Position numbers and translations under genes: made by a program. Below are positions 1-40,736 of a stretch of DNA of 40,736 nucleotides, piece by piece; the stretch's first letter is position 1; the number at the start of each line of letters is the position of its first letter. Where the stretch lies: the NCBI GenBank assembly GCA_021773395.1, contig JAJFKB010000016.1:1-40736 (forward strand), given 5' to 3'. Source of the DNA: Gammaproteobacteria bacterium. GTDB taxonomy: Bacteria > Pseudomonadota > Gammaproteobacteria > Pseudomonadales > IMCC2047. The notes beneath the pieces were generated by a model. It was not told where the DNA came from. It ran no database searches and was given only the letters and a program-made list of their open reading frames with translations.

Positions 1-162
1 ACAACCGCGTGCCTCCAGACCATACTGACGGAACCAGTGATAGGCTTCAGCAATCCAGAAACCGCCCTGATAACCCATCTCTTCGGTCAATGCCGCGTAC
101 TTCTTGATCGCTGACATCGGCTCATAGGACTTGAAAATAACACCTACTTTTACTTCACTCAT
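1..162 (-). CDS. LLM-class flavin-dependent oxidoreductase (5' part only)
   Basis: Only the first 54 codons are present; the gene runs off the left edge. It starts at an ATG (162-160) and reads MSEVKVGVIFKSYEPMSAIK, then a segment ending EMGYQGGFWIAEAYHWFR. A short beta strand, then a helix, then 'GY..FWIAE..' is the usual opening of luciferase-like (bacterial luciferase/F420-dependent) TIM-barrel monooxygenases. These use reduced flavin or F420 to oxidise small organic substrates. It diverges from the permease operon starting at 761, so both may serve one pathway. The substrate cannot be told from this fragment. Family assignment is fairly safe; function is unknown. Confidence 0.65.
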   Translation of the reverse strand, partial: MSEVKVGVIFKSYEPMSAIKKYAALTEEMGYQGGFWIAEAYHWFRQYGLEARGC

Positions 163-760
163 TATGTGTTCTCCTATTTAGAATTCAGTTGCCGCCTTCA
201 GTGCTTTCCAACACAGGTCACTGATAGCTAATTATTAAAATTTGAGGGATGGGAATGTTAATTTGAGCCATCCTTTTTGTCTTGCCTGCCAACGTGCAAC
301 TAATTGACTGTCAGTGCACGCGACATAAATTCTTCTGCATACTTGATAAATACGGCTTTTATTTCTCCGCTACATGACCCGATGCTAACGCGCGCGTTGC
401 GACGCCAAACACCCGCCACTAAGCTTGTTCAAAGGTCTTTTCGTCCACTCATAGTGCACTCATAACCCACTATAGCAGCAATGCATTGATCGCAATACAA
501 TTGTCTATTAGACTCCCCATTTAACCTCCTTTCAAGCGCCCTGCGCGGACAGTCAACCAGTTATGCATTGCTAGGCAAGACACTTGCGCGCCCTGTAACT
601 ATCATTTCAAAGTTAACCAGGCTCTTGCTCTGGCCAAAAATTAAAATTTATCAGTGTGACCGGATTTACCATTGACGCCGGTAGCGTCAAATTTCATCCT
701 AGTGCCCGGCCCAAGACGTTTAACGTCCTGACAAATTAAAGATTAACAAGCGGACAACGC
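163..760. other. Divergent intergenic region with two palindromes before the permease operon
   Basis: About 600 bases carry no convincing gene. Near the permease end are two compact palindromes: TTGACGC-CGGTA-GCGTCAA (672-690) and GACGTT-T-AACGTC (715-727). Both lie within 90 bases of the permease start, so they are plausible operator sites for an unlinked regulator. A further hairpin, GGATGG (247-252) with CCATCC (268-273) followed by five T, looks like an intrinsic terminator in the plus direction, but no plus-strand gene lies upstream of it. Confidence 0.5.
672..727. promoter_or_regulatory. Paired palindromes upstream of the NCS1 permease
   Basis: Two perfect inverted repeats, 7-5-7 at 672-690 and 6-1-6 at 715-727, share the core ACGC/ACGT. 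Their centres are 40 bases apart, about four helical turns. They end 34 bases before the permease ATG, so binding there would affect transcription of the permease operon. No regulator gene is adjacent, so the cognate protein is unknown. They could also form hairpins in a leader transcript. Confidence 0.4.
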
Positions 761-2182
761 ATGCGCACACAACCCATCGCATCAGCTATAGAGGATCACG
801 CCCTGGAGCGTGTACCCGATGCTGCGCGCAAAGACTGGCTCAAAATTACCTGGAATACCGCTGGGCTGGTGACAACATTGGTGATGCTCTTTTTCGGTGC
901 TTTGGTTTGCTTTGTGGCAGGCGTCAAGATCGCCCTCTATTCAGGTGTTGTTGCATTTATTATCGGCAACCTGATTGGCTGGGCCATTGCCCGCGTCGCC
1001 TTTGTAACTGGACACTCGAACACCCTTATCACCCGCCAATATGGGTTAGGCACGCAGGGTTCAGCCCTCGCCTCCATCATTTTCGGCGTTTTGATTATTG
1101 GCTTTCTAGCACTGGAAAACGCCCTGCTCTACCGCGGGTTCCTGTTTTTCTTTGAAATCGATGACTCCTTGCTTTACCGGTTTTTGATCTATGGAGGCCT
1201 TACCCTTGGCTGGATCCTGTTAACCGCATTTGGTTTTAATCTGGTGACCCGCTTTTCCTCCATTATGGTAATAGCCTTTGTGCTGGTGATTATCTGGGTT
1301 ATGGTCGATATTATTGCCGCTTCAGGTCGTTCCTTTTCCGACGCGGTCCTGTTTCCAAGTCAATTCCCTCCCGCAGCGCTCACCAAAATGGGCCTTCATA
1401 CGGATCTTGATAAGTTTATATTTGGCGTCAACATACTGGTCGGTCCGGCCTGCGCTTTGGCGCTTAATACCGCCGACTTCGGACGCTACGGAAAGTCCAC
1501 CGCTCATATTGGTGCAGCCGTTACCATTGGCATATTTTTTCAATCTTTGGTGACCATGATAATAGGTGGCGTACTCATGTATGCTGGCGCCAACGCTATG
1601 GTTGATTTCTACGTCGCCCAAGAGGGCATCACTATTTCCGATGCTCACCAAAGGGTGCTACAAAACCCCGACAGTATCGCCGCCACCTTTATGGTGTTTG
1701 CTGGCATTATCGGTTTTATTTTAATGATTGTCGCTCAGGGCAAGGCACAGGTGCTCAACAGCTATAGCTCTTCGCTCTGTTTAGCCAACCTTTTTGATGC
1801 CCTGTTTAACTGGAAGCCCGGTCGGTTATTTTTTGTGATACTCGCCAACATCATCGCTCTTGCCATGCTTTACGGCCACATTCTGGAATTGGTCGAATCC
1901 TGGATAAAGCTCATGGGGGTTTTGCTCAGCTCACTGGCAGGCGTCATTATTATGGATTACTACTGGGTAAAACCCTATCTATCAGGCCACGCAAAAACAC
2001 TGCCCGTCACGGAAAGGGTAAACTGGTCGGGCGTAATTACGATTATTTTTGCCGTATTGACTGCACATTATTGGCTGAAACCTTACCTTCCCATAGAGGT
2101 GATTACCTCGTTGGTGTGCGTTGCGATCTTCTACCCATTGCTCAGACTGGTAATTCTCCGCCCCAAAGTCCAAGCCAGTTAA
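761..2182 (+). CDS. NCS1-family permease (cytosine permease-like)
   Basis: A 473-residue inner-membrane transporter of the nucleobase-cation-symport-1 family, whose members import cytosine, hydantoins, allantoin, pyridoxine and similar N-heterocycles. The N-terminal cytoplasmic stretch ERVPDAARKDW leads into about twelve hydrophobic segments. The motif NTADFGRYGKS (about residues 237-247) matches the conserved 'N..DF.R' region of CodB-like carriers, and length fits the family. It starts at ATG 761 with only a weak ribosome site. It is the first gene of a plus-strand group with two dehydrogenases and an M24-fold enzyme, so it probably imports their substrate. Cytosine itself is not implied, because no deaminase is nearby. 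Confidence 0.85.
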   Translation: MRTQPIASAIEDHALERVPDAARKDWLKITWNTAGLVTTLVMLFFGALVCFVAGVKIALYSGVVAFIIGNLIGWAIARVAFVTGHSNTLITRQYGLGTQGSALASIIFGVLIIGFLALENALLYRGFLFFFEIDDSLLYRFLIYGGLTLGWILLTAFGFNLVTRFSSIMVIAFVLVIIWVMVDIIAASGRSFSDAVLFPSQFPPAALTKMGLHTDLDKFIFGVNILVGPACALALNTADFGRYGKSTAHIGAAVTIGIFFQSLVTMIIGGVLMYAGANAMVDFYVAQEGITISDAHQRVLQNPDSIAATFMVFAGIIGFILMIVAQGKAQVLNSYSSSLCLANLFDALFNWKPGRLFFVILANIIALAMLYGHILELVESWIKLMGVLLSSLAGVIIMDYYWVKPYLSGHAKTLPVTERVNWSGVITIIFAVLTAHYWLKPYLPIEVITSLVCVAIFYPLLRLVILRPKVQAS

Positions 2183-2240
2183 TACGGGATTGACCATTAT
2201 TCACTTATATTTTCACTTTAATCTAACCGGGTATTTGTAA

Positions 2241-3209
2241 ATGAAAGAAATAAAGAAAGTTTGTATTGTTGGTGCCGGCGCCATTGGCAGCCTCTTTGTC
2301 GGCCATCTGGGTAGCATTATCGATACCTGTGTACTCACTCGTCGTGAAAACCACGCGCAAGATCTAAATGACAAGGGCCTCAAAGTCAGCGGCAAATCCG
2401 ACCTGCACGCTAACGTAACTGCATCTACCAATCCGGCAGACCTGGGTGATGTCGACCTGGTTATCATCGCCACCAAAACCAACGCAGTTGAAGCCAGCGC
2501 TAAATGCCTGCAGGGCCATTTTCCCAATGCCTCGATACTGATGGTGCAAAATGGGCTGGGCTGTGAAGAGGTTGTGCGCCGCTACGGCGATTGGCCAATC
2601 ATCTCAGGCGTCACATTTATGAGTGGTGTACGTCACTCTGACACCCATGTTGAGTATGAACTCGATACTGCAACCTGGATGGGTCCCTGGGAAGGCGGCG
2701 GTCCCGATTTCGAATTTGTACAGCAGGCGGAAGCGCTGATCAATAAGTCAGGACTGATCGCAGAAGCCTATGAAGATCTGCGCCCTCACCTTTGGTCTAA
2801 ATTGATTTTCAACTCGGCGGTCAACGCAATTTCCGCAGTCACAAATTTACCGCATGTACCCGCCTATGCAAAACAGGATAATATCGAGGATCTTGGCAAC
2901 CTGGTTTACGATATGATGATGGAGGGCATCCGCATTGCAGAAGCTCAGGGGATTAAGCTCAGTGGCAACCCCTGGGAAATGAACGTGAAAGCAGTCAGCC
3001 AGGGAACCAGCGGCGGTGAAGAATATGCACACATCACCTCGATGCTGAATGATGTTCGCAGTAAGAGTTTCACCGAGGTAGACTGGATCACCGGCTCTAT
3101 TGTAAGAGCAGCGAAGAAAGTCGGCGTACCTGCGCCTTATCACGAAACCCTATACCGCCTGGTAAAAGGCGTGGAATTAAGCTGGTCTCAAAAGGAACCC
3201 GACCACTAA
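2241..3209 (+). CDS. Ketopantoate reductase-family dehydrogenase (copy 1)
   Basis: A 322-residue NAD(P)H-dependent dehydrogenase of the ApbA/PanE fold. The Rossmann motif GAGAIGSLFVGHLG lies near residue 10. The C-terminal helical domain carries LWSKLIFNSAVNAISAVTN, with the lysine expected for catalysis, and a 'SMLNDVRSK..TEVDWI' segment holding the conserved glutamate. True ketopantoate reductase acts in pantothenate synthesis, but this gene is one of a tandem pair between a permease and an M24 enzyme. A catabolic 2-oxo or 2-hydroxy acid role is therefore more likely. The gene sits 58 bases after the permease. Family certain, substrate unknown. Confidence 0.85.
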   Translation: MKEIKKVCIVGAGAIGSLFVGHLGSIIDTCVLTRRENHAQDLNDKGLKVSGKSDLHANVTASTNPADLGDVDLVIIATKTNAVEASAKCLQGHFPNASILMVQNGLGCEEVVRRYGDWPIISGVTFMSGVRHSDTHVEYELDTATWMGPWEGGGPDFEFVQQAEALINKSGLIAEAYEDLRPHLWSKLIFNSAVNAISAVTNLPHVPAYAKQDNIEDLGNLVYDMMMEGIRIAEAQGIKLSGNPWEMNVKAVSQGTSGGEEYAHITSMLNDVRSKSFTEVDWITGSIVRAAKKVGVPAPYHETLYRLVKGVELSWSQKEPDH

Positions 3210-3253
3210 GCACACCGAATATCTTATTAACTTTAACTTCAAAGGAAACGACA

Positions 3254-4168
3254 ATGAAAGTATGTATTATTGGTTGTGGTGCAATCGGCAGCCTTTTTGC
3301 AGCACATCTGGGTAAGCTGGATGATGTCGAAGTATGGGCTTACGACCCTTATCAGGCGCATGTTGATGCGATCAATGAAAATGGCCTACGGCTAACAGGC
3401 CAAAGTGATTTCGTAGTAAAAGTAAATGCCCGCGCTGATGCCAGGGAAATTCCGCCCTGTGATTTCGGTATAATCGCTGCGAAGACTTTGCACACCCGTT
3501 CTGCGATGGAATCAGTGGCTCATATCTTCAAAGATGGCGCCGTTTGCTCAGTGCAAAATGGTGTCGGTAGTGAAGAAATTATTGCGGAGTATGTTCCCCG
3601 CGTGATCATGGGCACCACTTTCCCGGCTGGCCATATTACCGGCCCAGGCGTGTGCAACCATGACACTAAAGGGTTGACTACTATAGGGCCATTCCTGGAT
3701 AAACCTGCCTCCTTCGAAGAGTGTCAAAAACTGGCAGAAGCGTTGACTCGCGGCGGCCAGGAAACCCTGGCTGTTGAAGACCCCCGCGGCCCCATGTGGA
3801 CCAAGGTAATCTTTAACTGCGCATCCAATGGTGTTGGCGCATTGACTCGCCTACCACACGGCATCGCCTGCGATCAGGTTCGCGACGTGATGAGTACTGT
3901 GGCTCAGGAAGGTATCGCGGTCGCCAAAGCACTGGGTATTAATCTGGAAAAAGATCCGGAAGAGATGATTGATTATGGCCGAGAGGTTGCTTATCGCCAC
4001 AAGCCCAGCATGCTGCAGGACATTGAAGCACAACGACCAACTGAAATTGACTCGCTCAATCTGGGTATTGCCGAAATGGGTGAAAAAATAGGTGTGCCCT
4101 GCCCGCTTAACAGAGCCGTTGGCGAAATGGTTAAGGCTGTTGAGTTTTCCTGGACATTGGACGACTAG
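3254..4168 (+). CDS. Ketopantoate reductase-family dehydrogenase (copy 2)
   Basis: A 304-residue paralogue of the preceding gene. It has the Rossmann motif GCGAIGSLFAAHLG at residues 7-20, the catalytic-lysine segment MWTKVIFNCASNG, and a 'SMLQDIEAQRPTEID' glutamate segment typical of PanE-like enzymes. A good ribosome site (AAAGGAAACGACA) precedes ATG 3254, 44 bases after copy 1. The two copies have clearly diverged, so they are not a recent duplication. They probably act on successive or alternative intermediates, or form a hetero-oligomer. The lack of other pantothenate genes argues against a biosynthetic role. Confidence 0.85.
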   Translation: MKVCIIGCGAIGSLFAAHLGKLDDVEVWAYDPYQAHVDAINENGLRLTGQSDFVVKVNARADAREIPPCDFGIIAAKTLHTRSAMESVAHIFKDGAVCSVQNGVGSEEIIAEYVPRVIMGTTFPAGHITGPGVCNHDTKGLTTIGPFLDKPASFEECQKLAEALTRGGQETLAVEDPRGPMWTKVIFNCASNGVGALTRLPHGIACDQVRDVMSTVAQEGIAVAKALGINLEKDPEEMIDYGREVAYRHKPSMLQDIEAQRPTEIDSLNLGIAEMGEKIGVPCPLNRAVGEMVKAVEFSWTLDD

Positions 4169-4209
4169 ATAGCCCAAATATAGAAATTCATAAATAGAGA
4201 GGTTTAAAC

Positions 4210-5373
4210 ATGACTGATTACGTAAACCGTTTCAGCCCAAGTCAGACAGAAATTGATCGCCGCTATGCCAATGTGCGTAAAGCTATGGAAGAACATAGCC
4301 TTGATGCACTGGTAGTTAGCAGTAGCGAATACAGCGGATTTGAAGGCGCCGTTCGTTACATGGCGGGATTTCATATTTTGCACCGCTACGCCTATGTGGT
4401 AATCACCCAAAACGCTGATCCTGTGATGGTATGCCCGCGCGAAGCATTCTGGGTGGGCGACCACAACGAAGCATTTTTACAGGAACGAGCTTACCCACCG
4501 CACTGCGGAGAATGGATGGCGGATTTCCTAAAAGAAAAAGGTGCCAAAAAAGTCGGCATCTACGGTCTGGAATATATCATTAACGTGCGAGACTATAGCG
4601 CTCTGGCCAGTGCGGGTTTCGACCTTATCGATTTTGAAATTCCTTTCGATTATGCCCGCGCTCAAAAATCTGACGAAGAAATTCTTTCTGTCCGAGACTC
4701 AATGGCGGTCAACAAAGCGGGTGTACTGGCGGTCATGAAGGCTTATGAGCCCGGTAAAACTGAAGCCGAACTCATGGGTGTTGCTGAGGATGTATTCAGC
4801 ACTGCCGGCTGTCGTCGAAACACCATGGACATGGTTCAAATCGGCAAAAACGGTTCACTCGAACCACAAATGGTTTTCCCATCTAAACGTCCAGTAGAAG
4901 CTTCAGATGGTTTAATGTACGGCCTCGAAATCTCCAGCGAAGGCGGCCACTGGGTAGAATACTCACGCCCACTGTTCCCGAACGGCATGGACGCAATCAC
5001 CCAGGATATGATGGACGCACATATCGAGTTTCACGAGCTGACACGCGAGCATATGAAGGCGGGACGCACCGCACAAGAGGTTCATAAACTTTGCATGAAA
5101 CCCATCGAGGATCGTGGCTATGTCTCCGGGCACGTATGCGGGCACTCTATTGGCATGACCATGATTGAAATGCCACGTATAGGCGAAGGATTCGACTTCG
5201 TACTACCAGAAAATATGGTTTGTTCGATGCACCCACATATCATGAATAAAGAGAAAACCCATTCACTCTACTTTCAGGAAACCTATCGGGTAACCGCTGA
5301 GGGTGGAGAACCATTATCAGGGACTAAAATAAAAGCCTACGATGGCACAGAAACAGAGCTGGAAGCACTGTAA
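4210..5373 (+). CDS. M24 (creatinase/Xaa-Pro peptidase fold) hydrolase with atypical metal ligands
   Basis: A 387-residue protein with an N-terminal creatinase-like domain (about 1-150) and a C-terminal pita-bread catalytic domain. In ordinary M24 metallopeptidases five ligands (D, D, H, E, E) hold two metals. By motif alignment the equivalents here are E240 (GLEISSEGG), E250 (HWVEYSRPLF), H312 (GHSIGM), H341 (CSMHPHIM) and E357 (FQETYRVT). Three of the five are changed. M24 relatives without peptidase function include creatinase, ectoine hydrolase DoeA and the DMSP lyase DddP. As last gene of the permease-dehydrogenase operon, it probably opens a C-N or similar bond of the imported compound. 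Peptide cleavage is unlikely; the exact reaction is unknown. Confidence 0.8.
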   Translation: MTDYVNRFSPSQTEIDRRYANVRKAMEEHSLDALVVSSSEYSGFEGAVRYMAGFHILHRYAYVVITQNADPVMVCPREAFWVGDHNEAFLQERAYPPHCGEWMADFLKEKGAKKVGIYGLEYIINVRDYSALASAGFDLIDFEIPFDYARAQKSDEEILSVRDSMAVNKAGVLAVMKAYEPGKTEAELMGVAEDVFSTAGCRRNTMDMVQIGKNGSLEPQMVFPSKRPVEASDGLMYGLEISSEGGHWVEYSRPLFPNGMDAITQDMMDAHIEFHELTREHMKAGRTAQEVHKLCMKPIEDRGYVSGHVCGHSIGMTMIEMPRIGEGFDFVLPENMVCSMHPHIMNKEKTHSLYFQETYRVTAEGGEPLSGTKIKAYDGTETELEAL

Positions 5374-5385
5374 AGCAGGAGGGAG

Positions 5386-5439
5386 GGAGCCAGATCTCAA
5401 CTTAGAATCTATTTCGGTATGAGTTCTGGCTCCATTTTC
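5386..5439 (+). terminator. Stem-loop after the M24 gene
   Basis: GGAGCCAGA (5386-5394) pairs perfectly with TCTGGCTCC (5425-5433), followed by ATTTTCC. The loop is long (30 nt) and the T-run short. It lies between the plus-strand operon and the convergent kinase gene, where a transcription stop is expected. Confidence 0.5.
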
Positions 5440-5468
5440 CAATTAAAATAGAACAGAGTAATAATGCC

Positions 5469-6281
5469 TTAAGCCAGGCTATCTCTACACTTTTTCTTAA
5501 CTGACTTATTGAGCGTATCGAGCAACTGAGTCGCACCCTCGCCGTAATAACTTTTACCTAAATAAACCACATGATCCGCCAAGAGCCCTGGAGTATGACG
5601 TATCAATTGACTCAAATCCTTTTGTGACGCGTATTTCGAAGAGCGAGTACGGTGCGCTTTCTCAAGATCCAATAGCCTGACATCAAAGCCACCACCCTGC
5701 TCTAACGGAATTTTTTTTACGAATACATGTTTTCCATAAAGACAGCCGTGTCTGATTTTCTGCTCATGCATCGGTTTTATCGCCTTTACCAGGCTTACCA
5801 ACAACTGCTTGACCCGTTCACCATCAGCCAGATTACGTGATTGTTGAAACCATACGTCTAACGGCACATATTCGGAAAGCGCCCTTGAAACCAGCACGGC
5901 CAAATGACCTTCGACACTTAGCGCCTCACCAAAGTAAAGTACGTCCAGCGTCTGAACACCGATAGCCTTGAGCTGAACAATATTATTAAACTCACGGCGA
6001 AAAGTGGGAATACCACGAATTGGGTGCGCCCAGGTGCGCGTATTATGGTTGCTTTGGCGTTTGATAAATATCGGTACGGTTTCTCCGCCCTCAGTTACCA
6101 GCTCATAGGTCACCACACCACTGACACCATCCCGGCGTTCATTCGGCGCTTCAAACCAGGGCGCATCAAGTTCCCAGATCGATTGAAAACCACCTAGTTG
6201 ATTGCGTTTAAAGTCCGCTTCCAGAGCCGCTGATTCGAATACCTCCTGAATAACCCTAAATCGATTATTTTTTGAGGACAT
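5469..6281 (-). CDS. InaA/WaaP-type lipopolysaccharide kinase-family protein
   Basis: A 270-residue protein kinase-fold protein of the Kdo/WaaP/InaA group, which phosphorylates lipopolysaccharide core sugars or serves stress functions at the inner membrane. Visible kinase elements are K74 (IFIKRQ), the helix glutamate E97 (FRREF), RHGCLYGKHVF at 177-187 and the metal-binding LLDLEKAHR (D205). In the catalytic loop the position often held by Asp is Cys180, as in some InaA-like members. I chose the ATG at 6281 over an upstream TTG (6317); it overlaps the end of the upstream methyltransferase gene by 17 bases, which suggests translational coupling. Confidence 0.75.
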   Translation of the reverse strand: MSSKNNRFRVIQEVFESAALEADFKRNQLGGFQSIWELDAPWFEAPNERRDGVSGVVTYELVTEGGETVPIFIKRQSNHNTRTWAHPIRGIPTFRREFNNIVQLKAIGVQTLDVLYFGEALSVEGHLAVLVSRALSEYVPLDVWFQQSRNLADGERVKQLLVSLVKAIKPMHEQKIRHGCLYGKHVFVKKIPLEQGGGFDVRLLDLEKAHRTRSSKYASQKDLSQLIRHTPGLLADHVVYLGKSYYGEGATQLLDTLNKSVKKKCRDSLA

Positions 6282-6957
6282 AGATGCGCCACATGGAAAT
6301 ATATGGAAGAAAATCAAAGGACCCTAATAGGTTGAAGCCAGCATCCATAAACTCTTGTTCTATCTGCTCCCCTCGAATAACGAAACGGTTCTGATTGTAT
6401 TTATCCGGATCAATTGCCTGTCTTTTCTTCTCCAGCTTCTGCCGACGTTTTGCCTGTCGATTACCGTCCACCCACAAAGAAACACAAACCGTATCAGCGC
6501 TGACGCGGTAAAATTCTTTCAACATTTGTGCGCGGTTCTCTGGATTACCTATATGATGCATAAGGCGCATCGAGAAAATACAATCCACCGAATTATCGGG
6601 CAATTGAATATCAAATGCTGAGGATTGAAACAACTCCACGTGCTGAACAAGCGCTTCGTCACAGGCCTGCTTTACCACCTCCAACATATCTTCGCTGTAA
6701 TCTGCGGCATAAATTTTACGATTCGGTTGTTCCGCTAGCAAAGGTAAAAACCTTCCGGCACCGCAGGGTAGATCCAACACCGATTTCGGATTGCCCGCCA
6801 GTTTAAGACTACTGCGAGCTATCCTTTGTTCGCGCCAATTGGAGAGTCGTCTGGATAGGGTTTCCGAATGCTTGGAGGCATATTGCTGTGCATGGTCCCG
6901 GTTATATTTTTTTGAAAATTCCAATTCAACACTTTTGCTCGTGTCAGGATTACTCAT
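6265..6957 (-). CDS. Class I SAM-dependent methyltransferase
   Basis: A 230-residue methyltransferase. Motif I is SVLDLPCGAGRF (59-70), the acidic SAM-ribose residue is in AADYSEDML (84-92), and motif IV is DNSVDCIFSMRLMHHI (121-136). This pattern is shared by ubiquinone/menaquinone-type and many small-molecule methyltransferases (Methyltransf_11). The gene overlaps the following InaA-type kinase gene, so the two form one operon that may modify an envelope or lipid substrate. The substrate cannot be told from sequence. Starts at ATG 6957. Confidence 0.8.
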   Translation of the reverse strand: MSNPDTSKSVELEFSKKYNRDHAQQYASKHSETLSRRLSNWREQRIARSSLKLAGNPKSVLDLPCGAGRFLPLLAEQPNRKIYAADYSEDMLEVVKQACDEALVQHVELFQSSAFDIQLPDNSVDCIFSMRLMHHIGNPENRAQMLKEFYRVSADTVCVSLWVDGNRQAKRRQKLEKKRQAIDPDKYNQNRFVIRGEQIEQEFMDAGFNLLGSFDFLPYISMWRIYVLKK

Positions 6958-7534
6958 ATATTATCGCCCATGCGCCAAGCCAATAAATCAAAAAAGTGAC
7001 TATAGCAAATTTCCTTCAGAAAATGTCTAAAGACGCCTCTAGAAATTCGCTAGTTTGATATTTTTTTATACTGGATTCTTCTCGTTAACCAATAGGTAAC
7101 CAGAAAACCCGAAAATTGCCTACCCCTGGTTCGATTTTTTACCTGTTTGGCTAGAATCACAATCTGCTGTCAGTTGGCACACCCTTCTATTTGCTCGCCA
7201 TTATCCAAAACCAGCAAAATATTTCTTATTGCCACACCACGCTTAAGCAATAAGCATTAGCGGCAGTTTCTGCCTTGCAGCTAAAACTTTCAGGTCTCGC
7301 AGCGGCATCAAGGAGTTATTCAGAGGTTCCTTAGCCGTAAAATTAGCACCTTTGACATTCAAGTCCTTGATCAATGTCACTGTGTCTCCACTTTTAAGTT
7401 CAGCATCAATGTCGCCAGCACAGCCGACACCTGACTCCAGATGTTTTCATTGAGACAACACCTGTGATTTGGGCCCAATCTCCGCGAATCCTCGATCTAC
7501 CCAACTCAAGTGTTAACTATGCGGAAAGGTTCAT
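6958..7534. other. Intergenic region with a decayed PhnA fragment
   Basis: Between the methyltransferase and the DUF7931-like gene there is no intact gene. The left 280 bases are AT-rich and probably hold the promoter of the methyltransferase-kinase pair. The right part holds a PhnA-like remnant on the minus strand, listed separately. Confidence 0.5.
7243..7446 (-). pseudogene. Remnant of a PhnA-domain (zinc-ribbon) protein
   Basis: The minus frame between an in-frame TGA (7449-7447) and a TAA (7245-7243) reads KSGDTVTLIKDLNVKGANF. This closely resembles the C-terminal domain of PhnA/YjdM proteins ('GDSVTVIKDLKVKG'). After 'GANFTAKEP' the similarity is lost, whereas intact PhnA continues with a 'GTKVKNIRL...' segment. 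The N-terminal zinc ribbon is also missing. A 5'- and 3'-truncated or frameshifted pseudogene is the simplest reading. Similarity is judged from memory of the family. Confidence 0.55.
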
Positions 7535-8068
7535 TTAAATAAGCAGCCGTCGAAACTCAATTTCGGCGCAACTTCGCTCCCACACCTCGACAAACTCTCG
7601 AGCCAGGTGGTTTGCCGTATCGGCGGCATGAAAATTAGCATATCCTTTGTAGCTATCCTCGTTCGCCCGATAAACCACCCCCTTGTTATCCGCTATCAGA
7701 TAAGTTTCCCGCCGATTTCGGTAGTCCTCTGCAATTCGGCGCGCCTGGATACTTGAGGAAAATCTCTGGCACAGTGAAGCCAAGCGATGGCCCTGTTTGA
7801 CAGCCACACTCGCATCCCGAACAAGAATCTGCACATTGGAAACAGGGTGATAGTTTGCCACCTTTACCAGAGCCGCTGCAAAATCCTCATGGTCATAACA
7901 GACCGCCTCCAGATCAGAAGAAAATATCTGAATTCTGTGACTTGCCTGCCGTACGATCTCCAAGGCAGCGGCACGAAATTCGGCCACTGAGTCCAGCTGT
8001 ATGATTGCGTCAGTTTCCCCAAGAACTGCTTCCTGCAATCTTGATATCACATCCTCTTTTTGATCCAT
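7535..8068 (-). CDS. Hypothetical protein, DUF7931-like (phospholipase D-like fold)
   Basis: A 177-residue soluble protein. The ATG at 8068 is preferred over an upstream TTG (8086) because GGAGGG lies about 9 bases before it. The central part, 'ASHRIQIFSSDLEAVCYDHEDFAAALVK', followed by 'VQILVRDASVAVKQGHRLASLCQRFSSSIQ' and 'ETYLIADNKGVVYR', has the strand-helix pattern of a phospholipase D-like half-domain. The HxK catalytic motif is not evident. Similar proteins of unknown function are common in Pseudomonas relatives. It follows trpF by 48 bases on the same strand and may be cotranscribed with the trp genes. Function unknown. Confidence 0.6.
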   Translation of the reverse strand: MDQKEDVISRLQEAVLGETDAIIQLDSVAEFRAAALEIVRQASHRIQIFSSDLEAVCYDHEDFAAALVKVANYHPVSNVQILVRDASVAVKQGHRLASLCQRFSSSIQARRIAEDYRNRRETYLIADNKGVVYRANEDSYKGYANFHAADTANHLAREFVEVWERSCAEIEFRRLLI

Positions 8069-8116
8069 CTGCTTGCCCTCCGTCAATGGTCTGTTCTTCA
8101 GTTCTGATCAAACCAT

Positions 8117-8722
8117 CTACGCCAGTATGCTGAATAGATTTTGCAGTTTCTCATGATCTTTAATGCCCGGCCTTAACTCAACACTGGAGGACAAATCGAC
8201 TCCCAGCGGCCTGACGGCCTTGATTGCATCAACGATATTGGACTCACCCAGATTTCCGGCTAAAAACAGGGGATATTTCTGCGCAATCAATTTTGCCCTC
8301 ACCCAGTCCGACTCGTGACCGGTGCCACCCCACTCGTCACCTACCCGGGGCGCATCCATCAATAGCGTGCAACCATATTGATCCAACAGGTCAGTGTCAT
8401 TCAGATCCATATTTTGAATGGCCTTTAACACCGGCACCTCGATTTTTTTGCAGTAATCCGCCATCTCCATACCGTGCAGTTGAACCATACTCAGTCTAAC
8501 TTGCTGCGTAATCTCGTTTACCCGATCGATACTCTCATTGAGAAACACACCTACCTTTTCAACATCTTCAGGCAATCGCTGGCAAATTTTCCGTGCCTGT
8601 TCGACACTACAGGCTCGCGGACTACTTTCGACAAATATAAAGCCCAGCCCCCAAGCACCCAAATCCGCTGCGAGCTTTGCATCTTGATAACGGGTCAAAC
8701 CGCAGATCTTTACTCTAACCAC
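8117..8722 (-). CDS. trpF: Phosphoribosylanthranilate isomerase
   Basis: A 201-residue cytosolic TIM-barrel enzyme for the third step of tryptophan synthesis, isomerising N-(5-phosphoribosyl)anthranilate to CdRP. The signature KICGLTR carries catalytic Cys7. Asp123 (LLMDAPR) is the general acid, and the phosphate-binding GGTG is at 132-135. Length is normal. Translation starts at GTG 8722, four bases after the trpC stop, so the genes are tightly coupled. Confidence 0.95.
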   Translation of the reverse strand: MVRVKICGLTRYQDAKLAADLGAWGLGFIFVESSPRACSVEQARKICQRLPEDVEKVGVFLNESIDRVNEITQQVRLSMVQLHGMEMADYCKKIEVPVLKAIQNMDLNDTDLLDQYGCTLLMDAPRVGDEWGGTGHESDWVRAKLIAQKYPLFLAGNLGESNIVDAIKAVRPLGVDLSSSVELRPGIKDHEKLQNLFSILA

Positions 8723-8726
8723 CGTT

Positions 8727-9503
8727 CTACCCGCTAATCAGTTTTTTGAGTGCCTGACCAGGTTGACCGTCTTTCATTAATGAGGTGCCTACTAAGAAAC
8801 CGTCATAGCCAATTCGACGAAATGCGTCGATTTCAGCACGTTCATAGATACCACTTTCACAAATTTTGATGACATCCGGCGGGATTTGATCGTACAGCTC
8901 TCGAGCGGTTTCCAGATCCACCTTTAAAGTATCCAGGTTTCGGTTGTTCACACCGATGACCTTGGCACCTATTTTAATTGCCAAGTCTAACTCTTGCGCA
9001 TCATGCACCTCAACCAATGCACTCATACCCATCTCGGTTGCCAGATCATGAAAATCTTTCAACTGGACTTCATCCAGATACCGAACCAGCAGTAGCGCTA
9101 TATTGGCACCAATATAACGGGCAAAATAGATCTGGTATGGATCAAAATAGAAATCTTTCATCAGGATCGGTATCCTGGGATTAGCCCGCCGTGCATCCTT
9201 TAAGTAGTCATAGGAGCCCTTAAAATACTGCGGTTCAGTCAAAATGGATAGCGCCTTTGCGCCGTTGGCGACATATTGATTTGCAACCTCAACCGGCGCG
9301 ATCAGCTCAGGGTCAAATATTCTGCCCTTGGAGGGGCTTCCATATTTAATCTCTGAAATAATATTGATCTCTCCCGCACAAAAAGAATCTTCCAATTTAT
9401 CCGGTTCTGCAAATAGCCGCTCATTTTGAATCTTTTGTAACGGATAGTTTTTTTTATCCTGTGCCACACGAATCGCTGTTTCTTCAAAAATTTTTTCAAG
9501 CAT
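8727..9503 (-). CDS. trpC: Indole-3-glycerol phosphate synthase
   Basis: A 258-residue TIM-barrel enzyme that cyclises and decarboxylates CdRP to indole-3-glycerol phosphate in tryptophan synthesis. The active-site lysines are K53 (ISEIKYGSPSKG) and K116 (ILMKDFYFDPYQ). E165 (ALVEVHD) and VNNRNL (185-190) complete the substrate pocket. It is a stand-alone protein, not the TrpCF fusion of enteric bacteria. Its ATG overlaps the end of trpD by 8 bases, indicating translational coupling. Confidence 0.96.
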   Translation of the reverse strand: MLEKIFEETAIRVAQDKKNYPLQKIQNERLFAEPDKLEDSFCAGEINIISEIKYGSPSKGRIFDPELIAPVEVANQYVANGAKALSILTEPQYFKGSYDYLKDARRANPRIPILMKDFYFDPYQIYFARYIGANIALLLVRYLDEVQLKDFHDLATEMGMSALVEVHDAQELDLAIKIGAKVIGVNNRNLDTLKVDLETARELYDQIPPDVIKICESGIYERAEIDAFRRIGYDGFLVGTSLMKDGQPGQALKKLISG

Positions 9504-10500
9504 TTGACTGACTCACTACTTTCTCCAGTATTTCGATCGCTTTGCCACTTTGTTGCACTGACCTAGCCAGCTCCACTCCCTGCGAAAGACTCTTCACCTT
9601 TGCCCCAACGTACAGGCTGGCGGCACTATTTATCACCACGCAGTCCGCCCGGGGCCCCTGCTCTCCGCTGAGCACGGATCTTAATATCTCGGCATTTTCC
9701 GATGCTTCGCCTCCCTGTAAATCCTCGCGAGAACAATAACTGAACCCAAAATCCTTTGGGTCTATGACCATATCTTGCACCGCTCCATGCTCAACTATCT
9801 TGGCATAACTCGGCGCCACCATGGAAATCTCATCCATTCCATCAGAGGATGAAACCACCATAATGCGTTGATTATCCATTTTAAGCGCCGCGTCAGCGAT
9901 AATGCCCAAAAGTTGCCGATCATAAACCCCTATGACCTGGCGTTTGACACGGGCAGGATTTAGCAATGGACCCATAATATTAAACAGCGTTTTAATCTTG
10001 AGCGCCTGTCGTATAGGCGCTATGTGCTTAAACGCGGGGTGGTAGAGTGGCGCAAACAGAAATACAAATCCCGTTTTTTCCAGGCAAGCTTTTGCCTTGG
10101 CAGGTTCTAAATTGAAATTAACCCCCAATGCCTGCAGCACATCTGAACTGCCGCTTTTACTGGTTACCGACCGATTTCCATGCTTGGCTACAGGGACTCC
10201 GCAAGCTGCCGTCAACATAGCGGCTGTGGTACTGATATTGAAACTGCCGGAATGATCACCCCCAGTGCCGCTATGATCGACGACCCTGTCGCCAACCTCA
10301 ATGGTATTGGCCTTACTCATCAGCGCCTGGGCGAACCCCGCCAGTTGTTCAGCGGTTTCGCCACGACAGCGCATAGCAACCAGCAGTGCCGCCAGCTGTT
10401 CCGGAGGAAAACCTCCTTCGCAAAACCGGGTCAGACAACTTTTAAGCCGATCGATATTCACCGATCTACCACAAATAAGATCTTCGATCAGGTCTTCCAC
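9496..10500 (-). CDS. trpD: Anthranilate phosphoribosyltransferase
   Basis: A 334-residue enzyme that transfers phosphoribose from PRPP to anthranilate. The PRPP-binding GTGGD is at 78-82, KHGNR (106-110) lies in the active site, and length is typical. The start is GTG 10500 with GAGGAA eight bases upstream. It heads a trpD-trpC-trpF unit. The usual upstream partners trpE and trpG are absent: the preceding genes are a DUF3859-like protein and a GST, so the early pathway genes must lie elsewhere. Confidence 0.95.
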   Translation of the reverse strand: MEDLIEDLICGRSVNIDRLKSCLTRFCEGGFPPEQLAALLVAMRCRGETAEQLAGFAQALMSKANTIEVGDRVVDHSGTGGDHSGSFNISTTAAMLTAACGVPVAKHGNRSVTSKSGSSDVLQALGVNFNLEPAKAKACLEKTGFVFLFAPLYHPAFKHIAPIRQALKIKTLFNIMGPLLNPARVKRQVIGVYDRQLLGIIADAALKMDNQRIMVVSSSDGMDEISMVAPSYAKIVEHGAVQDMVIDPKDFGFSYCSREDLQGGEASENAEILRSVLSGEQGPRADCVVINSAASLYVGAKVKSLSQGVELARSVQQSGKAIEILEKVVSQSNA

Positions 10501-10535
10501 ACTAATTCTTCCTCAATATAGACAGATGCAGCATT

Positions 10536-11054
10536 CTATTGAAACTCGGATAACGTTTCAGTTCCCTTGATAATAACCTCGAATGTTTCCTTGACCAATA
10601 GACGGTCTTTTTCAAATACCATCATCTGCCAGATACCCGGCACCAGCTCATTGGGCTCGACGATTTGAAATGCCATGGTATGATCGCCAGCAGATGCAGG
10701 AAGATCTTTAGTCTGTAGGTACTTATCATGACGAAGGCCCCCCAGATCCACTATTCCAGGCGTCAGATAAAGTAGAGTAACCAGATTACCAGCCTCCTTT
10801 TTACCGCTTACCCTAAAACGAATACCAAATTTGGTACCGATTTTGGCAACCACCTTGTTTGTGGGTCTGATTGTTTCCACCCGGCCACTTATAAGTATTG
10901 CGTCCTGTTCAGATGACGCTTCCAGTCGCTCAAATACACCAGCATCCGCCGATATTAGATTAAGCTCGGCAACTACCGAACCGGCGCAACAACAGGAGGA
11001 CAAAACTAAGAGAAGTTTGTATAGGTGCACCCGGAAACCCGACATATTTTTCAT
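10536..11054 (-). CDS. Secreted DUF3859-like protein
   Basis: A 172-residue protein with a signal peptide: basic start (KNMSGFRVHLYK), hydrophobic core LLLVLSSCCCAGSVV and AxA-like end VVAEL. The mature part is beta-rich. The stretch 'LYLTPGIVDLGGLRHDKYLQ', the 'FQIVEPNELVPGIWQMMVFEKDRLLVKETFEVI' ending and the overall length resemble DUF3859, a periplasmic immunoglobulin-like family of unknown role. An alternative ATG three codons in (11045) is possible. It lies 35 bases before trpD on the same strand, but a role in tryptophan synthesis is not implied. Confidence 0.65.
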   Translation of the reverse strand: MKNMSGFRVHLYKLLLVLSSCCCAGSVVAELNLISADAGVFERLEASSEQDAILISGRVETIRPTNKVVAKIGTKFGIRFRVSGKKEAGNLVTLLYLTPGIVDLGGLRHDKYLQTKDLPASAGDHTMAFQIVEPNELVPGIWQMMVFEKDRLLVKETFEVIIKGTETLSEFQ

Positions 11055-11160
11055 CAGACCACTTTATAATGTACGAGTGCTTTTTTGAAGCTTGTTTGGG
11101 GAATTAAGCATTTTTAATCCCCCAAACATATTTCTTACAGGCTATTGATCAATCTTCCGA

Positions 11161-11775
11161 TCAGTGACTATCGTAGTACGCTTTAATTTGAGAGTGCTCG
11201 TTAACCCGCTCAAAATGAGCCACCAAAGCGGGCGCCACTTCATCCACCAAATTCACATCCACATAATCCATTAACCCCGATTTAAAATAACGAATCATGA
11301 CAAACACCTTGAGATCCGCAACCGTCAGTCGATCATCCGCGAAATACCTGTTACCACGCTCCTGCAAATAGTTTTGCAGCTGTCCCAGATAAAGCGGAAA
11401 AGCATTTTTAGCCATCTCCTCTCGAGCCGCTCTCTTCTCATTTTCATCTTCCATGAAAAAAGTTGGAACAATGATATTCGTTAAATCTTCCATAATATCC
11501 ATTGCTTCATCACAAAGTGCCGCCTGCCATGGGTCATCCGGATAAAGCATAGCGGTCCTCCCAATATAGCGATTAATACTATTGGATTGCGTCAGCACCT
11601 TACCATCAATCTCCAGTACGGGAAGCTGGTGGAATGGCGTACCCATTTTCCGTTCCGGCCAAATCTCCATTGCAATACGATCATCTTCAAACTCGATGCC
11701 GCCTATGTACATTGCCAAACGTGCCGGTTCACCACGTCCACCATTAAAATCAAAGTAAGTGAGTTTTATTGTCAT
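11161..11775 (-). CDS. Glutathione S-transferase family protein (sigma-like)
   Basis: A 204-residue two-domain GST. The thioredoxin-like N-terminal half starts TIKLTYFDFNGGRGEPARLA, and the 'GRGEPARL' signature is typical of sigma/alpha-type GSTs, with Tyr7 as the likely glutathione-activating residue. LPVLEIDGKVLTQSNSI is the cis-proline and glutathione gamma-glutamyl site. The C-terminal helical domain includes 'LTVADLKVFVMI', the usual N-capping Asp motif. ATG 11775 is chosen over a TTG at 11781 because AGAGGA lies about 9 bases upstream. It is probably cytosolic detoxification or stress metabolism; the substrate is unknown. Confidence 0.85.
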   Translation of the reverse strand: MTIKLTYFDFNGGRGEPARLAMYIGGIEFEDDRIAMEIWPERKMGTPFHQLPVLEIDGKVLTQSNSINRYIGRTAMLYPDDPWQAALCDEAMDIMEDLTNIIVPTFFMEDENEKRAAREEMAKNAFPLYLGQLQNYLQERGNRYFADDRLTVADLKVFVMIRYFKSGLMDYVDVNLVDEVAPALVAHFERVNEHSQIKAYYDSH

Positions 11776-12311
11776 CCTCAAATTCCTCTTACGTTAAAAG
11801 TTTAAGTCATATCAAAAAGATCATGCTGACGAATCAGAGTATCGCTAGCGAACTATCAATTACACCCAGAACATGATTACTTGCAATTCACAAGCAACAA
11901 AGCTACTCGCATTACTTTTAAAATGCAAGTAATATAAAAAGCAGCTCGCATAACCGACCGCAGGCATCAGGATATCTGTTCGCAAAAGCATTCTTTATTG
12001 CCAGTTGCCAAGTGGTAAACGACTGGCCCGGATTTTTCGACAGGCGCCAGGATTTTAACGTGGGACTGTGTTGAATTGAGTGTGCTCGCAAGCGCAATTA
12101 TTCTGCGGTGCAGGGGGCATATGCGTTCAATTCAGCACAGAATAAATTAAAAACCGGCCAGACACATGCCGGTGACAAACCGTCACCGAGGCGATTTTGG
12201 ATCAAAGCCTATATGCGTAGGGGTTTCAGAGCTATTTTAGGCGTACTAGTGAAGTACTCGGACTAAAATAAGGCTTATATCCAGCGAAGATCCAGCGGAA
12301 GTGATCTATAT
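11776..12311. other. Gene-free, hairpin-rich intergenic region
   Basis: No credible coding sequence was found. The right half (12066-12276) is packed with inverted repeats, listed as a separate repeat entry. The left part has one further small inverted repeat, ATTACTT (11911-11917) with AAGTAAT (11927-11933), between the GST promoter side and the receptor 3' end. Confidence 0.5.
12066..12276. repeat. Cluster of three nested inverted repeats
   Basis: Three stem-loops in a row. First, 14-base arms at 12066-12079 and 12127-12140 match at 13 of 14 positions. Second, GGTGAC (12171-12176) pairs with GTCACC (12182-12187). Third, TATTTTAG (12233-12240) pairs with CTAAAATA (12263-12270), with an inner GTACT/AGTAC stem and an outer AAGCCT (12205-12210)/AGGCTT (12271-12276) stem. 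The last could terminate the receptor transcript. The group as a whole looks like a structured RNA or an old palindromic insertion. Confidence 0.5.
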
Positions 12312-14795
12312 TCAAAAGCTGATAATGACGCCTATAGAGGGTGCCAATGGCAGTACTTTTTTCTTATTCGGATTCAGGAAAACCCGTTCGCCCCTTTCAT
12401 CAATATCATACTCCAGACCGGCGATATTGTTGCGCCCCAGCAAGTTGATGACATCCGCATGTAAGGTGATACTGGTTTTTCCAATCAGCCAGGTTTTGCT
12501 GGCACTGATATCCACGGAGAAATAGTTTTTCAGCTCTTTATTATTTATGATTTTTTCTAGCGCAAGCGTATCATCCAACGCCAGACTCGCGGGCAACACC
12601 GAACTACGCCAACCCGTGTGCCAACTCATTCCTACTGAAAAATTGAAATCATCTTGGCGCCAGAACAACCCTGCATGAGCCGTATGGCGTTGCGACCAGC
12701 GCCGTGGAACCCAGCGCCCATTAATACGATCTTTCGCGTTCATGTACCCGTATCGAATCTGACCGCTTAATTGATCCGTCAGATCCATTCTACTTTCAAT
12801 TTCAAACCCTTTAACCAGCCCCTTTTCGGGCTTCAGCATGATTCGGTCGGGCTCCATCTGTGGCAGTAACACAAAAGTGTTAAACAGATTTTCAAATCGG
12901 GGTTTCTGGTCACGATATCGTTTGTAATAAGCCTCCGCTCGAAACTGTAACCGCTCACTTTCCCATTCCAAACTGACGATCGCCTGATCAGATTTCTGCG
13001 GCTCAAAAAAATGATTGATACCGTCCACCACCTGTAGCTCATTCATGGCCTGTGGCTGATAAAACCGTCCAATACTCGCTCTCAGGTTGATATTCTGGCT
13101 TAAATCATAGAGCAGGCCTACCCGAGGTGATGCGTGCTCTGTAAATTCCACATTGGAATAATCCTGAAAATCCCAGCGAATTCCTGGTTGCAAGGTCAGT
13201 TTTGAGTTAACGCTCACCTGAGCTGAAGCATAGATACCTCCGGACCAACCCTCCACATCCAAATCAGAATTTCCCGTCACCTGTTGCTCACCACCTAGCA
13301 GCTCACCAAGAAAGCCCCGATCAATTTTACTCTGATAATCATAATCGCCACGGACATATTCAATCTGCAATCCAAATTCAAATTGGTTGCTATCAAACAC
13401 TAGAGAATAGTCGTTACGCAGTGCGACACGCTGAATGCTTTGCTGATAATCCAAAAATCCGGGGACCTCAGGGTCTGGTTCATTAATATCGTTAGCTTCA
13501 GGAATAATCCTTTGAGTTTGTTCCCGTTCGTTTTCTAATAGCGAAAATACAAAAGCTGTATAGAGCGAATCATTAATCTGATGATCAAAGCGTGACCAAA
13601 GGTGTACGGTATCAATTTTTGAGGCAGCTTTTTCTTCATCGTTATTTAGTCGCACATCATCTACCACTGCGACGGCGCCAAAATAGAGATTACTCTTATC
13701 ACTCAGCGTCAACCCCATTCTTGCAAAAGCATCGAGATATTTAGGCTCACCCCAGTCTGAGGAGGTGATGTTGGATAAATCCGCTAAATTGCCTCGGCGC
13801 AGTGACAGAATCCAATCTTTCGGAATGCCCTTATCATCATAACCACGCGTATTGATGAAAGACGAAAACAGCGACAATCCAACCTCAGTTTGTGGTTCGG
13901 AAATCGGCATGGCCGTGGAAATATCCATGACGCCACTCATACGATTGCCGTAGCGTGCAGGAAAGCCTCCAGTATAGAAATCAACCGAGTCAATGGTACG
14001 GTCATCAATGGTGCTGAACACACTCTGAAAATCTGAAAGATGGAAAGGCTCAATGAGTTCTACACCATCCAGCAATACCAATAGTTCGTCTTGCAGCCCG
14101 CCACGTATTCTAGGCTTGGCACTGACTCCAACTGATGAAACACCCGGTAAGGTTGTAACAACGCGCAGAGAGTCACCTCCCAGCGCGGGCACCAGCTGCA
14201 TCTCATCTGCGGATAGGTATAGGGTTGAAGTAAAGTCTTTCTGTAGCGGCAGTCTATAACGACTACCCGTAACAATCATACTTTCAATCCAGCTATTAGG
14301 CAGCAGGATAACCGGGCTTTCCTGAGCCATTTGGATAGACAGCACTTGTTTTTGAAACCCGGGCGCTCTGAATTCCAGTTTCTCATTTTCGGAGCCTGGA
14401 ACAATTTCGAAATAACCATCATGACGAGAGTGAACCACTTGGTTTCCACCTGCCACCTGGATAATCGCTTCTTTGATAGGATCACCATCCAAAGAGAGCA
14501 GATAGCCGGATACTTTATGCTTCGCCGTATCCGCCGTGGTAACCACCCACAAAAGTCCGACACGCTTCATCTTAAGCGCCACTTGAGGGAGTGCAATCTG
14601 TAGTGCTCTGATTGAGATTTCGTCGACTTGAACGCTGACCTGGTCGCTAACCAGATCACTACTGTATAGAAAGCGATGCCCTTTTGCCTGCAGGGCTTCA
14701 ACCACATCCAGCAACGAAATCTGACTGGTGGCATGCCCCGGTAGATTGATGAGCACGCCCCCGATTAAGACCAGCAGTCTCAAAAATTTGAACAT
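12312..14795 (-). CDS. TonB-dependent receptor with N-terminal STN signalling domain
   Basis: An outer-membrane receptor of 827 residues from ATG 14795, which has GAGG about 9 bases upstream and directly opens a signal peptide (MFKFLRLLVLIGGVLINLPGHA). Upstream in-frame starts exist but would add a non-signal leader. Domains in order: STN (about 25-90, ISLLDVVEALQAKGHRFLYS), a carboxypeptidase-regulatory-like beta-sandwich (about 93-165), plug (IVTGSR near 175; RIRGG.. LDGVEL), then a beta-barrel ending GVIISF with terminal Phe. The STN domain and the adjacent sigma and anti-sigma genes mark it as a transducer-type receptor that signals ligand arrival to FecR. The regulatory-like insert resembles SusC-like or sugar/peptide receptors rather than classic siderophore receptors. 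Ligand unknown. Confidence 0.88.
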   Translation of the reverse strand: MFKFLRLLVLIGGVLINLPGHATSQISLLDVVEALQAKGHRFLYSSDLVSDQVSVQVDEISIRALQIALPQVALKMKRVGLLWVVTTADTAKHKVSGYLLSLDGDPIKEAIIQVAGGNQVVHSRHDGYFEIVPGSENEKLEFRAPGFQKQVLSIQMAQESPVILLPNSWIESMIVTGSRYRLPLQKDFTSTLYLSADEMQLVPALGGDSLRVVTTLPGVSSVGVSAKPRIRGGLQDELLVLLDGVELIEPFHLSDFQSVFSTIDDRTIDSVDFYTGGFPARYGNRMSGVMDISTAMPISEPQTEVGLSLFSSFINTRGYDDKGIPKDWILSLRRGNLADLSNITSSDWGEPKYLDAFARMGLTLSDKSNLYFGAVAVVDDVRLNNDEEKAASKIDTVHLWSRFDHQINDSLYTAFVFSLLENEREQTQRIIPEANDINEPDPEVPGFLDYQQSIQRVALRNDYSLVFDSNQFEFGLQIEYVRGDYDYQSKIDRGFLGELLGGEQQVTGNSDLDVEGWSGGIYASAQVSVNSKLTLQPGIRWDFQDYSNVEFTEHASPRVGLLYDLSQNINLRASIGRFYQPQAMNELQVVDGINHFFEPQKSDQAIVSLEWESERLQFRAEAYYKRYRDQKPRFENLFNTFVLLPQMEPDRIMLKPEKGLVKGFEIESRMDLTDQLSGQIRYGYMNAKDRINGRWVPRRWSQRHTAHAGLFWRQDDFNFSVGMSWHTGWRSSVLPASLALDDTLALEKIINNKELKNYFSVDISASKTWLIGKTSITLHADVINLLGRNNIAGLEYDIDERGERVFLNPNKKKVLPLAPSIGVIISF

Positions 14796-14940
14796 TGCGT
14801 CAAACCTCGGGCGCGGCGCTTTGTTGTTAAGGAATTGCCAATCCTCTGGCATCCCGTATCGACTCAAACTTTTAAAAAGATGAAGCCAGCATCTATCCAT
14901 AGCAGATATCATAAAACTTCAGAATCACAAATGCAGCCTG

Positions 14941-15972
14941 TTACCGGGATTTTAGATAGACTTTCAGTGTATTTGCATTAGGCCTTTGCGCCACCAGTCG
15001 CGTGGTTTCAAGTACCAGATCGATGGCACGATCAGGATCAATAGCCGATAGGTCTCCGTGCAATAAAGTCCTTTTTGCATTTGCCTCGGCCTGCTCATTG
15101 TCAAAAATCAGTTGCAGCCCTGTCTCCTCAGTCGCCCATTGCAGAAACTCATACGCAGTACGCCCTTCTATATCGAAACGGGCAGCGAGCAATAGTGTCC
15201 ACTTCCAATCATCTCCAACTCTATCGTCCCGAGTGACAGAAACTTCTTTTTCCTGTGACACACTCACTCTTCTCGCAAATTCAACACCCGCATGAGCTGT
15301 ATATTCGCCCTTATCCAAACTCACTTTAATCGCTCCATCGCGCACCAGGGTCGTCAATGCACTCCCATCATAAGCAACCATGAACTGTGTTCCTATATCC
15401 GTCACCCGCGCAATATCGGTGCGAATATCTACTGTTTCATCACTTTGCTTCGATAAATTTCCGTCGGTGTCCGTCGCCACATATATCTGACCAGATCTTA
15501 ACCAAATATAATCATCAAAAAACTGTACCTCCGTGTTTTCCTTCAGCCTAACCTGAGCACCTTTATAAGTGAGCAACGCATAGCCTCCATACGCCGTTCG
15601 CAACTGATGCTGCGCTGCTACGGCGTACCCCTCATGTACTGCCTCAAACATGCCGTCCGTATCCGCCCCCTCTGTGGTGCCAATCAGCTTGACTACTTGC
15701 GCGACGGGAACTGTCACAGGATCAAATAGCCCTTCAGAATTCCACACCAACACCATTAAAGCCAATGCAGCAAAGGCTCCCGATATTGCCCAGCGTCGCT
15801 GTTTCGATCTGCGCCGGTTCGCAATGACCCGATTCATCTCGTCAGCAAATGATTGCGCCCATTTATCTTTAGTTTGCTCTGGCAACGGCTCCTGTTTACC
15901 GACAATCTTTAGAATGCGGGCAATCGCATCGTCATTTTGTTCTTTGCTTTGATGATCCTTTTTATCCTGCAT
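14941..15972 (-). CDS. FecR-family anti-sigma/sigma regulator
   Basis: A 343-residue inner-membrane regulator. The cytoplasmic N-terminus (1-60) would hold the ECF sigma factor. One membrane helix follows a basic RRSKQRRW cluster (about 65-82). The periplasmic FecR domain contains VRLKENTEVQFFDDYIWLRSGQIYV and 'RVTDIGTQFMVAYDG'. The C-terminal part (LQLIFDN..HGDLSAIDPDRAIDLVL) resembles the STN-like partner domain that contacts the receptor. It lies 145 bases upstream of the receptor gene and 34 bases downstream of the sigma gene, all on one strand. Confidence 0.88.
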   Translation of the reverse strand: MQDKKDHQSKEQNDDAIARILKIVGKQEPLPEQTKDKWAQSFADEMNRVIANRRRSKQRRWAISGAFAALALMVLVWNSEGLFDPVTVPVAQVVKLIGTTEGADTDGMFEAVHEGYAVAAQHQLRTAYGGYALLTYKGAQVRLKENTEVQFFDDYIWLRSGQIYVATDTDGNLSKQSDETVDIRTDIARVTDIGTQFMVAYDGSALTTLVRDGAIKVSLDKGEYTAHAGVEFARRVSVSQEKEVSVTRDDRVGDDWKWTLLLAARFDIEGRTAYEFLQWATEETGLQLIFDNEQAEANAKRTLLHGDLSAIDPDRAIDLVLETTRLVAQRPNANTLKVYLKSR

Positions 15973-16006
15973 AGTCGATACCCATAATCTCTATCAACAC
16001 CTGAGT

Positions 16007-16630
16007 TTATCTTTTATCAAGATAAGCATAGATAGCTGTTTCACTGACTTCTCTAAATGCATGCCGTGCTCGCGCCAGTAGCGATTGTGCGGCTTGATCT
16101 CCGATTGACAAATGGCTCGCAATTTCCTGGGAACTGCAACCCTCTACGTATTTCATTTCCAGAGCTTGTGCGTAATGGTCGGGAAGTTGATCCAGTGCAA
16201 ACTGTATCAGACTAATCAGCTCATCCCGCCGGCAATTATCCTCGGGATTTTGATCAACCGATTCAATCGACTCAATCACCGCACGCAGTAAATCATCGCT
16301 GACAAAGGGCATCATCAGATCTTCATGTTGTTGTTCTCGACTGATGTGCCTGGAAATTTCATGGCGACAGATTTGAATCAACCAGGTTAACAGGGTCGAT
16401 TCACCTCGGAACGTCTCGATACGCCTTGCCGCGTTGGCTAATACCTCTTGTATAATATCCTCTACTTTTTGATGGTCACGCAAGCGCTGGAATGCATAAC
16501 GGTAGAGCTTGGGAAAATACTCTTCCACAAAACCGTTAAAGGCACGCTCATTCCCGGCCAGCATCTTCTTGACCAGCCTGCGATCCTTCTTAATCTGAAT
16601 CGAGTTGTTACCGACCAATTTGCCAAACAT
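16007..16630 (-). CDS. ECF-type RNA polymerase sigma factor
   Basis: A 207-residue sigma factor. Region 2 is RYAFQRLRDHQKVEDIIQEV, and region 4 is LPDHYAQALEMKYVEGCSSQEIASHLS, a helix-turn-helix for the -35 element. There are no region 1 or 3 segments, as usual for extracytoplasmic-function factors. It is followed by fecR and the receptor, forming the sigma/anti-sigma/transducer set known from FecI-FecR-FecA. It diverges from the secreted protein gene at 16825. A possible self-regulated promoter (GGAACT at 16704-16699, then GTC about 19 bases on) lies upstream. Confidence 0.9.
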   Translation of the reverse strand: MFGKLVGNNSIQIKKDRRLVKKMLAGNERAFNGFVEEYFPKLYRYAFQRLRDHQKVEDIIQEVLANAARRIETFRGESTLLTWLIQICRHEISRHISREQQHEDLMMPFVSDDLLRAVIESIESVDQNPEDNCRRDELISLIQFALDQLPDHYAQALEMKYVEGCSSQEIASHLSIGDQAAQSLLARARHAFREVSETAIYAYLDKR

Positions 16631-16717
16631 TCTGTTCAGGGATCCCCCGCTAAATTCCTATCCGCTAACACCAAATGACTCCTGGTTTACATCTTTAGAG
16701 TTCCAGTCTTCAGATTT

Positions 16718-16759
16718 TCTGTCGCAAAACATAAAAAAATTCTCATCATTTGCGACAGA
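16718..16759. promoter_or_regulatory. 11-bp inverted repeat between the ECF sigma gene and a secreted protein gene
   Basis: TCTGTCGCAAA (16718-16728) and its exact reverse complement (16749-16759) are separated by 20 bases. Their centres are 31 bases apart, about three helical turns, so two dimers could bind on one DNA face. TGTC is also reminiscent of ECF -10 elements. The site is 88 bases from the sigma start and 66 bases from the 16825 start. It is the best candidate for joint control of the divergent units. Confidence 0.5.
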
Positions 16760-16824
16760 TTTTTCTCAACCCTTCTCTCTAACCTAAATGCGGATTAAGC
16801 AACTTTTCTTGAGGAGAAAGGAAA

Positions 16825-17928
16825 ATGAAAAAGCAACTATTAAAAACATCGAGTTGGATTAATTTTAGGCCAAAATTGCTCATCAGCCTAATGATAGGCA
16901 GTTCCACAATCGGAATGGCTAGCATGAGCACCACTATTCAAGCGAGCCATTTATCCGGCAGCCCCAAAATTTGCTCAAAAATCGCAAACCTGGTGTTGCG
17001 TTCCTGCTGGGATGAAGCGCGAGAGGAACGTAGCTCCAAGGAAGCCAACTGTCTAAACTCTTCTGATGAAGAAGATTACGATGATTGTCGTGCCGAAGCC
17101 AGAGAGGATAGTCGAGAAAACCGAAGCCTGTGCTGGGAACAGCGAAGTGCCCGGCTGGACTTGTGTGATGCTGTTGGAGAAGGCCCATACGACCCTAGTT
17201 GGGATCCTGAGGATTTTGAGGAAGATCCCACTGATTTGAGCACTCCCAACACCTATTTCCCGCTAGTACCTGGCACCAAATGGCTTTATGAAGGAGACGA
17301 AGAAAGAATTACCGTGATCGTTAAAAGCGAAACCAAACTCATCAAAACCGATGAGGAGTCAGAGGAAGGCGTCAATTGCCTGGTCGTTAATGATCTGGTT
17401 GAGGAAATTGAAGAATGGGGCGACGAAGGCGATGCGCTGGAAGACACCGATGACTGGTACGGTCAGGATCTGGAAGGGAATGTCTGGTATTGCGGCGAAA
17501 TTAGCCTGAACTATGAACTGTTTGAAGGCGATGAGCCGGAAGCACCTGAGCTGGTCGATCTCGATGGCTCATGGAAAGCCTTTCGAGATGACGCCAAACC
17601 CGGTATTTTAATGCCCGCTTCACCCGTCGTGGGCGCTGTTTACCGCCAGGAGGTTCTGCTAACGGAGGCAGAAGACGTTGCCGAAGTTATAGACATTAAT
17701 GCCGACGGCTTTATTGGAGAAGATGAGTGTGAAAACGAGTTTGAAGCGGCTGACCTGGATGCGCTGTTTGCCCTGTGCAATGGCAATTGTCTTGTGACCA
17801 ACGAATATAGCCCCGTAGAACCGGGTGTGTTCGAACATAAGTACTATGCACCTGGTGTGGGCATGATCCTCGAAGTCGGACAGGATGATCATTCCTGTGT
17901 TGCGCTGGTTGAAAAAACAGATCCCTAA
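16825..17928 (+). CDS. Secreted acidic protein with an EF-hand insertion
   Basis: A 367-residue exported protein (signal region to about residue 41, TTIQA-S) preceded by a strong ribosome site (GAGGAG). The N-terminal part (50-115) is Cys-rich and charged, possibly a disulfide-bonded helical hairpin. Residues 140-275 (TYFPLVPGTKWLYEG, DTDDWYGQDLEGNVWYCGE, KPGILMPASP) match a widespread bacterial family of unknown function. In place of a short loop known in that family there is DINADGFIGEDE (290-301), a perfect calcium-binding EF-hand loop. The protein is very acidic. It diverges from the ECF sigma gene, so it may be a target of that system. Function unknown. Confidence 0.75.
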   Translation: MKKQLLKTSSWINFRPKLLISLMIGSSTIGMASMSTTIQASHLSGSPKICSKIANLVLRSCWDEAREERSSKEANCLNSSDEEDYDDCRAEAREDSRENRSLCWEQRSARLDLCDAVGEGPYDPSWDPEDFEEDPTDLSTPNTYFPLVPGTKWLYEGDEERITVIVKSETKLIKTDEESEEGVNCLVVNDLVEEIEEWGDEGDALEDTDDWYGQDLEGNVWYCGEISLNYELFEGDEPEAPELVDLDGSWKAFRDDAKPGILMPASPVVGAVYRQEVLLTEAEDVAEVIDINADGFIGEDECENEFEAADLDALFALCNGNCLVTNEYSPVEPGVFEHKYYAPGVGMILEVGQDDHSCVALVEKTDP

Positions 17929-18649
17929 TATTTAAAATAGATCAGGAGCCGCTGAATAGGTGTGTCATCAACTTACGAAAGTACACTTATTCAGCGCACT
18001 GACGCGTTCACAGCCCGCTGACAATATACACTTCTACGATATTGCAACCATCAACTTGAACTGAAATATCAGGCTGGGTAACTAAAGTCCACGGGGGGAA
18101 ATCTTTTGAAACCCATACGATGATATCCTTTCGTTATTTAATCAAACCAGCAATCATATGTCACCAAAGTAGTGGCTACCCGCCTAGGTAGAAAATCAAT
18201 CGTGTCTGACCCTTGTGTTTCTCCTTATATGCAGTAACTTCTATTATTTATATTCCACGCATACATGTTTTGCTATGCGTAAAAAATAGATCTTTACGAA
18301 AAAGTCTGTTCTGACCCCACTTCTCAAAAAAACTACCCGCTTAGCTCCTGCTGGAATATCTGCCCGAAAAATGCGGACTTCAGCGAGCAAACCATTACAC
18401 CTGCTAACTGATCCGTCTGATTTCTCCAGTTTTTTTCGATAAGGTACAACTCCTGTTGTGTATACTGTTCCGACTGTACTATAGTGCCAAACCATCTTAA
18501 AATTTAGGTAAGAACTTGAGCCTGGCGGCGAAACATTCGTGCTATATCTCGTGCTAATTACGAGAAACCCTTGGCCAACAATTGTGCATGGCGTTTGTTA
18601 TAAAAAGACAGGCTGTATCTCAGATCAATAAACAAAAGGGAACAAAGGA
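17929..18649. other. Intergenic region with a stem-loop and possible repeat remnants
   Basis: No convincing gene. Just after the acidic-protein stop is a stem-loop (17950-17996). Further on, two direct copies of TCTGACCC (18205-18212 and about 18310-18316) resemble the 'GGGTCAGA' sequences common in REP/RAYT-associated repeats of gammaproteobacteria. An 83-codon minus-strand reading frame at 18244-18495 has weak resemblance to the end of a LamG domain and is not called as a gene. Confidence 0.4.
17950..17996 (+). terminator. Stem-loop after the secreted acidic protein gene
   Basis: CGCTGAATA (17950-17958) pairs with TATTCAGCG (17988-17996), and the stem extends imperfectly inward (GGTGT with ACACT). 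There is no T-run, so an intrinsic terminator is possible but not certain. Confidence 0.45.
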
Positions 18650-19528
18650 ATGAGGACAGCAAACTCGAGAGGCAAATATCAATCAATGCTCGCCTGCCTG
18701 ATAAGCGCAATAGCGAGCTTGAGCCTACTGGGTTTTTCTACAGCACAGGCAGCGCCCTTTGCTTATTCGGCGGACGGCGACACCGACCCCAGCACCCTAT
18801 ACCGAATCGATTTAGCAACCAATGCTATTTCGACCATAGGTACCATCACTGGTAACGAAGTTGAATCTCTCGCCTTTGGTCCAGGCCCTGTGCTCTACGG
18901 AATTGACGAATCCGGTTCGCAACTTCTCAGCGTTAACACCAGCACAGCCGCACCCAGTGTAGTAGGAGCATTGGGAGCATCAGTACAAGACCCTGGCATG
19001 GCCTATTGTACCGACAACAGCACTATGTATCTTGCATCGGAAGATGGAGAGCTCTATACAGTGAACCTGTCCACGGGCTCTGCGGCGTTAGTGGGCACTG
19101 ACGCAACCTACGGCCCGACGGGAATGGCCTGTACAACGAGTGGCATTCTTTATGTGATCGATAATTCCAGCGAAAACCTCTACACCGTGAATCGCAGCAC
19201 TGGAGTCTCTACACTGGTTGGATCGCTGGGAATAAGCATAAATGACGGTGGACTGGCACACAACGGCTCCCAGCTACTTATGGTTTCCGATGATACGCCC
19301 ACTAACCTATACCAGATTAATCCTTCTACCGGGGCAGCGTCCATCATCGTTGAGCTGAATGCCGGTTCTCTTAGTCTGGAAAGCCTGTCCGTCGATACTG
19401 AGGGTACGGCTCCCACAAGTTCAGCGCCAATAGCTACACCAGCCTTATCGGTTTGGGGTTTACCTCTATTGATCGCCTTAATGCCAATCATTGGATTATT
19501 CGCTAACCGACGACGCAGAAAACACTGA
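18650..19528 (+). CDS. Secreted beta-propeller-like protein with IPTL-CTERM-type C-terminal anchor
   Basis: A 292-residue exported protein. Residues 1-35 form a signal peptide ending QAA. The body has repeated strands of the type 'LYTVNLSTGSAALVGT', 'LYTVNRSTGVSTLVGS' and 'LYQINPSTGAASII', about 45-50 residues apart. This is a small beta-propeller pattern (DUF4394/YVTN-like). The tail PALSVWGLPLL (264-274), hydrophobic to residue 285, and RRRRK (287-291) form a tripartite sorting signal of the IPTL-CTERM kind. Such tails are thought to be processed for surface attachment. No sortase-like enzyme is in the window. Probably a surface or matrix protein. Confidence 0.75.
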   Translation: MRTANSRGKYQSMLACLISAIASLSLLGFSTAQAAPFAYSADGDTDPSTLYRIDLATNAISTIGTITGNEVESLAFGPGPVLYGIDESGSQLLSVNTSTAAPSVVGALGASVQDPGMAYCTDNSTMYLASEDGELYTVNLSTGSAALVGTDATYGPTGMACTTSGILYVIDNSSENLYTVNRSTGVSTLVGSLGISINDGGLAHNGSQLLMVSDDTPTNLYQINPSTGAASIIVELNAGSLSLESLSVDTEGTAPTSSAPIATPALSVWGLPLLIALMPIIGLFANRRRRKH

Positions 19529-20002
19529 TTTTTAATAAAAAATGGGCGGCACCGAAAACCAAATTTCATCGGCACCGCCCATCTGGCTCCTTCCCTTATT
19601 GCAGCAGATCACTGCCAACTTCCCTGCACCGCAAATTTTCGCCCGCTCTATCTCTTGCTTATCCGTTTTCGGGGAAGATTCCAAACGCCCGATGCGGATT
19701 CATAATTTGGGACAAGCGTCCTTGCTTTAAGAGGTAACTATATTGAGATTGAGCTTATTATCGGGTGCATTCCCTGAACCGAACCTGAACCAATTTCACT
19801 CTCCTAAAAAAAGTTGCGGAATATGGCCGCGAAAGGAACCGGTTTACCAATGCTTATAAAAAAGGCCATGATACAGCGCTGGATCGAAGTTCCATCTTTA
19901 GCTCCAATTAAAAAAAGGCGGTAATGGCTTCACAACGGGATAGCAAAAAAACGCGACGGTGATAAACTAACGTATTGTTAATTCGAAGTGGTCGGAAAGG
20001 CC
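19529..20002. other. Intergenic region between convergent genes
   Basis: A strong GC-rich stem-loop lies 14 bases after the propeller gene (listed separately). The remaining 420 bases hold no credible gene, promoter or repeat that I can support. Confidence 0.4.
19542..19582 (+). terminator. GC-rich stem-loop after the propeller gene
   Basis: Arms 19542-19555 and 19569-19582 pair at 12 of 14 positions: ATGGGCGG with CCGCCCAT, and CCGA with TCGG, separated by a two-base mismatch. The loop is 13 bases. Stem stability fits a terminator. The run of T is upstream rather than downstream, so it may work best in the minus direction or as a 3' protective hairpin. Confidence 0.5.
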
Positions 20003-21028
20003 CTATTTCGACGCGTCAGAATCGTTTCGATTGCCTTTTCTGCCCAACAGCATATCCACAAATTGCTGCTTGGCTTCCTTTGAGACGACACGAAAACTCT
20101 CAAATGTCACATGTTGTCCAAGATCCTCTCTGTTCATCCTGATACCCCAAAGCGGAACAGCACTGAGCGGGTTCATCGAGTACCGAACATCTCCGAGAAT
20201 CTTTGGATTACCCGGATATTCTATGACATACCCATCCGAGAAGTGATCAAAACGCATTATGTCTTCAAACAAAACCGAGTCCTTTTCTAAATCCGGAAAC
20301 GACTCTTCATAGACAAGCTTTTCAATTGCGGTACCCTTGTATATTTGCTTTTGTACCCCAGCCCGAATGGCATCAATATAAAAGGTATCATCGGCCAGAT
20401 AAACGGAGCGCCATAACACCGTGTTACCGAAGGTGGGTTTAACAGTCATCCTCTCAATCTTATGCCCTCGTTGCTTGGCCAGTTCGTATACTGACTGCTC
20501 CGCTCGGTTTGATTGCAGCGTGGCAAACAGCAAATAACTCCCCGCTAAAATAAGCGCAACACGGCTAAAACCAGCACTCTTTTTTCTGAAACCAAAAAGT
20601 ACACCGATAATCAATAATCCAGTAAAAACCGGGTCAACAATGGAAACTATATTCCAGGAAACCCGCTCATCGCTCAATGGCCAAAGCAGATGCGTACCGT
20701 AACTGGTGCAGGCGTCAATAAATCCGCTCAACAGATAACCCATGAAACAATATAGATACAGATAACCGGCAGAGAGACGTGAGCGCAAAAATGGCCAAAA
20801 CAGCAAGAAAGCCAGTAAAGCCCCAAACGGGATAAAGAACAGCGAATGGGTAAAATGGCGATGGTATTCCAGCGATAACAGCGGATCGGAAGAGGAACGG
20901 ATCAGCACATCCGCATCGGCAATCACACCCGATACTAATCCAATCAACGTCGCTAGGCGCACATCTACTTTTCGGGCCACCGATTGGGCAACAGTTGCGC
21001 CCAGCAGGCTTTGGGTAAGGATATCCAT
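20003..21028 (-). CDS. YdjM-family membrane-bound metal-dependent hydrolase
   Basis: A 341-residue inner-membrane protein of the YdjM family (LexA-regulated in E. coli, annotated as metal-dependent hydrolase). The N-terminus MDILTQSLLGATVAQ is typical. Metal-binding candidates are D38/D40 (VIADADVL) and H56, H58, H61 (YHRHFTHSLFF). Four or five hydrophobic helices fill residues 60-170, followed by a soluble C-terminal domain of about 165 residues. Starts at ATG 21028. Biochemical role in this family is unsettled; membrane or phospholipid metabolism has been suggested. Confidence 0.8.
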   Translation of the reverse strand: MDILTQSLLGATVAQSVARKVDVRLATLIGLVSGVIADADVLIRSSSDPLLSLEYHRHFTHSLFFIPFGALLAFLLFWPFLRSRLSAGYLYLYCFMGYLLSGFIDACTSYGTHLLWPLSDERVSWNIVSIVDPVFTGLLIIGVLFGFRKKSAGFSRVALILAGSYLLFATLQSNRAEQSVYELAKQRGHKIERMTVKPTFGNTVLWRSVYLADDTFYIDAIRAGVQKQIYKGTAIEKLVYEESFPDLEKDSVLFEDIMRFDHFSDGYVIEYPGNPKILGDVRYSMNPLSAVPLWGIRMNREDLGQHVTFESFRVVSKEAKQQFVDMLLGRKGNRNDSDASK

Positions 21029-21181
21029 GAATTAGTTAACTGCCTGAAGGTTGCCGGAATAGCTCTCGTATGAAAAGGCCGCGATTATAGCGATTGTCGG
21101 CAGAAAGGTCACTTACCGGGAATGTTGCTTAATTTGAGACGATAAAAGGGTCCGCAATAAACTTACCCTGCAATCTCCTTG

Positions 21182-21568
21182 TTATACTTGCTCCAACACA
21201 CAGTCAATTTCAGTTTCCACTAACCACGTTGGATCAATAAAACGACTGACTTCAACAAAAGTGCATGCAGGTTTTATTTTTGAAAACAGTTCACCATGTG
21301 CTTTTGCTGCTGCTTCCCAATGAGATATATCAGTAAGCATGATACGGGTTCTGATAATATCACTTGGTTTTCCACCAGCTTCCTTAATCGCCCTAATAGA
21401 TAAATCCAGGCAGTACTTTGTTTGCCCATAAACATCACCAGGATGCGCGGTCTCACCATTTCTAATAGGGGCTGTGCCAGATACAGAGATCATATTTCCG
21501 ATTCTGCATGCTCTGGAAAACCCAATTGGTTCCTCCAACGGAGAACCTGAACTCACCAACTTTCTCAT
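21182..21568 (-). CDS. RidA-family protein (non-archetypal subgroup)
   Basis: A 128-residue YjgF/YER057c/UK114 protein, normally a trimeric cytosolic enamine/imine deaminase or relative. Conserved family pieces are ISVSGTAPI, DVYGQTKYCL and the ending PACTFVEVSRFIDPTWLVETEIDCV. The arginine that defines active RidA (before 'STVEV') is replaced: residue 102 is Cys. It therefore probably belongs to one of the Rid4-7 groups, often linked to catabolism. A perfect 19-base palindrome lies 70 bases upstream. Confidence 0.85.
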   Translation of the reverse strand: MRKLVSSGSPLEEPIGFSRACRIGNMISVSGTAPIRNGETAHPGDVYGQTKYCLDLSIRAIKEAGGKPSDIIRTRIMLTDISHWEAAAKAHGELFSKIKPACTFVEVSRFIDPTWLVETEIDCVLEQV

Positions 21569-21637
21569 TCGATTCCTCTAGCGTGCGGTTTAAAAACTAA
21601 TGCGCTTTACTCAACATCAGATCCCTATTTCATCACC

Positions 21638-21656
21638 ATATCGCATGATGCGATAT
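21638..21656. promoter_or_regulatory. 19-bp perfect palindrome upstream of the RidA-family gene
   Basis: ATATCGCAT-G-ATGCGATAT is a perfect 9-1-9 palindrome, centred 79 bases upstream of the RidA-family start codon (minus strand). Its length and symmetry suit a dimeric repressor or activator. No cognate regulator is adjacent. Confidence 0.5.
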
Positions 21657-21782
21657 TTCTTCATAGGTAACCCAAGTATAGAGTTTATCTATGGTAGCAG
21701 AGAGTTTTACCCCTTTTACTCTTAAGGTGTGGCAAGTTTCAAATACCCGCACTTAATTATTGCTAAGCTTTGAGACTGACAC

Positions 21783-21810
21783 TTGCAATATGTCATATTT
21801 GACATATACT
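21783..21810 (+). promoter_or_regulatory. Toxin-antitoxin promoter with operator in the spacer
   Basis: TTGCAA (21783-21788) and TATACT (21805-21810), 16 bases apart, form a sigma-70 promoter. The spacer region carries a perfect 8-4-8 inverted repeat, ATATGTCA-tatt-TGACATAT (21788-21807), suitable for the HTH antitoxin. The -10 box ends only seven bases before the toxin ATG (21818), so the transcript would start at or next to the start codon. Confidence 0.65.
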
Positions 21811-21817
21811 AACTCCC

Positions 21818-22156
21818 ATGAGCCCTCAAAACAAGGAAGTTGTGTGGCTGCACAGTGAAATCAAGACGCATCCATTTTCATCAGCAGCGCGGATAGAAGC
21901 AGGTTTTTTGCTCCGACAGATGCAGGCTGGCGAAAAGCTTAGCATGCCTCAGTCGAGACCTATGCCAATTATTGCCCGAAGGTGTCATGAAATACGTATT
22001 AATGATGAAGATAAAACATGGAGGATTATCTATCGAATAGATGATGACGCAATTATTATTTTGGAAGTGTTCGCAAAGAAAACCAATACCACGGCAAAAA
22101 AAATCATTGATATCTGTAAAGAGCGTTTAAGAGGTTACGGTAATGCGATCAAATAA
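21818..22156 (+). CDS. HigB/Gp49-like toxin of a type II toxin-antitoxin system
   Basis: A 112-residue RelE-superfamily protein of the phage-derived Gp49-like (HigB) group, which typically cleaves mRNA at the ribosome. Family features are the 'MPIIARRCHEIRIND....WRIIYRIDDDAIIILEVFAKKT' core, with strands of alternating hydrophobic residues and basic side chains, and the following helical KIIDICKERLRGY. The toxin gene comes first and overlaps the antitoxin gene by 14 bases, as in higBA-type loci. There is no Shine-Dalgarno sequence before ATG 21818. Confidence 0.88.
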   Translation: MSPQNKEVVWLHSEIKTHPFSSAARIEAGFLLRQMQAGEKLSMPQSRPMPIIARRCHEIRINDEDKTWRIIYRIDDDAIIILEVFAKKTNTTAKKIIDICKERLRGYGNAIK

Positions 22157-22460
22157 ACAAAAAAAACTTGAAGCTAAAGGCTGGAAAATCGGATCGGCGT
22201 CAGACTTTTTAAAACTCAGCCCTGAAGAAGAAGCCTACATTGAGTTGAAGCTTTCTCTTTGTAAGACCTTGAAGAGATTGCGAACCAAGAAGCATTTAAG
22301 TCAAAACGATTTGGCTAAAATGATTAAATCAAGCCAATCCAGGGTTGCAAAGATGGAAGCAGGTGATTCTTCCGTCTCACTTGATCTGGTTATCCGATCT
22401 TTGTTTTCAGTTGGCGTCTCTAAAAAAGATCTCGCCAAGGCAGTTTCCTCAGCGACCTAA
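22143..22460 (+). CDS. XRE-family HTH antitoxin
   Basis: A 105-residue DNA-binding protein with a Cro/C1-type helix-turn-helix (about residues 41-95). LKRLRTKKHLSQNDLAKMI supplies helices 1-2, and SSQSRVAKMEAG the recognition helix and following turn. It is the expected antitoxin and autorepressor for the overlapping Gp49-like toxin, and probably binds the inverted repeat at 21788-21807. Its N-terminal 40 residues probably contact the toxin. Confidence 0.88.
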   Translation: MRSNKQKKLEAKGWKIGSASDFLKLSPEEEAYIELKLSLCKTLKRLRTKKHLSQNDLAKMIKSSQSRVAKMEAGDSSVSLDLVIRSLFSVGVSKKDLAKAVSSAT

Positions 22461-22549
22461 CGCAGAGGTGGATTCAAAAATAAATACGTCCCTTTTTTTC
22501 TGCTGCAGGAGCATTGCTTTTTAAACCTAAATTAGCTTACATTGTTGCT

Positions 22550-23575
22550 ATGAAACATTGGCTTTGGATGAGTGTTTTTGTCGTCAGCGCTGGCTTAGCG
22601 CCAGTGCAATCCTTTGCTGAAAACCTACCTGAAAAAACTTATAGCGAGTTAGAACTGTCTGGCGCCGAACAAGGCCAAAAGCCTACTCTGGCAGATTCAG
22701 AAAGTAAAAGTTGGTTGGATAAAAGTCACGCCCGTGCATCCCAATCAACGGATACGCTTGCTAACTGGATCGATAACTTTTTTGGCGCACCGCAATCCGA
22801 CGTAGAGTCAGCCTATTCATCGTTGCGCCTTTCTTTTGAAAATGAATGGAAGGAATTAGAGGGTAATGATAGTAATGTTCGGTTACGCGGCAAAGTACAC
22901 TTACCGCGAATTGATAAGCGTTTAAGTCTGATTTTTACCGATAGCGAAGATGGCGACAGCGATAAAGTCGATGCTGGAATTAGCACCGTAACGGGCAAAA
23001 AGGAAAATACAAAAGTCGGTCTGCAATACAATATTCAAGATGAAAAGCGGTCGCGTTTGGACTTTAGTGTCGGTCTCCGTTCGTCATTCAAAGGCAAGGC
23101 TAATATACGTTATCGCTACGAGGTGCCCTGGGGCGAGCACTTTACCCATCGCTTTACTGAAATGTTGTATTTTATAGATGGTGAAGGCTTTGGTGTTCGC
23201 AGTCGTTATGAATTTGATCGAACTCTCGATGAAAACCATCTGCTACGTTGGGCTAATAACCTTAAATTTTCCGAAGATACCGATGGCGTTGCCTGGTCTA
23301 CCCGGCTACTTATGGGCGAACGTCTTAATGAAAAGTCTGCCGTTTCCTACTTTGTCTGGACTGGAGGAGAAACTCGTCCCGATTACCTGACAACGTCCTA
23401 TGGGTTAGGTGTGCGCTACCGTCGTACCTTTTATCGACCATGGTTATTCTATGAGTTGGAGCCCGCGTATGCCTGGGAGCGCGAAGAGCTTATAGATAAC
23501 CGTGAAGGAGTTGCAATCTTAACGGCGAGAATAGAAATCAATTTGGAACGTTTGCGTAATGCAGTGACAGATTAA
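22550..23575 (+). CDS. Predicted outer-membrane beta-barrel protein, function unknown
   Basis: About 341 residues from ATG 22550, which opens a clean signal peptide (MKHWLWMSVFVVSAGLAPVQSFA). A TTG twelve codons upstream (22514) has AGGAG very close and cannot be excluded. After a polar region (25-90) the sequence alternates hydrophobic and polar residues in strands rich in aromatic and charged residues (RSRYEFDRTL, VRYRRTFYRPWLFYELEPAY). It ends with a strand typical of small outer-membrane barrels. I do not recognise a named family. It stands alone between the toxin-antitoxin pair and convergent GST genes. Confidence 0.6.
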   Translation: MKHWLWMSVFVVSAGLAPVQSFAENLPEKTYSELELSGAEQGQKPTLADSESKSWLDKSHARASQSTDTLANWIDNFFGAPQSDVESAYSSLRLSFENEWKELEGNDSNVRLRGKVHLPRIDKRLSLIFTDSEDGDSDKVDAGISTVTGKKENTKVGLQYNIQDEKRSRLDFSVGLRSSFKGKANIRYRYEVPWGEHFTHRFTEMLYFIDGEGFGVRSRYEFDRTLDENHLLRWANNLKFSEDTDGVAWSTRLLMGERLNEKSAVSYFVWTGGETRPDYLTTSYGLGVRYRRTFYRPWLFYELEPAYAWEREELIDNREGVAILTARIEINLERLRNAVTD

Positions 23576-23657
23576 TAAAGCATAAAAGGCAGTAAAATGG
23601 GACGTAATAAACCTACCTCTGAATTCTTAGGGGCAACTAATTAAAGTCGCCACTGCC

Positions 23658-24281
23658 TTAGATATTTGACTGAATAAAAGAGACCGGGTATGTATTAATA
23701 TAGGAACGCCGCTGTTTCATTTGAGCAAACCAGCGCGCTATTTGAGGGAAATCCTGATAAGCCATTGCACCATAAGTCTCAGCGATCCCAAAACGCGGCA
23801 ACAGTGCACATTCGACAGCGGAGAATTGTTCGGCAAAATAGGGTTTATCGCCAAGCCATTCTTCCAGTTGCTCCAGACATTTGCGCCATGCCTGTTCACT
23901 CGTGTTGATTAGCGCCCAATCCCACTCTGCTTCGGGCTTAGAGCGTTTCTCAAATACCTGATCCCTAAGCGCGGGGCCGATTACGGTGTCGGAATAGCTC
24001 ACCAGTAATCGTTGTTGGGAGCGCTGTGCGGGTGATCCGGGGTAGAGTTTCCCCGGCCCATAAACATCTTCCAAATATTCAAGAATGGTGTTGGATTCCC
24101 AGATCACCGTTTTTCCATCGATAAAAACAGGCACCGATCCTTTGGGATTGTGCTTGATCACTTCCGGGTGCTTTTCACCCAGTAAGGTATCCACCAGCTG
24201 ATATTCAATCTGCAATTCAGCCAAAGCTATACGTACCTTCCAGCAGAAGGGGCAGTCGCTGCGGTGATAGAGAGTGATCAT
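23658..24281 (-). CDS. Glutathione S-transferase family protein
   Basis: A 207-residue GST with an N-terminal thioredoxin fold. It starts MITLYHRSDCPFCWKVRIAL, with a glutaredoxin-like CPFC (10-13). GSVPVFIDGKTVIWESNTILEYLED is the cis-Pro and gamma-glutamyl binding site, followed by the all-helical domain. Two cysteines at the active site suggest a beta/omega- or stringent-starvation-like GST with thiol-transferase activity. It lies 13 bases downstream of a DsbA/HCCA-isomerase-like gene, so the two are an operon in glutathione-linked metabolism. Confidence 0.85.
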   Translation of the reverse strand: MITLYHRSDCPFCWKVRIALAELQIEYQLVDTLLGEKHPEVIKHNPKGSVPVFIDGKTVIWESNTILEYLEDVYGPGKLYPGSPAQRSQQRLLVSYSDTVIGPALRDQVFEKRSKPEAEWDWALINTSEQAWRKCLEQLEEWLGDKPYFAEQFSAVECALLPRFGIAETYGAMAYQDFPQIARWFAQMKQRRSYINTYPVSFIQSNI

Positions 24282-24294
24282 AAACGATCCAATA

Positions 24295-24888
24295 TTAAAG
24301 GCGCGAAAGTCTAAGTTCGCGCAAATGATCTAGCACATATTCAATACGGTCACTGCCCCAGAAGATGTCTTCGCCGATAACAAAGGTGGGCACGCCGATG
24401 ACGCCAAGCGTTTGCGCTTCCTCCCAGTTTTTCTCCAACTGGGCGAGATTATCCGGAGACTCTATGGCCTGCATCAATTCGGCACGATCCAGCCCTGCTT
24501 TATCGCCAACGTTGAGAATCACTTCGGTATCACCGATATCCAAACCGTACGACCATTCAGCGCGCATCATCTCTAAGAGGTAGGGGCGTAATACGCCTTT
24601 CTGTTCCGCTAGCAGCGACCCGGCCCCTGCTTTGGTGGGTTCAGTGGTCATCGGCGGCGGATTCATCGGGATGCCCATTTTTTTAGTGATACGCGCGACA
24701 TCCTGCCGCGTCAGCGGCACTTTGACTTTGGCGCGATCAGGCGATGATCTACCGGTCCAGCCACCCAATGGACGCCAGATCAGATTGGTATGGAATTCAT
24801 CAAACACCTGAAATAGAGTTTTCGATGCAATGTAGCAATAAGGGCTACGGAAATTGAAATAGAGTTTTACGTCGATTGGGGTTGTCAT
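24295..24888 (-). CDS. DsbA-family / 2-hydroxychromene-2-carboxylate isomerase-like protein
   Basis: A 197-residue thioredoxin-fold protein with helical insertion, like GST-kappa and HCCA isomerases. The N-terminal YFNFRSPYCYIAS has Ser-Pro in place of the CxxC of redox DsbA. The C-terminal GVIGVPTFVIGEDIFWGSDRIEYV is the signature glutathione-binding end. HCCA isomerases act in naphthalene and related aromatic catabolism using glutathione. Its closeness to the phenol operon is suggestive but not proof. Its ribosome site (GAGGG, 24899-24895) is formed by the edge of the adjacent repeat element. Confidence 0.8.
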   Translation of the reverse strand: MTTPIDVKLYFNFRSPYCYIASKTLFQVFDEFHTNLIWRPLGGWTGRSSPDRAKVKVPLTRQDVARITKKMGIPMNPPPMTTEPTKAGAGSLLAEQKGVLRPYLLEMMRAEWSYGLDIGDTEVILNVGDKAGLDRAELMQAIESPDNLAQLEKNWEEAQTLGVIGVPTFVIGEDIFWGSDRIEYVLDHLRELRLSRL

Positions 24889-24894
24889 ATGTGG

Positions 24895-25116
24895 CCCTCA
24901 CCCTAGCCCTCTCCCAGAGGGAGAGGGGATTACTGTGCACGGACGCGACAATAATATCGCGCACCGTTCGCTTGTCTTTGTCCTCACTCGTTCTCCACAC
25001 TTTGGGAGAACATCAGATCAATCCCTTCTCTGGGAGAATCTACGGTCTATCCCCTCTCCCTCTGGGAGAATCTACGATCTATCCCCTCTCCCTCTGGGAG
25101 AGGGTTAGGGTGAGGG
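24895..25116. mobile_element. MITE-like element with 36-bp terminal inverted repeats
   Basis: The ends 24895-24930 and 25081-25116 are inverted repeats matching at 35 of 36 positions, beginning CCCTCACCCTA. The 222-base body has no coding capacity. It includes two full 32-base tandem units starting TCTGGGAG (25029 and 25061), with a third partial unit at 25093. Repeats with CCCTCACCCTAACCCTCTCCC ends are widespread in proteobacteria as non-autonomous palindromic elements. It lies between the phenol operon 3' end (25140) and the DsbA-like gene, and could fold into a strong terminator. Confidence 0.7.
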
Positions 25117-25122
25117 TGAGGG
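25102..25122 (+). other. Potential G-quadruplex
   Basis: Four GGG tracts at 25102-25104, 25108-25110, 25114-25116 and 25120-25122, each separated by three bases (TTA, TGA, TGA), fit the canonical intramolecular G-quadruplex rule. The G-rich strand is opposite to the dmp transcript, so the quadruplex would form in DNA rather than in that mRNA. Confidence 0.55.
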
Positions 25123-25139
25123 TGAGGTGGAGTGGCAAA

Positions 25140-26168
25140 CTACTTCGCCCCCCGCTCTTTCGCCATCGTCAACGCCAGATCCTCGATCATATCCTCCTGA
25201 CCGCCAACCGTCCCGCGACGCCCCAGCTCTACCAGAATATCACGAGCGGAAATACCGTATTTCTCTGCCGCACGCTGTGCAAACAACAGGAAAGAGCTGT
25301 AAACACCGGCGTAACCCAGCGTCAGCGCATCACGGTCGAGGCGAATCGGATGATCCATCAGTGGCACGACTAAATCTTCGGCAACGTCCATGACTTTGAA
25401 CAAATCCACACCCGATTCAACGCCCATACGGTAAAGCACGGCGACAAAGACTTCCAACGGCGTATTGCCTGCTCCCGCGCCCAAACCAGCCACAGAGCCG
25501 TCGATACGGCCTGCCCCGGCATCTATCGCCGCCAATGAATTGGCAATACCCATGCCCAGATTATGGTGGCCATGGAAACCAATTTCGGTTTCCGGTTTCA
25601 ATTCAGCACGCAGTAAGCCGATTTTTTCAGTGACCTGATCCGGCAACATATAACCCGCCGAATCGGTACAATAAACACAGTTCGCACCATAGGACTCCAT
25701 TAGTTTGGCCTGTTCCAGTATTTTCTCAGGTGGCGCCATGTGCGCCATCATGAGAAATCCGACCGTGTCCATCTTCATTTCAGATGCTAAACCTATATGC
25801 TGCTGGGATACATCTGCTTCGGTGCAATGGGTAGCCACCCGAATAGTACTAACGCCACAATCATGTGCCATTCTGAGATGATCGACTGTACCAATGCCCG
25901 GCAGCAACAAAGCTGATACCTTGGCCTGCTTCATTTTGGGCACAACCGCGTTCAGATATTCTTCATCGCTGTGTGCAGGAAAACCATAGTTTACTGAGGC
26001 TCCGCCCAAACCATCACCGTGAGTGACTTCGATCAGCGGCATACCGGCTTCATCCAGGCCAGTGGCCACATCTATCATCTGCTGTAAACTGATCTGATGA
26101 CGCTTGGCGTGCATACCGTCACGCAGGCTCATATCGTGGAGAGTGACTTTTTTACCTTCCAAATTCAT
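25140..26168 (-). CDS. dmpG: 4-hydroxy-2-oxovalerate aldolase
   Basis: A 342-residue HMGL-like TIM-barrel aldolase that splits 4-hydroxy-2-oxovalerate into pyruvate and acetaldehyde, the last ring-derived step of the meta pathway. The N-terminal [15 protein letters not shown] contains the catalytic Arg16, metal ligand Asp17 and His20. [11 protein letters not shown] (about 198-208) gives the two histidine metal ligands. The C-terminal communication domain binds the acetaldehyde dehydrogenase for channelling. It follows dmpF by 12 bases and is the last gene of the operon. Confidence 0.96.
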
Positions 26169-26180
26169 ACTGTGACCCTC

Positions 26181-27092
26181 CTATCCGCGCGCCGGTAATG
26201 AAATAGTGTTGTTCGCCGCTTCTTCGGCAAACATCTCTGCGGTCCGTAAACCCGCGGCTGTCATAATGTCGAGGTTGCCAGCGTATTTCGGCAGGAAATC
26301 ACCCAGCCCTTCGACCTCCATAAATACCGAGACACGATTGCCATCAAAAACCGGTCCGTTCACCAGCCTATAGCCAGGTACATATTGCTGCACCGCTTCG
26401 ACCATATCCAGTATCGATTGAGTGATCGCTTCCTGGTCTGGTTCATGTTCAGTCAGGCAATGAATAGTATCTCGCATTATCAGTGGTGGTTCAGCTGGGT
26501 TAATAATAATGATCGCTTTACCCTTTTTCGCACCGCCTACCTGCTCCACGCCCGCGGCAGTGGTACGGGTAAATTCGTCGATATTCACACGGGTACCGGG
26601 ACCCACTGATTTCGAGCCAACAGTCGCTACAATTTCGCCATAGCTAACCGGCTGCACACGGGAAACCGCTGCTACGATGGGAATCGTGGCCTGCCCGCCG
26701 CAGGTGACCATGTTGACATTCATTTCCAGTTTTTCCGCATGCGCCTTGAGATTCACTGGCGGAATACAGAAGGGGCCAATCGCCGCGGGCGTTAGATCAA
26801 CCATAATCACACCCAACTCATTGAGCTTTCGGCTGTTTTCCGCATGCACATAGGCGGAGGTCGCATCGAATGCAATACGCACGTCATCTTCGATAACGTG
26901 AGGCAACAAACCATCAACACCGGACACAGAGGTTTTCATACCAAAATCACGGGCTCGTTTAATCCCCTCGGATTCTTCAATACCCACCATCCAGACTGGT
27001 TCGATCCAGTCGCTACGCATGGCCTTCATCAGCAAATCAGTGCCAATATTACCGGGGCCTATAATGGCCGCTTTCAGTTTCTTACTCATCAT
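26181..27092 (-). CDS. dmpF: Acetaldehyde dehydrogenase (acylating)
   Basis: A 303-residue NAD- and CoA-dependent enzyme turning acetaldehyde into acetyl-CoA, in complex with the aldolase. The Rossmann motif GPGNIGT is at 12-18, and the catalytic cysteine is C131 ([12 protein letters not shown], equal to C132 of DmpF). The conserved segment [20 protein letters not shown] is near 190-208. It starts with two adjacent ATGs (27092, 27089), 28 bases after dmpH. Confidence 0.96.
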
Positions 27093-27120
27093 TCAATCCC
27101 GCAATTTGATCTACCAGTTC

Positions 27121-27912
27121 CTACACAAATGTCATCGTGATGTCGCCCAGGTGCTGATAGCGCACCACAATGGAGTCACCGGGCTCAACCAATACTGCCG
27201 CAGTAATACCTCCGGTCATAATAAATGAACCCGCCGGTATCTCTTCGTCCCGCTCGTCCAGCATTTTCGCTAGCATGGCAACGCTGTTCGCGGGGTGGTC
27301 TAATACCGCAGCACCGGCACCCATCTGCACTACTTCGCCGTTTTTAAGCATCACTACGCCCAAGGTGCTCCAGTCAAACGCATCGGGCGCCGCGGAACGA
27401 CTACCCACTACAAAGCGTGTTGATGAGGAGTTATCCGCCTGCACGCTGGTGATATCGAACTTGAAATCCTTATAACGCGAGTCGATGATTTCGACCGCTG
27501 GCACGACAATATCAGTCGCATCCAGCACCTCTTGAATTGTTACATTGGAGCCCTTTAATACTTTTTTTGTAACGAGCGCTAACTCTGCCTCCACCTTGGG
27601 GTGGATTAACTCGCTGGTTTGCACTTCGGCTCCATCGGGCAGGCTAAAATAATCTGCCAGGAAACCGTAACAGGGTTGCTCTACCCCCATCTGTTCCATC
27701 TTGGCCCAGGAGGTTAACCCCATTTTCATACCAATCATTTTGACACCGCGCGCTTCTTTGTTGCGGCGAATTTGCCATTGAACATCCGTGGCATCAGTGA
27801 AGGTCATATCTGGATAGTCGTCAGTAATTTTGGTTACCTCGTAGGCTTCCAGTTCCGCTTTTTCCAAGTGGTCAGCCAGTTGCTCCACGGTGTTTTGATC
27901 TAATGTTCGCAT
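27121..27912 (-). CDS. dmpH: 2-oxo-3-hexenedioate decarboxylase (4-oxalocrotonate decarboxylase)
   Basis: A 263-residue hydratase/decarboxylase-fold enzyme of the oxalocrotonate branch, giving 2-oxopent-4-enoate and CO2 and forming a complex with DmpE. Features that separate it from DmpE are MIGMKMGLTSWAKMEQMGV, 'IHPKVEAELALVTKK' (metal-binding glutamates), 'VEIIDSRYKDFKFDITSVQADNSSSTRFV' and 'TGGITAAVLVEPGD'. In the classic dmp operon dmpH follows dmpG. Here it is placed between dmpE and dmpF. Confidence 0.92.
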   Translation of the reverse strand: MRTLDQNTVEQLADHLEKAELEAYEVTKITDDYPDMTFTDATDVQWQIRRNKEARGVKMIGMKMGLTSWAKMEQMGVEQPCYGFLADYFSLPDGAEVQTSELIHPKVEAELALVTKKVLKGSNVTIQEVLDATDIVVPAVEIIDSRYKDFKFDITSVQADNSSSTRFVVGSRSAAPDAFDWSTLGVVMLKNGEVVQMGAGAAVLDHPANSVAMLAKMLDERDEEIPAGSFIMTGGITAAVLVEPGDSIVVRYQHLGDITMTFV

Positions 27913-27930
27913 TGTTTTTCCCTATTTATT

Positions 27931-27971
27931 CCCCACAAGGGGATAATCACTGTAGGGGGTCGCACCTACAG
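27931..27971. repeat. Two small hairpins between dmpH and dmpE
   Basis: CCCC-ACAA-GGGG (27931-27942) and CTGTAGG (27950-27956) with CCTACAG (27965-27971) form consecutive stem-loops in the 95-base dmpE-dmpH gap, the widest gap in this part of the operon. They may stabilise or process the long mRNA at this junction. Confidence 0.45.
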
Positions 27972-28007
27972 AATTCATTGACCCAGCAGTCCGTTTAAAA
28001 GCTACTG

Positions 28008-28793
28008 CTAGGTGAACTGCACCGAGCAATCACCAATCCCACCAATTCTTACGCTCATGTGATCGCCAGCCTGAACGGGCTCCAATGGCACCAGCGAACC
28101 AGAAAGAATAATTTCTCCCGCTTTCAATGGAATGCCAAACTGGCCCAAGGTATTCGCCAACCAGGCCACACAGTTAACCGGGCTACCCAATGCGGCTGCG
28201 CCGGCGCCGGTGCTTATCGTTTTACCGTTTTTAGCAACCACCATACCGCAAGTAACCAGGTCAACATCCTGAGGCCGAACAGCGGCTTCTTCATTGACCA
28301 CAAATAAACCGCAGGAGGCATTATCCGCCACGGTATCCTGAATCTTGATGCGCCAGTCTTCGACCCGCGAATCAACCACTTCAAAACAGGGCATCACCGC
28401 TTCGGTTGCCGCCAGCACTTGCGGAATGGTTACACCTGGGCCTGTAATATCGCGCTTTAATACAAACGCGATTTCACCTTCGGCCTTTGGCTGAATCAGC
28501 TCTTTACTAATCGGCATCTCACCGCTGTAAACCATTCTATCGGTCAGAAACCCGAAATCAGGCTGGTGCACGTTAAGCATGTTTTGCACTGCTTTACTGG
28601 TTACTCCGATTTTTTTCCCTATCATCCTCTCACCCGCCGCCAGTCGGCGTTCCAATATTTGCAACGATATATGGTAAGCATCTTCAATGCTGATATCGGG
28701 GTAGCGCTCGGTCAGCGGCTTCACTGTAGATCGATCCACCAATGCCCCATAAAGCTCATCACCTAGTGACTTAATCAGTTCTTTATCCATCAT
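28008..28793 (-). CDS. dmpE: 2-hydroxypenta-2,4-dienoate hydratase (2-oxopent-4-enoate hydratase)
   Basis: A 261-residue enzyme that adds water to 2-hydroxypentadienoate, giving 4-hydroxy-2-oxovalerate. It belongs to the same fold as DmpH but has hydratase-type segments: MIGKKIGVTSKAVQNMLNV, 'QPDFGFLTDRMVYSG', 'IQPKAEGEIAFVLK', 'VADNASCGLFVV' and the ending 'SGSLVPLEPVQAGDHMSVRI'. Tandem ATGs at 28793 and 28790. It follows dmpD by 12 bases. Confidence 0.94.
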   Translation of the reverse strand: MMDKELIKSLGDELYGALVDRSTVKPLTERYPDISIEDAYHISLQILERRLAAGERMIGKKIGVTSKAVQNMLNVHQPDFGFLTDRMVYSGEMPISKELIQPKAEGEIAFVLKRDITGPGVTIPQVLAATEAVMPCFEVVDSRVEDWRIKIQDTVADNASCGLFVVNEEAAVRPQDVDLVTCGMVVAKNGKTISTGAGAAALGSPVNCVAWLANTLGQFGIPLKAGEIILSGSLVPLEPVQAGDHMSVRIGGIGDCSVQFT

Positions 28794-28805
28794 TATTTAA
28801 TCCTG

Positions 28806-29627
28806 CTAATTTAAAAATGCTTTAACCAGTTCGATAAATCGCTGGTTCTTTTCAATTTGAGTCCAATGACCGCAGTGCCCAAAAATATGCAACTCGGCAT
28901 CTTCAATCCACTCTGCCAACCTTAGAGAAGTGTATAAGGGTATCACCTTGTCATCACGGCCATGAATTACCAATACCGGCTTATCAATCGCACGAATATC
29001 TCTTTCCTCCGAAGCCATCGCCTCCACCCACCTCTGACGTGGCGCCGGGAACAGGCTGGCATAGCTATCCTGAACACCTGGACGAATACTGGCCTCGAAG
29101 CGCAGCTGTGCCAGCTCATCATTAACCAGAGCGCGATCCCAGGCGAACAAATCCATAAGTTTGCGCATGTTTTCTACTGAAGGCGTGTACCCCCAAACTG
29201 CATCCAGTCCCGGTGTCAATTCAAAAGATATTCCAACACTACCCATTAACACCAGTTTGCGCACCCGCTCCGGATTCTTGATACAGATTGCCAGCGCCAC
29301 TGCACCACCAAAGGAGTTCCCTATGATATCGGCTTGCTCGATATCCAGCGCATCCATCAGATTGATCAGCTGATCAACCCATGCATCCAAACTGTACTCA
29401 AATGCCTGCGGCCGCTCAGTAAAACCAAAACCCACCATATCCGGTGCAATTGCTCGATGTTGTTCTGCGAGACGTGGAATCACTCCGCGCCAGTTAGCCC
29501 AGGCTGAAACACCCGGACCGGAACCGTGAATCAGCAACAACGGAAAACCAGTCCCCTGATCGTGAAAATTCGTACTATAACTACCGGTTACGAGACTGTT
29601 CGCAATTTCCGGATTGGTGTGTCCCAT
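28806..29627 (-). CDS. dmpD: 2-hydroxymuconic semialdehyde hydrolase
   Basis: A 273-residue alpha/beta-hydrolase. The oxyanion motif is HGSGPGVSAW (34-43), the nucleophile is S105 (IGNSFGGA), the acid is D225 or D226 (IHGRDDKVIP) and the base is H254 (GHCGHW). It cleaves 2-hydroxymuconic semialdehyde (or methyl derivatives) to 2-hydroxypentadienoate and formate, the hydrolytic branch of the pathway. With dmpC and dmpH also present, both branches are encoded, so methylphenols may also be used. Confidence 0.95.
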   Translation of the reverse strand: MGHTNPEIANSLVTGSYSTNFHDQGTGFPLLLIHGSGPGVSAWANWRGVIPRLAEQHRAIAPDMVGFGFTERPQAFEYSLDAWVDQLINLMDALDIEQADIIGNSFGGAVALAICIKNPERVRKLVLMGSVGISFELTPGLDAVWGYTPSVENMRKLMDLFAWDRALVNDELAQLRFEASIRPGVQDSYASLFPAPRQRWVEAMASEERDIRAIDKPVLVIHGRDDKVIPLYTSLRLAEWIEDAELHIFGHCGHWTQIEKNQRFIELVKAFLN

Positions 29628-29642
29628 CTGTTCTCCAGATCG

Positions 29643-31109
29643 CTATAGTTTGATACAGATATTTTTCAGCTCGGTGTAGAACTCTAACGAGTGTTCTCCA
29701 CCTTCCCTGCCGATACCCGACTGTTTGGAACCGCCAAAGGCGGTGCGTAGATCACGCAGGAACCAGCTGTTCACCCAGCAGATGCCACATTCGATCTGAC
29801 CGGACACGCGCAACGCACGCGAAGTGTTCTCAGTCCACACTGCAGCTGCCAATCCATAAGGAAGGGAGTTGGCCAATTTAATCACTTCCTCTTCGGTATC
29901 AAAGGGGCGAATATGACAGCAAGGGCCAAAAATCTCTTCGGTAATTACCGCCGCATCATCCGGCAAACCGGTCCAAATAGTAGGCTCTACCCAAGCACCA
30001 GCGGCCAATTCAGCCGGCATATTCGGGACTCCGCCGCCCAGCACAATCGTCGCTCCAGCATCTTTTGCCTTTTGGTAATAGCTAAGTACCTTGCGTTGAT
30101 GTTCATGACTGACCAGCGGCCCCATATCGACAGTCGGATCTTCTGGAATACCGAGTTTTAATTGTTTAGCACTCTCGGCGAAACGAGCAACAAATTCATC
30201 AAATATCGGCCGTTCCACGTAGACGCGCTCGGTACCTAAACAAACCTGACCACAGTTGGCGAACACCGAACGCATGGTGCCCTCGATGGCTTTTTCCATG
30301 TCGCAGTCGGCAAACACGATACCCGGGTTTTTACCACCCAGTTCGAAGGATACATCACGCACGCCTACCGCCGCCGCTTTCATAATGGCTTCGCCAGTGC
30401 GTGTCTCACCGGTAAAGGTGATCGCATCGACGCCCGGATGCTCAGTCAAAAATGCACCCGCGGAATCGGGTCCAAACCCATGAATCACATTGTAAACACC
30501 GGGTGGTACACCCGCCTCGTTCATCACTTCGCCCAATAGCGCGGTAGTGGCTGGGGTTTCCTCGGAAGGCTTAACCACAACGGTATTACCACAGGCCAAA
30601 GCAGGGCCAACCTTCCAGGTCATCAGAAGCAACGGCAGATTCCAGGGGCTAATTACACCGATAACCCCTTTTGGCCGACGCACAGAAAAGTTCAGCGCGC
30701 CTGTACCATCCGGCGTTGGCGTTTCGAAAGACTCATTACCTACATTTTTAACCAGATCCGCAAACACCTTAAAATTCGCGGCACCACGAGGAATATCAAT
30801 ATGATTCGCAATGGATACAGGCTTACCCGTATCTGCACATTCAGCCTTGAGAAATTCATCAAATCGCGCAGTTACGCCATTGGCAACACGGTGCAGAATC
30901 TCACTGCGCTGATCGTTCGTCATTTTACCCCAGGGACCAGTTAACGCTTCACGCGCCGCCTTAACCGCGGCATCTACTTCCGCCCGCCCAGCCTCGTGGA
31001 CAACCCCTATTAAGGAGCCATCTACCGGAGTGCGGTTCTCAAAGGTTTTACCTGAGGTGCCTTTCGTGTATTCTCCGTTGATGAAATTTAATATCTCTTT
31101 TGTACTCAT
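29643..31109 (-). CDS. dmpC: 2-hydroxymuconic semialdehyde dehydrogenase
   Basis: A 488-residue NAD-dependent aldehyde dehydrogenase that oxidises the ring-fission product to 4-oxalocrotonate. Catalytic residues are visible: N157 (SPWNLP), K180 (VVVKPSE), E256 (FELGGK) and the nucleophile C290 (NCGQVC). Full length for the family. Its ATG follows directly on the stop codon of the upstream GlcG-like gene (TAAATG), implying coupled translation. Confidence 0.95.
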   Translation of the reverse strand: MSTKEILNFINGEYTKGTSGKTFENRTPVDGSLIGVVHEAGRAEVDAAVKAAREALTGPWGKMTNDQRSEILHRVANGVTARFDEFLKAECADTGKPVSIANHIDIPRGAANFKVFADLVKNVGNESFETPTPDGTGALNFSVRRPKGVIGVISPWNLPLLLMTWKVGPALACGNTVVVKPSEETPATTALLGEVMNEAGVPPGVYNVIHGFGPDSAGAFLTEHPGVDAITFTGETRTGEAIMKAAAVGVRDVSFELGGKNPGIVFADCDMEKAIEGTMRSVFANCGQVCLGTERVYVERPIFDEFVARFAESAKQLKLGIPEDPTVDMGPLVSHEHQRKVLSYYQKAKDAGATIVLGGGVPNMPAELAAGAWVEPTIWTGLPDDAAVITEEIFGPCCHIRPFDTEEEVIKLANSLPYGLAAAVWTENTSRALRVSGQIECGICWVNSWFLRDLRTAFGGSKQSGIGREGGEHSLEFYTELKNICIKL

Positions 31110-31547
31110 TTATACGCTCTCTCTATCAGCACCAATTTTATTTAATGCGGCCACCGCACACTCCATATCCTGCGCTTCACTGGCACCAGAAACACCAATA
31201 CCACCGACTCGCTCGCCGTCCACCACAATGGGAAAGCCACCACCGAACATCACCATCCGATCCCGTTGTAAAAGCCCTTCTTTTACTGCATTCGACATGC
31301 CCTGAGACACTTCAGTCCAACGGTGCGTTGGCAAACCAAAACTGGTTGCGGTATAGGCCTTGTCCGTCGCAATGTCACTGCAATGCAAGGGTGCCAGCGG
31401 ATCGCACAAAAATGCAATTGTGCGACCGCCGCGATCCACCACTGCAACACTGATATGAACTGACAGGGCTTGCGCCTGCTGCATTGCCGTTGCACAAGCC
31501 TGCTGTGCAGAGGCCCAGCTGACCGAACTTTGTTTGACGATATTCAT
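31110..31547 (-). CDS. GlcG/HbpS-family heme-binding protein
   Basis: A 145-residue protein of the GlcG/DUF336 (haem-degrading) family. The core 'HISVAVVDRGGRTIAFLCDPLAP', 'DKAYTATSFG' and 'FGGGFPIVVDGERVGGIGVSGA' is diagnostic. Such genes recur next to ring-cleavage and propanediol or glycolate genes, but their job is not firmly known. Guesses include heme or cofactor binding, or protection and reactivation of the Fe(II) dioxygenase. It sits 12 bases after dmpB and abuts dmpC, so it is an integral operon member. It is not among the fifteen genes of the Pseudomonas CF600 dmp operon. Confidence 0.85.
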   Translation of the reverse strand: MNIVKQSSVSWASAQQACATAMQQAQALSVHISVAVVDRGGRTIAFLCDPLAPLHCSDIATDKAYTATSFGLPTHRWTEVSQGMSNAVKEGLLQRDRMVMFGGGFPIVVDGERVGGIGVSGASEAQDMECAVAALNKIGADRESV

Positions 31548-31559
31548 TAGCGCTTCAAC

Positions 31560-32480
31560 TTAGGTTACAACACTTAAAAAGCGCTCGTTTAGTACACGGT
31601 CATGGTAGAAAATCGCTTTACCCAATTGATCCGCGTCCCAGGTAACTACAGGGTGATCTGGATAGGTATAATCCCCACCACAGAATACTTCTGAGCGGTT
31701 ACCGGAAGGGTCGAAGAAATAAATAGTCTGCCCATGGGTTAAACCATGTCGGGTCGGTCCAATATCTAAAGACATATCGTGCATTGAAATCAAATCGGCA
31801 GCTCGCAACACATCGCCCCAGGTTTCCAGATAAAAGGAAGCGTGGTGAAGCTTGCCTTTTTCCGGATGACGAACCCAGGCCAAATCATGTGCTTTCATGG
31901 AGCAGCTGATAAACTGGGCTACACGCAATTCTCCATCGACAACTTCCTCACTCAACTGAAAACCGAGCACCTTGCAAAATAGGTCAAGAGCACCATCGAG
32001 ATCATCGCCATAGAGTAAGCAATGGTCAAAGCGCTGCGCACGCATACCCTTCAACTCCTCCGGCCAAGCATCGGGGTTTTTCGGATGAATGCCCCACTTA
32101 CCTGTTTGTTTTTTCTCTGCATAGAGCTCAAACATGTGTCCTGTGGGCGAATCAAATCTTACCCGTTCACCACAATCATTTAATTCACCGGCGGGGATCA
32201 CTTCTACCTGACAACCAAACTCAATCAACTCCTGTTTCAATTGATTCATCACTTCAGTGGAAACTACTTTGAAGCCCATAAAATCCATACCTGGCTCATC
32301 GGCCTGACGCAGCACTACTGAATAGGCATCAATTTCTGTCCAGCCCTTGAGGTAGACACGGCCACTGGCATCACGATCCGTTTCAATCAACCCCATACGA
32401 TCGCGGTAATGGCATACTGCTTCATCCATATCCATGACACGAATCTGAATATGCCCTGGTCTCATTACACCTTTGCTCAT
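31560..32480 (-). CDS. dmpB: Catechol 2,3-dioxygenase (extradiol)
   Basis: A 306-residue type I extradiol dioxygenase with two vicinal-oxygen-chelate modules that opens catechol to 2-hydroxymuconic semialdehyde. The Fe(II) ligands by alignment are H153 (RFDHCLLYG), H213 (LHHASFYL) and E264 (SEVFCGG), one residue off the XylE numbering. The catalytic His equivalent lies in '[13 protein letters not shown]'. Length and motif order match XylE/DmpB. It is followed closely by the GlcG-like gene; a 165-base gap separates it from dmpQ. Confidence 0.96.
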
Positions 32481-32645
32481 TTTGCCTCTCCTCGATTATC
32501 TAAATACCAGCAGTTTTTACCTCTATACAAGTTCTTCTGAACAGGCTCTGTACTGGGAATACGCGGTTTTCGCATTGCACCCATAAATGCTCACCCTACC
32601 CTATATATCTCGAAATTTTCCAACTTTTTCTACTATCCAATCTAT

Positions 32646-32960
32646 CTAGTCTGTTTGCTGACTGGAGGCTACCACTTCAAACATTAGATTAGTGCGCGGA
32701 TAAGCTCGACAAGCCAGAGCATAACCCTGCGCCTCTTCCGTAACGGATACCTGTTTACGACTCATCGCTTTAGTCAGGTAATCTCCCTCTACTACCCTGA
32801 TCTTGCAAAGTCCACAGCCACCGCCGCGACAACCTACTTTAATTAAGCCGGGATTGGTTCTCTCCATCGCCACCAGCAGGCTTTGATTCGATGCACAGTT
32901 AAAAAAAGCTCCCGTCGCTTTGTCCTGTACTTTAAATTTGGTTGCCTGCTCCACCAACAC
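32646..32960 (-). CDS. dmpQ: Chloroplast-type [2Fe-2S] ferredoxin
   Basis: A 104-residue ferredoxin of the XylT/DmpQ type that re-reduces the iron of catechol 2,3-dioxygenase after oxidative inactivation by substituted catechols. Cluster ligands are C44, C49, C52 (KVGCRGGGCGLCKIRV) and C84 (ALACRAYPRT). The start is taken as GTG 32960, with GGAG three bases upstream. The next codons (TTG, GTG) are possible alternative starts. It begins 8 bases after dmpP and precedes dmpB, as in classic clusters. Confidence 0.9.
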   Translation of the reverse strand: MLVEQATKFKVQDKATGAFFNCASNQSLLVAMERTNPGLIKVGCRGGGCGLCKIRVVEGDYLTKAMSRKQVSVTEEAQGYALACRAYPRTNLMFEVVASSQQTD

Positions 32961-32968
32961 TTACTCCG

Positions 32969-34030
32969 TTAGATTCGTTTGAACAGCGCGCTTCGAGTCG
33001 CTTCACCAGCGCCATCGGCGGCCGTTAGAAAACGCTCCATATGGATATCGCGCTCAAACAAACGTCCCTGCATTAAAGCGCTGATGGCGGCATCGATCAT
33101 GGGCGGTGGGCCACAAAGATAAGCCGTATTTCCGCTAAATTTACCCTCAAAATGAGCCACTGCGGCTTCGTGTACAAAGCCGGTAAATCCTTCCCAGCGG
33201 TCATCAGGATCAGGTTCGTTTAGCGCAGGTACGTACTCAAAGTTATTATGCTCCCTGGCGAGCGTCTCGAACAACTCCCGGTTGTACAGCTCAGCCACAC
33301 TGCGCGCACCCTGGAACAGCACAATCTTGCGTTGATCACCCGCTTCCAGTAGATCTAAAACCATCGATTGCGGTGATGAAAGACCTGAACCACCAGCAAT
33401 AAATATTAAATCTCCAGGTGCAGATTTACGTACAAAGAACTGACCGTAAGGACCGGAAAGCTCCAGCTTGTCGCCCGCCTTAAGCTGCTGGTGTATATAT
33501 GTTGTGCCCGCTCCCTCCGGTACATGTCGTACATGCAACTCGATTTCATTCTTGAGCGAGGGTTTGTTGGCAATAGAAAAGGCTCTAACCCCTTCTACGC
33601 CTGGAATACTCAGGTTAATATACTGCCCTGCCTGAAATTCCATCTCCCCACCCAGTTCCAGATGGATCCCCTTAATCGTCGGCGACAGCTGTATGATTTC
33701 TGTTACAGTCGCGTGATAATCCTCGACCGGATAGCCAGCAAAATCCGGATCCACATCGATGTCTGCCTCAATCACCATGTCAGATTCTGCAGTCGCGCAA
33801 CACACCAGTATCTTGCCTTCGTCACGCTCCATATCCATCAGGGCAAAAGGCGACGCATTCCCGACTTCATAGTCTCCCTCAACGACCTGGCATTTGCAGG
33901 TCGCACAGGTGCCATGACCACAGGCGAATGGTAACCAGACCCCCTGCCGCAATGCCGCGTCCAGAATGGTCTGGCCCTCCTCCACTTCGACGATATCGCC
34001 AGTGGGTTCAATGGTGATTTGATAACTCAT
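32969..34030 (-). CDS. dmpP: Phenol hydroxylase reductase component P5 (FAD, [2Fe-2S])
   Basis: A 353-residue electron-transfer protein passing electrons from NADH to the diiron oxygenase. The N-terminal ferredoxin domain has C37, C42, C45 (CGHGTCATCKC) and C77 (ILVCCA). The FAD domain carries RAFSIANKPS, and the NAD domain has FIAGGSGLSSPQSM and the ending 'CGPPPMIDAAI'. Length equals that of DmpP. The next gene upstream is dmpO. Confidence 0.95.
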   Translation of the reverse strand: MSYQITIEPTGDIVEVEEGQTILDAALRQGVWLPFACGHGTCATCKCQVVEGDYEVGNASPFALMDMERDEGKILVCCATAESDMVIEADIDVDPDFAGYPVEDYHATVTEIIQLSPTIKGIHLELGGEMEFQAGQYINLSIPGVEGVRAFSIANKPSLKNEIELHVRHVPEGAGTTYIHQQLKAGDKLELSGPYGQFFVRKSAPGDLIFIAGGSGLSSPQSMVLDLLEAGDQRKIVLFQGARSVAELYNRELFETLAREHNNFEYVPALNEPDPDDRWEGFTGFVHEAAVAHFEGKFSGNTAYLCGPPPMIDAAISALMQGRLFERDIHMERFLTAADGAGEATRSALFKRI

Positions 34031-34065
34031 GTTTCGATCTTCCCTCTGCTATCGTTTTTGTGTAC

Positions 34066-34428
34066 CTAAATACCAGCGTTGGCGTAACCCATTAGCTCTG
34101 GCGTAGCAAAGCGGATTAATGATTTATGACCTACACCCTGTTCCTCAAGTCCCTTACTCAAGTCAGGAGAAAACGCTTGACCATCCAATAACCAATTGGC
34201 AGTTTCCCAATTTATTTTCTTAAACTCTGGATGTTGACCAAAGGCGTCAGGCATCACCTGTTCAATGAGTTGACCGAAAGTCATGTCCGGCGGTAAAGGT
34301 ATCGCTTTCGAGGCACAAAACAACAGGTGGTGATCCCACCCAATAAAGACCATGATATTACCGTGGTAGTTTTCCCGTGCGTCTTTTACATCACCGTGAT
34401 AATCCGGTGTCATCGCATGTACTGGCAT
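34066..34428 (-). CDS. dmpO: Phenol hydroxylase subunit P4
   Basis: A 120-residue small subunit of the multicomponent phenol hydroxylase. It has the family start 'VHAMTPDYHGDVKDARENYHGN' and the segment 'VFIGWDHHLLFCASKAIPLP', plus the tail 'VGHKSLIRFATPELMGYANAGI'. It associates with the P1-P3 oxygenase core (gamma subunit). Starts at ATG 34428, 54 bases after dmpN. Confidence 0.94.
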   Translation of the reverse strand: MPVHAMTPDYHGDVKDARENYHGNIMVFIGWDHHLLFCASKAIPLPPDMTFGQLIEQVMPDAFGQHPEFKKINWETANWLLDGQAFSPDLSKGLEEQGVGHKSLIRFATPELMGYANAGI

Positions 34429-34482
34429 TGTGGTTTCTCTCTCTAATCCAAATAAATCGATCAGCCGTTATGACTGTGTCGG

Positions 34483-35982
34483 TTAAGCCACACCTTTCCA
34501 GGCTTTCCAGCGCAGATCATCGGGCGAACCGGCGTATTCCATATTGTCCGCGCCCATATTGATGCGGTAATAATCTTTCAATACCGTCTCCACATCTGCA
34601 CCGCCACAATTGCCTTGGAAAATCTGCTGGACGGGCAGCCAGGAATGCACATATTTTTCTGGCTCGTCGTCAAAGATCGTTTTACAGCCATCGGAACAGA
34701 AGTGATATCGATCATCCTTGTAGACTGAATCTCGATAGGAGATTAACGTTGGGTTATCCATTTCAGTAAAGCCCATAGGAATCTGACAGACTTGGCATAA
34801 TTGAGGTAAACCCGAGCAGTAGAAACGCTCTCCCGCTTTCTCCATTTCCGCTGCTAATTCGAAACGAGGACGATAGTACTGATCGAAAGTGGATGGATAC
34901 TTTTCGCTTAACCAATCCAGCTCTTTGGCGGAAGGAATCCAAGTATGGAAGGCGGAGGCATGAGTGAAGTTGTAGAAAATCCACCAGGCCTGGTGGCTCA
35001 GATGTTCTTTCTCTTTAGCAATGGTTTCAACATAATCCGGCATAACGATGCCGTAGCGCGCTAGATCCTTAAACAAAGAACCAGCCGCATCCTCAAAATA
35101 CACCTCCCAGGCTTCTTTCCAGGACATCACTTTATTGGGCAACATGTAATCCATCATCATCGCCACCAGCGCCAATACCCGGTAGCCGCGCCATAACCAT
35201 TTGTTGATCCATTTTTGCACGATCGGCAGATTGTCTTCGTGCTGCTCCAACAGGAATTTAATGACTTCCAGTCCGAGCGTCATGTGACGCGCCTCATCGG
35301 ACTGCGCAGAAAAACCAAATGTTACGGTTGCCATATCGCCGTTGTAGGCCGCACCCGACATAAAGGGCACAAACAGCAGGTTAGTCAGTACATATTCAAA
35401 GGAGAACCCAATCGCGATCATAAACTCGAATGGCCCGGCACTGCGCGCGTCGTCAAAGAAAGACTTGGGCACCGACAGATACCAAACTCGATCATGCATA
35501 TGCGGGAATTCGTGGAAACCATCAAAGAATTTATTGTAATGGCTCATCGCATGCACTTGAGTTTGCACATGACGCAGCTCATCCAGAGACTGCATTTGAC
35601 AAGCCACTCGGGCACCGACGCCACTAAACTGACGACCTACTGCCGCAAAACCTTGATGTGCCTGGTATTCCAAAGGTGACACGCCAGTTAGAAATAGCTT
35701 TATGGCATTCACATAGCGAGCATCGGTGACATTGACATGGCCATTGTTTTGCGAAAAGGCATCAAAAATTGCGTACAGCTTTTTCTCTTTTTCCGCCTGA
35801 TATTTCCAATAGGCATCCATGGTCAATCGGAATGGATCTTCCCATTTGCTCCAATCGGTAATCTTAATGCCCTCAAAATCCTCTTGCGGAAAAGCTTCCT
35901 TGCGGTCCTGATAATCAAAATCCCAGTCCAGGTCCCGGGTTAACAGGCGGTACTTGTCTTTAATATTCAATTTGGTAGCCAT
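34483..35982 (-). CDS. dmpN: Phenol hydroxylase large oxygenase subunit P3
   Basis: A 499-residue diiron catalytic subunit that hydroxylates phenol to catechol. By motif the six ligands are E105 (PLEYQAH), E135 and H138 (DELRHVQ), E196 (FSFEYVL), E230 and H233 (DEARHMT). The C-terminus carries a YHS zinc domain with CQVCQIPMGF and HFCSDGC. All conserved catalytic positions appear intact. It forms the hydroxylase with DmpL and DmpO, is fed electrons by DmpP, and is gated by DmpM. Confidence 0.97.
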   Translation of the reverse strand: MATKLNIKDKYRLLTRDLDWDFDYQDRKEAFPQEDFEGIKITDWSKWEDPFRLTMDAYWKYQAEKEKKLYAIFDAFSQNNGHVNVTDARYVNAIKLFLTGVSPLEYQAHQGFAAVGRQFSGVGARVACQMQSLDELRHVQTQVHAMSHYNKFFDGFHEFPHMHDRVWYLSVPKSFFDDARSAGPFEFMIAIGFSFEYVLTNLLFVPFMSGAAYNGDMATVTFGFSAQSDEARHMTLGLEVIKFLLEQHEDNLPIVQKWINKWLWRGYRVLALVAMMMDYMLPNKVMSWKEAWEVYFEDAAGSLFKDLARYGIVMPDYVETIAKEKEHLSHQAWWIFYNFTHASAFHTWIPSAKELDWLSEKYPSTFDQYYRPRFELAAEMEKAGERFYCSGLPQLCQVCQIPMGFTEMDNPTLISYRDSVYKDDRYHFCSDGCKTIFDDEPEKYVHSWLPVQQIFQGNCGGADVETVLKDYYRINMGADNMEYAGSPDDLRWKAWKGVA

Positions 35983-35993
35983 TCTTCAATCCC

Positions 35994-36263
35994 CTACTGT
36001 TTCCACTCGATGGTTAACTGATCGTCATCTTCATCGACGTTACCCGCCAGGGTAATTAAGTTCATGTGCAGTTCCTGGACATTCCAGTCACGGCCAATTT
36101 TTTCCTCAACTGTTTCACGACGAATCACCAGTTTATTTTCGTTCTCTACCCGGATCATGGCCGGCTGACGAATCACTGTTGCGTCCGGGTTATCTTCTTC
36201 CATAGCCTCAATGATGTAACGAGACTCTTCGTTGTCCTGTAAGGCGATGTATACTTTTGACAT
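35994..36263 (-). CDS. dmpM: Phenol hydroxylase regulatory (effector) subunit P2
   Basis: An 89-residue cofactorless effector protein of the MmoB/DmpM family that couples electron transfer to hydroxylation. It reads SKVYIALQDNEESRYIIEAM at the start, then 'DNPDATVIRQPAMIRVENENKLVIRRETVEEKIGRDWNVQEL', typical for the family. I use ATG 36263 with GAGGAG seven bases upstream instead of a TTG at 36269. It lies between dmpL and dmpN with very short gaps. Confidence 0.95.
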   Translation of the reverse strand: MSKVYIALQDNEESRYIIEAMEEDNPDATVIRQPAMIRVENENKLVIRRETVEEKIGRDWNVQELHMNLITLAGNVDEDDDQLTIEWKQ

Positions 36264-36274
36264 GACCAACTCCT

Positions 36275-37261
36275 CTATTTAAACAATCCCGCCTTATTTA
36301 GACGCTTATCCAATTCTGCCTGCGCTAACGGTAGGGCTTGCGCTCCCAGCATTTCCTCAGCCAGGGGTGCTAATGCCGCCTCAACCTTTGGGCGCCAGGC
36401 GCTAATCCACGTTTCAAGAGTCGCTTTATTGGCTTCTGACTCAGCTACCGCTGTTTTCATCACAGCGTCCACCCAGCGGCTCGTATCCTTATGCCAGTTC
36501 TGCATAAACTCCATTAGCATCGCCACATCCTGAGCACCGTTATCTCTTAACCACTGCTCGAATTGATTAAAAAAGATGTCATAGTTGAGGGTATCCATAA
36601 GCAGATCCTGTACCACAAACAGCTCAAACCAATCCTTCGTTATCAAGGTTTCTTCACAGAGCGCGCGCATGCCCTGCCAAACCTCTTCTTGCAGCCAATA
36701 GGTTTTGGCTTCGGCCAGTTTGTCGCCAGTGTTTCCATCGAAAATCAGCCCGATACGGGACAAATACTGCGCAATACCAAACCGATCCATCCCGTCGTAA
36801 AGCAGCGCTTGAGTAATGGCGGTACCGTAACCATAAGCAGTGCCATACACGTTATTCAGGTTAGCGGTATGCTCGACATGACGCAGGGGCACCAGAAACC
36901 GGATCAACTTTGCTTTAACTTCATCGCTGAGTAGATCCGCCAGATTACGCTTCTCGAAAAAACTGTAATTACTTTCAGCAACTTCCTGCATCTTGGCGCG
37001 TTGCTGCACATAAGTACCGTAGTAAAACTGTCTGGGATCACGGAATGCGTACCAGTCTTCCATCTGAATCGCGGTTCTGCGCGTATCGTTCAGCTCATAT
37101 TCTGGCTGCCACATCGGCTTATAATGAAAATTTGCGACCGCTTGCAGATCATAGGTGCCTTCCTGGTAACGGGTAGCGGGTTTATCGCCAAAGCGACGCT
37201 CGATGTGTGCAAAGGTATTTCTCACCGGCTCTAAGGTAGCGGTCTTTATTTCGATGGTCAT
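36275..37261 (-). CDS. dmpL: Phenol hydroxylase subunit P1
   Basis: A 328-residue beta subunit of the oxygenase core, with the ferritin-like fold but no metal ligands. Family segments are 'FAHIERRFGDKPATRYQEGTYD', 'NFHYKPMWQPEYELNDTRRTAI', 'YAFRDPRQFYYGTYVQQRAKMQ' and 'VPLRHVEHTANLNNVYGTAYGYG'. Length is typical. ATG 37261 follows dmpK by 57 bases. Confidence 0.95.
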   Translation of the reverse strand: MTIEIKTATLEPVRNTFAHIERRFGDKPATRYQEGTYDLQAVANFHYKPMWQPEYELNDTRRTAIQMEDWYAFRDPRQFYYGTYVQQRAKMQEVAESNYSFFEKRNLADLLSDEVKAKLIRFLVPLRHVEHTANLNNVYGTAYGYGTAITQALLYDGMDRFGIAQYLSRIGLIFDGNTGDKLAEAKTYWLQEEVWQGMRALCEETLITKDWFELFVVQDLLMDTLNYDIFFNQFEQWLRDNGAQDVAMLMEFMQNWHKDTSRWVDAVMKTAVAESEANKATLETWISAWRPKVEAALAPLAEEMLGAQALPLAQAELDKRLNKAGLFK

Positions 37262-37318
37262 ATCTTATCTTCCCGTCTTGACTCAATGTGTTTTGGCTAT
37301 CGACAATACAGAGCAGAT

Positions 37319-37570
37319 TCAGTCCTGTTCCCCATATCTCCATTTCCTCATGTCGCGATCAACAGCTGCTGCCTGCTCCTCAGTCATATGCTCTGCCTTA
37401 TTCTTTTTACAGAACTCCTCAAAAGCAGCGGTTGGCAAAATAAGTTCGATATAAATACTCGGGTCACCGATCGCAAAATCAAATTCGACAAAACCTCTCA
37501 CTTTGTTTCGGACTCTCACAAAGCGCTTCTGCTGATCGAAGTTCCTTTTTTTGACTGCCTTTAATTTCAT
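37319..37570 (-). CDS. dmpK: Phenol hydroxylase assembly protein P0
   Basis: An 83-residue protein of the DmpK/TomA0 family, needed for assembly of active phenol hydroxylase (iron loading) but not for turnover. The segment QQKRFVRVRNKVRGFVEFDF, then 'AIGDPSIYIELILP..AFEEFC', is characteristic. ATG 37570 is chosen over a GTG at 37588 because the distance to the RFVRV motif then matches family members. Neither has a good ribosome site. It is the first gene of the operon, about 99 bases from the predicted transcription start. Confidence 0.88.
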   Translation of the reverse strand: MKLKAVKKRNFDQQKRFVRVRNKVRGFVEFDFAIGDPSIYIELILPTAAFEEFCKKNKAEHMTEEQAAAVDRDMRKWRYGEQD

Positions 37571-37680
37571 ATTTATTGATACGCTCACTGATTAGGCCGA
37601 ATACATTGACGCCTATAGCGCAATATTTTTGCCACCCAAGGACAGCTATCTGTCTTCGCGCTGATGATTGAATTACCAAG

Positions 37681-37695
37681 GCAAAGACTATGCCA
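37681..37695 (-). promoter_or_regulatory. Sigma-54 promoter of the phenol operon
   Basis: On the minus strand TGGCATAGTCTTTGC matches the -24/-12 consensus TGGCAC-N5-TTGC at 9 of 10 defined positions, with the invariant GG and GC correctly spaced. The predicted start is near 37669, giving a leader of about 99 bases before dmpK ATG 37570. Phenol operons of the dmp type are known to be transcribed by sigma-54 RNA polymerase under an aromatic-responsive activator. Confidence 0.88.
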
Positions 37696-37765
37696 AGCCT
37701 TTTTTATTTTTATTTTTCAGTTGGTTACAAATTGTCGCCACGAACGCGGCTGATCTTTTGATATG

Positions 37766-37822
37766 GAATTTAATGAAATCATGAATAATTTCACAAAGGA
37801 TATTCATGATTTCATTAAATTC
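37766..37822. promoter_or_regulatory. Upstream activating sequence (22-bp perfect inverted repeat)
   Basis: Arms 37766-37787 and 37801-37822 are exact reverse complements with a 13-base spacer. Each arm contains TTTAATGAAATCATGAAT. The centre (37794) lies about 125 bases upstream of the predicted dmpK transcription start, where XylR/DmpR-type activators bind. The adjacent activator gene makes DmpR the obvious ligand. The symmetry is longer and more perfect than usual for such sites. Confidence 0.75.
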
Positions 37823-37972
37823 TGCCGAATCTCTCTCAATAAACCCAACAGATCTTTAGACAACCCGTCATAGCAAAAATTGATTTTATTACTCAATAAA
37901 ACTTATTCCTCTTTATTTTCAATATATTAGATTACTTTTTCATGAAATTACGCTGATTAGTCGGGCATTTTA

Positions 37973-37990
37973 TTTAATGAAATGATTAAT
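37973..37990 (+). promoter_or_regulatory. Third copy of the dmp repeat motif near the dmpR start
   Basis: TTTAATGAAATGATTAAT shares TTTAATGAAAT exactly with the arms of the main repeat (37766-37822) and is itself partly palindromic (TTAAT...ATTAA). It lies 37 bases before the dmpR start codon. DmpR binding here could adjust its own expression. Confidence 0.45.
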
Positions 37991-38026
37991 TTTTGCCTGG
38001 CAAAACTTGGATGACAGGAGTAATTT

Positions 38027-39739
38027 GTGCGCATGAGTTCAGCAGAAACCAAATCAAATTTCCAGTTTCCGGATATCAACGATCTTTCCCGGTTAATCCG
38101 CTTTCAGACCGATCAGGGAAAAATTTGGCTGGGCGAGCAGCGTAGCATTCTGATGACATTACCCGCACTGGCCGGATTTCGACGCGAAGTTCTGCAATCG
38201 TTGGGGCTAGAGCGCACCAAAGGATTCTTTATGCGGCTCGGTTATCAGAACGGTCTCAAGGATGGTGAGATGGCCCGACATTTAAGACCCAACGCCAATA
38301 CGGTAGATAGCTTCCTGGCAGGGCCTCAGTTGCATATGCTGCGAGGCATGGTTCAGGTTGAGCCTCTAAAAATAGAAATCGATCCAGAGACGGGCCATTT
38401 TTATATGGATCACCTATGGTTGAATTCTTTTGAAGTTGATATCTGCCTATCTGAGTTCGGCATTCTTGAAGATCCCGTCTGCTGGATATTAATTGGTTAT
38501 GCCTGCGGGTATTCCTCCTCTGCACTGGAGCAGGAGATCATCTTTAGAGAAATTGAGTGCCGTGGCTGCGGTGATGAACAGTGCCGGGCTGTGGGCAAAC
38601 CAGCGCATGAGTGGGAAGATCACGAGGAGTTCAAGCGCTATTTTGTTGCAGACCCTCTGATCGAAGAACTCTATGAGCTTCAGTCCCAAATATCCGGTTT
38701 ACGCAAAAATATCAGCGGCAGCGACATGCTAAGTAATGCCGTAGGACATTCCAAGGCATTCCAGCAGGTCTGCGATATGGCCAACAAAGCGTCTCACTCC
38801 AATGTATCAGTGCTGCTATATGGTGAAACTGGGGTAGGCAAGGAAGTCATGGCGCAGGGCTTGCACATGCATAGTAATCGCGCCAACGAGCCATTTATAG
38901 CCATCAATTGCGCTGCGATACCTCCTGATCTGATAGAAGCTGAACTGTTTGGCGTTGAAAAAGGCGCTTTCACCGGCGCTACGCAATCACGCATGGGACG
39001 ATTCGAGCGTGCCCATAAAGGTACGGTTTTTCTCGATGAGGTCGTCGAACTAACCCCTAGAGCACAAGCCTCTTTGTTGCGCGTGCTGCAGGAAGGCGAA
39101 CTAGAGCGCGTTGGAGATAACCACACTAGGTCGGTTGATGTAAGGGTTATTGCCGCAACCAATGAAGATCTTGAAGGAGCTGTCAAGTCAGGTCGTTTTC
39201 GCGCTGACCTTTTTTATCGACTTAATGTATTCCCAGTAACCATTCCTCCATTGCGAGACAGGCGGGATGATATACCTCTTTTGGCAGAGCACTTTATTGA
39301 CAAGTACCATGCTCGCTACCACAAAAGAACCCTGGGATTTTCCAACAAAGCAATGGACGCGCTCATGTCTTACGATTGGCCGGGCAATATCCGTGAATTG
39401 GGCAATATTATCGAGCGTGGCGTCATTCTAACTGACACCAACGACACCATCGGTGTCGACGAGCTGATCATCGGCATTGATGAAAGCTCAAACAACGTCA
39501 ATGCGCTTTCCAGCTCGGGTTCGTTAATCGCAGAAAGTGACACGCTGGCCACACAAAACCTGCCTAAGGAAAGCGATGACTGGGTTGAGGAGATCTTTAG
39601 TGCGGGCATCGGCCTTGAGCAGTTAGAGAACATGCTGATTGATAAAGCCATGTCAAAAACAGGCGGCAATGTTTCCAAAGCAGCCCGCTTGCTCAACCTG
39701 ACACGTCCCGCGCTTGCTTACCGACTTACCAAAAAGTAA
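38027..39739 (+). CDS. dmpR: Sigma-54-dependent phenol-responsive activator, DmpR/MopR/XylR type
   Basis: A 570-residue NtrC-family regulator: effector-sensing XylR_N/V4R domain (about 1-215), linker, AAA+ ATPase (about 235-470) and Fis-type HTH at the end (GGNVSKAARLLNLTRPALAY). Walker A is GETGVGK (266-272), and GAFTGA (313-318) contacts sigma-54. Sensor residues fall at a constant offset of -3 from MopR: zinc ligands C152, E175, C178, C186 and phenol-pocket residues H103 and W131. Phenol or simple alkylphenols are thus the likely inducers. The GTG start at 38027 has AGGAG six bases upstream; ATG 38033 is an alternative. Transcribed divergently from dmpK. Confidence 0.95.
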   Translation: MRMSSAETKSNFQFPDINDLSRLIRFQTDQGKIWLGEQRSILMTLPALAGFRREVLQSLGLERTKGFFMRLGYQNGLKDGEMARHLRPNANTVDSFLAGPQLHMLRGMVQVEPLKIEIDPETGHFYMDHLWLNSFEVDICLSEFGILEDPVCWILIGYACGYSSSALEQEIIFREIECRGCGDEQCRAVGKPAHEWEDHEEFKRYFVADPLIEELYELQSQISGLRKNISGSDMLSNAVGHSKAFQQVCDMANKASHSNVSVLLYGETGVGKEVMAQGLHMHSNRANEPFIAINCAAIPPDLIEAELFGVEKGAFTGATQSRMGRFERAHKGTVFLDEVVELTPRAQASLLRVLQEGELERVGDNHTRSVDVRVIAATNEDLEGAVKSGRFRADLFYRLNVFPVTIPPLRDRRDDIPLLAEHFIDKYHARYHKRTLGFSNKAMDALMSYDWPGNIRELGNIIERGVILTDTNDTIGVDELIIGIDESSNNVNALSSSGSLIAESDTLATQNLPKESDDWVEEIFSAGIGLEQLENMLIDKAMSKTGGNVSKAARLLNLTRPALAYRLTKK

Positions 39740-39898
39740 TGTTCTACCTCCCCAATCTCAAACTTCCGCATATACCGAGCGGTTCCCCACATTATATTTT
39801 TCGCTAACCATGGGCATTTTCAACAGCTGGCTCAGGTAAAAAGTTAACGAAAAGATCAATTCCTTTGCCCGCGTTTTACTATATCGTTAAATCTAAAC

Positions 39899-39921
39899 AT
39901 TGATTAATAAATTTCATCAAT
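39899..39921 (+). promoter_or_regulatory. Putative DmpR site upstream of the second sigma-54 promoter
   Basis: ATTGAT (39899-39904) and ATCAAT (39916-39921) form an inverted repeat. The reverse strand reads ATGAAATTTATTAAT, which resembles ATGAAATGATTAAT (near dmpR) and ATGAAATCATGAAT (dmpK repeat) apart from one inserted base and point changes. The centre is about 127 bases before the predicted start at 40037, the same geometry as at dmpK. Confidence 0.5.
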
Positions 39922-40010
39922 AAAACACCCACCAATAAAACATACACCAAATATATTTTCCTTTATATTACAAATCGTTAACTTGTTTATTTTGCGTCAC
40001 AAAAAATTAA

Positions 40011-40025
40011 TGGCATAGTCATTGC
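40011..40025 (+). promoter_or_regulatory. Second sigma-54 promoter, near-identical to that of dmpK
   Basis: TGGCATAGTCATTGC matches the sigma-54 consensus at 9 of 10 defined positions and the dmpK promoter at 14 of 15, including the non-conserved spacer. The predicted start is near 40037. It reads toward the lipoprotein gene at 40437, which would have a leader of about 400 bases. Confidence 0.75.
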
Positions 40026-40088
40026 TGCATAGATAGCAGTAAAAGCCAATGCGCACCCAGGGCGGCGATTTATACTCCTGGAGAAAAA

Positions 40089-40118
40089 ATGAGCGTAAGA
40101 AACATTAAAAATAGTTAA
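40089..40118 (+). CDS. Possible leader peptide of nine residues
   Basis: In the predicted long leader, GGAG six bases before an ATG opens a short frame coding MSVRNIKNS and stopping at TAA. It starts about 52 bases after the predicted transcription start. It may be a regulatory upstream frame or chance; there is no run of codons typical of attenuation peptides. Confidence 0.3.
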   Translation: MSVRNIKNS

Positions 40119-40436
40119 AAACTTGGGTTCCCTTACAGACATTGCTTTATACGCTCTCGCACATGCAGCATTTTGCGCGCCACATAGAATGTGGCAGGAA
40201 ATAATAATTGTCGATAGAGTCATCCGGGCTTTATAACCCTGTGAGTGCTGTCAGCATAAAAATAAAGTAGTACCCCTAATTAAGTTATAAATATCAGCCA
40301 CGATCAGGTTTCAGTCCTTAGATTGCAACCAAAACAATAGAACGACGGATTTGGCAGGCAGCTGGCTAATATTTAATTCGCTGCCCATAACAATAATTTT
40401 TAGTGACCATTAAAGAAATTTAACATAGGTATTCTA

Positions 40437-40736
40437 ATGTATAAGGGTAATATTTTTGGCCCCGGCTTTTCTGCTATTACACTTGTTTTCAGCCTGGCTC
40501 TGCTCACGGGCTGTGAAGCGGCGCTGGATTTAAGCGGTGTAGCGGATGAGTCGTCGAAGACGCGGCTGCGCACGGATCAGTATCAAAAAATGGCGCGCAG
40601 TGGTGATGCCCTGGTGCTGGTAGGCTCTTCGGGTGTGGTGCTGCGCAGTGTCGATGATGCGCAGAGCTGGCAACGTCAGGAAATTGAAGGTCGCCCTAAC
40701 TTTATTGGTCTCAGTGCCTGCCCGGCGGGCGAGCTG
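40437..40736 (+). CDS. Lipoprotein with Ycf48/BNR-like repeats (5' part)
   Basis: The first 100 residues of a protein cut by the right edge. A lipoprotein signal peptide ends in LLTGC (Cys26). The following sequence, 'TRLRTDQYQKMARSGDALVLVGSSGVVLRSVDDAQSWQRQ', is the first blade of a BNR/Asp-box or Ycf48-type beta-propeller (G..G.vl.S.D.g.sW...). Genes of this kind often accompany RND transporters and DUF1302/DUF1329 proteins in hydrocarbon and sterol degradation loci; whether that is true here lies outside the window. The second sigma-54 promoter points at it. A weaker candidate (TGGCAGGCAGCTGGC, 40352-40366) is nearer. Confidence 0.75.
   Translation, partial: MYKGNIFGPGFSAITLVFSLALLTGCEAALDLSGVADESSKTRLRTDQYQKMARSGDALVLVGSSGVVLRSVDDAQSWQRQEIEGRPNFIGLSACPAGEL

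Follow-up and report, generated by a model that had tools for sequence, protein, structure and literature searches.

A second sigma-54 promoter beyond dmpR that probably reads into an exporter unit of the phenol regulon

A -24/-12 sequence at 40011-40025, on the far side of dmpR from the phenol hydroxylase operon, is probably a sigma-54 promoter that DmpR switches on in response to phenols and that drives an AmeABCD-like exporter against toxic aromatics. When phenols are present, the adjacent DmpR would activate this promoter, which would then transcribe the genes for a YCF48-like lipoprotein, an MMPL/RND pump, a DUF1302 outer-membrane protein and a DUF1329 periplasmic protein, and the resulting four-part exporter would remove toxic aromatics or shield the cell during their degradation. 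In many relatives the exporter unit makes up the last part of the dmp operon. On a P. veronii plasmid it lies, and here it would lie, across dmpR, and the displaced unit would stay in the regulon through the second sigma-54 promoter. If this is correct, the phenol regulon includes the export of toxic aromatics in more lineages than predicted so far, and membership of the regulon can outlast the departure of the exporter from the dmp operon, by means of a second sigma-54 promoter in front of it. The locus would also offer a direct and cheap test of the function of the DUF1302/DUF1329/YCF48 unit in aromatic degraders, and would help in the selection of strains and parts for cleaning up phenol.

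The dmpR locus and its second promoter

The window, i.e., the whole stretch of DNA analysed, is the entire contig C8 (40,736 bases) of a genome of 3.8 Mb in 26 contigs (G000). Its right edge cuts the YCF48-like lipoprotein gene to which an earlier interpretation, here called the sequence-only reading, had pointed. The features of the locus are as follows.

37319-37588, minus strand: ORF of 89 aa at the dmpK position, first gene of the phenol hydroxylase operon, named by place only
37681-37695, minus strand: sigma-54 -24/-12 promoter of the phenol hydroxylase operon, TGGCATAGTCTTTGC, from a sequence scan
38027-39739, plus strand: DmpR-type activator of 570 aa, from Pfam domains, sequence matches and a tree
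40011-40025, plus strand: second sigma-54 -24/-12 promoter, TGGCATAGTCATTGC, from scan, score and shuffles, with a counterpart in P. veronii
40037-40436, plus strand: leader of ~400 nt from the predicted transcript start to the lipoprotein gene, unusually long
40437-40736, plus strand: 5' part of a YCF48-like (AmeC-like) lipoprotein gene, cut by the contig end, from matches to paralogues

The ORF at 37319-37588 was called dmpK because P. veronii has an annotated dmpK at the corresponding place, and the other dmp names were taken from matches to the annotated P. veronii dmp genes. An HbpS-like gene (heme-degrading family) lies between dmpB and dmpC at 31110-31547. Beyond dmpG, on the same strand at 23658-24888, a DsbA-family gene, presumably of the 2-hydroxychromene-2-carboxylate isomerase type, is followed by a glutathione S-transferase gene; these two are perhaps part of the dmp operon.

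The activator adjoining the phenol hydroxylase operon has XylR_N, V4R, sigma-54 AAA+ and Fis-type HTH domains (Pfam) and shows 60% identity to plasmid regulators of Marinobacter and P. veronii, the latter being the dmpR product of the T1 plasmid described below. Its best NCBIfam model is MobR, with 704 bits, which is under the cut-off of 999 for that model. In the regulator tree, it groups with the P. veronii and M. salarius regulators and pWW0 XylR (93/95), and the HTH stretch LTRPALAYRL, which we take for the recognition helix, is identical in the window DmpR, P. veronii and M. salarius. Judging from the neighbouring operon, its effector would be phenol.

Sigma-54 promoters carry GG and GC 10 nt apart in a TGGCAY...TTGC context, and the -24/-12 sequence at 40011-40025 agrees with this consensus (TGGCATAGTCATTGCT) and is real. 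As the sequence-only reading had claimed, TGGCATAGTCATTGC equals the dmpK promoter TGGCATAGTCTTTGC at 14 of 15 bases. Exact matches to TGGCATAGNCNTTGC occur only twice in the whole 3.8 Mb genome, namely at these two promoters, and the reversed control pattern has none genome-wide. With matrix weights set by hand, the site has the top sigma-54 score of the window (16.3 of 18.3). In 20,000 dinucleotide shuffles of 39740-40436, a region that was itself chosen through the earlier finding, a plus-strand site equally strong arose 12 times, and a site like the dmpK promoter at at least 12 of 15 bases arose 54 times. The predicted transcript start is at about 40037. Weight had also been laid on the spacer shared by the two promoters (TCA vs. 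TCT), which is striking inside this genome but is not general, given that the lipoprotein and dmpK promoters are equal at 13 of 15 bases in P. veronii and at 10 of 15 in another genome, G305.

A looser sigma-54 pattern with one mismatch allowed had three matches in the window against 2.05 expected, which is not significant, so that the case for the promoter stands on the full match and its place. This low excess would fit a chance match without promoter function. However, we consider such a match very improbable, as only the above 12 of 20,000 shuffles equalled the site and P. veronii has a sigma-54 site at the same place.

Activator sites, leader and paralogues

Candidate activator sites of the XylR/DmpR type and the inverted repeat of the sequence-only reading are listed below.

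37770-37785, plus strand: XylR/DmpR-type site, one of the dmpK pair, centred at about -108, TTAATGAAATCATGAA, from pattern score
37803-37818, minus strand: second site of the dmpK pair, centred at about -141, from pattern score
37974-37989, plus strand: third site of this kind, immediately before dmpR, TTAATGAAATGATTAA, from pattern similarity
39844-39859, plus strand: first site of the best candidate pair at the second promoter, centred at about -185, TTAACGAAAAGATCAA, weak by pattern score
39875-39890, plus strand: second of the candidate pair, centred at about -154 and 31 bp apart from the first, TTTACTATATCGTTAA, 10 of 16 by pattern score
39899-39921, plus strand: inverted repeat, unsupported as an activator site by shuffles and site scores

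Upstream of dmpK, two copies of TTAATGAAATCATGAA lie in opposite orientation with their centres 33 bp apart. Sites were scored on the consensus TTGATCAWWTGATCAA (full pattern) and on its core, with 200 shuffles each; the dmpK pair scored 12 + 12 of 12 core positions, which was reached by none of the core shuffles and by 3 of the full-pattern shuffles. This pair agrees with a published rule, by which XylR/DmpR sites are paired palindromes of 16-20 nt, with centres 29-42 nt apart, located 100-200 nt upstream (PMC6449761). The third site, at 37974-37989, may reflect control by DmpR of its own gene.

In the region of the second promoter, the best single site scores 12 of 16, a score that 12 of 200 shuffles reach. 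The candidate pair at 39844-39859 and 39875-39890 was reached by 7 (full) and 4 (core) of 200 shuffles, a marginal result for a pair chosen after the fact from two versions of the pattern, and the two are suggestive at most as activator sites of this promoter. The sequence-only reading had instead assigned the activator to the inverted repeat at 39899-39921. The repeat does exist and is centred at -127, but it is at chance level (one observed, mean 1.03, reached in 100 of 200 shuffles), and the 16-mers overlapping it score 10 to 11 of 16 on the site pattern. We rejected it as an activator site, since equal repeats are expected once per such region. The position of -125 with which it had been compared at dmpK turned out to be the midpoint of two sites (about -141 and -108) and not one site.

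The same test was applied to control pairs, for which the numbers of 200 full and 200 core shuffles reaching the pair were 0 and 0 at both the dmpK and the lipoprotein promoter of P. veronii, 0 and 15 at M. salarius dmpK, 0 and 42 at the G305 lipoprotein gene, 1 and 0 at G250 dmpK, 1 and 2 at G348 dmpK, and 65 and 75 at G305 dmpK, indicating that the pair test works for most, not all, promoters of this kind. The absence of a strong activator site at the second promoter counts against control of the exporter by DmpR.

The long leader (~400 nt, vs. ~40 nt in P. veronii) also counts against it. At 40080-40118, 43 nt past the predicted transcript start, the leader contains a GGAG, an ATG with eight further codons, and a stop (an ORF of nine residues); this would be a leader peptide or else the remains of an earlier gene start. 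The ORF sits where the gene start would be expected, and the start may therefore have moved by recombination. A crude scan of 39700-40736 found no terminator-like site and no plus-strand sigma-70-like promoter (one such site was found on the minus strand), results that argue against both a block and a replacement promoter; the lack of a terminator-like site between promoter and gene counts in favour of the exporter being driven from 40011-40025. The same stretch had no Rfam match to a known RNA up to E = 1, and no copy of the leader was found elsewhere in the genome, just matches of 17-32 bases at E 0.2-0.7.

The earlier designation of the gene product as a Ycf48/BNR-like lipoprotein is partly right: the 100-aa fragment itself matches no Pfam family, but a near-identical full-length paralogue on contig C20 matches PSII_BNR/YCF48. 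In all, three relatives of the fragment occur in the same genome, on contigs C20, C21 and C18. The copies at the window end, at C20:2190-3170 and at C21:103409-103717 are 99% identical, with two differences per pair over 220 comparable bases after a boundary that we take to be the lipobox; before this boundary, the leaders and signal peptides of the three copies are unrelated. Such a break next to a near-identical body points to recombination in the vicinity, and the promoter might be a remnant. Recombination between the near-identical copies might have replaced the gene start and left the -24/-12 sequence as a relic; transcription of the gene would then begin at a promoter within the leader or continue through from dmpR. 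The 400-nt leader with its RBS-like GGAG, ATG and short ORF, as well as the contrast between 2 of 220 differing body bases and unrelated leaders, would fit this; on the other hand, the crude scan gave no plus-strand sigma-70-like promoter from which the gene could now be read, and the -24/-12 sequence is intact. We consider a relic unlikely.

The rest of the unit is off the window contig, which again counts against a DmpR-driven exporter, and its make-up was approached through the paralogues. Behind the C20 lipoprotein copy, an MMPL/RND pump gene continues up to the contig end; the HAE3 model gave 113 bits, under the cut-off of 352, for this pump cut by the contig end. The C21 copy and the window end at the same base of the lipoprotein gene, as is typical of an assembler at a repeat. 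The diverged fourth copy, on C18, belongs to a full unit of YCF48-like, MMPL, DUF1302 and DUF1329 genes. Another contig, the short C10, starts within a DUF1329 gene sharing 76% identity with its P. veronii counterpart; this contig probably represents the right-hand end of one of the copies that were collapsed. From paralogues and relatives, the genes past 40736 are predicted to be those of an MMPL/RND pump, a DUF1302 protein and a DUF1329 protein.

Like the window's contig, C20 and C21 carry their own XylR_N-type regulator(s), and XylR_N matches number five in this genome. The second promoter might accordingly be a real sigma-54 promoter driven mainly by another enhancer-binding protein, e.g., one of the four other XylR_N-type regulators. 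The number of such regulators, the location of paralogous units on contigs with other XylR_N regulators and the weak activator site at the second promoter are consistent with this possibility. However, the gene directly upstream is dmpR, the two promoters of the locus are equal at 14 of 15 bases, and P. veronii shows the same gene order, including a regulator of the DmpR type and good sites, and we regard another main regulator as improbable. It is possible, although we would not call it probable, that one exporter body has been wired into several aromatic regulons of one genome by swapping the promoter and signal peptide only, each substrate switching on the same pump via its own sigma-54 activator and recombination keeping the bodies alike.

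The C21 exporter copy lies beyond an XylR_N-type regulator (L008 1360-10718), with what we take to be an IS5-type transposase look-alike between the two and UbiD/UbiX-like genes nearby.

Gene order on plasmids and in other genomes

The arrangement that we ascribe to DmpR control has its closest counterpart on the P. veronii T1 plasmid (NZ_CP142043.1), which originates from an aniline-contaminated site. On T1, the dmp operon runs leftward and dmpR rightward, followed by a -24/-12 site (TGGCACAGGCGTTGCT) and the YCF48, MMPL, DUF1302 and DUF1329 genes, so that T1 and the window share a sigma-54 promoter between dmpR and the YCF48 gene. Conservation of the promoter in relatives with dmpR and the lipoprotein, on which the sequence-only reading had staked itself, was examined in part; the promoter is kept in T1 and the claim was not refuted. 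The T1 lipoprotein promoter has an activator pair at -174/-145 close to the consensus (reached by 0 of 200 shuffles), whereas the sites in the window are weak, and its leader is ~40 nt long if the lipoprotein start is read, as we do, as the ATG at L110:13748 (the annotated start is later). A further difference is that the T1 lipoprotein and pump reading frames are interrupted in the record. From neighbourhood and conservation, DmpR control of the second promoter in the window appears likely.

Plasmid records with a lipoprotein match numbered 29; the two examined (H1 and H2) showed this layout in H1 only, and the other matches were remote. Among DmpR-type plasmid loci, 5 of 52 records were examined and one of the five had the layout; no exporter unit was found beside the regulator in M. 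salarius, A. radioresistens, Azoarcus KH32C or pWW0, for which annotation is incomplete. The Aromatoleum aromaticum EbN1 plasmid has the four exporter families in a CoA-type catabolic cluster.

A search for the lipoprotein family in 369 genomes of the class gave matches at E ≤ 1e-10 in 29 and below 1e-50 in eight (our own and seven others), the 21 genomes with a best E above 1e-50 being left out of the counts. Searches were also made in the families of G353 (146 genomes, 8 matches at 1e-30) and G094 (36 genomes, 6 matches). In the resulting 19 other genomes, which are not independent (eight from one family and six from another), gene order from tblastn showed the exporter unit immediately behind dmpH, in the same orientation, in 13 cases and behind dmpB in one. 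The unit is thus within phenol/meta-cleavage operons in 14 of 19, and in four of seven in the class-wide draw alone. For these relatives, the statement that known dmp operons lack the lipoprotein gene is incorrect, and the 14 embedded copies led us to reject the view of the unit as alien to dmp operons. As for the broader proposal that DmpR switches on an envelope or transport operon past the window edge, the comparison supports it through the T1 layout and the 14 of 19 units that follow phenol/meta-cleavage genes in the same direction, but the site chosen does not.

The remaining genomes vary. In G348, dmpR is ~7.7 kb from the unit, in G305 dmpR and the phenol hydroxylase genes are on a different contig, and in G515 a contig edge cuts the neighbourhood of the unit; no dmp genes were found on the unit contigs of G011 and G521 (15 and 12 kb) or by the second copy of G353, on its contig C10. 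XylR_N was present in 18 of the 369 genomes and in six of the eight with a strong lipoprotein match (own included). Note that G094 has the unit after dmpB and yet no XylR_N match, indicating that linkage to dmp genes does not always mean control by DmpR.

We also scanned upstream of the lipoprotein genes for sigma-54 sites scoring at least 15, which occur at 0.0068 per 500 nt of one strand in the comparison DNA. Such a site was present within 500 nt in 3 of 11 free-standing copies (window included) and in 0 of 12 embedded copies, with G123 counted as embedded and G432 and G411 outside the scan; G305 has the site TGGCACAATAATTGCG 90 nt before its lipoprotein ORF. That no site scoring at least 15 was found within 500 nt of the other 8 of 11 free-standing copies, and that four of five plasmid loci are without the unit, counts against DmpR control of the exporter.

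Sigma-54-like sequences, TGGCATGCCAGCTGCA / TGGCACGCCTGCTGCA, were seen at or near the DUF1302 start in four genomes of one genus (L103 13712, L143 3447, L145 5741 and L146 19389). These may be promoters or just conserved sequence.

In the pump tree, where our C20 copy stands in for the window and P. veronii is represented by a C-terminal piece only, these two are sisters (100/99) inside a seven-member clade in which the remaining five rows are all dmpH-linked (100/100). The dmp-linked copies of G123, G537, G538 and G094 fall in the other half, among unlinked copies. This tree was built without EbN1, G539 and G348; an earlier tree with those rows also joined C20 and P. veronii (94/98) and had a very long EbN1 branch. 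Weighing these findings, we conclude that the second promoter is real and most likely belongs to the phenol regulon, and that it leads into an exporter unit of a known type.

Comparison with known systems

In Pseudomonas sp. CF600, dmpR is divergent from dmpK, whose operon has the sigma-54 promoter Po with paired activator sites. Compared with that system, the window has an additional sigma-54 promoter, located across dmpR and directed into an exporter unit.

The link between a DmpR-type regulator and the exporter, which had been taken as new, has already been predicted in print for Betaproteobacteria. Suvorova and Gelfand (2019) place COG4447, COG1033, PF07044 and DUF1302 members in predicted AphS, AphR and AphT regulons and propose a role for them in coping with toxic aromatics; the AphR prediction rests on sites in 32 Betaproteobacteria, some of which have AphS or AphT, and adjacent AphR-controlled operons are given for Burkholderia sp. 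383 (PMC6449761). The regulons described and the present locus share an XylR/DmpR-type regulator and, as predicted for the window, the same four families, whereas here the unit is directly beyond dmpR, with its own -24/-12 site and weak activator sites.

AmeABCD of Castellaniella defragrans consists of DUF1302, DUF1329, COG4447 and HAE3-type RND pump proteins; deletion of ameABCD lowered monoterpene tolerance and raised Nile Red accumulation, and the complex acts as an exporter (PMC6394551). The unit indicated past the window edge by paralogues and relatives would have this make-up (YCF48-like, MMPL/RND, DUF1302, DUF1329). On the other hand, the ame genes are in a monoterpene island in the order A-B-C-D, whereas here the substrate is presumed to be aromatic and the four parts are not together on the window contig. 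The sequence-only reading had left the choice among uptake, efflux and membrane protection; export or protection fits best, since this relative acts as an exporter (PMC6394551), and by analogy export or shielding during growth on phenol is the likeliest function of the unit.

Related gene sets appear in three further reports: a cluster with DUF1329, YCF48-related and MMPL proteins was strongly expressed in a benzene-degrading consortium (PMC13101534), DUF1302 and DUF1329 genes lie within the phenol hydroxylase cluster of Zoogloea (PMC7012976), and in P. veronii SM-20 an RND exporter and a BNR protein are listed next to the phenol hydroxylase regulator (PMC11052242). Our literature search, thin on subscription journals, found no description of a further sigma-54 promoter located between dmpR and a unit of this kind. 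The pairing of a DmpR-type regulator with this exporter is, therefore, not new in kind, and the window provides a well-supported example that was to be expected from published work. Its contribution lies in the detached position of the unit, which has a promoter to itself, and in the three copies that are near-identical over 220 bases behind unrelated leaders.
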